Origin: Gemmatimonadota bacterium
Lineage (GTDB): Bacteria > Gemmatimonadota > Gemmatimonadetes > Gemmatimonadales > Gemmatimonadaceae
Length of the DNA: 64,000 nucleotides
Assembly: GCA_023249305.1 (NCBI GenBank)
Contig: JAHFCU010000010.1
Coordinates: 1 to 64,000 of the forward strand
Direction: 5' to 3'
The notes beneath the pieces are model-generated. The model had not been told where the DNA came from. It saw only the letters and a list, made by a program, of their open reading frames with translations, and did not search any database. A program made the translations under genes and the position numbers. This document shows, in pieces, positions 1-64,000 of this stretch. The stretch's first letter is position 1, and each line of letters opens with the position of its first letter.

Positions 1-1139
1 ATCCCGAACTGCTCAAGACGTACGAGAAGCTCGGCATCTCGCTCAACGAGCAGAAGCGGCTCTCGGGCGTGGCGGTGGACGCCATCTTCGACTCCGTCTC
101 GGTCGGCACGACGATGAAGGAGGAGCTCAAGAAGCACGGCGTCATCTTCTGTTCGTTCGGCGAGGCGGTGCTGGAGCACCCCGAGCTGGTAAAGCAGTAC
201 CTCGGCTCGGTCGTGCCGTACTCGGACAACTTCTTCGCGGCGCTCAATTCGGCGGTCTTCAGCGACGGCTCCTTCGTGTACATCCCGAAGGGCGTGCGCT
301 GCCCGCTGGAGCTGTCGACGTACTTCCGCATCAACGCGGCCGACACCGGCCAGTTCGAGCGAACGCTCATCGTCGCCGCTGAAGGGGCGTACGTGAGCTA
401 CCTCGAGGGGTGCACCGCGCCGCGGCGCAGCACCAACCAGCTGCACGCCGCCGTGGTGGAGATCGTCGCCCTCGACAATGCGCAGGTGAAGTACAGCACC
501 GTGCAGAACTGGTACGCCGGCGACAAGGACGGTGTGGGCGGCATCTACAATTTCGTGACCAAGCGCGGCAAGGCGCTCACCAACAGCAAGATCTCGTGGA
601 CGCAGGTTGAGACCGGTTCGGCGATCACGTGGAAGTACCCGAGCGTGATCCTGCAGGGCGACAACGCCACCGGCGAGTTCTACTCGGTGGCGGTAGTGAA
701 CAACCACCAGCAGGCCGACACCGGGACGAAGATGATCCACATCGGTAAGAACACGAAGTCCACGATCATCTCCAAAGGCATCTCGGCGGGGCACGGGCAG
801 AACTCGTACCGCGGCCAGGTGAAGATGCTGCCGAAGGCGTCCGGGGCGCGCAACTACACGCAGTGCGACTCAATGCTGATCGGCAATCAGTGCGGGGCGC
901 ATACGTTCCCGTACATCGAGATTGGCAACAACACGGCGACGCTCGAGCATGAGGCGAGCACGTCGAAGATCGGCGAGGACCAGATCTTCTACTGCAAGCA
1001 GCGTGGACTCAACACTGAGCACGCCATCTCTCTCATCGTCGCTGGGTTCTGCAAGGAAGTCTTCAAGGAGCTGCCGATGGAGTTCGCGTTGGAGGCGCAG
1101 CAGTTGCTGGGGATTTCACTCGAAGGATCGGTGGGGTAG
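1..1139 (+). CDS. sufB: Fe-S cluster assembly protein SufB (5'-truncated)
   Basis: Scaffold subunit of the cytoplasmic SufBCD complex that assembles Fe-S clusters. The frame is open to the left window edge, so the N-terminus is missing; the visible part covers about 378 residues of a family usually 460-490 long. The C-terminal SufB beta-helix is well conserved, including the stretch [10 protein letters not shown], whose Cys matches the sulfur-accepting Cys of E. coli SufB, followed by [14 protein letters not shown] and the ending ISLEGSVG typical of the family. It heads a co-directional suf operon (sufC, sufD, sufU, sufS, sufU), although a 116-bp repeat-rich gap separates it from sufC. Identity is very secure; only the start is unseen. 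Confidence 0.97.
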
Positions 1140-1151
1140 AGGCCGATGCGG

Positions 1152-1179
1152 GATGGGAGATGGGAGATGGGAGATGGGA
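1152..1179 (+). repeat. 7-bp tandem repeat, four copies
   Basis: Four perfect head-to-tail copies of GATGGGA (1152-1158, 1159-1165, 1166-1172, 1173-1179) directly after the sufB stop codon. Heptamer arrays of this type recur in this window inside ggt and after the Spy-like gene. Confidence 0.9.
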
Positions 1180-1189
1180 GAACCGTGCA

Positions 1190-1254
1190 GTGAATCGCTA
1201 ATCGCAATCATCAGTCGCAACCCTGAATCGCAATCCTGAGTCCATATCCTCAAT
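1190..1254 (+). repeat. 13-bp degenerate tandem repeat, five copies, abutting sufC start
   Basis: Five 13-bp units of consensus close to CGCAATCCTGAGT (1190, 1203, 1216, 1229, 1242) end one base before the sufC ATG. They occupy the place where a ribosome binding site would be; no purine-rich Shine-Dalgarno sequence is visible in front of that ATG. Confidence 0.8.
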
Positions 1255-1255
1255 C

Positions 1256-2010
<755 letters not shown>

Positions 2011-2014
<4 letters not shown>

Positions 2015-3321
2015 CCGCGCATTCGAAGTACCGCGAACTGTTCGAGGCCGCGGTGCACGGCGCGGCCGCCAAGGACTGGCTGCCGAAGCTCAAGATCGCG
2101 GCCATCGAGCAGTTCGAGGCTGTGGGCTTCCCGACCACGCGCGACGAGGACTGGCACTTCACGTCGGTCACGCCGATCGCCGAGCGCACCTTCCGCCCGG
2201 TGAAGTTGTCGGCGACGACGCTTACCAGCAACGACATCGCGCGCTTCACCTACGGGCAGGACGACTGGCACTTGCTGGTCTTCGTGAACGGGCGCTACGA
2301 GCCCGCGCTGTCGAACTTCGCGGAGCTCGACGCCGAGGCGCAGGTCATGACGTTCAGCGAGGCGCTCAAGGAAGCCCCTGAGCTGCTCGCCGAGCGACTT
2401 GGCACACTGGCCCCAGCGAAGCAGGCGTTCACGGCGCTCAACACGGCCTTCATGGCCGACGGAGTTGTCATCCGGGTGCCGAAAGACATTGCGCTCGAGA
2501 CGCCGATTCACATCCTGTACGTCACCGACGCGCACGCGAACAACGCCTCGCTGCACCCGCGCACGCTGGTCATCGCTGAGCACGGCGCGCAGGCGACCCT
2601 CATCGAGACATTCGCATCAATCGGCAGCGGTACGTATCTCACGAACCACGTTGCCGAGGTGGTCGTGGGCGACAACGCTCGCGTGGACCACTACAAGGTG
2701 CAGCGCGAGGACGGCAACGCGTTCCATGTGGGGACTACGCAGGCGACACAGGGGCGTGACTCGATCTACCACGCCTTCTCGTTCGCCACGGGCGCGCAGC
2801 TGTCGCGCACCAATGTCTACTCGAGGCTTCTTGGCTCCAATGCCGAAGTGCGCCTGAATGGACTGTATGCGCTTGAAGAGGCGCAGCACGCCGACCATCA
2901 GACGTTCGTGGAGCACATCGCGCCCGCCTGCTCAAGCCGCGAAGTGTACAAGGGGATCCTCGACGGCACATCGCACGGTGTGTTCAACGGCAAGGTCTAC
3001 GTCGACCCGCAAGCCCAGCAGACTGACGGCAAGCAGACGAACCACACTCTGCTCATCGGCGACGGCGCGCGGGTGGATACCAAGCCGCAGTTGGAGATCT
3101 TCGCGGACGACGTGAAGTGCACGCACGGCGCGACCGTTGGCCGGCTTGACGACATGGCGCAGTTCTACATGAAGAGCCGCGGCATCGGCGCCGAGCGCAC
3201 GCGTGCACTGCTCACCTACGCGTTCGCAGCCGAGGTGCTGGAGTTGATCGAGCTTGAGCCGCTGAAGGTGGCACTCGAGGGGCTGCTGTTCGAGCGCTTC
3301 ATTCCGCCCGATTCGGTTTGA
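2011..3321 (+). CDS. sufD: Fe-S cluster assembly protein SufD
   Basis: SufB-like partner subunit of the SufBC2D scaffold, 436 residues. The N-terminal helical part (about 1-120) is divergent, as is usual for SufD. The C-terminal beta-helix carries conserved SufD stretches, for example SSREVYKGILDG, then a DGKQTNHTLLIGDGA-type segment and the KCTHGATVGRLDD block in the last quarter. The start is a GTG whose last two bases begin the sufC stop (GTGA overlap). Ten bases separate its stop from the following sufU. Assignment as SufD rather than SufB follows from order in the operon and the lower similarity to the upstream SufB. Confidence 0.95.
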
Positions 3322-3331
3322 GGAACGCCGC

Positions 3332-3796
3332 GTGTCCGCCGAACTCGACGAGCTGTATCAGAGCATCATCCTCGATCACAACCGCCGGCCGCGCAATTTC
3401 CGCGTGATGGACGACGCCAGCGCGCACGCGGAGGGGAAGAATCCGTTGTGCGGGGACCAGTTGACGATCTGGCTCAAGCTCGACGGCGAGTTGATCAGCG
3501 ACGTGTCGTTCCAGGGGAGCGGCTGCGCCATCTCGAAGGCGAGCGCGTCGCTGATGACGGCCGCGATCAAGGGCAAGTCGCGCGGCGAAGCCGAACAACT
3601 TTTCACGAAGTTCCACGGTGTGGTCACGGGCACGCATCCAGAGGACGCCGAGGCGCTCGGGTCGCTCAAGGCGCTGGGCGGCGTGTCGCGCTTCCCGCTG
3701 CGTGTGAAGTGCGCCTCGCTCGCCTGGCACGCCATGCACGCGGCGCTCGTCCAGAACGACGTGGCCGGTTCGACCGCGCCCGTCACGACCGAGTGA
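3332..3796 (+). CDS. sufU: Sulfur-transfer protein SufU (copy 1)
   Basis: SufU/IscU-family protein of 154 residues that accepts persulfide sulfur from SufS and passes it to SufBCD. The zinc-site residues known from Bacillus subtilis SufU are all visible: C40 and D42 in NPLCGD, C65 in GSGCAIS, and C127 in RVKCASLAW. The insertion between the second and third Cys regions is of SufU length rather than IscU length. GTG start; seven bases separate its stop from sufS. A second paralogue lies just after sufS, so the desulfurase is flanked by two SufU proteins. Confidence 0.93.
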   Translation: MSAELDELYQSIILDHNRRPRNFRVMDDASAHAEGKNPLCGDQLTIWLKLDGELISDVSFQGSGCAISKASASLMTAAIKGKSRGEAEQLFTKFHGVVTGTHPEDAEALGSLKALGGVSRFPLRVKCASLAWHAMHAALVQNDVAGSTAPVTTE

Positions 3797-3803
3797 TGGC
3801 CGC

Positions 3804-5024
3804 ATGAGCGCCGCTCCGCGCGCCGACTTCCCGCTGCTCGCGGCGAACCCCGGGCTTGTCTACCTGGATTCGGCGGCCACGTCGCAGAAGCCACGCGTCG
3901 TACTCGACGCCATGCGCAGCTACTACGAGAACGCCAACGCCAACCCGCACCGCGGCGCGTACAAGTTAAGCGGCATCTCGACCGAGGTCTATCACGACGC
4001 GCGGCGCGAGGTGGCGCGGTTCCTCGGCGCGGCTGACGCCGATACGCTGATCTTCACGCGCGGCACGACGGAGTCGGTGAACTTGCTTGCCACGGCGTGG
4101 GGGCATCAGCACGTGCACCGCGGCGACCGCATCGTCGTCACGCGACTCGAGCACCATGCCAACTTCGTGCCGTGGCAGCAGCTGGCACGCGACGTGGGCG
4201 CCGAGTTCCGCATCTGCGAGCTGACGCACGACGGGCACGTGGACCTCGACCAGCTGCGGGCGCTGGTGACGGCCAACACCAAGGTGGTTGCGTTTGGCCA
4301 TGTGTCGAACGCACTGGGCACCATCAATGACGTGCCGGAAATCGTGAAGATCGCGCACGCGATCGGCGCGGTGGCCTTCTGCGACGGCGCGCAGGGCGCA
4401 CCGCACCTGCGGGTGGCATTTGACGACCTCGAGGTGGACGCGTATGCGTTCAGCGGCCACAAGATGCTCGGCCCGATGGGGATTGGCGGCGTGATCGTGC
4501 GCCGCAAGCTGCTCGAAGCGATGCATCCGTACCAGTTCGGCGGCGACATGATCGAGTTCGTCTTCGACGGCGACACCACGTGGAATGTGCTCCCGCACAA
4601 GTTCGAAGCCGGCACGCCGAACGTGGCGGACGCGGTGGGCTTGGCCGCGGCTGTGCGCTACCTCGACGCGCTGGGCATGGGTGTCGTGCGCGCGCATGAG
4701 GTGGCGCTCTCGCGCTACGCGCTGGAGCGGCTCGCCGCGATTGACGGACTCCACCTCTATGGCCCGGCGTCGGCTGAGGCGCGCAGCGGCGTGGTGAGCT
4801 TCACGCTCGGCGACATCCATCCTCACGATGTCAGCACGATGCTTGACGTGGACGGCGTCTGCGTGCGGGCCGGGCATCATTGCGCCCAGCCGCTGATGCG
4901 CGCGCTGCACACCAACGCGACCGTGCGCGCGAGCTTCTACGTGTACAACACGGCAGCCGACGTGGACGCGCTCGCAACGTCGTTGGCCAAGGCGAAGGCG
5001 CGATTCCATGCCCACGTCGGCTGA
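3804..5024 (+). CDS. sufS: Cysteine desulfurase SufS
   Basis: PLP-dependent group II cysteine desulfurase, 406 residues, which removes sulfur from cysteine for the SUF pathway. The N-terminal YLDSAATSQKP block, the PLP lysine K220 in FSGHKMLGP, and the catalytic C360 in RAGHHCAQPLM identify the SufS/CsdA group. The Cys lies in the short, ordered loop of this group rather than the long flexible loop of IscS. No sufE is present here; the flanking SufU proteins are the expected sulfur acceptors. The final 17 bases overlap the next gene. Confidence 0.97.
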   Translation: MSAAPRADFPLLAANPGLVYLDSAATSQKPRVVLDAMRSYYENANANPHRGAYKLSGISTEVYHDARREVARFLGAADADTLIFTRGTTESVNLLATAWGHQHVHRGDRIVVTRLEHHANFVPWQQLARDVGAEFRICELTHDGHVDLDQLRALVTANTKVVAFGHVSNALGTINDVPEIVKIAHAIGAVAFCDGAQGAPHLRVAFDDLEVDAYAFSGHKMLGPMGIGGVIVRRKLLEAMHPYQFGGDMIEFVFDGDTTWNVLPHKFEAGTPNVADAVGLAAAVRYLDALGMGVVRAHEVALSRYALERLAAIDGLHLYGPASAEARSGVVSFTLGDIHPHDVSTMLDVDGVCVRAGHHCAQPLMRALHTNATVRASFYVYNTAADVDALATSLAKAKARFHAHVG

Positions 5025-5466
5025 TCACGGGGCGGGTTCGGCCGGCTTGGCCGCGCTCTATCAGGAGCGTATTCTCGAGCACTACCGTCGCCCGCGACAC
5101 AAGGGAACGCTTGAGCGCGCCACCGGCGTGCACGCCGAGAAGAATCCGTTATGCGGCGATGACGTGACGGTGGCTGTGCGCACGTCGGGTGGCACCGTGG
5201 CTGACGCGCGGTTCACGGGCGTCGGGTGTTCGATCATGCAAGCGGCGGCGTCCATGCTGATGGAGTTGGTGGCGGGGCGAACGCGCGAGGAAATCGAGGT
5301 ACTCGCGCGCCGGTTTGATGCGATGCTGGCGAGCGGCGAAGCCGACGCGTCGCTGGGCGAACTCGGCGCGCTGGCAGGCGTGGCATCGTTCCCGACGCGC
5401 CACAAGTGCGCGCGCTTGCCGTGGATGGCGCTCCGCGGAGCGATGGAGCAGTCCAAGGGCGAGTGA
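5008..5466 (+). CDS. sufU: Sulfur-transfer protein SufU (copy 2)
   Basis: Second SufU/IscU-family protein, 152 residues. It keeps the same zinc-site pattern: C49 and D51 in NPLCGD, C74 in GVGCSIM, C134 in RHKCARLPW. It differs markedly from copy 1 outside these motifs and has an N-terminal extension of about 10 residues. The ATG lies inside the end of sufS (17-base overlap), so the two are probably translated together. Whether the copies are redundant, act as a heteromer, or serve different acceptors cannot be told from sequence. It is the last gene of the suf operon. Confidence 0.9.
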   Translation: MPTSADHGAGSAGLAALYQERILEHYRRPRHKGTLERATGVHAEKNPLCGDDVTVAVRTSGGTVADARFTGVGCSIMQAAASMLMELVAGRTREEIEVLARRFDAMLASGEADASLGELGALAGVASFPTRHKCARLPWMALRGAMEQSKGE

Positions 5467-5583
5467 CGTCGGTCGCCGTGCGGCGGGAAACGTCGGCCTC
5501 GTTGATTGGCCTGCTACGATGAGCCGACCCAACTTTCGGGATTCGCCTCTCCCCGCAGCGCGAACCGTGCGGCAACTTTAGGT

Positions 5584-7149
5584 ATGCGCCGTTTTGCTCT
5601 CGTTGCCGCCGTTGCGTTCGCCGCCGCCTGCTCGGGCGACGGGCCGACGAGTACGGTCACACCGCCAGTAACGCCGCCGGTGACGCCGCCGGTCACCCCG
5701 CCGGTGACGCCGCCGAGCGCGGATCCGCCGGTGCTCTCGCGCGAGTTCCGCGGGTTGTGGGTGGCGACAGTCGCCAACATTGACTGGCCGACCGTCAAGG
5801 GACTGACCCAGGCACAGCAGTTGGCTGAGATGCGCGTGATCTTGGATCGCGCCCAGTCGCTGCGGATGAGTGCGGTTATCGTGCAAGTGCGCTCGGCGGG
5901 TGATGCCCTCTACCGTTCGAACATCGAGCCGTGGGCGCGCGTGCTCACGGGCACGCAGGGCGGCGACCCAGGATGGGATCCGCTCGACGCGTGGGTGACC
6001 GAAGCTCACCAGCGTGGACTCGAGCTGCATGCATGGTTCAATCCGTATCGCGCAGGCAACGTCAGCGACACGGCGATTCTCGCCGCGAATCACCTGGCCA
6101 AGGCGCGCCCCGACCTTGCGCGCATTTGGGAGGGCCAGCTCTGGTTTGACCCGGGCGAGCCCGAGGTCCAGCAACGAACGCTCGACGTCGTCACCGACGT
6201 GATCACGCGGTACGACGTGGATGCCGTGCACCTTGACGACTACTTCTACCCGTATCCGCTGGGCAGCACGTCGGTGTTCTCCGACGACGTGTCGTACAAC
6301 AAGTACATCGCCGCGGGCGGCGCGCCAATGGCGCGCGCCGACTGGCGGCGCAACAACGTGGACACGTTCATCCAGCGGCTTTACAGCGAAGTGCACCGGG
6401 TGAAGCCGGCGGTGAAAGTCGGGATCTCGCCCTTCGGCATTTGGCGGCCGGGCTATCCCGCCGGAATCACAGGACTCGACGCGTACAACGCGATCTACGC
6501 CGACTCGAAGAAGTGGCTGGAGAACGGGTGGGTGGACTACTTCGCGCCGCAGTTGTATTGGTCGCTCGCCAGCACCGGGCAGAATTTCACCTCACTGATC
6601 GACTGGTGGATCTCGGTGAACACGCAGAAGCGGCATGTGTGGCCGGGTCTGGCGGCGTATCGGGTGGCGGACGGTGGTTTCCCTTCGGCATCAGAGATCA
6701 CGAACCAGATCGCCGTGGTTCGCTACCGCGCAGGGCCGAACGCCGGCGGAGGTAGTGGAACACTGCTATACAACACGACGGCTGTTCGCACGAATGCGCA
6801 TGGGCTCGCTGATTCGCTCTCGTCGACGGGGTTTCCCGGCACCACGCTTGTCCCGGCATACATGTGGCTCGACAATGCACCGCCGGCAGTGCCGTCGCTC
6901 ACGGTGACCGCGCAGACAAATGCGATGCGCGCGAGTTGGACGCCGAACGGCGCCGAGCCGGTGCGCTGGTGGCTGGTGCAGTGGCGCAATGCCACCAAGT
7001 GGAACGCCACCTTGGTGTGGGGCACGAATCGTTCGCTGGACATCGGATTCAGCGGCACGTCGGATCGCGCGGATGTGATCGTGCTGACCGCGCTCGACGC
7101 GGCGTGGAACGCCTCAACCAGCGCCGTGTGGCGCGCCTCGAGTCAGTAA
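5584..7149 (+). CDS. Lipoprotein, GHL10 (DUF187) glycoside-hydrolase-like
   Basis: Predicted lipoprotein of 521 residues. I chose the ATG at 5584 because it begins a lipoprotein signal with lipidation Cys at residue 16 (VAFAAACSG); the frame stays open upstream to 5506 but adds no signal. Residues 23-43 are a Thr-Pro-Pro-Val linker repeated five times, encoded by 12-bp repeats. A GHL10 (PF02638) TIM-barrel follows: EFRGLWVATVANIDWP, VQVRSAGDALY, HAWFNPYRAG and HLDDYFYPYP are typical. The last 100 residues look like a fibronectin-III-type fold. The domain is related to glycosidases acting on cell-wall sugars; the substrate here is unknown. Confidence 0.85.
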   Translation: MRRFALVAAVAFAAACSGDGPTSTVTPPVTPPVTPPVTPPVTPPSADPPVLSREFRGLWVATVANIDWPTVKGLTQAQQLAEMRVILDRAQSLRMSAVIVQVRSAGDALYRSNIEPWARVLTGTQGGDPGWDPLDAWVTEAHQRGLELHAWFNPYRAGNVSDTAILAANHLAKARPDLARIWEGQLWFDPGEPEVQQRTLDVVTDVITRYDVDAVHLDDYFYPYPLGSTSVFSDDVSYNKYIAAGGAPMARADWRRNNVDTFIQRLYSEVHRVKPAVKVGISPFGIWRPGYPAGITGLDAYNAIYADSKKWLENGWVDYFAPQLYWSLASTGQNFTSLIDWWISVNTQKRHVWPGLAAYRVADGGFPSASEITNQIAVVRYRAGPNAGGGSGTLLYNTTAVRTNAHGLADSLSSTGFPGTTLVPAYMWLDNAPPAVPSLTVTAQTNAMRASWTPNGAEPVRWWLVQWRNATKWNATLVWGTNRSLDIGFSGTSDRADVIVLTALDAAWNASTSAVWRASSQ

Positions 7150-7152
7150 CCT

Positions 7153-8901
7153 GTGACCGACACCGATCCCACGCGTCCGACCGGCGGCCATCTCGCGGCT
7201 GAAGTGCTGCGTCGTCACGGAGTGCGCGCGCTGTTCACGCTCACGGGCGGCCACATCTCGCCCATCCTCGTCGAGTCAAAGCGAGTCGGTATCCGCGTTG
7301 TGGACACGCGCCAGGAACAGACGGCGGCGTTCGCCGCCGACGCCACGGCGCGGCTGACGGGCGTGGGCGTCGCGGTGGTGACCGCCGGTCCCGGCGTGAC
7401 GAACACGCTTACCGCGCTCACCAACGCTCGCATGGCGCGCTCGCCGATGCTGCTCATCGGCGGAGCGACGGCCACCGTGCTGCGTGGGCGCGGCTCGCTG
7501 CAGGACATTGACCAGATGTCGGTGATCCGCCCCCACGTGAAGCACGCCGAGCGCGTGAGCCGCGTGGCGGACATCGTGCACATCCTCGAGCGTGCGTTCC
7601 GCGTCGCACGCGAGGGCGTGCCCGGGCCGGTGTTCGTCGAGCTACCGCTCGACGTGCTGTACCCTGAGGCGCTCGTGCGTGAGACGATGGGCGTGGCCAC
7701 GCCCCTGCCCGCCGGCGCACCGCTACGCCGGCGGCTCGAGCACTGGTATCTCACGCGTCATGCCAACGGCGTCTTCGCCGCCGGTGGCTCGACACCACAG
7801 GAGCCGGTGCATGTGCTGCGCACGCATCCCAGCGCGCGCTCGGTGCAACGTGCAGCGGCGCTGCTTGCGCACGCCGAACGGCCCGTGATAGCAGTTGGCA
7901 GCCAAGGATGCGAGCGCGCGGCTGAAAGCGCGGCGCTCGTCGAGGCGCTGCGCGCGCTCAATGTTCCCGTGTTCCTCGCGGGGATGGCGCGGGGACTCCT
8001 CGGAGCGGGCGACACGCGGCAGGTCCGCCATCAACGCAAGGAAGCACTGCGTGAGGCCGACCTCGTGCTGCTTTGCGGCGTGCCCATGGATTTCCGGCTT
8101 GACTACGGGCGTCACATCAACGCTCGCGCGACCATTGTCGCGGTGAACCGCGACCCACGCGAACTGCACAAGAACCGGCGCACGTCGATGGCGGTGTGCG
8201 CAGATGCGGACCTGTTCGTGCGCGCACTGGCCGGCGCGGGGCCGAAGGCGCGGTGTGCGCCGTGGACCGCGCGTCTCGCCGAGCGCGACGCGGCGCGCGA
8301 TGCCGCGATCATTGCGGACGCTGGCATGCCGCTCGCACCGACGAATCCGCTCGCCGTGTGCCGTGGCGTGGATGCCTTGCTTACAGACCGGTCAACGATC
8401 GTTGCCGATGGCGGCGATTTCGTGGGAACGGCATCGTATGTCGTGCGCCCGCGTTCGCCCATGCGCTGGCTGGACCCCGGGGTCTTCGGCACGCTCGGCG
8501 TGGGCGCCGGCTTTGCGATCGCAGCAAAGCTCGTGCGTCCCGAGGATGATGTCTGGCTCCTGTGGGGTGACGGCGCCGCCGGATATGGGATCGTCGAACT
8601 TGACACCTTCGTGCGGCACGGACTGCCCGTCATTTGCGTCGTCGGCAATGACGGGGCGTGGACGCAGATCGCGCGCGGACAGGTGCCAATGCTCGGCGAC
8701 GACGTAGGAACGCAACTCGGGCGCACAGCCTTTCACGCGGTCGCGGAATCGTTGGGCGCGCGGGGCTTCGTGCTCGACGAGCCCGCGCGCGTGGAGTCCA
8801 CGTTGCGCGAGGCGCGTGACACGGCTCGCAGAGGAACCCCCGTGCTCGTCAATGCGTTGATTGGCACGAGCGAGTTCCGGAAGGGCTCGCTCTCGATGTA
8901 G
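7153..8901 (+). CDS. Thiamine diphosphate-dependent enzyme (acetolactate synthase-like)
   Basis: ThDP-dependent enzyme of the acetolactate synthase/oxalyl-CoA lyase superfamily, 582 residues. The catalytic Glu is E55 in DTRQEQTAAF. AGPGVTNTLTALTNA and SPMLLIGG follow in the pyrimidine domain, a central domain lies around 230-390, and GDGAAGYGIVE near residue 473 starts the Mg-ThDP motif, ending at GND. Similarity is to the ILVBL/2-hydroxyacyl-CoA lyase-like branch rather than biosynthetic IlvB; no small regulatory subunit or other ilv gene is nearby. GTG start three bases after the preceding stop. The exact reaction is not determined. Confidence 0.8.
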   Translation: MTDTDPTRPTGGHLAAEVLRRHGVRALFTLTGGHISPILVESKRVGIRVVDTRQEQTAAFAADATARLTGVGVAVVTAGPGVTNTLTALTNARMARSPMLLIGGATATVLRGRGSLQDIDQMSVIRPHVKHAERVSRVADIVHILERAFRVAREGVPGPVFVELPLDVLYPEALVRETMGVATPLPAGAPLRRRLEHWYLTRHANGVFAAGGSTPQEPVHVLRTHPSARSVQRAAALLAHAERPVIAVGSQGCERAAESAALVEALRALNVPVFLAGMARGLLGAGDTRQVRHQRKEALREADLVLLCGVPMDFRLDYGRHINARATIVAVNRDPRELHKNRRTSMAVCADADLFVRALAGAGPKARCAPWTARLAERDAARDAAIIADAGMPLAPTNPLAVCRGVDALLTDRSTIVADGGDFVGTASYVVRPRSPMRWLDPGVFGTLGVGAGFAIAAKLVRPEDDVWLLWGDGAAGYGIVELDTFVRHGLPVICVVGNDGAWTQIARGQVPMLGDDVGTQLGRTAFHAVAESLGARGFVLDEPARVESTLREARDTARRGTPVLVNALIGTSEFRKGSLSM

Positions 8902-10392
<1,491 letters not shown>

Positions 10393-10456
10393 CTACCGCT
10401 TTGGATCAGAGTTTTCACGACACGGCGTCAGGAAACACCTTTCTCCCGCCGGTCAG

Positions 10457-12244
10457 CTACCTCTTGCCCAGCCACGAGAGCAAGTACAGCACATTCGCCG
10501 CGCCGTCCATGATGGGTTCGTTGGTCGAGTAGTCTCCCCAATCGTCATGGTAGACGATGAAGCCCGTGTTCCACTTGGCGTACGCGTCGGGTTTGGTGAG
10601 CGAGATGCCGAGCAGATTCTTGAAGATCGACGCGTATACCGGCCCGTCGAGCAGCGCACCGTCGAGTTGGTAGCTGAGTTTGTGCGAGATGACGGAATGC
10701 GGATCGTGTGCAAAGCGCCCGTCGGCAGGGACGCCGATCACCATGGAGATGCCCCATGGGTTGGTCCCGAAGAGCCAGTCTATTGCGGACTGTTCGAGTT
10801 CACGAAACTGATCGTCGCCGGTCATCCGTCGGTAGAGGATTCCCTGCACGGCCAGCGACGTCATGAGGTCGTTCGAGCACCAGATGAACGGAATGCCGAT
10901 GTTGAATCCGTTCTTTGCCTTCTTCGCAACGGCCTTGAGTCCGTCGCGGTAGTAGCCGCTCAGCGTCATGCGCTCGTTGAGGGTGCCGCGCCGCGCCGCC
11001 TCGTAGTGACCGAGGTTGTGCCATGGATACCACTGGTAGTGGTTGGCTGTATCGGCGCCCATCCATGGTTTCACCTTCGCATTCAACGCATACGAAAGCG
11101 CCTTGGCCTGATACCGCGAGTCGGCGGTCAACGCGTACAGCGCCGCCGCGCCCAGCTCCATGTCGTCGGCCCAGTCATCTTCCTCGTAGAAGTACATCCC
11201 GCGTCCGGGAGCGGTCTGGCAGGCGCCCGGATACAGTTCGCCGAGCGCGAACGCCCCACGTGCCTTGCGCGTCAGCGTGTCGGCGAGCGCGGGCTCGCGA
11301 TCACGGAGCATCTGCGCGCCAAGCGCAAAGGCCGCCGCGAACTTGCCGGCCGTGGAGGCGTATCCACTCGCCCGGTTCTGATAGCGCAGAAGACCCTGCG
11401 GGATGCCCGTGCACGGATACAGCGGGCGCGACCCACCCTTGCCCCAGCCGTAGTCGCTCGAGTCGTTCGCGGGCAGGTCGAAGTACATGTGATCGCGATC
11501 ATCGCCGAGTTGGTTCAGCATCAGCGAATCGTCGGGAAACATCTTGAGTAGCCATGCGAGGCCGTGGCGCGCTTCATCAAGCACATCCGGCACGTCGTTG
11601 GCGCCTGGGCGGCCGTCGGCCTCATACTCGTCGCCGAATGCCTTCGGGTTGTCACGCCACGCTTGCAGCAACTGGAAAGTCGCGGTTGCTGACGTGGTGA
11701 CGTACTGCAGGTAATCCGAGGCATCCGCCCAGCCACCGCTCGCGGGGATGAACTGCCCCGCGCGAGTGGGATGGTCCACGATAATTCCATCCTTCGTGTG
11801 GACGGCGCTGTTGTACACGGGATTCCAGCCGGAGCGTTGCTGCCGCAGGTAACGCAGTGGCATCTCGGCGAGTCCGTTCCAGACGTCGGGGCCAATTTTC
11901 ACTGGCGGCGAAATGAGATCACCGGCACGGATGCGATAGGTCCCGGGCTTTCGGACAGGTGAGAAGTCGAGGCGGTACGTCGCGGCACAGGGCCCGTATG
12001 CGCCCGCAGCGGATGCTTTCTTCGGCCCGTACACGCGCGTGTCCGTGCCGTCCACGACCTCGAAGGTCTCCACCGTGCGGGGCGCGAGCGCGCATGCGAC
12101 CGCGATCTTCAGCCCATCGGGGAGATAGCCCACCTGATTGATGCGGATGGCGTCGTCAGGCGTGCCCAAGCCTTGGGCCAAGGCTTGTGGCGCCACGAGA
12201 GCGAATAGGAGGGGGGCGACGAGGAGAAGCGTCACGCGTGTCAT
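10457..12244 (-). CDS. Secreted glycoside hydrolase family 9 (endoglucanase-like)
   Basis: Exported protein of 595 residues. A Sec signal peptide occupies residues 1-23 (cut after QALA). An N-terminal Ig-like CelD_N domain (about 31-115, starting IRINQVGYLP) precedes the (alpha/alpha)6 GH9 domain. The nucleophile-activating Asp pair is D174 and D177 in GGWADASDYLQ, and the general acid is E576 in STNEPIMDGAA at the C-terminus. The family hydrolyses beta-1,4-glucans and related polysaccharides with inversion. No cellulose-binding module or dockerin is visible. It is divergent from ggt with about 150 bp between them. Confidence 0.9.
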   Translation of the reverse strand: MTRVTLLLVAPLLFALVAPQALAQGLGTPDDAIRINQVGYLPDGLKIAVACALAPRTVETFEVVDGTDTRVYGPKKASAAGAYGPCAATYRLDFSPVRKPGTYRIRAGDLISPPVKIGPDVWNGLAEMPLRYLRQQRSGWNPVYNSAVHTKDGIIVDHPTRAGQFIPASGGWADASDYLQYVTTSATATFQLLQAWRDNPKAFGDEYEADGRPGANDVPDVLDEARHGLAWLLKMFPDDSLMLNQLGDDRDHMYFDLPANDSSDYGWGKGGSRPLYPCTGIPQGLLRYQNRASGYASTAGKFAAAFALGAQMLRDREPALADTLTRKARGAFALGELYPGACQTAPGRGMYFYEEDDWADDMELGAAALYALTADSRYQAKALSYALNAKVKPWMGADTANHYQWYPWHNLGHYEAARRGTLNERMTLSGYYRDGLKAVAKKAKNGFNIGIPFIWCSNDLMTSLAVQGILYRRMTGDDQFRELEQSAIDWLFGTNPWGISMVIGVPADGRFAHDPHSVISHKLSYQLDGALLDGPVYASIFKNLLGISLTKPDAYAKWNTGFIVYHDDWGDYSTNEPIMDGAANVLYLLSWLGKR

Positions 12245-12397
12245 GAGGTCGAAGGTATCGTGGCCGACGGGCGCCCGCGAGCGAGAGCCCTAGCCAACGA
12301 TCGCGCGTTTCATAGAGTATTCGTGGTGGCTCGCGCCGGGTGCGGGCCTTCGAATTTGCCCGCGTCGCGCGGGCACCACTGACTGAGGATTCAACGG

Positions 12398-14308
12398 ATG
12401 CGCAGACGCTTCGTGATCTCTTTCTTCCTGATCGTTGCCGCAGTGAGCGCGATCGTCAGCCCGCTGTCAGCCCAGCGCACCGCCAAGCCGCCGCTGCACG
12501 GCCGCCACTGGATGGCCGTCACCGGCAAGCCGCTCGCGGCAACCGCGGGCGCCATGATGTTCACCAAGGGCGGCAACGCCATTGATGCGGCGTGCGCGAT
12601 GCTTGGCGCGGTCACCACGATGTGGGACGTGCTGAGTTGGGGCGGCGAGACCCAAGCTCTCATCTACCATCCGGGCCTTAAGAAGGTCATCGGCATCAAC
12701 GCACTCGGCGTGGCGCCGACCGGCGCGACAGCGGAGTTCTACCGAGGGAAGGGCTATCGGTATCCTCCGGAGTTCGGGCCGCTGGCGGCGGTGACGCCTG
12801 GCACGCCCGGTGGACTGCTGACGATGCTCGCCGAGTACGGCAAGCTGTCGCTCAAGGATGTGCTCGCGCCGGCCATTGAGATGGCCGACGGCTACGCCAT
12901 CGAGGCGCAGACGGCCAACCTGATCGAAACGAACAAGGCGCGCATCAAGCAGTGGAAGTACTCCAAGGCCGTTTATCTCCCGCATCTCGGGGAGAAGCGC
13001 GAAGCGCCGGAAGCTGGCGAAGTGTTCGTGCAGAAGGACCTGGCCGTGACGCTGCGCAAGCTGGTGGAGGCCGAGCAGTCCGCCTTGAAGGCCGGCAAGA
13101 GCCGCAAGGAAGCCATCTACGCGGCGTACGATCGCTTCTACAAGGGCGACATTGCGCAGGAGCTCGTCCGCGGCATGCAGGAGGAAGGCGGTCTCTTCAC
13201 CCTGCAGGATCTCGCGAACTGGAAGGTGAAGATCGAGGAGCCGCTCTCGACGAACTACAAGGGCGTGGAGGTCTACAAGTTGCAGCAGTGGCAGCAGGGC
13301 CCGGCGATGCTCGAGGCGCTCAACATCCTTGAGAACGCCGATCTTAAGGCGATGGGCTACAACAGCGCGCGCTATCTGCACACGGTCTATCAGGCGATGT
13401 CCATGGCCTTCGCCGATCGCGACTTCTACTATGGCGATCCGGCATTCGCGAAGGACCAGCCGATGAAGGGGCTGCTAAGCAAGGAGTATGGGAAGGCGCG
13501 CTACGCGCAGATTGACTGGACACGCAGCGACACCGGCATCAAGCCGGGTGATCCGTACCCGTTCGAGGGACGCGCGAATCCGCTGAAGGCGCAGCTTGAC
13601 GCGTGGACGGTGCTGCCGGCGTCGACGAACCTGCCGAGGAGTGGACAGCAAGATCGACTGCCACCAATGGAGACGGTAGACGGTAGACGGCAGACGGTAG
13701 ACTCGGCATTCAAAGAGGCGTTCTACGCGGGAACGACATCAATCCAGGCCGCGGATGAAGAGGGGTGGGTGATCTCAGTGACGCCATCGGGCGGATGGCC
13801 GCCGGCCGTGATCGCCGGCCGCACGGGCGTGGGGCTGTCTCAGCGCATGCAGGCGTTCAATACGGCACCCGAAGACGGTCCATTCAACGTGGTCGAACCT
13901 GGCAAGCGGCCGCGCGTGACGCTGACGCCGACGCTCGCGTTCAGGGACGGCACGCCGTACATCGCGTTCTCCGTGCAGGGCGGCGATTCGCAGGACCAGA
14001 ACCTGCTGCAGTTCCTGCTCAACGTGACGGAGTTCGGAATGACGCCGCAGGAAGCGGTGGAGGCGCCGAACATCAACTCGTTCCAGATGCGCTCGTCGTT
14101 CGGGCAGCACGAAAGCCGGCCTGGGCGAATGCTCGCCGCGGAGTCGCTGCCGTTTTACGTGCGACGCGACTTGTTGCGCATGGGCTACGTGCTCGAGTTC
14201 GAGGAGCGCACGTCGGGACCGATCACGGCCATCCTGTTCGACCGCAAGCACAAGACGATGTGGGGTGCGGCCTCGAACCACGGCGAAGACTACGGCATCG
14301 GGTGGTAG
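12398..14308 (+). CDS. ggt: Gamma-glutamyltransferase (secreted)
   Basis: Exported gamma-glutamyltranspeptidase of 636 residues with a Sec signal peptide of about 25 residues. GGNAIDAACAM and WGGETQALIY are conserved in the large subunit. The autoprocessing and nucleophilic Thr is T446 in AGTTSIQAADEEGWVISVTPSGG, aligned with the TTHYSVVD start of the E. coli small subunit. The usual tail follows (GGDSQDQNLLQF, WGAASNHGEDYG). It would cleave gamma-glutamyl bonds of glutathione or gamma-glutamyl peptides in the periplasm. Residues 425-435, only about 11 residues before T446, are encoded by a 7-bp tandem repeat (13672-13702), an unusual insertion just before the processing site. Confidence 0.9.
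   Translation: MRRRFVISFFLIVAAVSAIVSPLSAQRTAKPPLHGRHWMAVTGKPLAATAGAMMFTKGGNAIDAACAMLGAVTTMWDVLSWGGETQALIYHPGLKKVIGINALGVAPTGATAEFYRGKGYRYPPEFGPLAAVTPGTPGGLLTMLAEYGKLSLKDVLAPAIEMADGYAIEAQTANLIETNKARIKQWKYSKAVYLPHLGEKREAPEAGEVFVQKDLAVTLRKLVEAEQSALKAGKSRKEAIYAAYDRFYKGDIAQELVRGMQEEGGLFTLQDLANWKVKIEEPLSTNYKGVEVYKLQQWQQGPAMLEALNILENADLKAMGYNSARYLHTVYQAMSMAFADRDFYYGDPAFAKDQPMKGLLSKEYGKARYAQIDWTRSDTGIKPGDPYPFEGRANPLKAQLDAWTVLPASTNLPRSGQQDRLPPMETVDGRRQTVDSAFKEAFYAGTTSIQAADEEGWVISVTPSGGWPPAVIAGRTGVGLSQRMQAFNTAPEDGPFNVVEPGKRPRVTLTPTLAFRDGTPYIAFSVQGGDSQDQNLLQFLLNVTEFGMTPQEAVEAPNINSFQMRSSFGQHESRPGRMLAAESLPFYVRRDLLRMGYVLEFEERTSGPITAILFDRKHKTMWGAASNHGEDYGIGW
13672..13702 (+). repeat. 7-bp tandem repeat inside ggt
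   Basis: Four copies of GACGGTA (third copy GACGGCA) plus three extra bases, in frame inside ggt. A 7-bp period shifts codon phase at each copy, so the peptide repeats every 21 bases. Encodes residues 425-435. Confidence 0.9.
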
Positions 14309-14311
14309 CCG

Positions 14312-14605
14312 GTGTACGCCCTAGTGCTGATTCGCTACCGCGTGCCGCTCGAGGTAATCGAGGCGAACACCGAGTTGCACCGCGCGTGGCTGCGCGAGTT
14401 GAAGGCGAAGGGCACGCTGCTCGCATCGGGGCCGTTCGTCCCCCGCACGGGTGGCGCCTTGCTGCTGCGCGTGGCCGACGACAATCCGGCGGCTGCGTTG
14501 GACGCGGTGCGCGATGGCGACCCGTTCTTCAAGCTCGGTTTTGCGAACTACGAACTAGTTCAGTGGAATCCGGTCATCGGACGCGAGAGGCTGGACCAGC
14601 TCTAG
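14312..14605 (+). CDS. YCII-domain protein
   Basis: Small protein of 97 residues with the YCII fold (YciI-like): starts MYALVLIRYRVPLEVIE, has the conserved HRAWLRELKAKGTLLASGPF block with the His (residue 23) of the His-Asp pair proposed to be catalytic in this family, and ends FANYELVQW. GTG start four bases after the ggt stop, so it is probably co-transcribed with ggt. The biochemical role of this branch is unknown; family members include dehydrochlorinases and muconolactone-isomerase-like proteins, so function should not be inferred beyond the fold. Confidence 0.85.
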   Translation: MYALVLIRYRVPLEVIEANTELHRAWLRELKAKGTLLASGPFVPRTGGALLLRVADDNPAAALDAVRDGDPFFKLGFANYELVQWNPVIGRERLDQL

Positions 14606-14621
14606 GCAAAGGGACCTTCCT

Positions 14622-14641
14622 GCGCGGGGCGGCGGCACCGC
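14622..14641 (+). terminator. GC-rich hairpin after YCII gene
   Basis: Perfect 9-bp inverted repeat GGGCGGCGG/CCGCCGCCC with a 2-base loop lies between the YCII gene and the glycosyltransferase. There is no T-tract after it, so its role as a terminator is only suggested by position. Confidence 0.4.
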
Positions 14642-14661
14642 CGCCCGTGCCGGTCGCGGCG

Positions 14662-14667
14662 TATACT
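14662..14667 (+). promoter_or_regulatory. Candidate -10 element of glycosyltransferase cluster
   Basis: TATACT, an almost ideal -10 hexamer, ends five bases before the ATG at 14673. Transcription would then begin at or next to the start codon, giving a leaderless mRNA. No -35 sequence of normal quality is seen 17 bp upstream. Confidence 0.45.
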
Positions 14668-14672
14668 GCATC

Positions 14673-15662
14673 ATGACGGATCGTGCACACTTCGGAGCGG
14701 GGACAGTGACGAGAACGGACCCTTGCACCCTCGACATCGTCGTACCCTGCTTCAATGAAGAAGCAGTCATCGAGCAGACGCACCAGCGTCTGACCGCAGT
14801 GGCTCAGGGCATGGCGGCCGTGCAAGCGACGCTGATCTATGTTGACGACGGCAGCCGCGATGGGACGTTCCTCAAGCTACGGGCCATCGCGGCGCGGGAT
14901 TCGCGTGTTCGCATCGTCGCGTTGTCGCGGAACTTCGGCCATCAGTACGCCCTAACGGCCGGGCTTGACGCTTCGACGGGAGACGCGGTCGCGGTCATCG
15001 ATGCCGACTTGCAGGATCCTCCCGAGGTCATCGCGCACATGGTGGCGCGGTGGCGCGAGGGAGCAGACGTCGTGTACGGCGTGCGGGCTACCCGGCGCGG
15101 CGAGTCCGCGTTCAAGCGCGGCACAGCGCATCTCTTCTACCGGCTCCTGCAGACACTGGGCAACCGGGAGATTCCGGCCGACGTCGGCGACTTCCGCCTG
15201 CTTGACCGGCGTGTCGTGGACGCGATGCGCACGCTGCCGGAGCGAGACCGCTTCTTGCGCGGCCTCGTCGTGTGGGTCGGCTTCCGGCACGAGGGAGTCG
15301 CCTACGAGCGACAGCCGCGCGCCGCGGGACAGACGAAGTTCCCGTTTGGCCGCATGCTGAGCTTCGCACTCGACGGCATCTTCTCATTCTCGACCGTGCC
15401 GCTGCGGCTTGTCTCATACTTCGGGTTCTTCGTCTCGGCGCTCTCGATGGCTGGTATCGTGTATGCGTTCTACATCAAGCTGTTCACCGTCGGGGTCGTA
15501 CCGGGATGGGCGGCACAGTGGATCGGCACGCTGTTCCTGGGCGGCGTGCAGCTCCTGTCGCTGGGCGTGATCGGCGAGTACGTGGGCCGCATCTACGGCG
15601 AAGTGAAGTCGCGGCCGCTCTACGTCGTGAAGGAACGTATCGGCTTCGAACGCCAAGCCTAA
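14673..15662 (+). CDS. Family 2 glycosyltransferase, DPM1/ArnC-like
   Basis: Membrane-bound GT2 enzyme of 329 residues. The GT-A domain starts with LDIVVPCFNEEAVIEQ, contains VDDGSRDGT and the metal-binding VIDADLQDPPE region, and the acceptor-side DFRLLDRRV. Two C-terminal transmembrane segments (about 240-300) match GtrB, ArnC and other polyprenyl-phosphate-sugar synthases. The likely reaction is transfer of a sugar from a nucleotide donor to polyprenyl phosphate. It is the first gene of a tightly packed cluster; its stop overlaps the next start by one base (TAATG). Confidence 0.88.
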   Translation: MTDRAHFGAGTVTRTDPCTLDIVVPCFNEEAVIEQTHQRLTAVAQGMAAVQATLIYVDDGSRDGTFLKLRAIAARDSRVRIVALSRNFGHQYALTAGLDASTGDAVAVIDADLQDPPEVIAHMVARWREGADVVYGVRATRRGESAFKRGTAHLFYRLLQTLGNREIPADVGDFRLLDRRVVDAMRTLPERDRFLRGLVVWVGFRHEGVAYERQPRAAGQTKFPFGRMLSFALDGIFSFSTVPLRLVSYFGFFVSALSMAGIVYAFYIKLFTVGVVPGWAAQWIGTLFLGGVQLLSLGVIGEYVGRIYGEVKSRPLYVVKERIGFERQA

Positions 15663-16897
15663 TGTTCTCCCTGCGCACCAAGCTGCGGCTGGCGCGTGGC
15701 CTGCTGGCCCGGGGACGGCACCCGCTGTACGTGCAGTTCTACGTGACGGCGCGCTGCAACCTCAGTTGCAAGCAGTGCAACATCATCTACGCGAACGCCG
15801 ATGTCGGCGAGGTGTCGCTGCCGCAGGTCGAGGCGATGGCCGACAACTTGGCGGCGATCGGCACCGGCATCGTGCTGCTCACCGGCGGCGAACCGTTCGT
15901 GCGGCGCGATCTTCCCGGCATCATCCACGCGTTCACAAGCCGCGGCCTGCACGTGCGCACGCAGACCAACGGACTCGCGACGCTTGACCAGCTCCAGCAG
16001 GCGGCGGCGTCCGGCGCGCGAGACATCTCCATCTCCCTCGACTCACTGCTCCCGGAAAAGCAGGACTTCCTGAATGGCTCGCACGACCGGAGTTGGATGC
16101 GTGCCATTGATGCCATCAGTCGGGTGACGCACGCGTACCCGCCGCGAGACTCGTTTGCCGCGTTCGGCACCGTGCTGTCACCGCAGAACCTCCTCGAGAT
16201 CCCGAACATCATCCGGTTCGCCACGCGCGTGGGCTGGTACGTGTCTCTGGTGCCGGCGCACGTCGCCGACCCCGCGGATCCGCACAATTTCCGCAGCTAC
16301 GATCGCGAGATGATTTTCCCGCAGGCGATGTACCCGTTCGTTGACGAGATCCTCGCCGAATGCCTAGCGCTGAAGCGGCGCGGCTACCTGCTGTACGACT
16401 CGCCGGAGTTTATCGAAAACGTGAAACACTTCATCCGCCGCGAGCCCGTGACGTGGCGGCGGCGCAACAACGACGTATGCGACTCACCGGGGCTGTACTT
16501 CGCGGTGCGCCCCAACGGCGACCTGCAGCCTTGTTGCGACCACGTGCTGCGGGAGAGCTATCCCGTGTGGCACCCGGAGTTTCCCCGCTGGTACCGGAGG
16601 CGTGAACTGCGCAGCGCGGTGCACGACATCGTGAGGCGGTGTGGCGGCTGCATGTATGGCAGTTTTCCCGAGATGACGATTACCGCGCGTTGGCCGCTCA
16701 CGACGCTTCGGCGCTCGGCGATCTTTCTCGCGAGTACGCGCGTTCGCAAGCCGTGGCCACTGACGTCAGCCCAGTTGCTCGAGATCATCGGCGAGATCAA
16801 CGCCGCGCATCCAGTGGATCACACGCTCGCTGGCGCCCTGCTCGAAGTCGTGCCGCGGCATGCGGACGTCACGCGAGCATTGCCGGTGATCTCGTGA
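15662..16897 (+). CDS. Radical SAM/SPASM-type enzyme
   Basis: Radical SAM protein of 411 residues. The 4Fe-4S/SAM motif CNLSCKQC gives C32, C36 and C39, followed by LLTGGEPFVRRDL. The C-terminal part has C273 or nearby, C291-C292 and CGGC at 327-330, a SPASM-like auxiliary cluster region. The ATG at 15662 is chosen because it overlaps the preceding stop and starts a normal N-terminus. Related enzymes modify peptides, sugars or lipids; the glycosyltransferase and methyltransferase neighbours point to glycolipid or saccharide modification. No peptide substrate gene is evident nearby. The precise reaction is unknown. Confidence 0.85.
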   Translation: MFSLRTKLRLARGLLARGRHPLYVQFYVTARCNLSCKQCNIIYANADVGEVSLPQVEAMADNLAAIGTGIVLLTGGEPFVRRDLPGIIHAFTSRGLHVRTQTNGLATLDQLQQAAASGARDISISLDSLLPEKQDFLNGSHDRSWMRAIDAISRVTHAYPPRDSFAAFGTVLSPQNLLEIPNIIRFATRVGWYVSLVPAHVADPADPHNFRSYDREMIFPQAMYPFVDEILAECLALKRRGYLLYDSPEFIENVKHFIRREPVTWRRRNNDVCDSPGLYFAVRPNGDLQPCCDHVLRESYPVWHPEFPRWYRRRELRSAVHDIVRRCGGCMYGSFPEMTITARWPLTTLRRSAIFLASTRVRKPWPLTSAQLLEIIGEINAAHPVDHTLAGALLEVVPRHADVTRALPVIS

Positions 16898-17697
16898 CCG
16901 GCGGTCATCACGCGCTCGACCGTGAGGAGGCGTTCCACGATGAGTGGGCGCACTCCGTGGATCCGGCGTCCGTGCCGGTCCACGAGGCATTCACGCTACC
17001 GACTTGCCCGGAGAATCGGTGGATCCATGCCTCGCTCGGCGACGTGCGCGGCAAGACCGTGCTCGAACTAGGCGCCGGACTCGGAGAGGCCTCGACGTGG
17101 TTCGCCCTGCACGGAGCGCGCGTGATTTCCACCGACCTCAGCGGCGGCATGCTGGCCGTTGCGAGGCGCGTTGCCGCGCTCCATGACACAACCATCACGC
17201 CCGTACAGATGGATGGCGCGGTGCTCGCGCTGGCGGACACCTCCGTCGATGTCGTCTATGGCGCCAACGTGCTGCATCACGTGGATCAAGCAAAGTGCCT
17301 GCGTGAGGTGCATCGCATCCTCCGGCCGGGTGGCATGGCGGTCTTCTGGGACCCGCTGCGCTACAACCCCGTGATCAACGTGTACCGACGAATAGCCACG
17401 GCAGTGCGCACGGCCGACGAGCATCCGCTTGGCGTCGACGACTTGCGCCTGCTCCAGCAAACGTTTCAGCGCGTTGACGTGCGGTACTTCTGGCTGGCTA
17501 CGCTCGGCGTGTTCATCTGGTTCTTCCTTGGCCAGCGCGTTCATCCGAACGCTGAGCGATACTGGAAGAAGATCATCACGGACTACGTGTCCATTGCACC
17601 GCTGTATCGGTTACTGGCGGCGATTGACCGCGTGCTCCTGCGTGTCCCAGGCCTGAGATGGTGGGCCTGGAACATGGCCGTCGTCTGCCGAAAGTAG
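16894..17697 (+). CDS. Class I SAM-dependent methyltransferase
   Basis: Methyltransferase of 267 residues. Motif I is VLELGAGLGEAS around 57-67, with TDLSGGML as motif II and VYGANVLHHVDQAKCLREVHRILRPGG as the typical motif IV-VI region. A hydrophobic segment FWLATLGVFIWFFLGQ and a positively charged helix follow, as in methyltransferases acting on lipid substrates. The GTG start overlaps the radical SAM stop by four bases (GTGA). Target unknown; coupling to the radical SAM gene suggests consecutive steps. Confidence 0.85.
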   Translation: MTGGHHALDREEAFHDEWAHSVDPASVPVHEAFTLPTCPENRWIHASLGDVRGKTVLELGAGLGEASTWFALHGARVISTDLSGGMLAVARRVAALHDTTITPVQMDGAVLALADTSVDVVYGANVLHHVDQAKCLREVHRILRPGGMAVFWDPLRYNPVINVYRRIATAVRTADEHPLGVDDLRLLQQTFQRVDVRYFWLATLGVFIWFFLGQRVHPNAERYWKKIITDYVSIAPLYRLLAAIDRVLLRVPGLRWWAWNMAVVCRK

Positions 17698-17704
17698 GCG
17701 CCTG

Positions 17705-18079
17705 ATGCTCTACGAACCCCGGGAGTCCATCAACCCGCGCATCTTTGCGCTGCGACACGTACTGCTGGAAGAATTGAAGCTCCGGCAGCGGCGTGTCACC
17801 GGTGACGCCGGACGGAATCAGCTCGCGGCGCTTGCCCGGGCCTTGGATGTTTCATACGATGTCGCGATGCGACAGTTCATCGTGCGAGGCAGCGGTGGAG
17901 TCTCGTGCGAAGTGCCGTTGACGGAAGTTCGACTGTTCGAGCCGCGTTCCGACGCGACAGCCGACGCGACACCCGACGCATGGCAGCGCGAAGACGAGAT
18001 CCTTCGTGCCAATCGTGCGCTGGCGGCCAGAGTGATTGAATCGCTGTCCTTCCTGCCGTTGCGAGACGAAACGCCCTGA
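17705..18079 (+). CDS. Unknown small protein
   Basis: I do not recognise this 124-residue protein. It begins MLYEPRESINPRIFALRHVLLEELKL, is soluble and mixed-charge, has a middle strand-rich segment (VRGSGGVSCEVPLTEVRLFEP) and a C-terminal helix. The single Cys is not in a known motif. It starts seven bases after the methyltransferase stop and runs the same way as the cluster, with codon use like its neighbours, which argues that it is real. It might be an accessory subunit of the cluster, but no function can be assigned. Confidence 0.7.
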   Translation: MLYEPRESINPRIFALRHVLLEELKLRQRRVTGDAGRNQLAALARALDVSYDVAMRQFIVRGSGGVSCEVPLTEVRLFEPRSDATADATPDAWQREDEILRANRALAARVIESLSFLPLRDETP

Positions 18080-18105
18080 CCCGATTCCCGTCATTCGCCA
18101 CGTCG

Positions 18106-19950
18106 TTGGCGACCGCGTGCGGCGCCACCGCCTATGTGCTCGCATACCGAGGCGCTCCCGCGGCATTCGATGAGTGGCTGGCTCTTCCGATTGCGATCGA
18201 GACGGCCAGTCCCGGCACGTATCCCAGCAGTGACCTGCTGGTGACAGGAAGCGTCCACGGACCTTTTCACCTCTATAAGGCAGCGAGTGTTCTCTGGACG
18301 CTCGGCATCAATGCCGACATCGCCTGGTACGTCCTGCTTGTCCTGTCATTTCTGGCGTTCTTTCTTGCGGTTTGGCGACTCGCGGGCGCGATGGCACTCA
18401 ATGACCGTGAGCGCGTCGTGCTCGTGCTGGCGATCGCCGCGACGCCGATCTACCGCGGCACGCTGAACTGGTCTGCCCAGCCGATGTTGTCGTTCATCAC
18501 CGCGTCTGCCGCGGTGCCGCTGGGTCTGCTGGCGATCGCCGCGGCACTCGAGGGCCGTTTGCGCCCTGCGCTCTTATATGCTGCGCTGGCGTTCGACGTC
18601 CACCCATCGTTGGGACTGTGCGCTGGCATCGCTGTCGTCAGCATCGCGGCATGGCGTCCGTCGGCGAAGCTCTTCTGGTCGGCGTGGGCTCCCGCGATGC
18701 TGGTGGCGGCTCCGAACCTGATCTACCTCCTCCAGCATCGGGCCGTATCAGGCGCCGGTTCCGACGATCAACTGTGGGCGGTGTTCCGGATCTTCGGATA
18801 CCACACCTTCGTGCGCGACCATTGGAGGGATGGGTATCCGTGGTACATCCTTGCATTCGTCTTGGCAATCATGGGTGCGATGCAACTTGGCACTGATACG
18901 GCGCGGCGAGCGCAGCGAGCGGTCATCATCTTAGTGGGAATCGCCGTCTCGTGGATCGTTGTGATGAACCTCGCACCAATTCCGGCGTTGATGCCGCTGT
19001 ACCTCATTCGCGCGTCACTGCTGGCCAAGCCGCTCATCATGGGACTTGCGCTGACGACGCTGACTCGCCGCTCGTACCCGGGCAAGTACGCGTTTGTGGC
19101 GCCGTGGGCCGGTGCCGTGGCTGTGGTGCATCCGGATCGCCTCGTTGCCGAGGCCGCCTTGGCCATCGCTCTTGGCATCGTGTTGCGTCCGTCCACGGAC
19201 CGGCGATTGGCCCTGGCCGGTGTCGCGGCATGGACGTGCGGCATTGTCTCGCTGCTGGCAGTGTTCGCACGGCAGGCGCCGTTGCTGGACGGTGTGATGG
19301 AACCCACGACATCGCTCCGGTGGATGATCTTCGCCGTCGGCCTGATCAGCCTGGCGATGCTCCTCGCCGCTCCCAACGTCACAGCAGGGACGGAGAAAGC
19401 GCAGCGCGGCTGGCCAACGCTGTCAGTGGTCTTCGCACTACCTGTCCTCGCCGTCGTCCTCGCGAAGCCGTTCGGGAGACCATGGCTGCCGGAGTCGCCA
19501 GCGAGCATCAGTGCGCGCCTTCACCTGTCCCGCCCTCTGCCCAAGGAGGCTGGAGTGATGCGCTGGGCGTTGAACAACTCCCCGCCGGGGAGCTTGTTCG
19601 CGATACCGCCGGTGGATGCCAGCTGGCTGCGCTTTCGGCTTGTCGCACGTCGAGGTGTTTACGTCACGGTGCACGACATCAATCAACTGATGTACGTGCG
19701 CGATTTCGTCTTCCCGGCGGTGGACCGGCTGAAGACGCTGGGCGTCGTCGTCAAGGCGCCGCACAATTTCGACCCAAGGCCGTACCTCCGTCCGAAATGC
19801 GCCAGGCTGCAGCGGATGGCAACTGAAGGCGTGAACTACTACGTGCTGCCCGCCGAATCTATCATGCCGGCTGGGAGCGTGCTGACGTATCAAGACGCCG
19901 ACTATTCCATTCTTGACGTGAAGCGAACGGCGCAGGCCTGCGGAGTGTAG
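18106..19950 (+). CDS. Polytopic membrane protein of the glycolipid-type cluster
   Basis: Integral membrane protein of 614 residues with around 11-13 hydrophobic segments spread over residues 1-470, followed by a soluble C-terminal domain of about 140 residues beginning near PWLPESPASI. This layout resembles GT-C glycosyltransferases and bacterial DUF6798-like membrane proteins, but no catalytic Asp motif can be fixed by eye. TTG start at 18106 is the only usual start codon after an in-frame stop at 18037; a CTG at 18076 is also possible. Position in the cluster suggests a role in transfer or modification of a lipid-linked sugar. Confidence 0.7.
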   Translation: MATACGATAYVLAYRGAPAAFDEWLALPIAIETASPGTYPSSDLLVTGSVHGPFHLYKAASVLWTLGINADIAWYVLLVLSFLAFFLAVWRLAGAMALNDRERVVLVLAIAATPIYRGTLNWSAQPMLSFITASAAVPLGLLAIAAALEGRLRPALLYAALAFDVHPSLGLCAGIAVVSIAAWRPSAKLFWSAWAPAMLVAAPNLIYLLQHRAVSGAGSDDQLWAVFRIFGYHTFVRDHWRDGYPWYILAFVLAIMGAMQLGTDTARRAQRAVIILVGIAVSWIVVMNLAPIPALMPLYLIRASLLAKPLIMGLALTTLTRRSYPGKYAFVAPWAGAVAVVHPDRLVAEAALAIALGIVLRPSTDRRLALAGVAAWTCGIVSLLAVFARQAPLLDGVMEPTTSLRWMIFAVGLISLAMLLAAPNVTAGTEKAQRGWPTLSVVFALPVLAVVLAKPFGRPWLPESPASISARLHLSRPLPKEAGVMRWALNNSPPGSLFAIPPVDASWLRFRLVARRGVYVTVHDINQLMYVRDFVFPAVDRLKTLGVVVKAPHNFDPRPYLRPKCARLQRMATEGVNYYVLPAESIMPAGSVLTYQDADYSILDVKRTAQACGV

Positions 19951-20102
19951 TGCTTGCTTCTTGCCACGCCGCAGCATCGCGAGGCCGCCGGCGAGCGGTC
20001 ACCTTGCCATTCCTCGTGGCCAACGAGATACTGCTCGTCACCGTGGACATTCCCAGAGCGTCACTGAAACGCGTGCCCGCGACCGCAGCTGAGGACGCCT
20101 GA
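19950..20102 (+). CDS. Possible 50-codon ORF or displaced N-terminus of the next gene
   Basis: A 50-codon open frame starts with a GTG overlapping the previous stop (TAGTG) and ends with TGA at 20100-20102, three bases before the next GTG start. Its second half (LPFLVANEILLVTVDIP) has coding-like third-position GC and would flow naturally into the following protein if one base were gained or lost near 20100. It may be a small gene, or the true N-terminal part of the downstream enzyme cut off by a frameshift. Evidence is limited to frame and composition. Confidence 0.35.
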   Translation: MLASCHAAASRGRRRAVTLPFLVANEILLVTVDIPRASLKRVPATAAEDA

Positions 20103-20104
20103 TC

Positions 20105-21595
20105 GTGGGCGCGCGGCCGGAGGTTCGCTCGCTGACGATCGTGTCGCCGTCGACAACCGTGTCGCTTCCCGAGGCCTGGCGCGAGGGAACGGCGAAGATG
20201 ACGGCGGATGCCGTGCTGCTCTGCACGGGGCCTGCGGACCTCGGCGACGTGGACCGCCACGCTCTACTCGCCGCCAGCGCCGATGCCGACGCGGTCCTCG
20301 GAATCAGTGCCACAGACGGCATCGGCCTGCTGGTGCGATCAGGCGACATTGCTGACCTGATGCTCCTTCGCAATCGTGGCACAGGCGCCGAGGCAGTGCG
20401 CGACGCCCTCTCGCGATTGCGCCAAACGGGCCGGAGCGTGGCTCGTGTCACGATGTCGTCATCGCGCGTCACGCGGGCCGCGGCGCCAGCCAACTGGATC
20501 GGCACCGCAGGGCGCCGTCTTGTGGAACAGGCCGGCCGTGTCGGGTTCGCCGCCGGATTCTTCTCTCGCACACACCGCAATCTCGAAGTCTGGAGAACGC
20601 ACCGCGCATCACCAGGCATCGCGCAGGATTCTCGCTGTCCCTCGTGCGGCGCCGGCTCCGATTCGCAGATGGGACTGCACTTGCAGACGAGCGCTGACCT
20701 GCGAGACTTCGGCGCGTTCGGCGCCGTGCTCTGTACGCGGTGCGAGGTGGCGCGCACCGACCCCGCACCGCACGAGCTGGCGCGCGTCATCACGCCCGAC
20801 GTTCAAGGCACCACACGAAGCGTCGCGCAACGCGCGTTGATGCGCCGCTTCGTTCGCACACGGGTGGAACGCGTGCGTCCACATCTTCCGGCAGACCATC
20901 GGCCGCGTGTTGCGGACATCGGAGGCGGCGCCTGTGCCTTCGCCAACGCGCTCGGTGCGACCGGCTGTGATGTGATTGTCTTCGAACCGAATGCCGCGAA
21001 TGGCCGCTTTGCTGACCCAGCGGTCGGCGTTCAGTTTGTCCCCGCCCCGTTTGACGAGCGCGCAGTCGCCACGGCTGGCATCGCCGATGACTCGCTGGAC
21101 GGCATCACGATGTGGCACGCACTCGAGCACGTGCCCAACCCCGCCGCGACGCTCGCGCTCGCACGACGGTTGCTGCGTCCGGGCGGCGTATTGTATGTCT
21201 GCGTGCCCAACCTCGACTCGCTGCAAGCCGACGTCGGCGGCACTCACTGGTGCTATGCCGACATTCCCCATCACGTCACGCACTTCAGTCTCGAAGGACT
21301 CGCGACCGTCATGCGCCGGGCGGGATTCAGCCAACTCGCGCCGCACTGGTGGAGCGCCGAGTACGCATTGTTCGGCTGGTACCAGACACTCCTCAACCTG
21401 CTGACGGGAAGCCACAACTTCTTCTACAACCGGGCCAAGAAGGGCAGAACAGCCGATGCGGGGCCGCATCCCGCCTGGACCCGCGTGGCCACCGCGCTCG
21501 GTCCATTGCTGCTGCCGATCGTCATGATCGCGTCCTTCTGGGAGACGGCGGCGTCGAAGCCTGCCTGCGCCGAACTGCACGGTATCGCATCATGA
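20105..21595 (+). CDS. Zinc-ribbon class I methyltransferase with extra N-terminal domain
   Basis: Protein of 496 residues in two parts. Residues 178-213 form a zinc ribbon (C178, C181, C210, C213) that leads into a SAM methyltransferase with ADIGGGACAFA around 270-280, MWHALEHVPNPAATL and RLLRPGGVLYVCVPN; this half is like sugar or lipid methyltransferases of polysaccharide clusters. Residues 1-175 are not a known part of that family; the pattern of VRSLTIVSPSTT and ADAVLLCTGPADLGD is weakly like a nucleotidyltransferase or GT-A fold of the CofC/MobA type lacking its beginning. GTG start; the upstream 50-codon frame may belong to it. ATGA overlap with the next gene. Confidence 0.75.
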   Translation: MGARPEVRSLTIVSPSTTVSLPEAWREGTAKMTADAVLLCTGPADLGDVDRHALLAASADADAVLGISATDGIGLLVRSGDIADLMLLRNRGTGAEAVRDALSRLRQTGRSVARVTMSSSRVTRAAAPANWIGTAGRRLVEQAGRVGFAAGFFSRTHRNLEVWRTHRASPGIAQDSRCPSCGAGSDSQMGLHLQTSADLRDFGAFGAVLCTRCEVARTDPAPHELARVITPDVQGTTRSVAQRALMRRFVRTRVERVRPHLPADHRPRVADIGGGACAFANALGATGCDVIVFEPNAANGRFADPAVGVQFVPAPFDERAVATAGIADDSLDGITMWHALEHVPNPAATLALARRLLRPGGVLYVCVPNLDSLQADVGGTHWCYADIPHHVTHFSLEGLATVMRRAGFSQLAPHWWSAEYALFGWYQTLLNLLTGSHNFFYNRAKKGRTADAGPHPAWTRVATALGPLLLPIVMIASFWETAASKPACAELHGIAS

Positions 21596-23310
21596 AGCGG
21601 GTCGTGATTACCGGGGCCACCGGATTCATTGGGCAACAGCTCCTGCGTCGCGTGCTGCGCGACGGCGTTGGCGGCGAGAGCGCGCATGTGGTGGCGATTG
21701 CACGACACCCTGAAACGCTGCCGCGTGTCCTGCGCGATGCCGTTGAAATTCACGCGCTTGATCTCGCCGAGGCGCCAATCGGGGAGATTGTGGTGGCGTG
21801 CGGGCAAGGATCGCTCGTCCTTCATCTCGCCGCGAACGCTTCCGTTTCGAGTGGTGAGGCCGGCTATCGCAACAATGTGCGCTCCACGGGTCAGCTGCTG
21901 GAGGCGTTGCACCGGTGTGCACCAACTCGCGTCGTCTACGCCAGTTCGATCGGGGCGGTGGATCGCACCCCGGGCGATCGCTGCACGACGCCGTTGGATG
22001 AAACCGCGGTTCCGCATCCCCTCACGCGGTACGGTGAAGGCAAGCTGGAGGGCGAGCGGCTCGTCGCTGCCTCGGGGCTGCCCTTCGCAATTGTTCGTCC
22101 GACGTGGGTGTATGGCCCCGGCATGCGCGCCGACAGCCACCTGCGAGTGTTTCTTGACATGGTGCGCGCGGGCAAGCTGATCACACGCATTGGCTTCCCG
22201 GGACACGTCAGCGTTGTTCACGTGGATGACGTTTGCTCGGCCATGCTCCTTGCCGGCACTCATGAGGCGGCGCAAGGTCAGACGTACTTCGCAACCGACG
22301 GCGTGCCTGTTTCGATTGGCGAACTGTTTCACGAACTCGGCGACATCACCGGGCGGAACGCCGGCAACATCGCGTGGCCAAGCATGGTCGCGGCTTCGGT
22401 TCGCCTCATCCGGCGCTGGCTGCCCTTGTCCGTGCAGTGCCTCAGCTCCGATGTGCTGATGGCGAGCGGCGCACGTCTGAGCGCGTTAGGCTTCACACCC
22501 TCCGTTTCGCGTCGTCGGGGACTCATCGAACTCGCACGGCACACTGCCCCTGGCGGTGGTCGTTGGATCGTGACGGGTGCGGCAAGTGGCATCGGACGCG
22601 CGATCACCGTACAGTTGCACACATCGGGGTGTCAGGTCGTGGCTCTCGACCGTGACGCGCCAGGGTTGGCAGCGCTCACTCTGGAATGTCCGGAGACGCT
22701 GCCAATAACTGCTGACCTCTCGACGGTTAACGGTCGATCGCTGTTCGACAGGGTCATTGATGACGGTCCGCTAGCCGGTATCGTGAACTGCGCCGGCATC
22801 GGTGTGCGCGGCGATGTGTCCGACGTGCCCGATGACGCGCAGGCTCGTCTGCTCGCTGTCAACATCTCGGCGCTCGCCGAGGGCTCCACCCGGGCACTGC
22901 GCCGAATGAAGAAGCAGGTCTCGGGCGGCACGATCGTCAATGTGGCGTCTTCGGCGGCGTTCCAACCGCTTCCCGGAATGGCCGCGTATGCCGCGTCCAA
23001 GGCATTCGTTCTGAGTTTCAGCGAGGCAATGGCCGAGGAGCTGGCATCGTCGCGGATCCGCGTCATCACGGTCTGTCCCGGTGGCACCGACACCGGATTT
23101 CAGGCGGCGAGCGGTGTGAAGCGCGTACAGGGTGAGCGGCTCATGCCGGCGACGGTAGTTGCTGCTCTCACGTTGGCAGCCATTGAGCGCGGTCGCTCGA
23201 TGACACTCTTGGTTGGAGGGCGCACCAAAGCGATGGCGCTCATGGCGCGTGTGTTGCCGCGCCAATCGCTTGTTCGCATCTGGGGAAGGATGATGCGGTC
23301 AATGCGCTGA
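21592..23310 (+). CDS. Fused extended SDR epimerase/dehydrogenase and classical SDR
   Basis: Two-domain protein of 572 residues. Residues 1-315 are an extended SDR of the NAD-dependent epimerase/dehydratase type: GATGFIG at 8-14, SS around 118-119 and the Y147xxxK151 pair (YGEGK). Residues 325-572 are a classical short-chain dehydrogenase: TGAASGIG at 328-335, NCAGIG, S453/S454 and Y466xxxK470 (YAASK). Both catalytic sets are intact, so it is probably bifunctional, acting in sequence on one sterol-, sugar- or lipid-like substrate. The ATG overlaps the preceding stop (ATGA). It is the last gene of the cluster. Confidence 0.85.
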   Translation: MKRVVITGATGFIGQQLLRRVLRDGVGGESAHVVAIARHPETLPRVLRDAVEIHALDLAEAPIGEIVVACGQGSLVLHLAANASVSSGEAGYRNNVRSTGQLLEALHRCAPTRVVYASSIGAVDRTPGDRCTTPLDETAVPHPLTRYGEGKLEGERLVAASGLPFAIVRPTWVYGPGMRADSHLRVFLDMVRAGKLITRIGFPGHVSVVHVDDVCSAMLLAGTHEAAQGQTYFATDGVPVSIGELFHELGDITGRNAGNIAWPSMVAASVRLIRRWLPLSVQCLSSDVLMASGARLSALGFTPSVSRRRGLIELARHTAPGGGRWIVTGAASGIGRAITVQLHTSGCQVVALDRDAPGLAALTLECPETLPITADLSTVNGRSLFDRVIDDGPLAGIVNCAGIGVRGDVSDVPDDAQARLLAVNISALAEGSTRALRRMKKQVSGGTIVNVASSAAFQPLPGMAAYAASKAFVLSFSEAMAEELASSRIRVITVCPGGTDTGFQAASGVKRVQGERLMPATVVAALTLAAIERGRSMTLLVGGRTKAMALMARVLPRQSLVRIWGRMMRSMR

Positions 23311-23317
23311 GTCGGCT

Positions 23318-23334
23318 CGCGGGCAGCGCCCGCG
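23318..23334. terminator. Hairpin between convergent genes
   Basis: Perfect 7-bp stem CGCGGGC/GCCCGCG with a 3-base loop in the 43-bp gap between the double-SDR gene and the convergent ABC operon. It could stop transcription from both sides, although no T-tract follows. Confidence 0.45.
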
Positions 23335-23353
23335 TGTAATGCTCCGCCGGCCG

Positions 23354-24433
23354 TTAGCACAGATGCACTGCCATCGCCTTGAACGACGCCGTCACCGTCG
23401 TCCCCACCGTTAGCGACAGTTCCTTCGCGGACCGTGTCGTGAGCGAGGCGACCAGCGGTACGCCCTCAACCTCCACTGTCACGCGCGTCAGCGCCCCCAG
23501 CGTGGCCAGCTCCGACACGACGCCGCGGAACCGGTTGCGCGCCGAACCCGAGGGCGGTTCGAGCGAAAGCACAATTTCCTCGGCGCGAATCACCGCGTAG
23601 CCGTCACCGACTGGAAAATCGCCAATCGTGTAGAGCGTCAGCGGACCCGTCGTGAATTCAATGGCGCGGTTGCCGTGCGCAATTGTTGACGGGTCGCTGT
23701 CGATCCAGTCGGGCGCCTTGTCCTCGAGCACGCGCACGGTGCCCGCAAGCACGTTCTCTGCACCCAGAAACTCCGCGATGTACGGCGACGCCGGCCGCCG
23801 GAAGACGTCATCCGGCGCACCGGACTGCAGCGCGCGGCCTCCATCGAGTAGGATGGCCACGTCGCCGAGCAGGCCGGCTTCGGTGAAGTCGTGCGTCACC
23901 TGCAGGGTCGTCACGCCCCAAGCGCGGTGCAGGGTGCGCACTTCACGCCGCACGATCGTGCGGCGGCGTGGATCGAGTGCGCTGAACGGTTCGTCGAGCA
24001 GCACCACCGACGGCCGGCGCGCAAATGCCCGGGCGAGCGCGACCAGCTGCCGCTCGCCGCCGGAGAGCGCGCGCACCGGTCGCCCAGCCAGTGTGTCGGC
24101 GCCGAACCGGCGGGCGACCTCTTCGGCCACATCAGCTGACGCGGCGCCATAGCCGATGTTCGCCGCGACGCTCAAGTGCGGGAAGAGAAAGGCGTGCTGG
24201 TAGACGAGCCCAAGTCCGCGTGCCTCAGGGGCCAGCGTTGTGCAGTCGTGCCCGTGCAGCAGTAGTACGCCGGACATCGTCGGCACCACACCGGCGATGG
24301 TCTCGAGCAGCGTTGTCTTGCCCGAGCCCGCCGGGCCGATCACCACGCCGTACTGTCCGGTCGGGACGGTGAACGACACCTCCGTGAGGTGGAAGCTCCC
24401 ATGACGGCTGCTGATGGCGCGGCACTCGATCAT
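23354..24433 (-). CDS. wtpC: Tungstate/molybdate ABC transporter ATP-binding protein
   Basis: ABC ATPase of 359 residues that powers oxyanion import. Walker A GPAGSGKTT is at 33-41, the signature ALSGGERQLVALARAF begins near 122 and Walker B VVLLDEPFSALDP follows. The last 100 residues form a TOBE-like oxyanion-binding domain (NRFRGVVSELATLG...). It is the third gene of an operon with permease and binding protein; it overlaps the permease gene by four bases. The choice of tungstate/molybdate over sulfate or thiamine rests mainly on the binding protein. Confidence 0.85.
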   Translation of the reverse strand: MIECRAISSRHGSFHLTEVSFTVPTGQYGVVIGPAGSGKTTLLETIAGVVPTMSGVLLLHGHDCTTLAPEARGLGLVYQHAFLFPHLSVAANIGYGAASADVAEEVARRFGADTLAGRPVRALSGGERQLVALARAFARRPSVVLLDEPFSALDPRRRTIVRREVRTLHRAWGVTTLQVTHDFTEAGLLGDVAILLDGGRALQSGAPDDVFRRPASPYIAEFLGAENVLAGTVRVLEDKAPDWIDSDPSTIAHGNRAIEFTTGPLTLYTIGDFPVGDGYAVIRAEEIVLSLEPPSGSARNRFRGVVSELATLGALTRVTVEVEGVPLVASLTTRSAKELSLTVGTTVTASFKAMAVHLC

Positions 24434-25260
24434 GGCGAGACCCCATCGTCGGCGCCGCGCAGCGTGCGCAACGCAGTGAGGGGAATCAGCGCAAGCAGGG
24501 CGAGCACCGCGGCGACGGGGAGCGCTTCACGCAGACCGAAGCCTGTGAAGCGGTCATAGCTCAGCACGCTGGCGACCTTGGGGTTGTACGTGAGCACGAC
24601 GATGGCGCCGAATTCACTGACCGCGCGCGCCCACATCACGACCGCCGATGCGATGAGCCCGCGGCGTGACAGCGGCAGCGTGATGCGCCGGAATGCGCCT
24701 ATCGGTGAATCTCCGAGCGTGCGGGCGACGGCCTCGTACCGCGGGTCTACGCGGGCAAATGCTTCGCGTGCGCCACTGATGAACAGCGGTGCCGCGACAA
24801 ACAGCATCGCGGCGACAATGCCCAGCGGCGTGCCGACCACGCGCAGGCCCGCGCTGAGCAGCACGCTCCCGACCGCCGACTCCCGTCCCAGCAGCAACAA
24901 CAACGCAATGCCGGCCACCGGATGCGGAATCAGCAGCGGTAGGTCGAGCAGTGCCGACAGCACGGCGCGTCCACGGAAATCACGGCGGGCAAGCAGGTAC
25001 GCAAGCGGTGTTCCGCCGGCCATTCCGAGCAGCGTGGCAACCGTGGCCGTCGTTGCCGTCAGCCAGAGTGCCTGTCGCAACTCCGTATCGGTCGCCAGCC
25101 GCCGCACGCCCTCCGCGCCGCCCGACGCAATCAGCTTCCCGATGGGCACGGCGAGGAAGAGCAATAGCAGCGAGCTCGCCAGCGCGGCGAGTACCGCCGC
25201 TACGCGTTGCGTCCCGCGTGCGGGAGCCGCGCTGGGGCTCGCCAGCGGCGCCGACATCAC
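24430..25260 (-). CDS. wtpB: Tungstate/molybdate ABC transporter permease
   Basis: Inner-membrane permease of 276 residues, binding-protein-dependent type. Six or so transmembrane segments are visible, and the cytoplasmic EAA loop EAFARVDPRYEAVARTLGDSP is well conserved, which is where the ATPase docks. Length and sequence resemble ModB/WtpB permeases. It overlaps the ATPase gene (24430-24433) and the binding-protein gene (25257-25260) by four bases each, a fully coupled operon. Confidence 0.87.
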   Translation of the reverse strand: MMSAPLASPSAAPARGTQRVAAVLAALASSLLLLFLAVPIGKLIASGGAEGVRRLATDTELRQALWLTATTATVATLLGMAGGTPLAYLLARRDFRGRAVLSALLDLPLLIPHPVAGIALLLLLGRESAVGSVLLSAGLRVVGTPLGIVAAMLFVAAPLFISGAREAFARVDPRYEAVARTLGDSPIGAFRRITLPLSRRGLIASAVVMWARAVSEFGAIVVLTYNPKVASVLSYDRFTGFGLREALPVAAVLALLALIPLTALRTLRGADDGVSP

Positions 25261-26189
25261 GGCACAATCCCCGCGGGGGCGCTCGTTCCCACGACGACAG
25301 GCCGATCGAGCGCGTCGAGTCCCTGCGCGCGCAGCACGCGGCGGCCGTCAGGCGACAGCGCATACCGCACGAACCGCTCCGCAAGTTCACGGTGCGGCGC
25401 GGCGCGTGGCACCGAGAGTGCGTACACGATCGGTCTTCCCCGGAAGGTCACCGAGTCCGTTCCCTTGCCGCGCACTCGAACAGTCGCCTGTGCGTAGGCT
25501 GCGGAATCAGTGGGTGACGAGAGGTCTATCGCGTCGGGAAGGTGCACAACGCGCAGTCCTTGATTGCGCGCCATGGACTCGTACGACCAGATGTAGTCGA
25601 ACTCACCTGCCTGCAGCAGACCGACCAGGTCGGCTTCCTTGGGACGCACGTTGCGCGCGGGCATGGCGCGCAACAGCCGCGCCGCCAAGTCGGGGCGTCC
25701 GTAGTGTCGCTCGGCAAGCTGGAGCACCAACAGCGTCCGATAGCCGTTGGGGTCGAGCTGCGGGTCACTGCGACCCGTTTCCACGCCGGCGCGCAGCACG
25801 ACCTGCCACCAGTTGTCACCCGTGATTTCACCGGCCCCGCGCGACCGTGGGGTGTAGGCCAACACCATACGGTTATGCGCGAACTGCGCATACCACGTCA
25901 CGTGGGCCGGCATCAACAGCTGCGGGAAGACTTCCTCGTCCGCCAGCGCAATGATGTCCGGAACGTTGCCGAGTTCGGTGAGCTTACGCGCTGTCTCGAG
26001 CGAGCCGGCACTTTCTTGCAGCACCTCGACTCCCTCGCGTGCCGCGAACGAATCGAGGGCGGCTCGCAACGGCCGCGCGAGTGAACCCGCGTTGAACGCG
26101 ACGAGCGTGCGCGATGCAGCGTGCTCACCCGACCACCCTCCACAGGCGGTGGCAAGGAGGGTAAAGGCAACAATCCGGCGGAACGGCAT
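25257..26189 (-). CDS. wtpA: Tungstate/molybdate substrate-binding lipoprotein
   Basis: Periplasmic solute-binding protein of 310 residues from the ATG at 26189, which begins a lipoprotein signal with Cys16 (LLATACGG). The sequence matches the WtpA/extracellular binding protein family: FNAGSLARPLRAAL, ESAGSLETARKLTELGN, VTWYAQFAHNRMVLAYT, GRSDPQLDPNGYRT and FDYIWSYESMA. The family binds tungstate and molybdate with high affinity. Upstream codons to 26276 are open but would put 29 residues before the signal. First gene of the importer operon; divergent from the next ABC gene. Confidence 0.87.
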   Translation of the reverse strand: MPFRRIVAFTLLATACGGWSGEHAASRTLVAFNAGSLARPLRAALDSFAAREGVEVLQESAGSLETARKLTELGNVPDIIALADEEVFPQLLMPAHVTWYAQFAHNRMVLAYTPRSRGAGEITGDNWWQVVLRAGVETGRSDPQLDPNGYRTLLVLQLAERHYGRPDLAARLLRAMPARNVRPKEADLVGLLQAGEFDYIWSYESMARNQGLRVVHLPDAIDLSSPTDSAAYAQATVRVRGKGTDSVTFRGRPIVYALSVPRAAPHRELAERFVRYALSPDGRRVLRAQGLDALDRPVVVGTSAPAGIVP

Positions 26190-26292
26190 GAGCGTAGTGT
26201 CACTCAATTGCCGGCTGCACTCAAGGCGCCGTGGCGCGCGTTCCGTGCCCCGCTTCGCCACACCCGCACCCCGCACACCTCGCGCGATGCCG

Positions 26293-26298
26293 TATATT
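26293..26298 (+). promoter_or_regulatory. Candidate -10 element for ABC exporter operon
   Basis: TATATT lies 25 bases before the ATG at 26324 in the divergent gap between the importer and exporter operons. No convincing -35 box was found, so this is tentative. Confidence 0.3.
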
Positions 26299-26323
26299 CG
26301 TTCGCACCCTAACCCGTGTTCTC

Positions 26324-27281
<958 letters not shown>

Positions 27282-27289
<8 letters not shown>

Positions 27290-28568
27290 GCTCTGGGCGG
27301 TGACCAAGCGCGAGTTCCTCGAGCGCGTACGTACGAAGTGGTTCATCATCGTCACCATCTTCGGTCCGGTCTTCTTTGCGGTCATCATGGTGCTGCCGGC
27401 GTACTTGTCGGTGCGCGGCATGAAGGATGTGAAAGTCAGCGACATCCGCATCATTGACGCCACGGGCACAGGGCTTGGCGACCGGGTGGCCACGCGTCTT
27501 GGCGGCGGGCCGATGGGCGATGCGAATGTCACGCAGGTGGTGGTCGTCGCGCCCGACAAGATGGCCGCGGCAGAGTCGCTCGCCACGCACGACGTCATGA
27601 ACAAGCTGCGGCGAGGCTATCTGGTGCTTGATTCGCTGACGATCCAGCAGCAGAAGGCATCGTACGCCGGACGCAACGCGTCGTCTCTGAACGAAATTCA
27701 GATCATCGAGCAGGCGCTGCGCTCGGCCATCCTCTGCCAGCGGCTGGAGCGCGAGGGGCTTGACCCCAAACGCGTGGAGAAGCTCACGCAAGTCAGGGTC
27801 AACATGAGCGCCGAGCGCATCACCGATAAGGGACGCGGCGGGTCGGGCATCGGCAGCGCGATCTTCGGCTTCGTCATCGCCTTCCTGCTCTACATGATGA
27901 TCGTGCTCTATGGACAGAACATCCTGCGCGGCGTACTCGAGGAGAAGACGACGCGCGTGGCCGAAGTGATCGTGTCATCGGTTTCGACCGACGTATTGCT
28001 CGCCGGCAAGGTGATCGGCGTTGGTGCGGTCGGCCTCCTGCAGCAGGCGGTCTGGTTGTTGAGTGCGACAGCGTTCTACCATTTCCGCGAGCCGATCTTC
28101 GTGAAGATGGGCATGCCTGCCGCTCCGGCGATTTCGCTGCCGCAGGTCCCGCCCATGTTGATTGCGGCGCTCGTCCTCTTCTTCATTCTCGGATACGGGC
28201 TCTACGCGGCGCTGTTCGCGGCGGTCGGCGCGATGGTGTCAAGCCAGGAAGATGCCAATCAGGCCGCGCAGCCAGTAGTGATGCTGCTCGTCTTCAGCAT
28301 CATCTTCGCGCAGCCGGTGATGCTGAACCCGACGAGCCGGCTGGCCGAAATCGTGAGCTGGATTCCGTTCTCTGCGCCGGTCATCATGCCGATGCGCATG
28401 AGCGCTATTCAGATCCCGTGGTACGAGCTCGCGGCGACGCTGACGGGCGTGGCGGTCACCTGCGCGCTCTGCGTCTGGCTGTCGGCGCGCATCTACCGCG
28501 TCGGGTTGCTGATGTATGGCAAGCGGCCGAGCATGCGAGAGCTGGCGCGGTGGATTAGGCAGGCATAG
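27282..28568 (+). CDS. ABC-2 type exporter permease, NatB-like
   Basis: Membrane protein of 428 residues. One N-terminal transmembrane segment (about 18-45) is followed by a large extracytoplasmic domain to about residue 185, then five or more segments in the second half. YGQNILRGVLEEKTTRVAEVIVSS is the conserved ABC-2/NatB motif. It overlaps the ATPase gene by eight bases and forms the export channel with it. Its 3' end is followed by a long inverted 10-bp repeat element. Confidence 0.87.
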
Positions 28569-28580
28569 CTCACTGAGTAC

Positions 28581-28725
28581 GACAGAATCCAACAGAATCC
28601 GCCAGAATCCGGCAGACTGTTACAGAACGGGACGGAGGGATGCGGCGATGGCTGCCGCACCCCTCCGTCGCATTCTGTGGTACTCCGTTCTACTCTGTTG
28701 GATTCTGTTGTAATCTGTTGCACTC
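28581..28725. repeat. Inverted decamer element 1 (5+5 units around a hairpin)
   Basis: Left arm: five 10-bp units from 28581 to 28630 sharing CAGA at fixed phase (for example AACAGAATCC). Right arm, on the opposite strand, 28676-28725: five units such as AACAGAATCC and AACAGAGTAG. The centre holds a 16-bp stem with one mismatch (28631-28646 with 28654-28669) and a 7-base loop. The same design occurs at 40301-40423 and 45631-45774. Confidence 0.9.
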
Positions 28726-28730
28726 CGCGC

Positions 28731-28790
28731 CCTAGCGTGCCTTAGCGCGCCTTAGCGCGCCTTAGCGCGCGCTAGCGCGCGCTAGCGCGC
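28731..28790. repeat. GC-rich 10-bp tandem array reaching into a stop codon
   Basis: Six 10-bp units from 28731: CTTAGCGCGC-type, the last two GCTAGCGCGC. The final unit contains the stop codon (28782-28784) of the reverse-strand winged-helix gene. Units are partly self-complementary around CTAG, so the array can also fold. Confidence 0.9.
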
Positions 28791-29171
28791 CCGCGTCGCC
28801 TCAATCAGCGCTTCCATGTGCCCGAGGTAACGTTCGAGCGCACGCTTGCCAGCCGCCGTGAGGCGGAACTCGCTCTTCGGCACGCGACCGTCGAATCCCT
28901 TCTGGCACGTGAGGTAGCCGCCTTCCTCGAGCTTGCGGGCGTGCACGCTGAGATTGCCGTCGGTGAGCCGCAGCACGTCGCGGAGGTCGGTGAAGCTCAA
29001 GCGATCGTTGACGGCGAGCGCGCTGATGATGCCGAGGCGCACACGATCGTGAATGAGTTTGTCGAGCGCGGCCGGCACCGGCTCGCCGCCAAGCACGGGA
29101 GCGAGCGCTGGGGCTGGCGACGGCGGTTTGCGATCGCCGCGTCGCGCCGCGGATGAGGTTGCCTTAGCCAC
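28782..29171 (-). CDS. Winged-helix transcriptional regulator
   Basis: DNA-binding protein of 129 residues with a winged-helix domain of the HTH_34/ArsR-like type: DRVRLGIISALAVNDRLSFTDLRDVLRLTDGNLSVHARKLEEGGYL is the helix-turn-helix, followed by a wing and EFRLTAAGKRALERYL. A basic, Pro-rich tail precedes it (residues 1-28). The gene overlaps the membrane-protein gene upstream by eight bases, a common pairing in which the regulator controls its own operon. Its stop codon lies inside a 10-bp repeat array. Confidence 0.85.
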   Translation of the reverse strand: MAKATSSAARRGDRKPPSPAPALAPVLGGEPVPAALDKLIHDRVRLGIISALAVNDRLSFTDLRDVLRLTDGNLSVHARKLEEGGYLTCQKGFDGRVPKSEFRLTAAGKRALERYLGHMEALIEATRAR

Positions 29172-29763
29172 CGTGGTACCTCACGATGAAGAGACCGAAG
29201 AGCAAGTGCGCCGCGCCAAAGCCGGCGCCCAGTAGCCACGCCTGTGCCGCTATCGGCGCGAAGAGCGTGACTGCACCGAGGAGAACGAGCACCGAGCCAA
29301 GGACCGGCACGGCGCGCACCGAGAACGCGCCGCCCGACACCACGGCGGCACCATAGCAGAGCAGCCACGTGCCCGGCATCAACGACCAATGCCCGGCGAC
29401 TGCCAACGCTGCGGTGAGCAGGGCACCGGCTGCCAGCGGCGGCGCGAAGGCCAGCGCGAAGGTCCGCGCCGGGCCGGCGCGCAGCGACTGTCCTGACCGC
29501 CGTGCCTTGCGCGCCACCGCTGTGAGCGAGACGGTGATTGCCGCGGCCGCCGCGCCGAGCCAGAGCAAGAACCACTGCATCGGCGATGACATCCGCGGCG
29601 ACAGCACAGCGGCGACAACGCCGACGACACCCGTGCCGATCATCCCGCTTCCCGACACCGCCGTAAAGCGCCCGGCGCGCACCATCGTGTCGCGAATGAA
29701 CGCGAGCTGGTCGGCGGCATGCTCGGCGAGCGCGGCCGGTGGACGGGAATCAGGGCGGTGCAT
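29164..29763 (-). CDS. Membrane protein paired with regulator
   Basis: Predicted integral membrane protein of 199 residues from the ATG at 29763; an upstream in-frame start at 29808 adds only a poor 15-residue tail. A soluble N-terminal segment (RPPAALAEHAADQLAFIRDTM) is followed by about five or six transmembrane helices from residue 36 on. I do not know a function. It is co-transcribed with the winged-helix regulator (eight-base overlap), a layout seen for sensor or regulated membrane proteins of unknown role. Confidence 0.75.
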   Translation of the reverse strand: MHRPDSRPPAALAEHAADQLAFIRDTMVRAGRFTAVSGSGMIGTGVVGVVAAVLSPRMSSPMQWFLLWLGAAAAAITVSLTAVARKARRSGQSLRAGPARTFALAFAPPLAAGALLTAALAVAGHWSLMPGTWLLCYGAAVVSGGAFSVRAVPVLGSVLVLLGAVTLFAPIAAQAWLLGAGFGAAHLLFGLFIVRYHGG

Positions 29764-29774
29764 TTCTACTTTGC

Positions 29775-29780
29775 AATATA
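29775..29780 (-). promoter_or_regulatory. Candidate -10 element for membrane protein-regulator pair
   Basis: On the reverse strand TATATT lies 11 bases before the ATG at 29763, which would give a very short 5' leader. No clear -35 box. Confidence 0.3.
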
Positions 29781-29870
29781 AAGAGTACGGCGAAAAGAAA
29801 CAGGGCAAGCCGGACGTTACATGCGAGGTTATTCATTCGCACTCTGTCGACCGCGGCCCAAAAAACAAGA

Positions 29871-29896
29871 AGGACCGGCTCCCGGAAGCCGGTCCT
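29871..29896 (-). terminator. Rho-independent terminator
   Basis: Perfect 10-bp stem AGGACCGGCT/AGCCGGTCCT with a 6-base loop. Reading the reverse strand it is followed by TTCTTGTTTTTT, so it should end transcription coming from the bacilliredoxin gene at 30010-30444. Confidence 0.8.
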
Positions 29897-29906
29897 CTTG
29901 TCCGCA

Positions 29907-29951
29907 GGCGGCGCAAGCCGCCGCGATAACCAATGCCACGTTCGCATTGGT
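29907..29951. other. Two further hairpins in the same intergenic space
   Basis: 29907-29922 is GGCGGC-GCAA-GCCGCC, with a GCAA tetraloop on the plus strand. 29929-29951 is an 8-bp stem ACCAATGC/GCATTGGT with a 7-base loop. Together with the terminator they make a compact structured block of about 80 bases with no ORF of its own. Confidence 0.6.
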
Positions 29952-30009
29952 AATGATCAAGCTACAATCATTCCGTCAATTCGCGCCAGAGTGTTTGCGC
30001 AAATTCTTT

Positions 30010-30444
30010 TTAGCGCGTTGCGCCTGCTACGCAATGACGATCGAATGCATCCACGAGGTCCTGCGCGATGTCGGCAGCTGTGCGACTCTCGATCTGATGA
30101 CGCTCGAGCATGCGCACGATCTGCCCGTCTTTCAGCAGCGCGATGGCCGGTGATGATGGCGGATATCCCGTGAAGAACGCGCGCGCCGCTTTCGTGGCGT
30201 CCTCGTCCTGCCCGGCGAACACGGTGTACAGGTGATCCGGCGTGACCGTATGGCGCAGGGCGGCCGCCACCGCGGGCCGCGCGTTGCGCGCCGAGCAGCC
30301 GCAGACGGAATTCACCACCACTAGCGCGCTGCCCTTGGCATTGCCGAGCACCTCGGCGACTTCGGCTGCCGTGCGCAACTCCTGCACACCGAGTCGGGTC
30401 AGTTCTTCGCGCATCGGCGCGATCATCGGTTCGGGATACATCAT
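30010..30444 (-). CDS. Bacilliredoxin-family protein (BrxA/YphP)
   Basis: Thioredoxin-fold protein of 144 residues of the YphP/YqiW (BrxA/BrxB, DUF1094) family. The active site C48-G49-C50 in VVNSVCGCSARNARP is diagnostic, and the family's YPPSSPAIALLKDGQIVRMLERHQIE block is complete. In Firmicutes these proteins remove bacillithiol from protein thiols; presence here suggests bacillithiol or a similar low-molecular-weight thiol, though no bsh genes are in the window. It lies downstream of a GroES-like gene on the same strand with a 42-bp gap. Confidence 0.9.
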   Translation of the reverse strand: MMYPEPMIAPMREELTRLGVQELRTAAEVAEVLGNAKGSALVVVNSVCGCSARNARPAVAAALRHTVTPDHLYTVFAGQDEDATKAARAFFTGYPPSSPAIALLKDGQIVRMLERHQIESRTAADIAQDLVDAFDRHCVAGATR

Positions 30445-30486
30445 CAGACGTCCATTCCAGGTTGGGGGGTCACGTCATGTATTGCT

Positions 30487-30834
30487 TCAGCGCGCCAGCG
30501 CCAGGATCGCCGCCTGCGGTACCACGAGATAGCGTGCGTCGTCGAACGTGATCTCCACCGCCGCCTTGCGGAAGAACAACGCATAGTCACCCACGCGTGC
30601 TTGCATCGGCACGTGCCGTGTTTGCGGCCCTGAGGTGATGCGCCACGGTTCGTCGAGATGCTCCTCGACCGCGGGAAGCGGCTGCCCCGGTCCGGTGGCC
30701 ACGATCGTGCCGCCTTGCACCTGCTGCCCTTCCACGGCGGTCGCGGGCAGATACAGTCCGACCTTCGTGCGCTCTTCGCCATCCTCCACGCGAATGAGGA
30801 CGCGGTCACCAACGACGATGAGTTCTTTCTTCAT
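30487..30834 (-). CDS. GroES-like co-chaperonin
   Basis: Cpn10-fold protein of 115 residues, longer than the usual 95-100. It begins with ELIVVGDRVLIRVEDGEERTKVGLYLP, has the GGTIVATGPG turn and ends VGDYALFFRKAAVEITFDDARYLVVPQAAILALAR, which matches GroES order. A 20-residue insertion (about 57-76) sits between the GPG turn and the second half. No groEL is adjacent, unlike normal groESL operons, so this is probably an extra, divergent GroES copy. Whether it caps GroEL cannot be judged. Confidence 0.8.
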   Translation of the reverse strand: MKKELIVVGDRVLIRVEDGEERTKVGLYLPATAVEGQQVQGGTIVATGPGQPLPAVEEHLDEPWRITSGPQTRHVPMQARVGDYALFFRKAAVEITFDDARYLVVPQAAILALAR

Positions 30835-30879
30835 GCGGGCGAGAGAGACGGGGAAGGTAGGATTGTAGACGGACAGCGC

Positions 30880-32292
30880 CTATTTCACCAGCCAGAGCTT
30901 CTTCTGCTGACCGTGCACCCAGCGCGGCGTGCCATCGGTGCCGATCGTGATGTCTTCCTCGAGCGCCATCCGCACCGCCTGGCCCTTCCACTCAGGCACC
31001 GGTGTCGTGGCCTGCAGTTCGATGGAATACCACATGTTGGCGATCACCTTCGCGTCGCCGCGACCGGGCACACCGTCCTGGTAGTCCCACAGTCCGATGA
31101 GCGGCCCGGCGCCGTGCCCGTGCAGCCCGATCGGGTGCGAGTAGACCGTGCCGTTGATGCCGCGGGCCTTCATCTGCGCGAGCGACGCCGCGAGAATCTC
31201 GTTGCCCATGCGGCCGGGGCGGACCTCCGCGAGCACGATGTCCTGGAGCGCATTGCCGTTCGCAAACGCCTGCCGCAGCCCAGCCGGCGCCTCCTTCTCC
31301 CCAACCTTGAGGACGTACGCCATGTGCTGCGTGTCGGTGTTGAGGCCGAGCGCGGTGATGCCGACGTCGCAGTGCAACACATCGCCGCGCTGGATCACCG
31401 GATCCGCGCCCAGTGAATCCTCGGACACGCCGGCGCGCTGCACCTCGATGCTTGGCTGGAACCACGTCCCGAGTCCGAGGTCGTTCGCCCGTTGACGCCA
31501 CCACCACACAAGGTCGCTCGTCCGTGTCTTGCCCGGCACGATCGCCTTGGAGGAGTACATCTCGCCCACGAACTCCCAGGCGAGCTGCATCAACTGCCCG
31601 TAGAACGCGTCCTCGTCGGCAACGCGCGAGGCGATGAACTTCAGCGGCAGCTCCTCGGCGGGCTTTAGCCGCGCCGTCCAGCGATCGCCGAGCGCCTCGG
31701 TCATGCCAAGGTACTCACCGTGCGTCAGTCCATCGGAGAAGGCGAACGTACGCGAGTAGTCAATGCCGATGACGCGCGGATTCCGTTCGTCCACGACGCG
31801 CTTGAGCAGCTTCCACTGTTCGTCGCCCCAGAGCTCCGCCTGCTGGCCGCCAACCGGCGCTTGCACGGCCAGCGTGGAGCGCATCGCCTGCCAGACCCCG
31901 CCTTGCGACGAACCGCCGAGCGCAACGCGCTCGACACAGGAGCCGTCGCCGGGATCAGTCCGCCCGGAGGCGGCACACTTGTCGAACAGCACGTAGATCG
32001 TGCGGCGGCGGGCGGCGAACGTCGTCGGCGACACGAGCGACGAGAAGACCGGGTCTTCGGCATACTCGCGCATCGGCACGATCCACATATCGATGCCATG
32101 CGACCGCATGAGCGCGGGGAGCACCGTCTTCATGCGAGTCTCGAGCCAGTGTTGCTCTCGCGCGGCTTGTTCGCGCAGGGTGCCAAAAGGATGACGCTGG
32201 TCGGCGAGGCGAGTCGCGGGACGCTGCGCCGCGAGTGGAAGCGCGGCCCCGAGCAGGGCCGACGAGAACAACACACGCACAGTACGTGACAT
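30880..32292 (-). CDS. Secreted M24-family peptidase (Xaa-Pro peptidase-like)
   Basis: Exported pita-bread-fold metallopeptidase of 470 residues. The ATG at 32292 begins a Sec signal (VLFSSALLGAALPLAAQ); the frame continues open far upstream but through another gene. An N-terminal creatinase-like domain (about 30-240) includes the IDMWIVPMREYAEDPVF stretch. The metallopeptidase domain has CDVGITALGLNTD for the two Asp ligands, HPIGLHGHG for the His region and ALEEDI for a Glu ligand. It probably acts in the periplasm on proline-containing peptides; other M24 substrates are possible. Confidence 0.85.
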   Translation of the reverse strand: MSRTVRVLFSSALLGAALPLAAQRPATRLADQRHPFGTLREQAAREQHWLETRMKTVLPALMRSHGIDMWIVPMREYAEDPVFSSLVSPTTFAARRRTIYVLFDKCAASGRTDPGDGSCVERVALGGSSQGGVWQAMRSTLAVQAPVGGQQAELWGDEQWKLLKRVVDERNPRVIGIDYSRTFAFSDGLTHGEYLGMTEALGDRWTARLKPAEELPLKFIASRVADEDAFYGQLMQLAWEFVGEMYSSKAIVPGKTRTSDLVWWWRQRANDLGLGTWFQPSIEVQRAGVSEDSLGADPVIQRGDVLHCDVGITALGLNTDTQHMAYVLKVGEKEAPAGLRQAFANGNALQDIVLAEVRPGRMGNEILAASLAQMKARGINGTVYSHPIGLHGHGAGPLIGLWDYQDGVPGRGDAKVIANMWYSIELQATTPVPEWKGQAVRMALEEDITIGTDGTPRWVHGQQKKLWLVK

Positions 32293-32315
32293 GACTCCTA
32301 CCCGTGGAATGAGTG

Positions 32316-32879
32316 TCAGGCCGGCGGCGCCGGCGGCTCCTCGGGGGGCGCGCGCCGGGCCTCCGACACCCGCTGCGCCGTGGACGTGCGATGCTCCCGC
32401 TTGAGCAGCAGGCGCCGTACGATGGTAACCACCACGGCCAACAGCACGGTAAACGGGATGATCAGCACCACGCGCCACGCGAGCACCTGGGCCGCGCCTG
32501 GCAGCCAGTCGCTGAGTTCGGCCACGCCGCTGCCGATCTTCTCCAGTCCCACGGCCGTGAGCGCGAGCGACATCATGATCTCGGTGCCGGCCTCGAGCGC
32601 GGCGAACATCGGTCCGCGCCACCACCAGTGTCGCACCGTGTAGTTGGCCAGATGCGCTGTCAGCATCACCAGGATCAGCACGGCCCCGATTACCAGCGTG
32701 GCTCCCACCCACCACCCGCTCTCGGGGGAACCGTGCGACAGCACGTACGCGCGATAGAGCCGCAGCGTGACGCCGGTGATCAGCGCCATTTCCGGCAGTG
32801 AGTTGGACAAGCGGCGGATGGCCGTCGGATCTTCGACGACCTCCCAGGCGATGGTCTTGCGCGGGAAGAACTCGGCCAC
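32316..32879 (-). CDS. Hypothetical membrane protein
   Basis: Protein of 187 residues with about four hydrophobic segments (around 27-46, 57-78, 92-115 and 130-155), a cytoplasmic-looking start MAEFFPRKTIAWEVVEDPTAIRRL and a basic, Pro-rich tail. I do not recognise the family. It sits between the secreted esterase and peptidase genes on the same strand (nine and 23 bases away), so it is probably co-transcribed with them. Confidence 0.7.
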   Translation of the reverse strand: MAEFFPRKTIAWEVVEDPTAIRRLSNSLPEMALITGVTLRLYRAYVLSHGSPESGWWVGATLVIGAVLILVMLTAHLANYTVRHWWWRGPMFAALEAGTEIMMSLALTAVGLEKIGSGVAELSDWLPGAAQVLAWRVVLIIPFTVLLAVVVTIVRRLLLKREHRTSTAQRVSEARRAPPEEPPAPPA

Positions 32880-32888
32880 GGCTGAAGA

Positions 32889-33905
32889 CTATGGTGCGGC
32901 GATCTGCGTCGCGAGCCAGGTCAGGCTCTCTCGCGCGTGAGTTCGCCAGTAGTTCCAGTCGTGCACTCCAGCATACTCGTCGTACACCAGCGGCACGCGA
33001 CGGGCGGCCAGCGCGTCGCGGAACGCCCGGTTGCCCGCCAGGAATGGATCGCCTGCCCCACAGTCGACCTTGAGCTTTGGAAGCGGCGCGCCGCGGGCGC
33101 GCATGCGGTCGAGTATGTGCACCGGGTCGCGTGCATACCATGCGGTGGTGTCGCGGCCAAAGACCGCCCGCATGCTCAGGCCAACGGCGTTGTTCCAAAT
33201 GCGGTTCCACGTGGAATCGGCCGACCCCGCCGGGCGCGCATAAACCCCGAGCGGCGCCCACTCGAGCGGCCAGAGAACGCCCGAGTGCGACGCCGCGGCG
33301 CTGAAGGTCTCGGGGAACTGCAGCGCCAGCAGCAGCGCGCCGAATCCGCCCATGCTCAGCCCCGCGACGCCTCGGTGCGCGCGGTCGGCACGCGTGCGGT
33401 ACCTCGCATCCACCCACCGCACCAGATCGAACGCGACGTAGTCATCGTAGTGCGGCCACGGCACGCAGTACGTGCCGGCGTCGCCGGCGTACGCGGGGAG
33501 GGTCCGCTGGCAGCCAGGCATGTCGGGGAGCGAGTTCGACGTCATCCACCACGCATCGTCGCCATCAGGCATCACGACGATCATCTCGCGCATGCCACCG
33601 GCAATGAGTGTGTCCATCGACGTGTCGAGATGCCCGGCCTTCACCCAGTTGGTCTCGTTGCCGCTCCACCCGTGCAGGTAGTACGCCACCGGATAACGCG
33701 CCGATGATCGATCATACGAGGGCGGCAGGTAGACGACGACGTTCTTGTACGTGCCGAGGGCGTACGACCAAGCCGAATCGATGACGACGCGTCCCGCGCG
33801 GACGGCCTGGGCGGAACCCGCGACCGGCGCGAGCAGTGCCAGCGTCAAGACGGTGGCATACCTCCGCACCCCGCCCCCCAATCCCGCCCCTCGACTGAAT
33901 GTCAC
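32889..33905 (-). CDS. Secreted esterase, PF00756 (esterase D/feruloyl-type)
   Basis: Alpha/beta hydrolase of 338 residues. The start is the GTG at 33905, which overlaps the preceding RidA stop (GTGA) and begins a signal peptide (YATVLTLALLAPVAGSAQA). The catalytic Ser is in GLSMGGFGALLLAL, the oxyanion region is VAYYLHGWSGNETNW, and the terminal His is in YAGVHDWNYWRTH. The group includes feruloyl esterases, S-formylglutathione hydrolases and acetyl-xylan-like esterases; export argues against formaldehyde detoxification. Residues ending in CGAGDPFLAGNRAF carry the likely Asp. Confidence 0.82.
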   Translation of the reverse strand: MTFSRGAGLGGGVRRYATVLTLALLAPVAGSAQAVRAGRVVIDSAWSYALGTYKNVVVYLPPSYDRSSARYPVAYYLHGWSGNETNWVKAGHLDTSMDTLIAGGMREMIVVMPDGDDAWWMTSNSLPDMPGCQRTLPAYAGDAGTYCVPWPHYDDYVAFDLVRWVDARYRTRADRAHRGVAGLSMGGFGALLLALQFPETFSAAASHSGVLWPLEWAPLGVYARPAGSADSTWNRIWNNAVGLSMRAVFGRDTTAWYARDPVHILDRMRARGAPLPKLKVDCGAGDPFLAGNRAFRDALAARRVPLVYDEYAGVHDWNYWRTHARESLTWLATQIAAP

Positions 33906-34384
33906 CGGGCCGCTGCGATGCACTCGATCTCGACGCGCGCGTTCAGCGCGAGACCGTTGGCACCGAGCGCCGAGCGTGCGGGGAAGTTCGGCGCCGTGAA
34001 GTAGGTGCGGTACACGGTGTTCATCGCGTCCCACTCCTTCATGTCCGCCATGAAGACGGTGCACTTCACCACGCGATCTAGGGATGAACCGGCTGCGGTG
34101 AGCACCTGCTTGATGTTCTCAAGGGTCTGCTTCGTCTCGGCGGCGATACCGCCGCTCACGACTGCACCGCTCGCTGATGCGTCAGTGCCGATTTGACCCG
34201 CGAGATAGATCAGGTTGCCCACCCGTACGGCCGGCGAAAACGGCCGTGTGGGCGTACCGAAGGGATGCAGGAAGGCAACATCGCCGGAGGGAGCTGGTGC
34301 CGCGGTGGGCTTCGGCGGGACGGTGCACGCCGCAATGATGCCGGCGGAGAGCAGGACGAGATGAGACGTGCGCATGGTTCGCAT
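33902..34384 (-). CDS. RidA/YjgF-family lipoprotein
   Basis: RidA-fold protein of 160 residues. The RidA core starts after residue 38: FSPAVRVGNLIYLAGQIGTD, KQTLENIKQVLTAAGSSL, and PARSALGANGLALNARVEIE, which contains the conserved Arg and Glu of imine deaminases. Unusually it carries a lipoprotein signal with Cys20 (AGIIAACT), so it would be attached to a membrane outside the cytoplasm. Its stop overlaps the start of the secreted esterase gene (GTGA), so the two are coupled. Active-site residues are present, but imine hydrolysis in the periplasm is not an established role. Confidence 0.85.
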   Translation of the reverse strand: MRTMRTSHLVLLSAGIIAACTVPPKPTAAPAPSGDVAFLHPFGTPTRPFSPAVRVGNLIYLAGQIGTDASASGAVVSGGIAAETKQTLENIKQVLTAAGSSLDRVVKCTVFMADMKEWDAMNTVYRTYFTAPNFPARSALGANGLALNARVEIECIAAAR

Positions 34385-34487
34385 CGAGAGAGGTTTACCG
34401 AAGTTGGGCGTCCTTCACGGTGGGACGCAACCGTTGGTGCGTTACCGCGCGGGGGGTTCGCCTCCGCCTTTCGTGCGCTGCGTGCCG

Positions 34488-35282
34488 CTACTTGATCATG
34501 TGCCCAATCCGGCTCCACCGGATGTCGGTGATGAACGACAGGGCCCGGTCGGATTCGTTCTGCGGCACGTACGTATAGTAGATGAAGAGCGGGCGGCCGC
34601 GGATGTTGGCGCGCGGGACGAAGCTCCAGTAGCGCGAGTCCTTCGAGTTGTAGCGGTTGTCACCCATCATGAAGTAGTGGCCCGCCGGCACGACGAATGG
34701 TCCCCAGTCGTCATGCGTCGGCTGTTCGGGCGCCGGCCCAAAGCGTGACTGCTTGAGCCCAACCTTCTTCTGCCAGTCGAAAAGTGGGTGCACCTCGGTG
34801 GGGTCCCCCTTCGGATTCTGCTCCGCGCCGTAGCCTTGCCGCTGGGGAATCCCGTTGATGTGCAACAGGCCGCCGCGCATGTAGATGGTGTCGCCCGGCA
34901 TTCCAACGAGCCGCTTCACCAAGGTGGGCGTCGGATCATTGCCGAGCTCCGCTTCGTCCGCCTGATACGGCGATTCGAACACCACCACGTCGCCGCGCTT
35001 CGGCACGGCGTAGCCCGGCAGGTTCACCGACGTGAACGGCACGTGCGGGCCATATCTGAGCTTGTTGACGAACAGCCAGTCGCCGATGAGCAGCGCGGGG
35101 ATCATCGATCCCGACGGAATGCGGTACGCCTCGACAAAGAACGCGCGAAGAAACAGGAAGATGGCGAGCGTGGCCGCCAACGATTTGAAATTCTCCCAGG
35201 CGCGGCGGGCAAGCGGCGGCTTGCCGCCTGAGCGGGCGGCGGTCACGGCGTTCTTGGGCTTGTCGGCTTTCTTCTTGGCCAC
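34488..35282 (-). CDS. lepB: Signal peptidase I
   Basis: Type I signal peptidase of 264 residues. The GTG at 35282 has a GAGAGG ribosome binding sequence upstream and starts a Lys-rich tail; an ORF start further upstream (35351) lacks support. A transmembrane segment (about 34-52) precedes the catalytic Ser S59 in RIPSGSMIPALLIGD and the general-base Lys K123 in VKRLVGMPGD. YFMMGDNRYNSKDSR is the conserved box D-E region. It removes signal peptides of exported proteins at the periplasmic face. Confidence 0.95.
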   Translation of the reverse strand: MAKKKADKPKNAVTAARSGGKPPLARRAWENFKSLAATLAIFLFLRAFFVEAYRIPSGSMIPALLIGDWLFVNKLRYGPHVPFTSVNLPGYAVPKRGDVVVFESPYQADEAELGNDPTPTLVKRLVGMPGDTIYMRGGLLHINGIPQRQGYGAEQNPKGDPTEVHPLFDWQKKVGLKQSRFGPAPEQPTHDDWGPFVVPAGHYFMMGDNRYNSKDSRYWSFVPRANIRGRPLFIYYTYVPQNESDRALSFITDIRWSRIGHMIK

Positions 35283-35386
35283 GGAACCTCTCGCGCGAGA
35301 CTGGCAACCTTTGTACACCGGGAAATCTGGGCGGCGCGAGCGTCCGTTCAAGGGCAGCGCGCAATGACGACTCCGTACAGAAACAA

Positions 35387-35416
35387 GAGAGGGGCGCTCT
35401 CGCGAGCACCCCTCTC
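35387..35416 (-). terminator. Rho-independent terminator of the SWIB gene
   Basis: A 13-bp stem with one mismatch (GAGAGGGGCGCTC with GAGCACCCCTCTC) and a 4-base loop. On the reverse strand it is followed by TTGTTTC, suited to terminate transcription of the SWIB gene. Confidence 0.75.
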
Positions 35417-35433
35417 CCTGAATTCAGCGTGGC

Positions 35434-35754
35434 TTACTTGGCGTGCTTGAAGATGTACTTCGTCATCTCAAACATCGTCACGTTCGCCTTGCCGCCAAAC
35501 AGCGCCTTCAGCGCGCCGTCAGCGTTGATCTGGCGCCGGTTCTTCTTGTCCTGGAGACCGTTCTTCTTGATGTAGGCCCAGGTCTTCTTCATGATCTCGG
35601 TGCGCGGCTGCGCCTTGTCACCGACGACGGCGGCGAGGATCGCATCGGGCTGCACTGGCTTCATGAACGCGGCGTTCGGCTTGCGCGCTGACTTCTTCTT
35701 CGCCGGCTTCTTCGCCTTCTTCGCCGACTTCTTTGCCTTCTTCTTCGCGGCCAT
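35434..35754 (-). CDS. SWIB/MDM2-domain protein with lysine-rich tail
   Basis: Small basic protein of 106 residues. Residues 1-26 are almost only Lys, Ala and Pro, like bacterial histone H1-like tails. The rest is a SWIB/MDM2 domain (QPDAILAAVVG, EIMKKTWAYIKKNGLQDKKNRRQINAD, MFEMTKYIFKH). The ATG at 35754 is preceded by AGGAG at good spacing. The combination occurs in Chlamydiae and some other bacteria and is thought to bind DNA; a nucleoid role is inferred, not shown. Confidence 0.9.
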   Translation of the reverse strand: MAAKKKAKKSAKKAKKPAKKKSARKPNAAFMKPVQPDAILAAVVGDKAQPRTEIMKKTWAYIKKNGLQDKKNRRQINADGALKALFGGKANVTMFEMTKYIFKHAK

Positions 35755-35799
35755 TCGAAATCTCCTGGAAAGGATGTTCTCGGTCGGCGCTCTCCCGGT

Positions 35800-35805
35800 A
35801 GAATA
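35800..35805 (-). promoter_or_regulatory. Candidate -10 element of SWIB gene
   Basis: TATTCT on the reverse strand, 45 bases before the ATG at 35754. The upstream -35 region has no strong match. Confidence 0.35.
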
Positions 35806-35831
35806 CGCGCCCCGACGTCTCGAAAGTAAGT

Positions 35832-35866
35832 CGTTTCCCTCTGAGCGCAATAGCGTTTCCCTCTGA
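35832..35866. promoter_or_regulatory. 13-bp direct repeat upstream of SWIB gene
   Basis: CGTTTCCCTCTGA occurs at 35832-35844 and again at 35854-35866, 22 bp (two helical turns) apart, just upstream of the predicted SWIB promoter. It may be a regulator site; on the reverse strand it resembles part of the CAGAGGGAAA variant in decamer element 2. Confidence 0.5.
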
Positions 35867-35964
35867 AAACACGGGAATTTCCGGCGCCCCCGCCCGCTGC
35901 CCCAGAGGGAGAACCGCCCCGCCCGCGTGCCGTGCACGCCCCGCAACCAGCGGATGGCGGGCGT

Positions 35965-36867
35965 CTACGCCGCGCCAGCGCCGGTCCACGCGCGCAGAAG
36001 CGCCATCATCCGCAGGTCGGCGGAGTCGGCGCCCGGATCCTCCTCCTCTACCTCGGCGTAGTCGTGCGGCGTCTCCAGAATGCAGGGCACCGCCGCCGTG
36101 CGCGGGTCGGCCAGCAGCCATTGGAAGGGCAGGGTGCCGATCGCCCCCTCGCCCAGCAGGGCGTGGCGGTCCTTGTTCGAGCCGAACGGGTGCTGGCTGT
36201 CGTTCAGGTGGAAGAACGCGGGCGGCTCACCGATGACCTGCTCGAACCGATCCAGCACCCCCCGGAGCGACGCCTCACTCGAGGCAATGTCGTGGCCAGC
36301 GGCGAAGAGATGGCAGGTGTCGAGCCCGTACCCGGTGCGGTGACGGAGTTCCGCCGGCACCTGCGCCAGCATCAGCGCGATCTCCTCGGGGGCCCGCCCC
36401 ATGGTCTTCCCCGCCCCTGCTGTATTTTCCACGAGCACACGCGTCGTGCCGGGGAGGGTCTGCACGGCATGCCGAATGGTCTCGCCCACTCGGATGGCCG
36501 CCGCTTCCGCGTTGCCCGTCCCTGCCGATCCCGGATGGAAGCAGCATCCTCGGGCGCCGATGGCTTGCGTGCGCTCGAGTTCCTTGGCCAGCCCCGTGCG
36601 AGCACGCGTCGCCTTTTCCTCCTCGGGCGATGCGGTGTTCAGCACATACGCGGCGTGCACCAGCACGTCCCCGGGCATGATGCCGGCTGTCGCCAGTGCC
36701 TCGTGGAAGCGCGCGACCTTCTCGGCCTTCATTCCCGCTTTCTCGCCGTAGTACGTGGGCGGGGCCGTGAAGATCTGCAGGGTAGTCATGCCCGCCGAAC
36801 CCGCGCGCCGGGCCGCCATGGCGATGCCGCCCGCGTCGCTCGGGTGCGACCCGAGCAGGCGCCTCAC
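35965..36867 (-). CDS. nfo: Endonuclease IV (AP endonuclease)
   Basis: TIM-barrel zinc nuclease of 300 residues that cuts DNA at abasic sites and removes 3' blocking groups. The zinc-ligand motifs are in order: LVHAAYVLN, CFHPGSAG, VLVENTAG, GLDTCHLFAAGHD, FFHLNDSQHPFGSNKDRH and ILETPHD. The N-terminus LGSHPSDAGGIAMAAR matches the family. The GTG start overlaps the stop of the preceding receiver-domain gene by four bases (GTGA), an unusual coupling for a repair nuclease. Confidence 0.93.
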   Translation of the reverse strand: MRRLLGSHPSDAGGIAMAARRAGSAGMTTLQIFTAPPTYYGEKAGMKAEKVARFHEALATAGIMPGDVLVHAAYVLNTASPEEEKATRARTGLAKELERTQAIGARGCCFHPGSAGTGNAEAAAIRVGETIRHAVQTLPGTTRVLVENTAGAGKTMGRAPEEIALMLAQVPAELRHRTGYGLDTCHLFAAGHDIASSEASLRGVLDRFEQVIGEPPAFFHLNDSQHPFGSNKDRHALLGEGAIGTLPFQWLLADPRTAAVPCILETPHDYAEVEEEDPGADSADLRMMALLRAWTGAGAA

Positions 36868-37571
36868 CGCACCTTGCCCGGGGCCGTTGGGCCGCCTGCA
36901 CCCTTCAGGTCAAGCATCCGCGCCTCATTGAGGTACTCCACCGACAGCGCACGCCGCTCGCGCTCGATCTCGCCGAGCCGCTTTACCACATCGGCAATTC
37001 GGCGGGCCTGTTCGCCAATCACTGCTATGGAATCCTTCACTTCAGACTCGCCGATGATCCCGCTCTCGATCAGCGACGTGGTGGTCAGGAGTGCTGCCAG
37101 TGGGTTGTTGATCTCGTGGTGGAGCGTGAGTGTCGTCTCGCCGATCCCCGCGAGATAGCGCGCGCGTTGCAGCGCTTCCTCTGCACACTTGCGCGCCCGC
37201 GACACCTCGATGCGGCGCTCAGCGATGCGCACCCGGGCCTGGAGGTTATCGGGCGTCACCGGTTTCGACATGTAGTCGTCTGCCCCGGCGTCGAGCACCG
37301 CCGTCAGGTCCTCCGCACGGTCGCGGGCGGTGACCACCAGCACGAACGTGATGTCCCCCTGTGGGTGAGCGCGGATCCGTCGGCAGACCTCCAATCCGTC
37401 GAGTCCTGGCATCTGCCAATCGAGGATGACCATCGGCGGCAGCTCGCGTTCAAACGTGGTCCACGCTTCGGTGCCGTCGCTCGCCGCGATGGGCTCATGT
37501 CCGCTAGCTCGCAACACCTGCTCGAGCAGCAGTCGCATGAGGGCATCATCATCGGCGAGAAGAACGCGCAA
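36864..37571 (-). CDS. Receiver domain fused to a DHp (HisKA) domain, no ATPase
   Basis: Protein of 235 residues. Residues 1-120 are a response-regulator receiver domain with D7-D9, phospho-acceptor D51 (VILDWQMPG), T81 and K103 (MSKPVTP). Residues about 128-210 are a histidine-kinase dimerisation domain with H152 in TLHHEINNPLAAL. The catalytic ATPase domain that should follow is absent; only 25 residues remain. It may act as a phosphotransfer protein or as a partner of another kinase. Stop overlaps the nfo start. Divergent from pruA. Confidence 0.85.
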   Translation of the reverse strand: MRVLLADDDALMRLLLEQVLRASGHEPIAASDGTEAWTTFERELPPMVILDWQMPGLDGLEVCRRIRAHPQGDITFVLVVTARDRAEDLTAVLDAGADDYMSKPVTPDNLQARVRIAERRIEVSRARKCAEEALQRARYLAGIGETTLTLHHEINNPLAALLTTTSLIESGIIGESEVKDSIAVIGEQARRIADVVKRLGEIERERRALSVEYLNEARMLDLKGAGGPTAPGKVR

Positions 37572-37735
37572 GGGACCACATCGTGAGGAGTTAGCGGCAA
37601 TTTGTGCGCCTGCCTCCCGGGATGCGAGGGGTATTGCCCTCCGCGAGGTATCAGTAGGCGGACATCCTCCACATTCCGCGGTTATCTTTGTGCTGTTCCA
37701 CCACGCACACCCAACCGTTCGAGGCTAGTCCTGTG

Positions 37736-39379
37736 ATGAATTTCCCCGCCGCTCCGGTGAACGGCATTCGCCGCGTCCCGCCCCCGGTCAACGAACCAAT
37801 CAAGTCATATGCTCCCGGCTCGCCCGAGAAGGCCGAGCTCAAACGCCGCCTCTCTGCCATGTCGGCAGAATGCGCCGATATTCCGGTGGTCGTCGGCGGC
37901 AAGGAAATCCGCACGGGCGACCTGATCGAGGTGCGATCGCCCCATGATCACCAGCACATCATCGGCCGATTCCACCGCGCCAAGCCCGAACACGTGCAGG
38001 CGGCCATTGCCGCCGCCGCTGAGGCGCAGAAGGAGTGGGGATCATGGCGCTGGGAAGACCGTGCCGCAGTCATGCTCCGCGCCGCCGAACTGCTGGCCAC
38101 CACCTGGCGCGGCACGCTCAACGCGGCCACGATGCTCGGCCAGTCGAAGACCGTCTACCAGTCGGAGATCGATGCCGCCTGCGAGATGACCGACTTCTTC
38201 CGGTACAACGTGCACTTCGCGCAGGAACTCTACTCCGAACAGCCCGTCTCGTCGCCGGGCATGTGGAATCAGACCGACTACCGGCACCTCGAAGGGTTCG
38301 TCTACGCGGTGACCCCGTTCAACTTCACGGCCATTGGCGGTAACCTGTCGTCGTCTCCGGCGCTGATGGGCAACACCGTGCTCTGGAAGCCCGCCAGCAC
38401 GTCCATGCTGTCCTCGTTTTACATGTACCGGCTCTTCGTCGAGGCCGGCCTGCCGCCGGGTGTCATCAACTTCGTTCCGGGCGAGTCATCGGCCGTTTCC
38501 GCAGTGGCGCTGTCGCACCCAGACCTCGCCGGCGTGCATTTCACTGGCTCCACCGGCGTCTTCAACTCGATGTGGGAGACGATCGGCAAGAACATGAACC
38601 GCTACCGTTCGTATCCGCGCATCGTCGGCGAGACGGGCGGCAAGGACTTCATCGTCGCGCATCCGAGCGCCGACGCGAAGGCCGTGGCGGTGGCCATGGT
38701 GCGCGGCGCCTTCGAGTATCAGGGCCAGAAGTGCTCGGCCGCCAGCCGTACGTATATCCCAAAGTCCCTCTGGAAGGACGTGCTACAATACGCGCAGGAG
38801 ATGATCGCCGACATCAAGATGGGCGACGTCGCCGACTTCAGGAACTTCATGGGCGCCGTGATCGACAAGAAGGCGTTCACGAGCATCAGCGAGTATCTGA
38901 CCGACGCGAACAAGAACGCGAAGGTGCTGGCCGGCGGCAAGGCGCACGGCGACAAGGGATGGTTCATCGAGCCGACGCTTGTGCAGACCGACAACCCGTC
39001 GTACCGCCTCCTCTGCGAGGAGATCTTTGGGCCGGTGCTGACGTGCTTCGTGTACGACAACGCCAAGTGGGCCGAGACGCTTCAGATCGTCGACCAGACA
39101 TCGCCGTACGCGCTCACCGGCGCCGTTTTCGCGCGCGAGCGCCGCGCAGTGCTTGAGGCACACACGGCGCTTCGGCATGCGGCTGGAAATTTCTACATCA
39201 ACGACAAGCCCACGGGCGCCGTGGTTGGCCAGCAGCCGTTCGGCGGCGCGCGCGGCAGCGGCACGAACGACAAGGCCGGGTCGAAGATGAACTTGATGCG
39301 CTGGGTCAGCGCGCGCACGATCAAGGAGACATTCGTCCCGCCGACTGACTACAAGTATCCGTTCATGGCCGAGGAGTAG
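37736..39379 (+). CDS. pruA: L-glutamate gamma-semialdehyde (P5C) dehydrogenase
   Basis: Aldehyde dehydrogenase of 547 residues that oxidises pyrroline-5-carboxylate/glutamate semialdehyde to glutamate, the second step of proline breakdown. Catalytic C333 is in YQGQKCSAASR and E299 in GETGGKDF; the cofactor region FTGSTGVF follows. Sequence is of the single-function PruA/mitochondrial ALDH4A1 type (for example the first 40 residues and GVINFVPGESSAVS). The ATG at 37736 is preferred to an upstream in-frame start at 37688. No proline dehydrogenase is in the window. Confidence 0.92.
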   Translation: MNFPAAPVNGIRRVPPPVNEPIKSYAPGSPEKAELKRRLSAMSAECADIPVVVGGKEIRTGDLIEVRSPHDHQHIIGRFHRAKPEHVQAAIAAAAEAQKEWGSWRWEDRAAVMLRAAELLATTWRGTLNAATMLGQSKTVYQSEIDAACEMTDFFRYNVHFAQELYSEQPVSSPGMWNQTDYRHLEGFVYAVTPFNFTAIGGNLSSSPALMGNTVLWKPASTSMLSSFYMYRLFVEAGLPPGVINFVPGESSAVSAVALSHPDLAGVHFTGSTGVFNSMWETIGKNMNRYRSYPRIVGETGGKDFIVAHPSADAKAVAVAMVRGAFEYQGQKCSAASRTYIPKSLWKDVLQYAQEMIADIKMGDVADFRNFMGAVIDKKAFTSISEYLTDANKNAKVLAGGKAHGDKGWFIEPTLVQTDNPSYRLLCEEIFGPVLTCFVYDNAKWAETLQIVDQTSPYALTGAVFARERRAVLEAHTALRHAAGNFYINDKPTGAVVGQQPFGGARGSGTNDKAGSKMNLMRWVSARTIKETFVPPTDYKYPFMAEE

Positions 39380-39385
39380 ACGGCA

Positions 39386-40297
39386 TTGCCGACCATTCGA
39401 TTCATCACGACCGACGTCTTCACGGGCGTCCGGTTCGGCGGCAATCAGCTCGCCGTCATTCCGGATGCCCAGGGAATTCCGGAGGAACTACTCCTCCCCA
39501 TCGCCCGCGAGTTCAACTACTCGGAGACGACGTTCGTGTATCCTCCCGAACAGCCCGGGCACACCCGACGCGTGCGTATCTTCACGCCGGGTGGCGAGGT
39601 ACCGTTCGCCGGACATCCGACGATCGGCACGGCGATCGTGCTCGCGGTTACGGGAGAGATTTCGGCGTGGGACGGCGAGGCGCGTATCATGCTCGAGGAG
39701 ACCGTCGGCCCTGTTCCGGTGGTGATCCGCGGGGTGCACGCCGGTGGGGGCTGGGCCCAGCTATCCGCCGCGAAGATGCCGGAACTCGGACCGCCGGTAC
39801 CGTCGCGCAGCATGCTGGCAAAGATGCTCGGGCTTGTCACGGACGACATCATGGCCACCTCCGAACGTCCGCAGGCTGTGTCGTGTGGCCTGCCGTTCCT
39901 GATCGTTCCGCTCACCAGCATCAAGGCGGTGAGCCACGCGCGCGTCAATCTCGAGCGGTGGGAAGAGACGCTTGCGAATGCGTGGGCCTCGATGATCTGG
40001 GTGTACGCCGCAGATCCCGAGACCGCCGAGCGGCACTATCGTGCGCGGATGTTCGCGCCGGGTATCAGCGTTCCCGAAGATCCGGCCACGGGATCGGCTG
40101 GAGTGACCTTCGCGGGCTATCTCGCGGCGCGCGCCCGCACGCGCACCGGCACGCTGGCGTGGACCATTGATCAGGGCGTCGAGATGGGACGCCCGAGTCG
40201 CCTCGAGATCGAGGCCGACAAGGCCGACGGCGCCATCACCGCGCTGCGGGTGGGCGGACAGGCGGTGCTGGTGAGCGAAGGGACGATGGGCTTCTGA
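39386..40297 (+). CDS. PhzF-family isomerase/epimerase
   Basis: Protein of 303 residues with the diaminopimelate-epimerase-like fold of PhzF. The conserved catalytic Glu is E47 in FNYSETTFVYPP; GGEVPFAGHPTIGTA and PEDPATGSAGVTFAGYL are the other hallmarks. PhzF itself isomerises DHHA in phenazine synthesis, but most family members, including those beside amino-acid genes as here, have unknown substrates. TTG start six bases after the pruA stop, so it is in one operon with pruA. Confidence 0.87.
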   Translation: MPTIRFITTDVFTGVRFGGNQLAVIPDAQGIPEELLLPIAREFNYSETTFVYPPEQPGHTRRVRIFTPGGEVPFAGHPTIGTAIVLAVTGEISAWDGEARIMLEETVGPVPVVIRGVHAGGGWAQLSAAKMPELGPPVPSRSMLAKMLGLVTDDIMATSERPQAVSCGLPFLIVPLTSIKAVSHARVNLERWEETLANAWASMIWVYAADPETAERHYRARMFAPGISVPEDPATGSAGVTFAGYLAARARTRTGTLAWTIDQGVEMGRPSRLEIEADKADGAITALRVGGQAVLVSEGTMGF

Positions 40298-40300
40298 CGA

Positions 40301-40423
40301 AGCAGAGAACAACAGAAGACACCAGAGCACAACAGAGTGAAACAGAGGGGCGCCCGAGACTGGAGCGCCCCTCGTCTGTTGTGTTCTGTTGTGCTCTGTT
40401 TCCCTCTGCCGTTCTCTGCCCCT
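40301..40423. repeat. Inverted decamer element 2 (5+5 units, convergent genes)
   Basis: Left arm 40301-40350: five 10-bp units, e.g. AGCAGAGAAC and AACAGAGTGA. Right arm 40374-40423, on the reverse strand: GGCAGAGAAC, GGCAGAGGGA, AACAGAGCAC, AACAGAACAC, AACAGACGAG. The centre has a perfect 9-bp stem (GAGGGGCGC, 40345-40353, with 40365-40373). It lies between convergent phzF-type and diguanylate cyclase genes, and the right edge reaches the cyclase stop codon. Confidence 0.92.
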
Positions 40424-41783
40424 AGGGTAGCCTCTCGATCTCGCGGGAGAGCCTGCCGACGGTGATGTCCAACTCGCGGGACGCGCGGGTGGCCGCGTCA
40501 AAGGCGCGCATGCCGGTCTTCCACAGCACGGCCTGATCGCGGCCGCTGCGCTTGGCCACGTAGAGCGCTTCGTCCGCACGCGCCGTCAGGATGCGGACCA
40601 CGTCGTCGGTCGACGCTTCGTCGGAGGCCACGCCGATGCTGATCGTGATCGACAGTTTGCCGCGCACGCTCACGAACGACCGCGCGCGGAATGCGTGGAG
40701 GATGCGGTCCGCCAGGTGCCTGGCGCCCTCTTCGTCCGTGTCGGGAGCCAGGATACTGAACTCCTCGCCGCCAAGCCGCGCCACCACGTCGCCCGCGCGT
40801 GCGGTCTCACGGATCAGCGCGCCAATCTCCTTGATCGCTTCGTCGCCGGTCAGGTGCCCAAAGTCGTCATTGATGCGTTTGAAGTGGTCCACATCGAGCG
40901 CGAGCACGGCCACGCGCCACTTGGCGCGAATGCCGCGCGAGATCTCTCGGTCGCCAAGCTGCTTGAACCCTCGGCGATTGAAACAGCCGCTCAGTGGGTC
41001 CGTGAGGATGATCGTCTCGAGGTGGCCGCGCAGTTCGTTGTATGCCCGTCCGATCTGCGTGATGTAGTCAGGGAACTTGTCGCGACTCTCATCGTATGGC
41101 TGGTCGAATTCGCCTTCGCGCGCCTTGTCGAACAAGTGCGTGAGGCGCTTCATGCGCACGCCTTGATGGCCGAGCATCCACGCGTAGGCCAATGCCCCCA
41201 GGCAGAAGAGCGCAAAGGTCCAGAGCTGTTCGGTAGGTGCGCCGAGCATCCGCGCACGTTCGGCCAGCGCAACAATGGTCGCATAACAAACCGCCACGCT
41301 GCCGAGCATGAACAACGTGGTGCGCCAGCCGAAGTACAGTTGCGTGAACTGCACCAGGAACATCGAGACGATGAGGGTGCGGTCATACTGCGCCGGTGGG
41401 GTGAGCAGGAACGCGCATACGTTGACCACCAGCGCATCTGCGGTCACCTGCGTGCGCACGAGGGCGCGAGGGACCGCTCTCGCAATGCGCGCGTGCCACC
41501 GGATGGCCGCGGTTATGACGAGATAGACCGCCGTGGCGGCTACGAACAGGAGCGACGCGTTATCCGTTCCGTACCACCGGGCACCCACCGAGACGGACGA
41601 CACCAAGTCCAGCTCGCGCAGCAACAGCGAGCCGCCTGCGATGGCGACCGCGATGCCGATCCGGTAACCACCCTGCCAGAGCAGGATCTCGGCGCGGGAT
41701 GCCGCGTCGCCGGTTTCGTGCGAGGGATCGATCACTGAGGCGGGGAGTAGGGAGGCGACTGAAGTGCCTTCATTTGACGCCAA
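40422..41783 (-). CDS. Membrane diguanylate cyclase (GGDEF)
   Basis: Protein of 453 residues. About six transmembrane segments fill residues 38-205, then a coiled linker leads to a GGDEF domain (about 258-425). The catalytic motif is GGEEF (338-342), active in this variant, and the inhibitory I-site RxxD (R329-D332) lies exactly five residues before it, so product feedback is likely. It should make cyclic di-GMP in response to a membrane signal. No EAL or HD-GYP partner is nearby. Confidence 0.92.
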   Translation of the reverse strand: MASNEGTSVASLLPASVIDPSHETGDAASRAEILLWQGGYRIGIAVAIAGGSLLLRELDLVSSVSVGARWYGTDNASLLFVAATAVYLVITAAIRWHARIARAVPRALVRTQVTADALVVNVCAFLLTPPAQYDRTLIVSMFLVQFTQLYFGWRTTLFMLGSVAVCYATIVALAERARMLGAPTEQLWTFALFCLGALAYAWMLGHQGVRMKRLTHLFDKAREGEFDQPYDESRDKFPDYITQIGRAYNELRGHLETIILTDPLSGCFNRRGFKQLGDREISRGIRAKWRVAVLALDVDHFKRINDDFGHLTGDEAIKEIGALIRETARAGDVVARLGGEEFSILAPDTDEEGARHLADRILHAFRARSFVSVRGKLSITISIGVASDEASTDDVVRILTARADEALYVAKRSGRDQAVLWKTGMRAFDAATRASRELDITVGRLSREIERLP

Positions 41784-41821
41784 GGGACTCCTCGGCGCAA
41801 CCCCAGGTCGGGGTTATCCCC

Positions 41822-44233
41822 TCAGAATCGCGCCTCGACGCTGAGATCCACCCGCGTCGATTTCTGCGGAAAGATCCCGCGCGCCAGGTCCAGCCGGAGA
41901 AGCCCGTCCAGCACGGAGGCGCCGATGCCCGCACCGCTCATGGGGCGTCCAGGCGAGCTGAAGTTCCGCCGGTCACCCGCCCACCCGACGTCAGCGAAGA
42001 CCACCGGCTTGACCGCCCCGCTGCTCAGGGCGAGCTCACCGCGTCCCATCCAGAACGCATTCCCGCTCATCGTGCCTGGACGGATCCCGCGCACGGTCTG
42101 CAAACCGCCGAGTAGGAAACTACGTTGCGTTGGCGCCGTCCCCGCGGTTCCGCCTGCCGATGCCGTGATGGCCATCTCAGTGCCGCCCGGAAGCCCATGC
42201 GAGACCGTGAGGTCGAGCAGGCCGCGTCCGTAGTTGTAGTCGCCGGTCGCACCCTCGGCGCGCACTTGGGTGTTCACTCTCAAACGTCGCGGATCGAGCC
42301 CCCAGCCGTTCTGCATGCGCAGCGCAACGCCGTACTCGACCGCCCGATCCGCCTGCACGTTGGGCAGCACGCGGTCGTCGTGCGCCCCGCGAAAGAGTGT
42401 GTAATGTGTCGTCACGGGTGCGTTCCACTGCTGCTCGGCGAACAGCCGCCACTCGGTGCGGCCAAGGTGTGGCGTCGTGCCCGTCAGTTCCGCGCCCCAC
42501 GCACGGTAGTAGAACCCCTCGTCCCCCGCGTACAGCAACGCCGCGAGTCCAGAGCCAAATGAGAGCGGCGAACCGAAATCGCTGGCCATGGCGAGCCGCC
42601 TGAAGACCGTTCCACGTACCGTAGAGCGTCCGTTGGTGCGCTCGAGCGAGAGGTCGCCGTTGATCTGTCGGTCCGACCACGAGCCCCGCGCGCCGGCGAG
42701 TGCGGTGTACCCGCGGCCGAGGGTCAGCGACGATTGGACCCCTGTGCTGAACCCTTCCACGCGGTTGTAGCGCGTGAGCGGCAGGCCCCACGTGATCACG
42801 GGTTTCTGCGGCATCCACGCCGCCTGCAGGTTGAAGTTCAACGCCTTCTTGAGGTCTTCGATGTCGTTGGTGCCGAAGACCGACTCGCCGGCATCCATGA
42901 GCGATCCGACAAACTCAGGCGAAGACGCGAGCTTGGTGCTGTCGCACGGCAGCTGCAGCGCCATCGTCAGCGCGCCGTTGTACTGCGTCCGCATGCGCGT
43001 GTAGGTAGGGCCCGTGGCGCACTCGCGCCCACGCTCTGCCTTGGCGGCTGAGTCGCGCTGGCGGCGGAAGTCGCGCAGCAGCGAGTCGCGCTTCAGGGAA
43101 TCCACGCCCGCCTTGCGCAGGGAGTCGCGCACCGCGGCGTAGCGCACCGGTGCGCGCGGGAAGGCTGGCATCGAGTCGAGCCCGTTGACCGAGTTGTAGC
43201 GAAATCGCTGCTCCACCTGCACCGGCACCCGCATCATGCTCACCTGCGCGCCCGCTTCGAGCACCTGCAGCTTGGGCATCCAGAACCGCCCGTTGTACAG
43301 CCCGTACTCAATGCTGATCGCGTCCACGCCGACCTTGAGCGGCGAGATCATCGGCTTCACCCAGAACGGGACGTCCTTCATGTCCGCCTTCGTCTCGTCC
43401 ATGGACCAGACGTCAATCGGCACGCTCAATCGGTAGACGGCACGCACGAGGTGCGCGGACGATTGGTCGAACCAGAACGAGCCGACGGTCAGGTTCCACT
43501 TCGGCGCTCGTGCCTCGACGCGGATTTCACGCAGCGTGATCTTGCTTTGGTCGGGGAGTGTCATGATCACCGAGTCACCGGTGGCGTACGTGTAGTACGC
43601 CTCGGACCCTTCGGCGATGGGGTGCACGAGCTCGCGCTCGTCCACTTCGGTCTTGGCCAACCCGCTTCCAATCCACAGCTGCTCGCGGCCCGGGTAGTAG
43701 GGAATCGGCGGATCGCTTCCCATATCGACGTTCTCGCTCGCCTGGTCACTCGGGGCGACGGGGAGCGCCGTGCGTGACCCCTTCACATCCACCCACGCCC
43801 CGCGGTCACGATGCCACCGGACGTTGCTGATGTCTTCGTGGCGCATCAGCACACGGTCACGCCCGAACGCGCGGAGGCCCATGCCCACCGAGAATCGCTG
43901 GTACGTGCGCGCCTCGTAGCTGATGAGCAGTGAATCTTGCCGCAGTCGCGCCGCCCGGGCGCGTAGCAGCAACTCGCGCGCGGTCGTATCCTTGAACGCC
44001 GTCCGGCGCATTTCATCGGTCACCGGAATCCGCCGCGGCGCCGCACGGTCTTCGTCATCCGAACCGCCGCTGCCACCAATCTGGACGCCGAAGCTCACGT
44101 CGCGCTCGTACTTCTTCGTCGTGTCGGCCGCGGAGCGCGCCTTGGTGCTGTCGGCCGCGGGGCGTTTCTGCACACCGGCCTTCACCTGCACTTGGAAGGC
44201 GACGAGGACGATAGGCAGGACATGCAGCAGCAT
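41822..44233 (-). CDS. Large outer-membrane beta-barrel protein
   Basis: Exported protein of 803 residues with a short signal (LLHVLPIVLVAFQVQVKA). Residues 40-350 form a soluble domain with DUF5686-like features. Residues about 480-803 are strand-rich and end with Phe (DLSVEARF), as outer-membrane barrels do; GGLQTVRGIRPGTMSGNAFW resembles the Omp85 L6-region VRGF/VRG motif. It may therefore be an Omp85-superfamily or DUF5686-like protein. Function unknown. It starts 131 bp after the stop of the membrane-protein gene on the same strand. Confidence 0.75.
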   Translation of the reverse strand: MLLHVLPIVLVAFQVQVKAGVQKRPAADSTKARSAADTTKKYERDVSFGVQIGGSGGSDDEDRAAPRRIPVTDEMRRTAFKDTTARELLLRARAARLRQDSLLISYEARTYQRFSVGMGLRAFGRDRVLMRHEDISNVRWHRDRGAWVDVKGSRTALPVAPSDQASENVDMGSDPPIPYYPGREQLWIGSGLAKTEVDERELVHPIAEGSEAYYTYATGDSVIMTLPDQSKITLREIRVEARAPKWNLTVGSFWFDQSSAHLVRAVYRLSVPIDVWSMDETKADMKDVPFWVKPMISPLKVGVDAISIEYGLYNGRFWMPKLQVLEAGAQVSMMRVPVQVEQRFRYNSVNGLDSMPAFPRAPVRYAAVRDSLRKAGVDSLKRDSLLRDFRRQRDSAAKAERGRECATGPTYTRMRTQYNGALTMALQLPCDSTKLASSPEFVGSLMDAGESVFGTNDIEDLKKALNFNLQAAWMPQKPVITWGLPLTRYNRVEGFSTGVQSSLTLGRGYTALAGARGSWSDRQINGDLSLERTNGRSTVRGTVFRRLAMASDFGSPLSFGSGLAALLYAGDEGFYYRAWGAELTGTTPHLGRTEWRLFAEQQWNAPVTTHYTLFRGAHDDRVLPNVQADRAVEYGVALRMQNGWGLDPRRLRVNTQVRAEGATGDYNYGRGLLDLTVSHGLPGGTEMAITASAGGTAGTAPTQRSFLLGGLQTVRGIRPGTMSGNAFWMGRGELALSSGAVKPVVFADVGWAGDRRNFSSPGRPMSGAGIGASVLDGLLRLDLARGIFPQKSTRVDLSVEARF

Positions 44234-44364
44234 GCGTGAACTCCCCGGGATGGGCCGGTGGGCGGGTTACCCTCAGGTACGCACGAGCCGGCGGCTGGGT
44301 TTCGTTCCGCGAGCCGTTCCCGATGGCGTTTCCGATGCCGTTCCCTTCACGCTCGTGGGGGCCG

Positions 44365-45618
44365 TTACCTCGGAGCAGGCTGCGGCCGACGTGGCGGAGG
44401 CTGCCCCCTGCGCGCACGCTCGGTTACAATAGAATCGCGACGCGCCCGATCGCGTGAAGCGGTCGCATGGGCGCGGCTTCGGCGATTGGCCGCATTCTCG
44501 CGGTCGAGCACCGCGGCGTCATGCAACATCAGGAAGCCAGCCAGGGCCGGCACGAGCAGCGTGGCCACACCGCCCGGGAACCTCGACGGCTTCGACGGGT
44601 CGCCTCCGATGCGTCGAATCACCTCCGGGAACCGCTTCTGCACCCAGACCGTGAGGATGATCATCGCCACGCCGATGAGCGCCAGCAGCAAGGGGAACGC
44701 GGTCGTCACCTTGAAGACGTCAAACGCCAGCCACGCGAGGAAACCAAAGACGCCCATGAGCCCGACGATGAGTAGCACTCGGCGACGCAGGATCACCGAA
44801 GCCGTGATCACAAGCAGCGACACGGGCGCGAGATACCAGCGAAGCGACCGGTCGAACTGGAAGAGCATCATGCATCCAAACCACGTTGCCACCGCCACCG
44901 AGATCCAGAGCCAGAAACCGTAGTCTTCGTCACGCCGGCGGCGATCTACCGTGTACGCCACCGCGGCGAGCGCGCTCGCGATGATCACCCACCGCCATCC
45001 CATCACGGTACCGGGTGCGTCCGGTAAGGCCGCCCATTCCCGCAACAATCGCTCTGGCAGTGTCACGCTGACAACCGCAATCGGAGCCATGAACGGCGAG
45101 AATGCCATCTGTCGCATCGCGAAGAGCGCAGCCATGACCGCCGCCAGTTCGATGGCGAGCGGCTGGCCCTGACACACCGCGAACGGATGCGACTGCATCG
45201 CGCACACCGCGTCGAGCTCAGGCGTCCACACCCCAGTCCACCGCAGCAGCGCCCACGTGGCGATTGGTGCCATGCCCACCGCGAGCAACGTCGAGACGCC
45301 GCGCGCCGTCTCGAATCCCTCGCGCCGCAGCACCTGCGCGACGATCAGAAAGATGCAGGCGTACGCCAGCGCGAGCCCAAATACGCCCGCGTCGCCGAGC
45401 ACCTTCCAGCGATCCACCATGAACCACCCGAACGCGAACAGCACCACGAGCGCGCCAACGCCGTAGGCGATGGTGATGCCGTTGAAGGCGCGCTCCGCTT
45501 CGCGCGGCGGCCTCGTGCCCGCGTCCGCCGTGCCAGCGAGCGCGAGAAGCGCAGCGCGCTGGTCCGCAGAGATAAGTCCGCGTTCCACGCCGAGGTCGAG
45601 CAGCTCGTGTACGGTCAT
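44365..45618 (-). CDS. DUF2157-like polytopic membrane protein
   Basis: Integral membrane protein of 417 residues. The ATG at 45618 begins MTVHELLDLGVERGLISADQRAAL, an N-terminal helical domain typical of DUF2157-type proteins, followed by about ten transmembrane helices. An upstream in-frame start at 45672 would only translate the decamer repeat (MYSVVFCCTLLF) and was rejected. The C-terminal 50 residues are basic and Arg/Pro-rich. Role unknown. Divergent from the decarboxylase gene, with decamer element 3 between them. Confidence 0.75.
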   Translation of the reverse strand: MTVHELLDLGVERGLISADQRAALLALAGTADAGTRPPREAERAFNGITIAYGVGALVVLFAFGWFMVDRWKVLGDAGVFGLALAYACIFLIVAQVLRREGFETARGVSTLLAVGMAPIATWALLRWTGVWTPELDAVCAMQSHPFAVCQGQPLAIELAAVMAALFAMRQMAFSPFMAPIAVVSVTLPERLLREWAALPDAPGTVMGWRWVIIASALAAVAYTVDRRRRDEDYGFWLWISVAVATWFGCMMLFQFDRSLRWYLAPVSLLVITASVILRRRVLLIVGLMGVFGFLAWLAFDVFKVTTAFPLLLALIGVAMIILTVWVQKRFPEVIRRIGGDPSKPSRFPGGVATLLVPALAGFLMLHDAAVLDRENAANRRSRAHATASRDRARRDSIVTERARRGQPPPRRPQPAPR

Positions 45619-45630
45619 GGGGCACTCGCT

Positions 45631-45774
45631 GGGAGAGAACAACAGAGTGCAACAGAATACAACAGAGTACAACAGACATACTGCGCCTTGACGTGTTGTG
45701 CCATCCGCAGCGTGCGACCCGGCCGTCTGCTGTTGTATTCTGCTCTATTCTGTTGCTCTCCGTTGTTTTCTGGC
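45631..45774. repeat. Inverted decamer element 3 (5+5 units, divergent genes)
   Basis: Left arm 45631-45680: GGGAGAGAAC, AACAGAGTGC, AACAGAATAC, AACAGAGTAC, AACAGACATA. Right arm 45725-45774 on the reverse strand: GCCAGAAAAC, AACGGAGAGC, AACAGAATAG, AGCAGAATAC, AACAGCAGAC. The 44-bp centre lacks the strong stem of elements 1 and 2. It fills the whole space between two divergent start codons, so it must hold or overlap promoters and cannot be a terminator for either gene. Confidence 0.92.
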
Positions 45775-45785
45775 AATTTGTCTTC

Positions 45786-47213
45786 ATGGATCTCTCCCCC
45801 GACGAATTCGCCCGCGCCGCGCATCGCCTCGCCGACTGGATCGCCACGTACCTGCGAGACGTTGGTGAATACGATGTGCTACCCGACGTGAAACCGGGCG
45901 CGATTCGCGCGCAGCTTCCTAAGGCGCCGCCCGCCGCGCCGGAGTCGCTCGACGACATCATCGCCGACCTTGACCGCGTGATCGTACCCGGCGCGACGCA
46001 CTGGAATCACCCGGGATTTCTCGCCTACTTCGCCAACACGGCGTCGGTCCCTGGCATACTCGGCGAGATGGTCACCGCCGCGCTCAACCTCAACGGCATG
46101 CTCTGGCGCACGTCGCCGGTGGCGACAGAGCTCGAACAGGTCGTCACTGACTGGCTGCGCCAGCTCTTCGGCATGGGTGACCGCTGGTTCGGCATGATCA
46201 CCGACACCGCGTCCGTGAGCACGATGTACGCCCTCGCCGCTGCGCGCGAGCGCGATCCGGCGCTCGGCATTCGCCAGCGAGGCATGGCTGGGCGTGCCGA
46301 GCTTCCGCGGTTGCGCATCTATTGCAGCGAGCACGCGCACTCGTCGGTGGACAAGGCGGCGATGACCTTGGGCCTCGGCCTCGAAAACGTTGTGCATGTC
46401 GCAAGCGACAGCGACTTCCGTATGCGCCCCGAGATGCTCACCCGGGCCATTCAGGCCGATCGCGCGCAGGGCTTCCGCGCGCTCGCGGTCGTTGCCACGG
46501 CCGGCACGACGGGTATGACAAGCGTTGATCCCATCGGCGACATCGCGGCCATCTGCCAGCGGGAAAGCCTTTGGCTGCACGTAGATGGCGCCTATGGCGG
46601 CTCGGCGATGGCGGTTCCCGAAATGCGTGCGCTCTTCGACGGCATCGAGCGCGCCGACTCATTCGTGGTGAATCCGCACAAGTGGCTGTTCACGCCGATG
46701 GACTGTTCGGTGCTGTTTACTCGCCAGCCGAAGGTGCTGCGGCGCGCATTCTCGCTTGTTCCGGAATACCTGACCACTTCGGAAGGCGAGGACGCACTCA
46801 ACTATATGGACTATGGCCTCCAGCTCGGCCGTCGCTTCCGCGCCCTCAAGCTCTGGATGGTCATTCGCGCCTTCGGTGCCGATGGCATCGCCGAGCGCAT
46901 CCGGCACCATTGCCAGCTCGCCCGGACCTTCGCCGACTGGGTCCAGGCCGAGCACAATGGATGGACCGTCCGCGCCCCTGTTCCGTTCTCCACCGTCTGC
47001 TTCCGGCATGTGCCCGAGGGTGAGACGGACGAGGGTGAGATCGCCAGCCACAACGCGGCAATCATGGACCGTGTGAACAAGAGCGGCGACATCTTCATCT
47101 CGCACACCAAGCTCGGCGACCAGTACGTCCTTCGGGTGGCGATCGGGAACCTGCGTACCTCGCAGGCCACACTCGAGCGCGCCTGGGCCCTGCTCCGCGC
47201 GGCCGCCTGCTAG
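45786..47213 (+). CDS. PLP-dependent group II amino-acid decarboxylase
   Basis: Decarboxylase of 475 residues of the aromatic-L-amino-acid/glutamate decarboxylase group. PLP-binding K299 is in VVNPHKWLFTPMDCS; VATAGTTGMTSVDPI and LWLHVDGAYGGSA are the cofactor region. THWNHPGFLAYFANTASVPGIL near the N-terminus is close to aromatic amino-acid decarboxylases, so tyrosine, DOPA, tryptophan or phenylalanine are likely substrates. The ATG at 45786 follows decamer element 3; codons upstream are repeat sequence. The gene for tyrosine phenol-lyase elsewhere in the window also uses tyrosine. Confidence 0.88.
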   Translation: MDLSPDEFARAAHRLADWIATYLRDVGEYDVLPDVKPGAIRAQLPKAPPAAPESLDDIIADLDRVIVPGATHWNHPGFLAYFANTASVPGILGEMVTAALNLNGMLWRTSPVATELEQVVTDWLRQLFGMGDRWFGMITDTASVSTMYALAAARERDPALGIRQRGMAGRAELPRLRIYCSEHAHSSVDKAAMTLGLGLENVVHVASDSDFRMRPEMLTRAIQADRAQGFRALAVVATAGTTGMTSVDPIGDIAAICQRESLWLHVDGAYGGSAMAVPEMRALFDGIERADSFVVNPHKWLFTPMDCSVLFTRQPKVLRRAFSLVPEYLTTSEGEDALNYMDYGLQLGRRFRALKLWMVIRAFGADGIAERIRHHCQLARTFADWVQAEHNGWTVRAPVPFSTVCFRHVPEGETDEGEIASHNAAIMDRVNKSGDIFISHTKLGDQYVLRVAIGNLRTSQATLERAWALLRAAAC

Positions 47214-47359
47214 CGGTAACCTTCGCACCCCTCCCGTGTACCCGTCCCCCTCATTCGGCGTATTAACATTTTGGCGTAACGAGCGTCCGAATTGGCGCAG
47301 GGGCCCGTGCTTCACCTGCAACCGCCCCCGGGGTCAACCGGGATGACCGGAGTCCAAAG

Positions 47360-47905
47360 ATGAAGATCAGGATTGCTGCCCTCATTGCCGTCGCCGTCTT
47401 CGCGGCCGCGTGCGAGAAGTCCACGACCGCTCCGCTATCGGCGGAGAATGCCGTGCTGGTCTTCAACCAGCAGGCCACGCTCGACTCCGTGTCGCTGGTG
47501 CCGCGCGGCCCCGCGTTCGACAACGGGCCTGGCATTCCGGACAGCCTCAAGCTCACCGCCGCACAGGAAGCCGCGATCAAGGCGCTGCATGATGCCTACG
47601 CCGCGGCGCATAAGGCGCAGTTCGACCGGTTGAAGGCGATCCACGAAGAGGCGATGGCCGCCATCAAGGCCGGTAAGACCCGGGAGGAGGTGCGCGCCAT
47701 CCTCGAGAAGAGCAAGCCGATCATGGATGCCATGAAGGCCGACTTTGACGCGCTGCGCGCGGCGGTCGCCGCCATCCTCACGCCGGCGCAGAGGGCGTGG
47801 GCTGAGTCGCACCAGCGTCGAGGTGGTGGACCGATGGGTGGGCCGCCACTCGGCGCGCCGGGTGGTCCGATGGGCGGACCGCTGAGCGGCTCCAGCCGGC
47901 CGTAA
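47360..47905 (+). CDS. Spy/CpxP-like lipoprotein
   Basis: Small predicted lipoprotein of 181 residues with Cys18 at the signal end (VAVFAAACEKS). Residues 60-145 are helical with LTAAQEAAIKALHDAYAAAH and ILTPAQRAWAESHQRR, the LTxxQ-type pair of Spy/CpxP periplasmic chaperones. A Gly-, Pro-rich tail ends the protein. It probably acts in the periplasm on envelope stress or metal load, by analogy only. It is followed by a good terminator. Confidence 0.75.
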   Translation: MKIRIAALIAVAVFAAACEKSTTAPLSAENAVLVFNQQATLDSVSLVPRGPAFDNGPGIPDSLKLTAAQEAAIKALHDAYAAAHKAQFDRLKAIHEEAMAAIKAGKTREEVRAILEKSKPIMDAMKADFDALRAAVAAILTPAQRAWAESHQRRGGGPMGGPPLGAPGGPMGGPLSGSSRP

Positions 47906-47939
47906 CCGACAACCGACAACCGAGCGCGAGTACGGCGGA

Positions 47940-47966
47940 AAGGGCCGGGAGCGAATCCCGGCCCTT
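47940..47966. terminator. Bidirectional hairpin terminator
   Basis: Perfect 11-bp stem AAGGGCCGGGA/TCCCGGCCCTT with a 5-base loop, followed on the plus strand by CCTCGTTTCC. It lies between the convergent lipoprotein gene and the RND operon. Confidence 0.7.
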
Positions 47967-47977
47967 CCTCGTTTCCT

Positions 47978-48025
47978 GCACCGCATTCTGCTCTTTCCCC
48001 GGCACCGCACTCTGCTCCTTCCCCT
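47978..48025. repeat. 24-bp direct repeat, two copies
   Basis: Two copies of a 24-bp unit beginning GCACCGCA (47978-48001 and 48002-48025), 21 of 24 bases alike, end six bases before the RND transporter stop. The reverse strand of each contains AGCAGARTGC, a decamer-like sequence. Confidence 0.75.
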
Positions 48026-48030
48026 GCACG

Positions 48031-51000
48031 TCAGCGTTTCCTGAGCTGCTCAGGGATCATGTACTCATCCGTCGGCGGCCGCTTTGGAATGTTGAAGAGA
48101 CCGACGACCTTGCGCCGCCAGTCGTCGAGGATCTCGTAGACCGTCGGGATCACGATCAGCGTCAGCAGCGTCGAAGTGATCACGCCGCCGATGATTGCAC
48201 GGCCGAGTGGCGAACGGAAGTCCGCCCCCTCGCCGCGACCCAGCGCCACCGGGATCATGCCGGCAATGAGCGCCATCGTCGTCATCATGATCGGACGCAG
48301 GCGCACGCGACCGGCTTCGATGATCGCCGCGCGTCGGTCCATGCCCTGCTCCTGCCCCCACTTGGCGAAGTCAATGAGCAGGATCGCGTTCTTCGCGACA
48401 ATGCCGAAGAGCAGGATCACGCCGATCATGCTCATGATGTTCAGCGTGTCGCCGGTCAGGATGAGCGCCAGCACCACACCAATGAGCGAGAGCGGTAGCG
48501 ACATCATGATCGCGATCGGCTCGAGGAACGAGCCGAACTGCATGACGAGGATCAAGTACATCAGCAGCACCGCAAGCCCGAGCGCGGCGAGCACCGGGCC
48601 GAACACTTCCTGCTGGTCTTTCACCTCGCCGCCTGTGGAGAAGCGCACGCCCGGCGGTGGCACGTAGCCGGCAAGTGCCTTCGTGATGCTGTTGTTCACT
48701 TCGCCTAAGCTCAGCCCCTGCGCGTTGGCCTGAACCACCACCACGTTATCGCGGTTCAAGTGGCTGATCAGCGCCGGGCCGAGACCTTCTTTGATCGTCG
48801 CGATCTGGCCCAGCGGCATCGTCACCGATCGCGTCTGGTCGCCAACCGCGAGCGGCAACTGCTCGATGTCGGCGGCGCGACGGCGCGACTCCGGCGAGAG
48901 CCGCAGGCGCACCTTGCGGTTCTCACCCGACGGATCCACCCAGTCGCCGGCGTCAATTCCCGCGAACGCCGGACGCATGGACTGCGCCACCTGCCCCACG
49001 GTGACACCGAGCGAGCCGGCCAGTCCCCGATTGAGCTGCACCTCAAGCTCAGGCTTCTGTCCCTTCGTGCTGAGGTCCACGTCCACCGCTCCGCGCACCG
49101 TCTCCACGAGCTTCATCACCGTGTCAGCCACTACGGCGAGCACCTTGGCGTCGTTGCCGCGGATCTCCAGCTGGATCTGCTTGCGTCCGCCACCCATAGA
49201 TGAGGTGAACACCGACACCTTCGCACCACCGATTGCCTGCACCTCGCGGCGCATCATCTCGCCAAACAACTCCTGCGAGATGGCGCGGTCCTTCTTCGGA
49301 ATCATGCGGATGTACACCTGCCCCTTGTCCGCCGCTCCCATCGCCGACGATGCATCCATTGTCATCGCGCCGCCGCCGATGGTGGAAAACGTGTAGCGCA
49401 CGAGATCTCCGTGGCTGCGCGCCTGCCGCGCCGCTTCCTCGGTCTTCATTTTCGTGTACTCAAGGTTTGACCCCGGCGGTGTTTGCACATGCAGGATCAC
49501 TTCCGAGCGATCGGAGATCGGTGTGAAACCAAAGCCGCCGAACGTCGCCTGCAGCCAGCCGGCAATGAAGAACGAGGCCGTGGCAATCGCCACCATGGAC
49601 CAACGATGGTCGAGCGCCCAGCCAATGATCTTCGTGTACTTCCAGCTCATCCGCTCGAACCAGCGATTGAACCGTTCCAGCGCGCGCGCGATAGGGTTCC
49701 GCCGCTCATGTGCCTCAGTCTGTGGATCGGGCCAGTACGCGCTGAGCATCGGGTCGAGCGAGAACGACACGAACAGCGATACCAGCACCGCGCAGGCGAT
49801 GGTCAGCGCGAACGGCTTGAACCACTGCCCGGCCACGCCGTACATGAACGCAATCGGCACGAAGACCGCGACGATTGAGAACGTCGTCGCCGCCACGGCC
49901 AGGCCAATCTCGTTCGTCCCCTCGTGCGACGCCCGGAAGTGGTCTTTCCCCATCTCGATATGGCGCACGATGTTCTCGCGCACCACAATCGCATCGTCAA
50001 TGAGGATACCGATCGCCAGCGACAGGCCCAGCAACGACATGGTGTTCAACGTGAAGCCGAACGCCCAGACCGCGATGAAGCTCGCGAGCACCGAGACCGG
50101 CAGCGCGAGGCCCGTGATCACCGTCGACCGCCAGGAGTTCAGGAAGAGAAACACCACGAGCACCGTGAGCGCTGCGCCCTCTATGAGCGCCTCCTCCACG
50201 TTCGCGACGCTGCGTTCCACGCGGTCGCCGCTGTTCTGCACGACATCCATCGTCGTTCCCTTCGGCAGCGTCTCCTTGATGTGCTCCACCGCGGCCAGCA
50301 CCTTCGCGCTCACCTGCGTCGTGCTGTACCCCTTCGCCTTCTTCACCAGGATGCCGACGGCTTCTTTGCCATTGTAGAGCGCCGCCGTCGCGGGCTCCGC
50401 CGTGCCGTCCTTCGCCGTGGCCAGTTCACCGAGGCGGATGTTCTTTCCGCCGCGTTGCGCCACCACGAGGTTCATGAAGTCCTCGGGGGCCTCGAGCTTT
50501 CCCTTGAGGCGGATGGAGCGGTCCTGCAACGATCCCTTCACCGCGCCAACAGGCACCGCCAGGTTTTGCTGCTGCAGCGCGCCAAGCAGTTGCCCGATGC
50601 TCACGTTCGCCTGACGCATCGCGTCGGGCCTGATCTCCACCGTGAGCTCGCGCTCCACGCCGCCAAGCACGCTCGCCTCGGCTACGCCGCCGATCCCGCG
50701 CAGTTCGCGCGTGATTCCCGGATCCGCGATCCGCGTCAGCTCGGGCGCCAAGAGCACCGTCGAGTTGAGCGACAACTGAACGATCGGCAGGTCCGACGGA
50801 TCGAACCGGCTCAGCACCGGCTCTTTCATCTCCACCGGCAGGTCGCTGCGAATGGTCGAGATCTTGTCGCGGATGTCCTGCGATGCCTCTTGAAGGTCCT
50901 TCTCGAATACGAAGAAGACCGTGATGTTGGCGAATCCATCTTGCGCGGTACCTTGAATGCGATCCACGCCGCTGATCCCGCTCACCGCCTCTTCCACACG

Positions 51001-51195
51001 CTCGAGCACTTCACGCTCAACCACGTCGGGCGACGCGCCGGGATAAGGGATCGCCACGTTCACGATCGGCTGGGCGATGTCGGGGAATTCATCGGTCTGC
51101 AGCTGCCAGAGGGCAAAGACGCCGAACACCACCAGCGCCACCATCGAGACGACGGTGACCATCGGGCGCTTGATTGCGAAATCGGAGATGAACAC
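48031..51195 (-). CDS. RND-family inner-membrane efflux transporter
   Basis: Resistance-nodulation-division pump of 1054 residues, the AcrB/MexB length. The N-terminus FISDFAIKRPMVTVVSM, GRSDV-like periplasmic head regions, two large periplasmic loops and 12 transmembrane segments fit. The proton-relay Asp pair is in LAIGILIDDAIVVREN near residue 405. It belongs to the hydrophobe/amphiphile exporter branch. It forms a tripartite pump with the adaptor and outer-membrane protein encoded upstream, 13 bases before its start. Substrates are unknown. Confidence 0.93.
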   Translation of the reverse strand: MFISDFAIKRPMVTVVSMVALVVFGVFALWQLQTDEFPDIAQPIVNVAIPYPGASPDVVEREVLERVEEAVSGISGVDRIQGTAQDGFANITVFFVFEKDLQEASQDIRDKISTIRSDLPVEMKEPVLSRFDPSDLPIVQLSLNSTVLLAPELTRIADPGITRELRGIGGVAEASVLGGVERELTVEIRPDAMRQANVSIGQLLGALQQQNLAVPVGAVKGSLQDRSIRLKGKLEAPEDFMNLVVAQRGGKNIRLGELATAKDGTAEPATAALYNGKEAVGILVKKAKGYSTTQVSAKVLAAVEHIKETLPKGTTMDVVQNSGDRVERSVANVEEALIEGAALTVLVVFLFLNSWRSTVITGLALPVSVLASFIAVWAFGFTLNTMSLLGLSLAIGILIDDAIVVRENIVRHIEMGKDHFRASHEGTNEIGLAVAATTFSIVAVFVPIAFMYGVAGQWFKPFALTIACAVLVSLFVSFSLDPMLSAYWPDPQTEAHERRNPIARALERFNRWFERMSWKYTKIIGWALDHRWSMVAIATASFFIAGWLQATFGGFGFTPISDRSEVILHVQTPPGSNLEYTKMKTEEAARQARSHGDLVRYTFSTIGGGAMTMDASSAMGAADKGQVYIRMIPKKDRAISQELFGEMMRREVQAIGGAKVSVFTSSMGGGRKQIQLEIRGNDAKVLAVVADTVMKLVETVRGAVDVDLSTKGQKPELEVQLNRGLAGSLGVTVGQVAQSMRPAFAGIDAGDWVDPSGENRKVRLRLSPESRRRAADIEQLPLAVGDQTRSVTMPLGQIATIKEGLGPALISHLNRDNVVVVQANAQGLSLGEVNNSITKALAGYVPPPGVRFSTGGEVKDQQEVFGPVLAALGLAVLLMYLILVMQFGSFLEPIAIMMSLPLSLIGVVLALILTGDTLNIMSMIGVILLFGIVAKNAILLIDFAKWGQEQGMDRRAAIIEAGRVRLRPIMMTTMALIAGMIPVALGRGEGADFRSPLGRAIIGGVITSTLLTLIVIPTVYEILDDWRRKVVGLFNIPKRPPTDEYMIPEQLRKR

Positions 51196-51208
51196 GGCTC
51201 GGCCCCGG

Positions 51209-52378
51209 TTAGTGCTTGGCGTTGTCTGAGGTCACGCTCACCCGGAGCGGCGTCCCCGGCGTGATCCCGAGTGCCGCGCCCACCAGCAGCGTGTCGCCGC
51301 GTGCGATGCCGGCCGTGATCTCCACGCGCTCGGTCGCTTCGTCCCGCGCCCCGAGCGTCACTTCCACACGCTCCACCTTGCCGCCCTTGAGCCGCGTGAC
51401 CGCCGGACGAATGCCGCGCTGATCCACCGCCGACAGTGGCACGGTCAGCGCCTCACGCATCGTGCTGCTCACCCGCCCCTCGGCGAACAGCCCGGCGACG
51501 AGGCCGCTGCCTGCGTTGGGAATGCGCGCGATGACGCGCACTTGTCGCGTGGCCGCATCGGCGCTCGGCGCGATGTGTGCGATCGCTCCCTTGAAGCGGC
51601 GATCCGGATAACCCGTCACCGAAAACGTCACCAGCGCGCCAAGCTTCACCGCGCCCAGGGCGCTCGCCGGGATGTTCGCCTCGAGGCGCATCGTGGACGG
51701 ATCCACGACGGTGAAGAGCGGCGCACCGGGCGCTACGATGTCGCCCGCATTTACCGTGCGTTCCGCGACGATGCCGGCGTACGGCGCCTTCACGACGGTG
51801 GCGTCTTTCTGTTTCTGCGCCTGCGCGAGGCGCGCCTTGGCGTCCTCGAACTGCGCCTGCGCGGCGAGGTTGGCGCGCCGCGTGTTCTCGAGATCGCGGT
51901 CAGAGATGGCGCCCGCTCCGCTCAGCCTCGTGGCGCGTTCGAGCTCGCGCTTGGCGATGTCGGCCGCAAGTTCGGCCTGCGTCACACCGCTGCGCGCCGA
52001 GAGCCACGCGTCGGCGATCGCGCGGTCGTCAATGCGCGCAAGCACATCACCGGCGGTTACGCGATCTCCCGGCTCGCGCATTATCGCCATCACCTGACCA
52101 GCCACTTCAGCCCGGATGGCCGCGGTGCGTTCGGCGACGAGCGTACCGCTCAGCGCCGGTCCGGTGGATAGCATCGAAATGTCGGCGACGACGACCGCTT
52201 CCGGGCCGACCAGCACGACGGTCGGCGCCGCTGAGGACGTGTCAGACTTGCGACCGCAGGCCGCGAGCGCGAGCAGCGCGACGAACGTCAGCGTATGGCG
52301 AGGCATCTTCTTCAAGGTCAGGGAGAAAGGCAATGCGTGGTCGTGAATGCGGGAGCCTTCAGGTGCGCGGGATGTCAT
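51209..52378 (-). CDS. RND efflux periplasmic adaptor (MFP)
   Basis: Membrane-fusion protein that links pump and outer-membrane channel. Barrel-sandwich lipoyl half motifs (EVAGQVMAIMREPGDRVTAGDVLARIDD and APYAGIVAERTVNAGDIVAPGAPLF), a coiled-coil hairpin (about 130-190) and beta-barrel domains follow in order. Two starts are possible. The ATG at 52378 overlaps the TolC-type stop (ATGA) and has GGGAGGG upstream, giving 389 residues. The ATG at 52306 begins directly a lipoprotein signal (LLALAACGRK), giving 365 residues. The lipobox Cys is in both. Confidence 0.9.
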   Translation of the reverse strand: MTSRAPEGSRIHDHALPFSLTLKKMPRHTLTFVALLALAACGRKSDTSSAAPTVVLVGPEAVVVADISMLSTGPALSGTLVAERTAAIRAEVAGQVMAIMREPGDRVTAGDVLARIDDRAIADAWLSARSGVTQAELAADIAKRELERATRLSGAGAISDRDLENTRRANLAAQAQFEDAKARLAQAQKQKDATVVKAPYAGIVAERTVNAGDIVAPGAPLFTVVDPSTMRLEANIPASALGAVKLGALVTFSVTGYPDRRFKGAIAHIAPSADAATRQVRVIARIPNAGSGLVAGLFAEGRVSSTMREALTVPLSAVDQRGIRPAVTRLKGGKVERVEVTLGARDEATERVEITAGIARGDTLLVGAALGITPGTPLRVSVTSDNAKH

Positions 52379-53970
52379 CAGCGGTTCCCTCCCATCGTCG
52401 AGGCACCGGAAGGCATGCCGCCCGTCGCATTTGACGCCGCGCTAGTCGACGCGCCGCTGAGCGGCAGGTCGCGCAGCAACGCAAGGCGCAGCCGCGCAAG
52501 CTCGAAGTCGCGCGCGGCGATGACGCGATTGATGCGCGCCTGCTGCAGTTGCGTGCGCGACTGGTCGAGCTCGAGCTGCGTGCTGATCCCTTCCTTGTAG
52601 CGCACCTCGGCGATCTGGTACGCCTTCGCGGCTTGCTCGTCGGTGCCGACGCTTGCGGCGTAAGCGGCCTGCGATTGTTCGTACTGGCTGATGCTCACGC
52701 GTGCGTCCAGTTCGGCCGCCTCGTGCGTCTGCTGCAGGCGCTGCTGCGCCTCGGTGTAATTGGCTTGAGCCACCATTTTGTCGCCGAGCAATCGGCCGCT
52801 CGTCCAGATGGGAAAACTGAAGCCCATCGTCGCGGTCCAGTTGGGGTAGAACTGCGCGAATGAGTTCGGCAGGAACGTCCCGTCCTTCGGATAGCCAAAG
52901 CGCTGATAGCTGCTCGTGATCTGGATGCTCGGCAGGCGTTCCCACGCGGCGGCTCGCAGCGCATAGCGCTGGGCTTCCACCGCATCCGTCGCTTGCCGCA
53001 CGGCCGCGCGATGCTCGACCGTGGTGTCTGGAGTGGCACTCGCGTTGGGGCGTGGCAGCTCCATGGGTGCCATCAACACCGAGCCCGCGCTCTGCCGCAT
53101 CGCTTGCTCGGCGCTGGCGTTGTCGCCAACTGAGGTGGTAAGAGTCATCGCGCCGTTGAGCGGCAGGCCGAGCATCTGCCGCAAGCGCAGCATCGCGATG
53201 TCGCCGTTGGAGCGCGCCGCAATCGCCTGCGGCCGCGCGTTATCGCGCGTCACCCGCGCGCGCAACAAATCGAACTCGGCGCTCGTTCCCACCTGCCGTG
53301 CAAGCGTCGTCTGCGCCAGCGCTCGCTCGGCTTGGGCGAGAGCGCTGTCGGCGATGGCTGACATCCGCTCGGCAGCCACGGCGTTGTAGTACGCCTGCGC
53401 CACGTCAATGATCAACTGGGCGCGCGCGGTCGCCACGCCGGCGATCGCCGCACGCTCGGCGGCGTCGGCTCCCTTGTTGGCCGCCGTCACCTTGCCCGCA
53501 GTGAAGATGTTCTGGCTGAACTGAACGCCGAGCGTCACGGTGTTGGGCGCGGCGAAGATCTTGGCAATGGGCGAGTTCGAGAGGTCGCTGCCGCTGTTGT
53601 GACTCGTGGTGTCGGAGCCGCTGCCTCCGGAGCTGCTGTTCGAACTCCCCGTGCTCTTGCTGATCGCTTGGAATTGGCTTTCGAGCGTGCGTTGGTAACC
53701 GGCGGTCCCGTTGAGCTGCGGCATCAACTGCGCACGCGCCTGATAGCGCTGTCCCTGGGCGCGTTGCAGGCCGGCCTCGGCAACCTTCAGGGAGTGGCTG
53801 CGTTTCTCAGCGAGCGCGAGCGCGTCCGCGAGCGAGAGTTGCGCGGGGACAGCGGTTTGTCCACGAGCGGTCAGTGGCAGTGAGAGCACCGCGAGTGTCG
53901 CGGCGAATCCGGCGCGCACGACGAGTCGCCGTTTGAAGAATCGGATGGTAGTCATGGTGATGGTCTTCAT
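52378..53970 (-). CDS. TolC-family outer-membrane efflux protein
   Basis: Outer-membrane factor of 530 residues. After a signal peptide (about 1-38, GFAATLAVLSLPLTARGQ) come two copies of the helical-barrel repeat, starting LSLADALALAEKRSHSLKVAEAGL, and the second beginning with residues after HRAAVRQATDAVEAQRYAL. A Ser/Gly/Asn-rich low-complexity loop lies around 105-130. The gene overlaps the adaptor start by four bases (ATGA) and lies 16 bases after tetR. Confidence 0.92.
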   Translation of the reverse strand: MKTITMTTIRFFKRRLVVRAGFAATLAVLSLPLTARGQTAVPAQLSLADALALAEKRSHSLKVAEAGLQRAQGQRYQARAQLMPQLNGTAGYQRTLESQFQAISKSTGSSNSSSGGSGSDTTSHNSGSDLSNSPIAKIFAAPNTVTLGVQFSQNIFTAGKVTAANKGADAAERAAIAGVATARAQLIIDVAQAYYNAVAAERMSAIADSALAQAERALAQTTLARQVGTSAEFDLLRARVTRDNARPQAIAARSNGDIAMLRLRQMLGLPLNGAMTLTTSVGDNASAEQAMRQSAGSVLMAPMELPRPNASATPDTTVEHRAAVRQATDAVEAQRYALRAAAWERLPSIQITSSYQRFGYPKDGTFLPNSFAQFYPNWTATMGFSFPIWTSGRLLGDKMVAQANYTEAQQRLQQTHEAAELDARVSISQYEQSQAAYAASVGTDEQAAKAYQIAEVRYKEGISTQLELDQSRTQLQQARINRVIAARDFELARLRLALLRDLPLSGASTSAASNATGGMPSGASTMGGNR

Positions 53971-53986
53971 GTGAACGCCGCTCCCG

Positions 53987-54616
53987 TCAGGCGCTGCGGC
54001 GAATACGCGCCTTTGATGGGCGACGGCGCGGCACGTCCGCGCGTGCCACGTAGCCGATGGCGTGCAGCGTCAGCTCCACGTAGACCGCAGGCACTTGCTT
54101 GGCACTAGGGAGCGCATCGGGCATCATGTCGCGTCCCATGGCGTCAGCGAAGATTGCGCCGAGGAGCAGTGCCGCGACGTGCACGGCGTTCACGTCCTTC
54201 GCGCAGCGCCCCGTGTCGGCCAGCGCTTTGATGTAGTGCTGCAGGCGCGTGTAGCCGCCACGTGGACCCTGGGCCATACAGCGGCACAGTTCTGGGCGTA
54301 CCACGAGTTCGCTCATGCCCTGACGGATGGACGAGCGGTGCGTCAGCAGTTGTTCGTACTCGGCGCCAGCCCACGCCGTGAGCTCGGCGCGTGCATCACC
54401 CGGTGTGTCAGGCAACTGCACAACGTCGCGCTCGTAGACTCGAGTGCGGATGGCTTCGCCGAGGAGGGCGTCCTTGGAGCCGAAGAGGCGAAAGAGTGTC
54501 ACCTCGTTGACATCGGCGGCGTCGGCGATGAGCCGAGTGGTCGAACCGCGGAAGCCGTGCTCGGCGAACACTCGCGCCGCGGCGTCGAGGATGTGGTCGC
54601 GGGTAGGGATGGTCAT
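53987..54616 (-). CDS. TetR-family repressor of the RND operon
   Basis: Transcription factor of 209 residues. The N-terminal HTH (IPTRDHILDAAARVFAEHGFRGSTTRLIADAADVNEVTLFRLFGSKDAL) is typical of TetR. The C-terminal part (about 65-190) is the ligand-binding domain. The ATG at 54616 is chosen as the family-like start; the frame stays open upstream to 54784 but through the operator. It is the first gene of the tetR-tolC-mfp-rnd operon, so it most likely represses its own operon from the palindromes at 54634-54671. Confidence 0.92.
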   Translation of the reverse strand: MTIPTRDHILDAAARVFAEHGFRGSTTRLIADAADVNEVTLFRLFGSKDALLGEAIRTRVYERDVVQLPDTPGDARAELTAWAGAEYEQLLTHRSSIRQGMSELVVRPELCRCMAQGPRGGYTRLQHYIKALADTGRCAKDVNAVHVAALLLGAIFADAMGRDMMPDALPSAKQVPAVYVELTLHAIGYVARADVPRRRPSKARIRRSA

Positions 54617-54633
54617 AAGTTCTCGCGTAGTGT

Positions 54634-54671
54634 GCAAGTAAGTACTTGCTTGAAAGCAAGCAATTGCTTGC
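54634..54671. promoter_or_regulatory. Three interleaved 16-bp palindromes, TetR operator
   Basis: GCAAGTA-AG-TACTTGC at 54634-54649, CTTGCTT-GA-AAGCAAG at 54645-54660, and GCAAGCA-AT-TGCTTGC at 54656-54671. Each has 7-bp arms with a 2-bp spacer; the third is a perfect palindrome. Centres are 11 bp apart, one helical turn. Located 18 bp upstream of tetR. Confidence 0.85.
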
Positions 54672-54981
54672 AACCAGCGCAAGAGGGAGGCAAAACACGT
54701 TCTCCAGGGACGGGCCCGCCGGACGCAGCCGCCGCTGGTTCCTGTGTCGTGACGGCGCCGACAGTTCCGGTTTACCTGAGCCAAGGACCCGGCTAGTTTT
54801 CGGTGTAGTTCCAGTAGCCTGACGGCTGCCTGCCGCTTCGCACATTGACCCCGGCTTCGCCGTCGATCGCACGGCCCCGCTTCATGCGCGGCTCCGGAGC
54901 GCAGAGCGCGCCGCCGGAATCAGGACCTTCGGCACGGGATCCTGTGAGCGGACCACCACTCAACTATTAGAAGGCGTTCTT
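54672..54981. other. Intergenic region between tetR operon and pntA
   Basis: About 310 bases between the operator and pntA with no convincing gene. It must contain the promoters for both transcription units, but I found no clear -10/-35 pair. An AGAAGG stretch at 54969-54974 lies seven bases before the pntA ATG and is a plausible ribosome binding site. Confidence 0.5.
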
Positions 54982-56556
54982 ATGAAGGTCGCGATTCCAC
55001 GAGAGGTCCATCCGGGTGAGCGCCGGGTTGCGGCGACGCCCAGCACCGTCAGGAAACTGAAGAAGCTGGGCTACGAAGTGTTCATCGAAGCCGGCGCCGG
55101 CGCCGGCGCTTCGTTCTCCGATGAACGGTACGCCCACGACGGCGCCGAGATCATCACGGACGTCCGCCAACTCTGGGACCAGGCTGATCTAGTGCTCAAG
55201 GTGCTGCCGCCGCAGTTCAACCCAGCCTTGGGCGTGCACGAGGCGGACCTGCTGCGCGAAGGCAAGACGCTGATCAGCTTCATCTGGCCGGCCAAGAACA
55301 AGGAGCTCCTCGAGCGCATGGCCGCCCGCAAGGTGACTGCGCTCGCCATGGATCAGGTGCCGCGTATCTCGCGCGCCCAGAAGATCGACGCGCTCTCGAC
55401 GATGGCCAACATCGCCGGGTACCGGGCGGTCATCGAGGCGGCCAGCTTCTACGGCCGTTTCTTCACCGGACAGATGACCGCGGCAGGGCGCGTGGCTCCT
55501 GCGCGGGTCTTCGTCATCGGCGCCGGCGTTGCCGGTCTCGCCGCAATCGGAGCGGCGCGCGGCCTCGGCGCGGTGGTGCGGGCCTTCGACACGCGTTCGG
55601 TTGTGAAGGACCAAGTCAAATCGATGGGCGCGGAGTTCGTCGAAGTTGACATGAAGGAGGAAGGCGAAGGACACGGCGGCTACGCCAAGGAGATGAGCGA
55701 GTCGTACCACAAGGCTGAAGTGGCGATGCTCACCAATCAGTGCCGCGAGGTGGACATTATCATCACCACCGCGCTGATCCCGAACCGTCCGGCCCCGGTG
55801 CTGATCACTGAAGACATGGTCAAGCTGCTGAAAAAGGGGTCGGTGATCGTGGACCTCGCCGCCGAAGGAGGCGGAAACTGCGAGCTCACCGAGCCGGGCG
55901 AGGTCGTGGAGCGACACGGAGTCACGATCGTCGGGTTCGTGGACATGCCGAGCCGCCTCGCGCCGACCGCCAGCATGCTATACGGCGGTAATCTCGCGGC
56001 GTTGCTCGCTGATCTCGGCGGGGCTGAGAGTTTCCATGTGGACCTGAACGACGAAGTCGTGCGCGGCGCGCTGGTGCTGCACAACGGCACGCTGATGTGG
56101 CCGCCGCCAAGGAAGGAGCCGGCAGCGGCGTCGACGGTGGCATCCGCTGCGGCTGTAGCCGCGCCCTCGGCGGAGTCGCTTGCCGCGCTGGCGGCGCGCA
56201 AGAAGCGCTGGGCGCAAGCGTGGACAGCCGTCGGCGGTGTGCTCGCTGCCGTCGCGTTCATCATGCTCGGCCTCTCGGCACCGCCGAGCTTTCTTGGACA
56301 CCTGACCGTGTTCATCCTGGCGATCGTCATCGGCTGGCAAGTGGTGTGGAACGTGACGCCAGCGCTGCATACGCCGCTGATGAGCGTCACCAACGCCATC
56401 AGCGGCATCATCGTGATCGGCGGCTTGCTCCAGATGCGCGGTCCCCTCACCTCTCCCGCCGTCATCCTCGGCGCGGTGGCCATCCTGGTCGCGATGATCA
56501 ATGTCGTCGGCGGCTTCACCGTCACACAGCGCATGCTGCGCATGTTCCAACGGTAA
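54982..56556 (+). CDS. pntA: NAD(P) transhydrogenase subunit alpha
   Basis: Subunit of 524 residues, the fused E. coli-like form. Domain I (about 1-380) binds NAD(H): [20 protein letters not shown], the RQD-loop region, and [22 protein letters not shown] as the dinucleotide fold. A Pro/Ala linker (about 375-400) leads to domain IIa with four transmembrane helices. With PntB it couples hydride transfer between NADH and NADP+ to proton movement across the inner membrane, mainly supplying NADPH. Confidence 0.95.
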
Positions 56557-56561
56557 CGCCC

Positions 56562-57986
56562 ATGCCTACGACTCTTGTCACCGTCATCTATATCTTCTCC
56601 GCTGTCCTCTTCATCCTGAGCCTCAGCGGACTTTCCGCGCAGCAGTCGGCGCGGCGCGGTAATCTCCTCGGCATCGTCGGGATGATCGTGGCCGTCCTGG
56701 CGACGGCCGCGACGGCATACGGCACGCTGGGCGTGGCCACGCTAGCAACGGTGGCCGTGCTCATCGGCGGTGTGATTGGCGCCATGCTGGCCATGCGTGT
56801 GGCGATGACCGCGATGCCGCAGCTCGTCGCCATCCTGCACAGTTTCGTCGGCCTCGCCGCCGTGTTGGTGGGCGTCGCCGGGGCGATCAACCCCGGTGCC
56901 GTGCGCGCCGGCGAGGCGCGCATCCACGAAATCGAGGTCTTCATCGGGGTCTTCGTCGGTGCGATCACATTTACCGGTTCGGTCTTCGCGTTCGGGAAGT
57001 TGCAGGAGATCCTCCCGAGTCGGCCGCTGCTGCTTCCGGCGCGCCACTGGCTGAACCTCATCGCGCTGTTGGCGTGCATCTACCTTGGCGTACTGTTCGT
57101 CGGCGTGGCGGAATTGCCGCCGCTGATGCCGCTGCTCGTGATGACCGGCATCGCCGGGTTGATCGGCATTCACATGGTGGTGGCGATTGGCGGGGCCGAC
57201 ATGCCCGTCGTCGTTTCGATGCTGAACAGTTACTCCGGGTGGGCCGCGTCGGCGGCCGGCTTCATGCTCGATAACGATCTGCTCATCGTTACTGGCGCCT
57301 TGGTGGGATCGAGCGGCGCCATCCTGAGCTACATCATGTGCCGCGCGATGAACCGCTCCTTCATCAGCGTGATCGCTGGCGGATTTGGTACGGCTGGGGG
57401 CGCGCTGCCCGCTGCTGGGACCAAGCCGGCGGGCGAGGTTAGGAGCGTCACCGCCGTCGAGACGGCGCGCCTGCTGCGCGATGCCAAGCGCGTGATCGTC
57501 GTCCCGGGTTACGGTATGGCGGTGGCCTCGGCGCAGTACATGCTATGGGAAGTGGGACAGTTCCTGCAAGAGCGCGGCATTGAGCTTCGCTTCGCCATCC
57601 ACCCCGTTGCCGGTCGGCTTCCAGGACACATGAACGTGCTCCTCGCTGAAGCGCGGGTTCCGTATGACATCGTGGAGGAGATGGAGGACGTCAATCCCGA
57701 CTTTCCGGACTCTGACGTCGTGTTGGTCATGGGCGCCAACGACATCGTGAACCCCGGCGCGCTCGAGGATGTTGCCAGCCCGATCTACGGGATGCCGGTG
57801 CTCGAAGTTTGGAAGGCCCAGACATGCATCGTGATGAAGCGCTCGATGGCGAGTGGCTATGCAGGCGTGGACAACCCGCTCTTCTACAAGAGCAACACGC
57901 TGATGCTCTTCGGCGACGCAAAGAAGATGGTCGAGGAAGTGCTCACGGCACTTCGACAGGGGGCGGCGGTCGCCGCGCCGGCCTGA
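56562..57986 (+). CDS. pntB: NAD(P) transhydrogenase subunit beta
   Basis: Beta subunit of 474 residues, close to the E. coli length. Domain IIb has about nine transmembrane helices in residues 1-285, including [26 protein letters not shown]. Domain III binds NADP(H): [26 protein letters not shown] and [13 protein letters not shown], ending with [18 protein letters not shown]. The ATG at 56562 is five bases after the pntA stop; earlier in-frame codons lie inside pntA. Confidence 0.95.
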
Positions 57987-58018
57987 TATCATCGGCGGGA
58001 AATCCGCCGGCAGCAGAA

Positions 58019-58063
58019 GGCGAGGGCTCTACGGCGTCGCAATGCCGTCGAGCCCTCGTCGCC
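58019..58063. terminator. Bidirectional hairpin after pntB
   Basis: Long stem in which CGAGGGCTC (58021-58029) pairs with GAGCCCTCG (58050-58058) and ACGGC with GCCGT inside, with one mismatch between. GTTTATC follows on the plus strand. It lies between convergent pntB and the amidase gene. Confidence 0.7.
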
Positions 58064-58084
58064 GTTTATCAGGCGGCCTGGTGG

Positions 58085-59917
58085 TTATCCAATCTCTGGC
58101 CGCTTCAAATGCAGCTTGTTGTGCTGCTGCAACTGATGTGCGACAGACAGAATGAGATCGTCATTGAACAACCCGCCGACGATCACACCGCAGATCGGCT
58201 GTGCCTTGAGATCGAGCGGCGGTGGCGCGGGCGCTGCGCCGGCGGCTCCCGTACGATTGGCGGTTGGCTGCGGCGGCACATCGAACTTATATGGCACAAC
58301 GGCGCACGGATGCCCGGTCTGCGCGTTCGGTCCAACGTCTGCCTGCGGGTTGCCGACGAACATGTCGAGGTCGCTCATGAACTCGCCCCATTTGCTGACG
58401 AGCAAATAGCGCCGGCGTTGCTGCTGCAGGAAATCGAAGGCACGAACCGTGCGGCCGGTAACGAATCGCGGATTCCAGTCGGCCGGCGCCATCGGATTCC
58501 TCGCGGCGGCCTCGGCCGCCGCTGCCGCCGCGGCGCGCAGCGCTGCGGTGTCCGGCGGCGTACCGGGGGCGCGTGGCTCCGGGAGCTTCGTCAGGTCAAG
58601 CCCGATCTCCTTCGCCTTCCGCTGTACGTACTCGTCAAACGCCGCCGCGTACTCGACGTTCAACCCGCTTCCGGAACCCGGCACCGTGGGGCGCGCACCG
58701 ATCTCCCGGGGCGTGATGCCGAGGGCTTTGAGTTGCTCAACAAGTTCCTTCGGTGCGTTCGGGTCAACGCCCACACGCAGGGTGGAGAGCTTCAGCGCGC
58801 GGTCAAAGTGGAACGGCGCCATCACCGTGGACGGGTCCCTCTCGTCCACGCCGTGCACGGCATTGAATACCATCGCGCAGTCTTCGATGGTGCGGCAGAT
58901 AGGGCCGACGCGGTCCATGCTCCACGCGAGCGTCATGCCGCCCCTCCGGCTCACCCGGCCAAAGGTCGGGCGCAAGGCGCTTAGTCCGCAGCGCAGCGCC
59001 GGCGACACGATCGATCCCTGCGTTTCGGTGCCGATGGCGAATGCCACGCATCCCGCCGCCGTCGCCGACGCGGGACCAGCCGAGGAGCCGCTGGACCCCT
59101 GCACGAGATTCCACGGATTGTTGGTTCGCCCGCGGAACCACTGGTCATTCTGCGCAAAGAGGCCTGTGGCAAGTTTTGCGATGAGCACGGCGCCGGCGTC
59201 GCGCAGTCGAACCACAATCTCTGCGTCCTCATCAACGATGCGCGACTCGAAGTCCTTTGCTCCCCACGTGGTGGGCACTCCCTTCGTGGCAAACAGGTCT
59301 TTCACGCCGTACGGCAATCCGTGGAGCGGGCCGCGATACTTGCCGGCTTTCAGGTCAGCATCGGCCGCTGCCGCCTCAGCGCGCGCCGCGTCTTCCATGA
59401 TCGTCACGGCGCAGAGCAGCGTGGGGTTGAGCCGCTTGATGCGGGTTAAGTAGATGTCGGTGAGTTGCACCGACGTGATCTTGCGCGCCTTGATGAGCGC
59501 TGACAGGCGATGGGCGGGAAGGAATGCGATGTCGTCGGGATTCGTGGGCATTGTGCCGGTCCACGGCTGCACCGCGAACACCGCACGGTCGAAGGCGGCG
59601 CGCCCACGTACTTTCGCGAGTTTCTCCATGATCGCGCCGGTGCCGCCCGGATATGGCTGAAACTGCAGGGCCGGCGCTTCACCATTGCCGAGCGGAAGCG
59701 GCGGTGCGGCCTGCGGCTGTTGACGGCCCGACCCGCTGGCTGCCGTTGCCGTACTCTGCGCCAACGCCGACTCGGCGCCGAACGTCGTGGCCGCCGCGGC
59801 AATGAGCGACATCAGCATGAACTGTCGGCGATCTATTCCGCTGAGCGCATCGTCGTCGTAGTCCGCGATGCGGAGGTCGGTTTCCAGTTGATCAAGGAGC
59901 TCTTCGGGGTTCGTCAC
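58085..59917 (-). CDS. Tat-exported amidase (amidase signature family)
   Basis: Amidase of 610 residues. The Ser-cisSer-Lys triad is K206 (YGVKDLF), S279 (GSSGSSAGP) and S302 (GTETQGSIVSP). An N-terminal region has a twin-arginine signal, DRRQFMLM at 29-36 followed by a hydrophobic stretch, so it is exported folded. The GTG at 59917 has GAGAAGG upstream; codons further upstream to 59983 lack support. Compared with GatA it has a long insertion, Ala-rich around 490-520, and cannot be GatA itself as no gatB or gatC is near. Substrate unknown. Confidence 0.87.
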   Translation of the reverse strand: MTNPEELLDQLETDLRIADYDDDALSGIDRRQFMLMSLIAAAATTFGAESALAQSTATAASGSGRQQPQAAPPLPLGNGEAPALQFQPYPGGTGAIMEKLAKVRGRAAFDRAVFAVQPWTGTMPTNPDDIAFLPAHRLSALIKARKITSVQLTDIYLTRIKRLNPTLLCAVTIMEDAARAEAAAADADLKAGKYRGPLHGLPYGVKDLFATKGVPTTWGAKDFESRIVDEDAEIVVRLRDAGAVLIAKLATGLFAQNDQWFRGRTNNPWNLVQGSSGSSAGPASATAAGCVAFAIGTETQGSIVSPALRCGLSALRPTFGRVSRRGGMTLAWSMDRVGPICRTIEDCAMVFNAVHGVDERDPSTVMAPFHFDRALKLSTLRVGVDPNAPKELVEQLKALGITPREIGARPTVPGSGSGLNVEYAAAFDEYVQRKAKEIGLDLTKLPEPRAPGTPPDTAALRAAAAAAAEAAARNPMAPADWNPRFVTGRTVRAFDFLQQQRRRYLLVSKWGEFMSDLDMFVGNPQADVGPNAQTGHPCAVVPYKFDVPPQPTANRTGAAGAAPAPPPLDLKAQPICGVIVGGLFNDDLILSVAHQLQQHNKLHLKRPEIG

Positions 59918-59945
59918 GTGCCTTCTCGTTGAGGGTGTTGGTGAT

Positions 59946-61298
59946 TCAAGGTGCCTTCGACGTCGTACACGTCCTCGTTGCACCGCCCAGAACAGATGTC
60001 GAATCAGTCATGCGCGCGAACATCCTCTCCGCCGAGGCAAGGCGTATCGAATCAGCGCGCGGGGATGGTATGCTCGCTGACGCATCGAACAGCCGGTACC
60101 CTTCCGGCGGCTCGAAGAGTGACACGTCAAGAGGCCATTTCTTGTACGCCGTGATCTCGAAGGTTGTTGCCACGGCTGTCTTCGTTCCGTCCTTCACGAC
60201 CGTGTTCGTGGATTGGCGTCGCATCGCGACACCCGGTAGTTCGGTTTCGCCGGTAATGCCAAGCAGCGTCGTGAGCTGTGACGCCGCCGAGAGGAGCTTG
60301 AGCATGTCACGCGTATGTTGCCCAACCTCCACCATCACGGGATCCGTCGTTAGCCAGACATCCGAGTTCAGCGGGCGTTCAATGACGCAGGTACGATTCC
60401 CCAGCGTGATGCGTGTGCCAGACGTTCCCTCTCGGTGGTAGCGTCGCGTTCCGACGCCGGCAATGCGCTCCGCAGGACCCAGGTCCTTGGTCACTCGCGG
60501 ACCCGCGAACGCTTCGGTGCGCAGCGGCGCGGGGCCGCCTGCGCCAATCGTGGTCACCGTAACTCCCTTCACGCGCGACACAATCAAGGACATGCGGTTT
60601 GCAACCGAGTCCAACAGGGTCACCATGCCGCCCGTCGCCTCCGTGGCACTGCTCGACACTTCCATGCGATAGCGCCCCGGCGCACCATATGTCCGGATCT
60701 CCATCATGAAGGGCGCTCGTCCGTTCGCCGAATCCACGGTGGTGCGTTGCGCGAGCATCCATCCGTCAACCGTGCCGGTATGTGGCGCAGGTGTGATCTG
60801 CGCACTGCCAAGCGATGGCGGTACGACATCGCTGGCCGACGGCGCGCGCGGCGCCGGCGGTACACTCGCATCCGTTCGCGAGATCGCAAACACGAACGGT
60901 TGCTGCACCAACTGTTTCACCTTGCGTCCATTCACTTCCGCTGGCACGAACCGCATCGTCGGGATTGCCGTAATGACGGCCGTGCTGAACATCTCGTGCG
61001 AACTCCTCAGCACACGAATCGAGCCTACGACCGCATTGCCCATCGTATCAACCACGAACTGGATGAGCACTTCGCCTTCGACTCCCGCAGCCCTGAGTTC
61101 GGGGGGGTATCGCGGGGCCTTGGTGCCGCCGGTATCCTGCCGCACCGGCTTGGTGACCTGGAACTCGAAGTACGTTCTGGTGGTGTCTTGGCCGCGAAGT
61201 TCGACTGTTGCCGCGGCGACACAAAGCAACGACGCTAAGGTGAACACAAGGTGACGCACACACGCTCCGAGTGGCGGTTCGGCTTGCCTGACGAGCAT
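59946..61298 (-). CDS. TonB C-terminal-domain protein with DUF4412-like tail
   Basis: Exported protein of 450 residues. A signal peptide (about 10-36, LVFTLASLLCVAAATVELRG) is followed at once by a TonB C-terminal domain (about 55-140: PRYPPELRAAGVEGEVLIQFVVDTMGN). The remaining 300 residues include a DUF4412-like segment (FEITAYKKWPLDVSLFEPPEGY). This is unlike normal TonB, where the domain is C-terminal after a transmembrane anchor and Pro-rich spacer. Start codon choice between 61298 and later codons is uncertain. Confidence 0.75.
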   Translation of the reverse strand: MLVRQAEPPLGACVRHLVFTLASLLCVAAATVELRGQDTTRTYFEFQVTKPVRQDTGGTKAPRYPPELRAAGVEGEVLIQFVVDTMGNAVVGSIRVLRSSHEMFSTAVITAIPTMRFVPAEVNGRKVKQLVQQPFVFAISRTDASVPPAPRAPSASDVVPPSLGSAQITPAPHTGTVDGWMLAQRTTVDSANGRAPFMMEIRTYGAPGRYRMEVSSSATEATGGMVTLLDSVANRMSLIVSRVKGVTVTTIGAGGPAPLRTEAFAGPRVTKDLGPAERIAGVGTRRYHREGTSGTRITLGNRTCVIERPLNSDVWLTTDPVMVEVGQHTRDMLKLLSAASQLTTLLGITGETELPGVAMRRQSTNTVVKDGTKTAVATTFEITAYKKWPLDVSLFEPPEGYRLFDASASIPSPRADSIRLASAERMFARMTDSTSVLGGATRTCTTSKAP

Positions 61299-61446
61299 CG
61301 AGATAATGCTGCGTGTCAAATAAGTGCCCGCCGCAGGCCGGACGCCAGCCGAATGGGTGAGCTCAAACCGTCGCGTATGAGAGGCGTGGTCGCGTCGCGA
61401 AGCTAGAACTCGGCTGTAGCCGGATTCCACTTCTGAAACCCGTGCG

Positions 61447-63753
61447 CTACTTCGCCGTCGGCGAGGTCGGCGAGACTTGCGCTTCAATCCGCGCTGCGTC
61501 CACGGGCCGCTTCAGTTGCCGCAGTAGCGCCGCGTAGTCTTTCACCACCTCGGCAACCTTCGGCGACTGGGCGCCAAGTCCCGCAACACGGATGTCCAGC
61601 GCGCGCTGGTAGTGCGCGACCGCTTCGCCCGGCCGACCGGAATCGCGCACGACATTACCGAGGTCGTACTCGGCTGTCGCGATGCTTGGGTCGTTTGCAT
61701 CAACGCCTTTGCGCAGGATGCCGAGCGCCTTCTCGAGACGCGCCTGCGCCTCACCCGTCCTGCCGCCTCGCCAAGCGATCTCACCGAGGTTGATGTTGAT
61801 GGACGCGACGTTCCGATGGTCTGGCCCGAGTGTCTTCACCAAGTTCTCCTCCGCACGCCGGTAATAGCCTTCGGCATCGCCGAAGCGGCCTAGTTCGTAG
61901 TGCACGATGCCCAAATTGCTCAGCGTCCGTCCGACGTCCGGGTGGTCCGCACCGACCACTCGTGTGAACATCGCGAGCGCGCGCTCGAACACCGGCTCCG
62001 CATCGGCGTATCGCCCCTGCGCGAGGTATGCGGAGCCGAGGTTGCGCAGCAGGCGCGCAAAATCCACGTCATCGGGCGTTTCGCTCGCAGTGCGCATCTG
62101 CACCGCGCGCGTCAGCAGCGACTCGGCGTCGGTGTATCGGCCGCGCGTCACGAGCATCCCGCCCAGCCCGGTAAGAATCATCACCGTCTCTGCGCGGTCG
62201 GGAGCGGCGCGGCGTTCGCTGACCGCGAGCGACGACCTGAACAGCGACTCCGCCACGGCAAAGCGCCCCTGCTGCTGCGCCAGGCGCGCCAGCTCCAGTT
62301 CGCTTTCCAGCAGCTTTGGATCGTCGGCCGCGAGCAGCCGGCGGTGGTTCGCCAGCGCGTCCTCGAGGAGTGGCTGCGCCTGTGCGTACAGCCCGAGCGA
62401 TCGGTAGACTGTCCCCATGGTGAGCATTAGCCGCGCCTGGACCTGCGGCTCCGAGGCCAGCTCGGCGCCAATGCGTTGCGCACCACGGTCGAGAATCTCG
62501 CGCGCCGTGACGCTGTTGCCGCGCGCCTCGCTCGGATCGGACACCTTGAAGAGTCCCGTCACGAACCCGGCCACCTCGCGCGCTGACTGCGCCTCGCGCT
62601 TGGCGACCGCTTCCGCACGCCGGGCACGCACCAGTTGGACGCCCGCCACCGCGAGGCCAACCATGAGCGAAGCGACGACTAGCACCGCCGCAAGAACCGC
62701 CGAGCGATTGCGCCGTGCGAACTTTGTCATCCGGTAGCGCGCGGTGTGCGGCCGCGCGACCACGGGCTCGTTGTTCAGGCAGCGCTTGATGTCCATCGCG
62801 AAGCCGTTCGCCGTCTCGTAACGGTGCGCGCGGTCGGCGTCGAGCGCCTTCATGACGATCCAGTCAATATCGCCCTTCAGTTCATTCCGCAAACCGCGCA
62901 CGTCGGTGCGCCGCTGTGCCGAGACCGTGTGCGCTGCCAGTCCCAGTCCGCTCAGCTTGGCGCTCGGCGTTGTCGGATTCCCCTCGCGCGAGGCAAGACG
63001 CACCATGAAGAGCGCAAGCCCCATGTCGCCGGGATCAATCGGCAGGCGCCCCACGAGCAGTTCGTAGAGCATCACACCGAGTGAGTAGATGTCGGTGCGC
63101 GTGTCCACGTCGAGACCTGCCGGCGAGGCTTGCTCCGGACTCATATAGGCCGCGGTGCCGATCGCCTGCCCCACTTGTGTGACCAGCGTGTGCTCGGTCA
63201 GCGGCTGCGACAACGCCTTCGCGATGCCGAAATCAATGACCTTCGGCACCGCCAGACCGTCGCGTTCCATGACTAGGACGTTGGACGGCTTGAGGTCACG
63301 ATGGATGACGCCTTTGTGGTGCGCATGCTGCACCGCCTCGCACACATGCACGAACAGCGCGAGCCGCTCACGCGTGCCGAGTTTGTGCGCATCGCAGTAC
63401 TCGGTGATCGGCAGGCCGTTCACCAGCTCCATCACGAAGTACGGCCGGCCGGCGTCGGTGGTGCCGGCGTCGAGCACCTTCGCGATGTTCGGGTGCTCCA
63501 TGACCGCGAGCGCCTGGCGCTCCGCCCCGAAACGCGCAACCACTTCGCGCGTGTCCATCCCCGCCTTGATGATCTTCAGCGCCACGCGGCGCCGCACCGG
63601 TTCCGTCTGTTCGGCCACATAGACGAGCCCCATCCCGCCGTGGCCGAGCACCTGCAGAATACGGTAGGGACCGATGCGGCCTGCCTGCTCGGGCGCGCCG
63701 GATTCGAGTGAATCCGGCGCGCCCCGCAACTCCCGCTCGTCCGAGCTGGACAC
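61447..63753 (-). CDS. Membrane Ser/Thr protein kinase with TPR repeats
   Basis: Protein of 768 residues from the GTG at 63753, which has GGGGA upstream; GTG 63762 and TTG 63801 are alternatives. The Hanks-type kinase domain (about 27-320) has G-loop GHGGMG at 37-42, K60, catalytic HRDLKPSN with D153, and DFG D174. One transmembrane helix (about 350-375) leads to a periplasmic region with about eight tetratricopeptide repeats of the 42-residue TPR_12 type. Upstream gene ends 22 bases before. Confidence 0.92.
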   Translation of the reverse strand: MSSSDERELRGAPDSLESGAPEQAGRIGPYRILQVLGHGGMGLVYVAEQTEPVRRRVALKIIKAGMDTREVVARFGAERQALAVMEHPNIAKVLDAGTTDAGRPYFVMELVNGLPITEYCDAHKLGTRERLALFVHVCEAVQHAHHKGVIHRDLKPSNVLVMERDGLAVPKVIDFGIAKALSQPLTEHTLVTQVGQAIGTAAYMSPEQASPAGLDVDTRTDIYSLGVMLYELLVGRLPIDPGDMGLALFMVRLASREGNPTTPSAKLSGLGLAAHTVSAQRRTDVRGLRNELKGDIDWIVMKALDADRAHRYETANGFAMDIKRCLNNEPVVARPHTARYRMTKFARRNRSAVLAAVLVVASLMVGLAVAGVQLVRARRAEAVAKREAQSAREVAGFVTGLFKVSDPSEARGNSVTAREILDRGAQRIGAELASEPQVQARLMLTMGTVYRSLGLYAQAQPLLEDALANHRRLLAADDPKLLESELELARLAQQQGRFAVAESLFRSSLAVSERRAAPDRAETVMILTGLGGMLVTRGRYTDAESLLTRAVQMRTASETPDDVDFARLLRNLGSAYLAQGRYADAEPVFERALAMFTRVVGADHPDVGRTLSNLGIVHYELGRFGDAEGYYRRAEENLVKTLGPDHRNVASININLGEIAWRGGRTGEAQARLEKALGILRKGVDANDPSIATAEYDLGNVVRDSGRPGEAVAHYQRALDIRVAGLGAQSPKVAEVVKDYAALLRQLKRPVDAARIEAQVSPTSPTAK

Positions 63754-63775
63754 GCGAGTCACTCCCCGCCGACGG

Positions 63776-64000
63776 TCAGTCGATGATGATATCGGGGTCA
63801 ATGACTTCCGTCACGTGGCCGCCGCCCGGCACGCGGCAGCTGGCCGTCACGTTGTACGGATACGTTCCGCGCGTTGTCGCCTCGTGCGTGTTCACCGAGG
63901 AGCCGCCGTGCGGCGGATCGCCCGCGAACGGCCACGCTTGCTGGTCCGGGTGCTTCAGCGAGATCTCGATGGAGTCGGCGACCACTGTACCATCCGTCGT
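63776..64000 (-). CDS. Unknown protein, C-terminal part only
   Basis: Open frame of about 74 codons running off the right edge, on the same strand as and just before the kinase gene. The visible end contains DSIEISLKHPDQQAWPFAG, CRVPGGGHVTEVIDPDIIID. The composition, with a single Cys and an acidic tail, does not match a family I know; it might be a cupredoxin-like or beta-sandwich domain. Its start and length are unknown. Confidence 0.6.
   Translation of the reverse strand, partial: TTDGTVVADSIEISLKHPDQQAWPFAGDPPHGGSSVNTHEATTRGTYPYNVTASCRVPGGGHVTEVIDPDIIID

Follow-up and report, generated by a model that had tools for sequence, protein, structure and literature searches.

Three intergenic elements in a 64,000-nt stretch of DNA (the window) carry CAGA-type 10-bp units on inverted arms, far above chance expectation, and belong to a class of arrays in which the site, the inverted layout, the purine-first order and the use of one unit type per element are conserved, and the unit sequence is not. 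The conserved feature resembles a transcript-end structure, not a particular sequence. We favor, at a probability of about one half, the reading that the elements are transcript-end, bidirectional terminator-like hairpins whose flanks have expanded into lineage-specific inverted tandem arrays. Intergenic short tandem repeats of bacteria are mostly unexplained or assumed to be neutral. These arrays obey a strand rule across unrelated units, are found chiefly at transcript ends and stay in place as their unit is rewritten; the function of intergenic short repeats, a vague old question, is now directly testable.

Three inverted arrays in the window

The first-pass annotation had described three elements with 10-bp CAGA-type units and inward-facing arms, and all three are present. 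Runs of at least three CAGA or TCTG motifs at 10-bp phase occur five times in the window, always inside the three elements, and 0 times in 60 first-order Markov simulations of it; no such runs were found in the window at phases 5-9 or 11-19. The arms are inverted, with 72%, 78% and 86% complementarity over 81, 45 and 42 nt in elements 1, 2 and 3, and folding of each element compared with shuffles gave z scores of -6.5 to -11.3 on both strands. The features are as follows.

28572..28636, + strand: element 1 left arm, purine-rich, 10-bp units CAGAATCCNN, beginning 3 nt past the ABC-2 permease stop codon (TAG, 28566-28568)
28631..28669, no strand: element 1 central 16-pair GC-rich hairpin, overlapping the innermost units (z -5.5)
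28664..28727, - strand: element 1 right arm, pyrimidine-rich on the + strand, inverted units TCTGTTG...
40303..40346, + strand: element 2 left arm, five CAGA units, beginning 5 nt past the PhzF-like stop codon (TGA, 40295-40297)
40345..40373, no strand: element 2 central GC-rich hairpin (z -4.6)
40375..40418, - strand: element 2 right arm, five inverted units, stopping 3 nt short of the GGDEF stop codon (40422-40424, - strand)
45633..45676, + strand: element 3 left arm, four CAGA units and one degenerate outer unit, adjoining the DUF2157-like start codon (45616-45618, - strand)
45677..45726, no strand: element 3 centre, between divergent genes, without a significant hairpin (z 0.2)
45727..45772, - strand: element 3 right arm, inverted units, stopping 13 nt short of the decarboxylase start codon (45786, + strand)

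Convergent genes flank element 1 (an ABC-2 permease and a winged-helix regulator) and element 2 (PhzF-like and GGDEF genes), and element 3 occupies the whole gap between a divergent pair, a DUF2157-like gene (start 45618, - strand; its score is just under the Pfam cut-off) and a pyridoxal-dependent decarboxylase gene (start 45786, + strand). Genes were called with our own simple heuristic caller based on GC3. The 16-bp hairpin that had been placed at the centre of element 1 is there. The five units per arm ascribed to all three elements hold strictly for element 2 only (5+5); element 1 has 6+7 units when CGGA and TCCG variants are counted, and element 3 has 4+4, or about 5+5 with degenerate units. 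A search of the window with Rfam at curated score gave no match, and a promoter scan showed no excess (2 found, 2.3 expected).

Two further arrays were seen in the window. At 28726-28795, a second 10-bp array with another unit, (TTAGCGCGCC)n, directly adjoins the right arm of element 1, and its - strand reads TAG or TAA once per 10 bp in the region where the winged-helix gene ends. At 1134-1195, a 7-bp array (GATGGGA) stands right behind a gene end, and the orthologous gap in a related genome, G001, has a 7-bp array too.

Distribution, strand order and position of the arrays

The arrays form a dispersed intergenic family, as the first-pass annotation had supposed. Their source genome (G000) is a 2.5 Mb draft, 79% complete, with 53 matches to a three-unit pattern and about 20 array sites beyond the window, many of them single-arm. 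Most of its arrays lie a few nucleotides past a stop codon and are followed by a GC-rich hairpin; two are downstream of tRNA-Gly genes, so translation is not required. Among the compared genomes, many of which are drafts, the 10-bp unit has matches in 9 of the 11 from the genus and in 0 of 49 from elsewhere in the family and order. The 11-bp unit (GACAACAGAGA) has matches in 7 of the 11 and, under a stricter pattern, a single match in 1 of 110 other genomes of the family. A pattern search of the source genome for the 11-bp unit gave no match; at its locus L061, one arm is 11-bp by eye and the paired element there looks mixed.

Other periods are common. In 1.18 Mb of G001 sampled without bias toward known units, non-coding tandem arrays have periods of 7 (37), 10 (19), 11 (24) and 13 (10), plus multiples. 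Within the genus, three genomes are rich in the heptamer GATGGCR. Inverted arrays in other genera have 8-bp units (G011), 9-bp units or 15-bp units, and the 9-bp unit CACRGAGNN has matches in 19 of 249 genomes and 14 of 112 genera. One pattern scan of a named-genome collection returned 13 stretches. Most are isolated or coding-like arrays from unrelated phyla, and we judged the matches coincidental with one exception, L079 (Gemmatimonadetes metagenome isolate nzgw228), which carries window element 2 and so assigns the source genome to the Gemmatimonadota.

Several side observations came from these searches. With the heptamer pattern reversed as a control, G003 gave 263 matches, which suggest that this genome has a further heptamer family, CGGTAGN. 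On contigs C3 and C4 of G001 (for example C3:197052-197184), a degenerate 13-bp family (GATTGAGGATCGG-like) makes non-coding arrays that are apparently inverted. At L062 3055-3175, a degenerate C/T-rich repeat (CTCGTCCC-like) follows a single-arm array and hairpin and reaches the next gene. At L068 5771-5861, next to a long gene, another unit, TCTGTCGTCG, is repeated perfectly at 10 bp and followed by TCTGCTGTCG; this repeat matches the four-unit pattern, yet looks unrelated to the intergenic family. Genome G004 has one PhzF-like gene copy identical to that of the source genome (G004:C58:3085-3993) and a second at 84% (G004:C10:12245-13147), which suggests cross-binned contigs, some of them apparently from the source species.

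The design first proposed for these elements, a fixed 5+5 arrangement with a 10-bp phase read as a helical-pitch signal, does not survive the wider sample. Arms carry 3-19 units (36 paired CAGA elements), orthologues of the 10-bp arrays have 11-bp units, and periods of 7, 8, 9 and 15 bp occur elsewhere. The first-pass annotation had itself tied the idea of a fixed element to constancy of unit number and phase; both vary elsewhere, and by that rule the idea fails. Protein binding had been raised in the first-pass annotation. We regard it as improbable that the phased units are DNA sites of a nucleoid or regulatory protein, with unit and period following changes in that protein. Such a protein would cover divergent element 3 and the convergent elements equally, and as a trans-acting reader it would account for a genome-wide unit change; the near-uniform unit of the source genome, where the 11-bp pattern has no match, also suits it. 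Against it, periods of 7, 8, 9, 11 and 15 bp are not in helix step, 10-, 11- and 7-bp families stand together in G001, and a DNA-binding protein gives no reason for the order of the arms among unrelated units.

That order is nearly invariant. Of 33 pairs (six genomes, periods 7-15; 21 of the pairs come from one genome), 32 begin with the purine-rich arm, 31 of them strongly so, and one pair is strongly reversed. The same order is seen in convergent, same-direction and divergent gaps alike. We considered purine loading of transcripts (Szybalski's rule) as its cause and rejected it, since same-direction and divergent gaps obey the order too. The two arms of an element belong together, as had been supposed: in G001, where the 10- and 11-bp families are both common, the arms shared unit type and period in all 20 paired elements and the families were never mixed (p = 6e-6). 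The covariation between arms that the first-pass annotation proposed to look for did not appear. With the innermost unit excluded, unit order is not mirrored between arms (p = 0.73), and the arms thus give no sign of base-pair covariation along their length. Several of our statistics were computed post hoc, on the data in which the pattern was first noticed.

The arrays crowd against genes. Stop-facing arms lie at most 20 nt from the stop codon in 42 of 56 cases, and start-facing arms at most 20 nt from the start codon in 18 of 29. Among gaps of at least 60 nt, arrays occupy 7 of 104 divergent gaps and 69 of 314 gaps with a 3' end (p = 2e-4). Convergent gaps have strong central hairpins (median z -5.1, n = 18), and those of divergent gaps are weak; in this comparison the element-3 orthologs L182 and L184 were labelled tandem by a fuzzy gene call and are really divergent. 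Single-arm arrays occur alongside paired ones, and a long stem is impossible there.

These positions also bear on Rho-dependent termination, a reading to which we give little credence. The pyrimidine-rich arm, with its regularly spaced UC dinucleotides, would serve on each strand as a rut-like loading site after a pause hairpin. Whichever way an element is transcribed, its second arm is indeed pyrimidine-rich with UC in each unit (for example UCUGUUGUUC), and it is more C-rich in the 7-, 8- and 15-bp families. However, single arms beside the upstream gene in same-direction (++) gaps are mostly purine (13 purine, 4 pyrimidine), a purine arm would be useless to that gene as a rut site, and CAGA-type arms have a G in every unit.

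Persistence of sites and turnover of units

The sites of the arrays persist in evolution. Arrays are kept in G001 at 6 of 6 gaps that have an array in the source genome, compared with 4 of 46 array-free control gaps (p = 1e-5), in a test of few sites that sampled about one third of G001. For gaps of at least 60 nt only, the counts are 5 of 5 and 2 of 15 (p = 0.0014). In five of the six kept gaps, the period is 10 bp in the source genome and 11 bp in G001.

At the gaps orthologous to the three window elements, sister genomes have inverted arrays of 11-bp GACAACAGAGA or GAGAAAACAGA units. Further units found at these gaps are CACGGAG/CACAGAGGAG, CACGAAG, CACGGAT and the GCTGTACGCC type, and in a few relatives the gap contains a plain hairpin or hardly exists. 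The inner left junction of element 3, AACAGACATACT, is common to the 10-bp version of the source genome and the 11-bp versions of G001 and G010. On this sequence comparison, a change of period in place would fit the shared junction, and the centre of element 3 that it borders may contain promoters. The unit changes could not be put in order from a quick tree of three proteins.

This turnover weighs on the idea that mobile miniature elements (REP/REPIN or MITE-like) insert into the spacers. Copies are dispersed, arms are inverted and orthologous gaps without an array exist, all as such insertion would have it. We nevertheless hold it to be very improbable: ends and centre are not constant (no constant ends were seen by eye at orthologous sites), different units stand at one site among species, and the inner junction common to the 10- and 11-bp versions fits in-place change over fresh insertion. 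The RAYT-type transposase (Y1_Tnp, PF01797) is absent from the 79%-complete source genome and from G001, and is present in one copy each in 2 of 11 genomes.

The main rival of the transcript-end reading is a neutral or selfish origin as repeats of the short tandemly repeated repetitive (STRR) type, which we consider possible but less probable. Here arrays would arise by slippage and be carried by gene conversion or template switching into tolerant spacers, gaps at 3' ends being merely the most tolerant, and hairpin-templated (snap-back) copying would make the arms alike without any function. Much of the variation described above favors it, including the free variation in unit number, the lack of order matching between arms, several unrelated unit families within one genome, some arrays in divergent gaps as well, and the complete absence of the array at the orthologous gap in some relatives. 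Neutral slippage would not be expected to set purine first across unrelated units or to keep sites despite unit replacement, and these two observations speak against pure neutrality.

The turnover also poses an evolutionary puzzle, in that unlinked arrays share one unit and period per genome, yet a sister species has others at the corresponding positions. Unlinked arrays may come to adopt one unit by gene conversion or under a trans-acting reader, and this adoption is the most interesting part of the pattern. A trans-acting reader or copier might impose one unit and period on dozens of unlinked transcript-end or boundary sites, which we think rather unlikely. If it were so, the unit would change wholesale between species (10 bp here, 11 in sisters, 7, 8, 9 and 15 elsewhere in the phylum) with the sites and the purine-first inverted layout fixed.

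Transcript ends and known systems

An enlarged bidirectional terminator, or a hairpin that protects 3' ends, would be consistent with the transcript-end position, the purine-first order on both strands and the GC-rich centres. Under the transcript-end reading, the two flanks of a bidirectional terminator-like hairpin would expand by tandem duplication into inverted arrays, so that a polymerase entering from either side would transcribe a purine-rich arm, a GC-rich hairpin and a pyrimidine-rich arm in turn. Both arms could then zip into one long stem while a weak pyrimidine-RNA/purine-DNA hybrid occupies the enzyme, favoring release or leaving a protected 3' end; the arms would act as the A- and U-tracts do in classical bidirectional terminators. 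Slippage would lengthen and shorten the arrays, and the unit could be replaced genome-wide (10 bp here, 11 bp in sisters) while site and purine-first layout stay. Termination or 3'-end protection is what we infer from sequence features, and slippage and the mode of replacement across the genome are likewise putative. Element 3, between divergent genes, would be weakly explained: it could shield the pair from outside read-through, or be an array that spread to a non-terminator site.

In support of the transcript-end reading, arms lie by gene ends, mostly at stop codons, divergent gaps are depleted of arrays, convergent-gap hairpins are strong, and the order, site persistence and shared period all hold. 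Against a terminator, a simple stem is missing at several array sites, divergent genes flank element 3 and some further arrays, single-arm copies exist and unit matching between arms is absent. There is also no clear U-tract: the T fraction in the 12 nt past the stem is 0.32-0.33 for arrays and 0.25 for other 3' ends, and a terminator scan requiring a T-rich tail called none of the three window elements.

The open-access literature yielded no description of short-unit arrays that are inverted, follow a strand rule and have their unit replaced where the site is kept. Within that literature, the inverted, purine-first form with a changing unit has no counterpart, in line with the earlier view; the arrays do have a likeness to STRR and to bidirectional terminators. 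CRISPR arrays have repeats of about 23-47 bp with unique spacers between them. We rejected a CRISPR array, as the units here are 10-11 bp and run head to tail without spacers; as had been said at the outset, CRISPR and REP/BIME units differ, and the arrays have no constant palindromic unit. REP/BIME and REPIN sequences are likewise dispersed, intergenic, inverted and hairpin-capable, and differ from the present arrays, which have no RAYT link and whose arms are short-unit arrays of variable number (PMC3116915). In Porphyromonas gingivalis, a minisatellite is located inside a MITE, again tandem repeats tied to an inverted-repeat element; the difference is that our arrays are themselves the inverted arms and that a constant terminal repeat was not seen (PMC4596501).

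Two systems come closer. The first is the dispersed, mainly intergenic short-unit tandem array with one favored unit per genome, a description shared by STRR, the TAACTGA heptamers and our arrays. STRR of cyanobacteria are such arrays, mostly intergenic; they are direct arrays without a paired inverted array, unlike the 36 paired CAGA elements found here, alongside which single arms also occur. The TAACTGA heptamers of Beggiatoaceae are intergenic direct repeats, of which a single inverted instance is reported, whereas the present arrays are inverted around a centre, purine-first and have their unit replaced at kept sites (PMC4679880).

The second is the bidirectional intrinsic terminator, which is symmetric, stands at gene 3' ends and reads as purine side, GC-rich hairpin and pyrimidine side on both strands. 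Our arrays stand past stop codons or RNA genes, with divergent element 3 as an exception, and have the GC-rich hairpin in convergent gaps and a weak one in divergent gaps. They differ in lacking a clear U-tract, in having some divergent copies and in that their role in termination is a proposed one; in place of A- and U-tracts they have long arrays of 7-15 bp units. As a class, the arrays resemble both the cyanobacterial STRR repeats and the bidirectional terminators.
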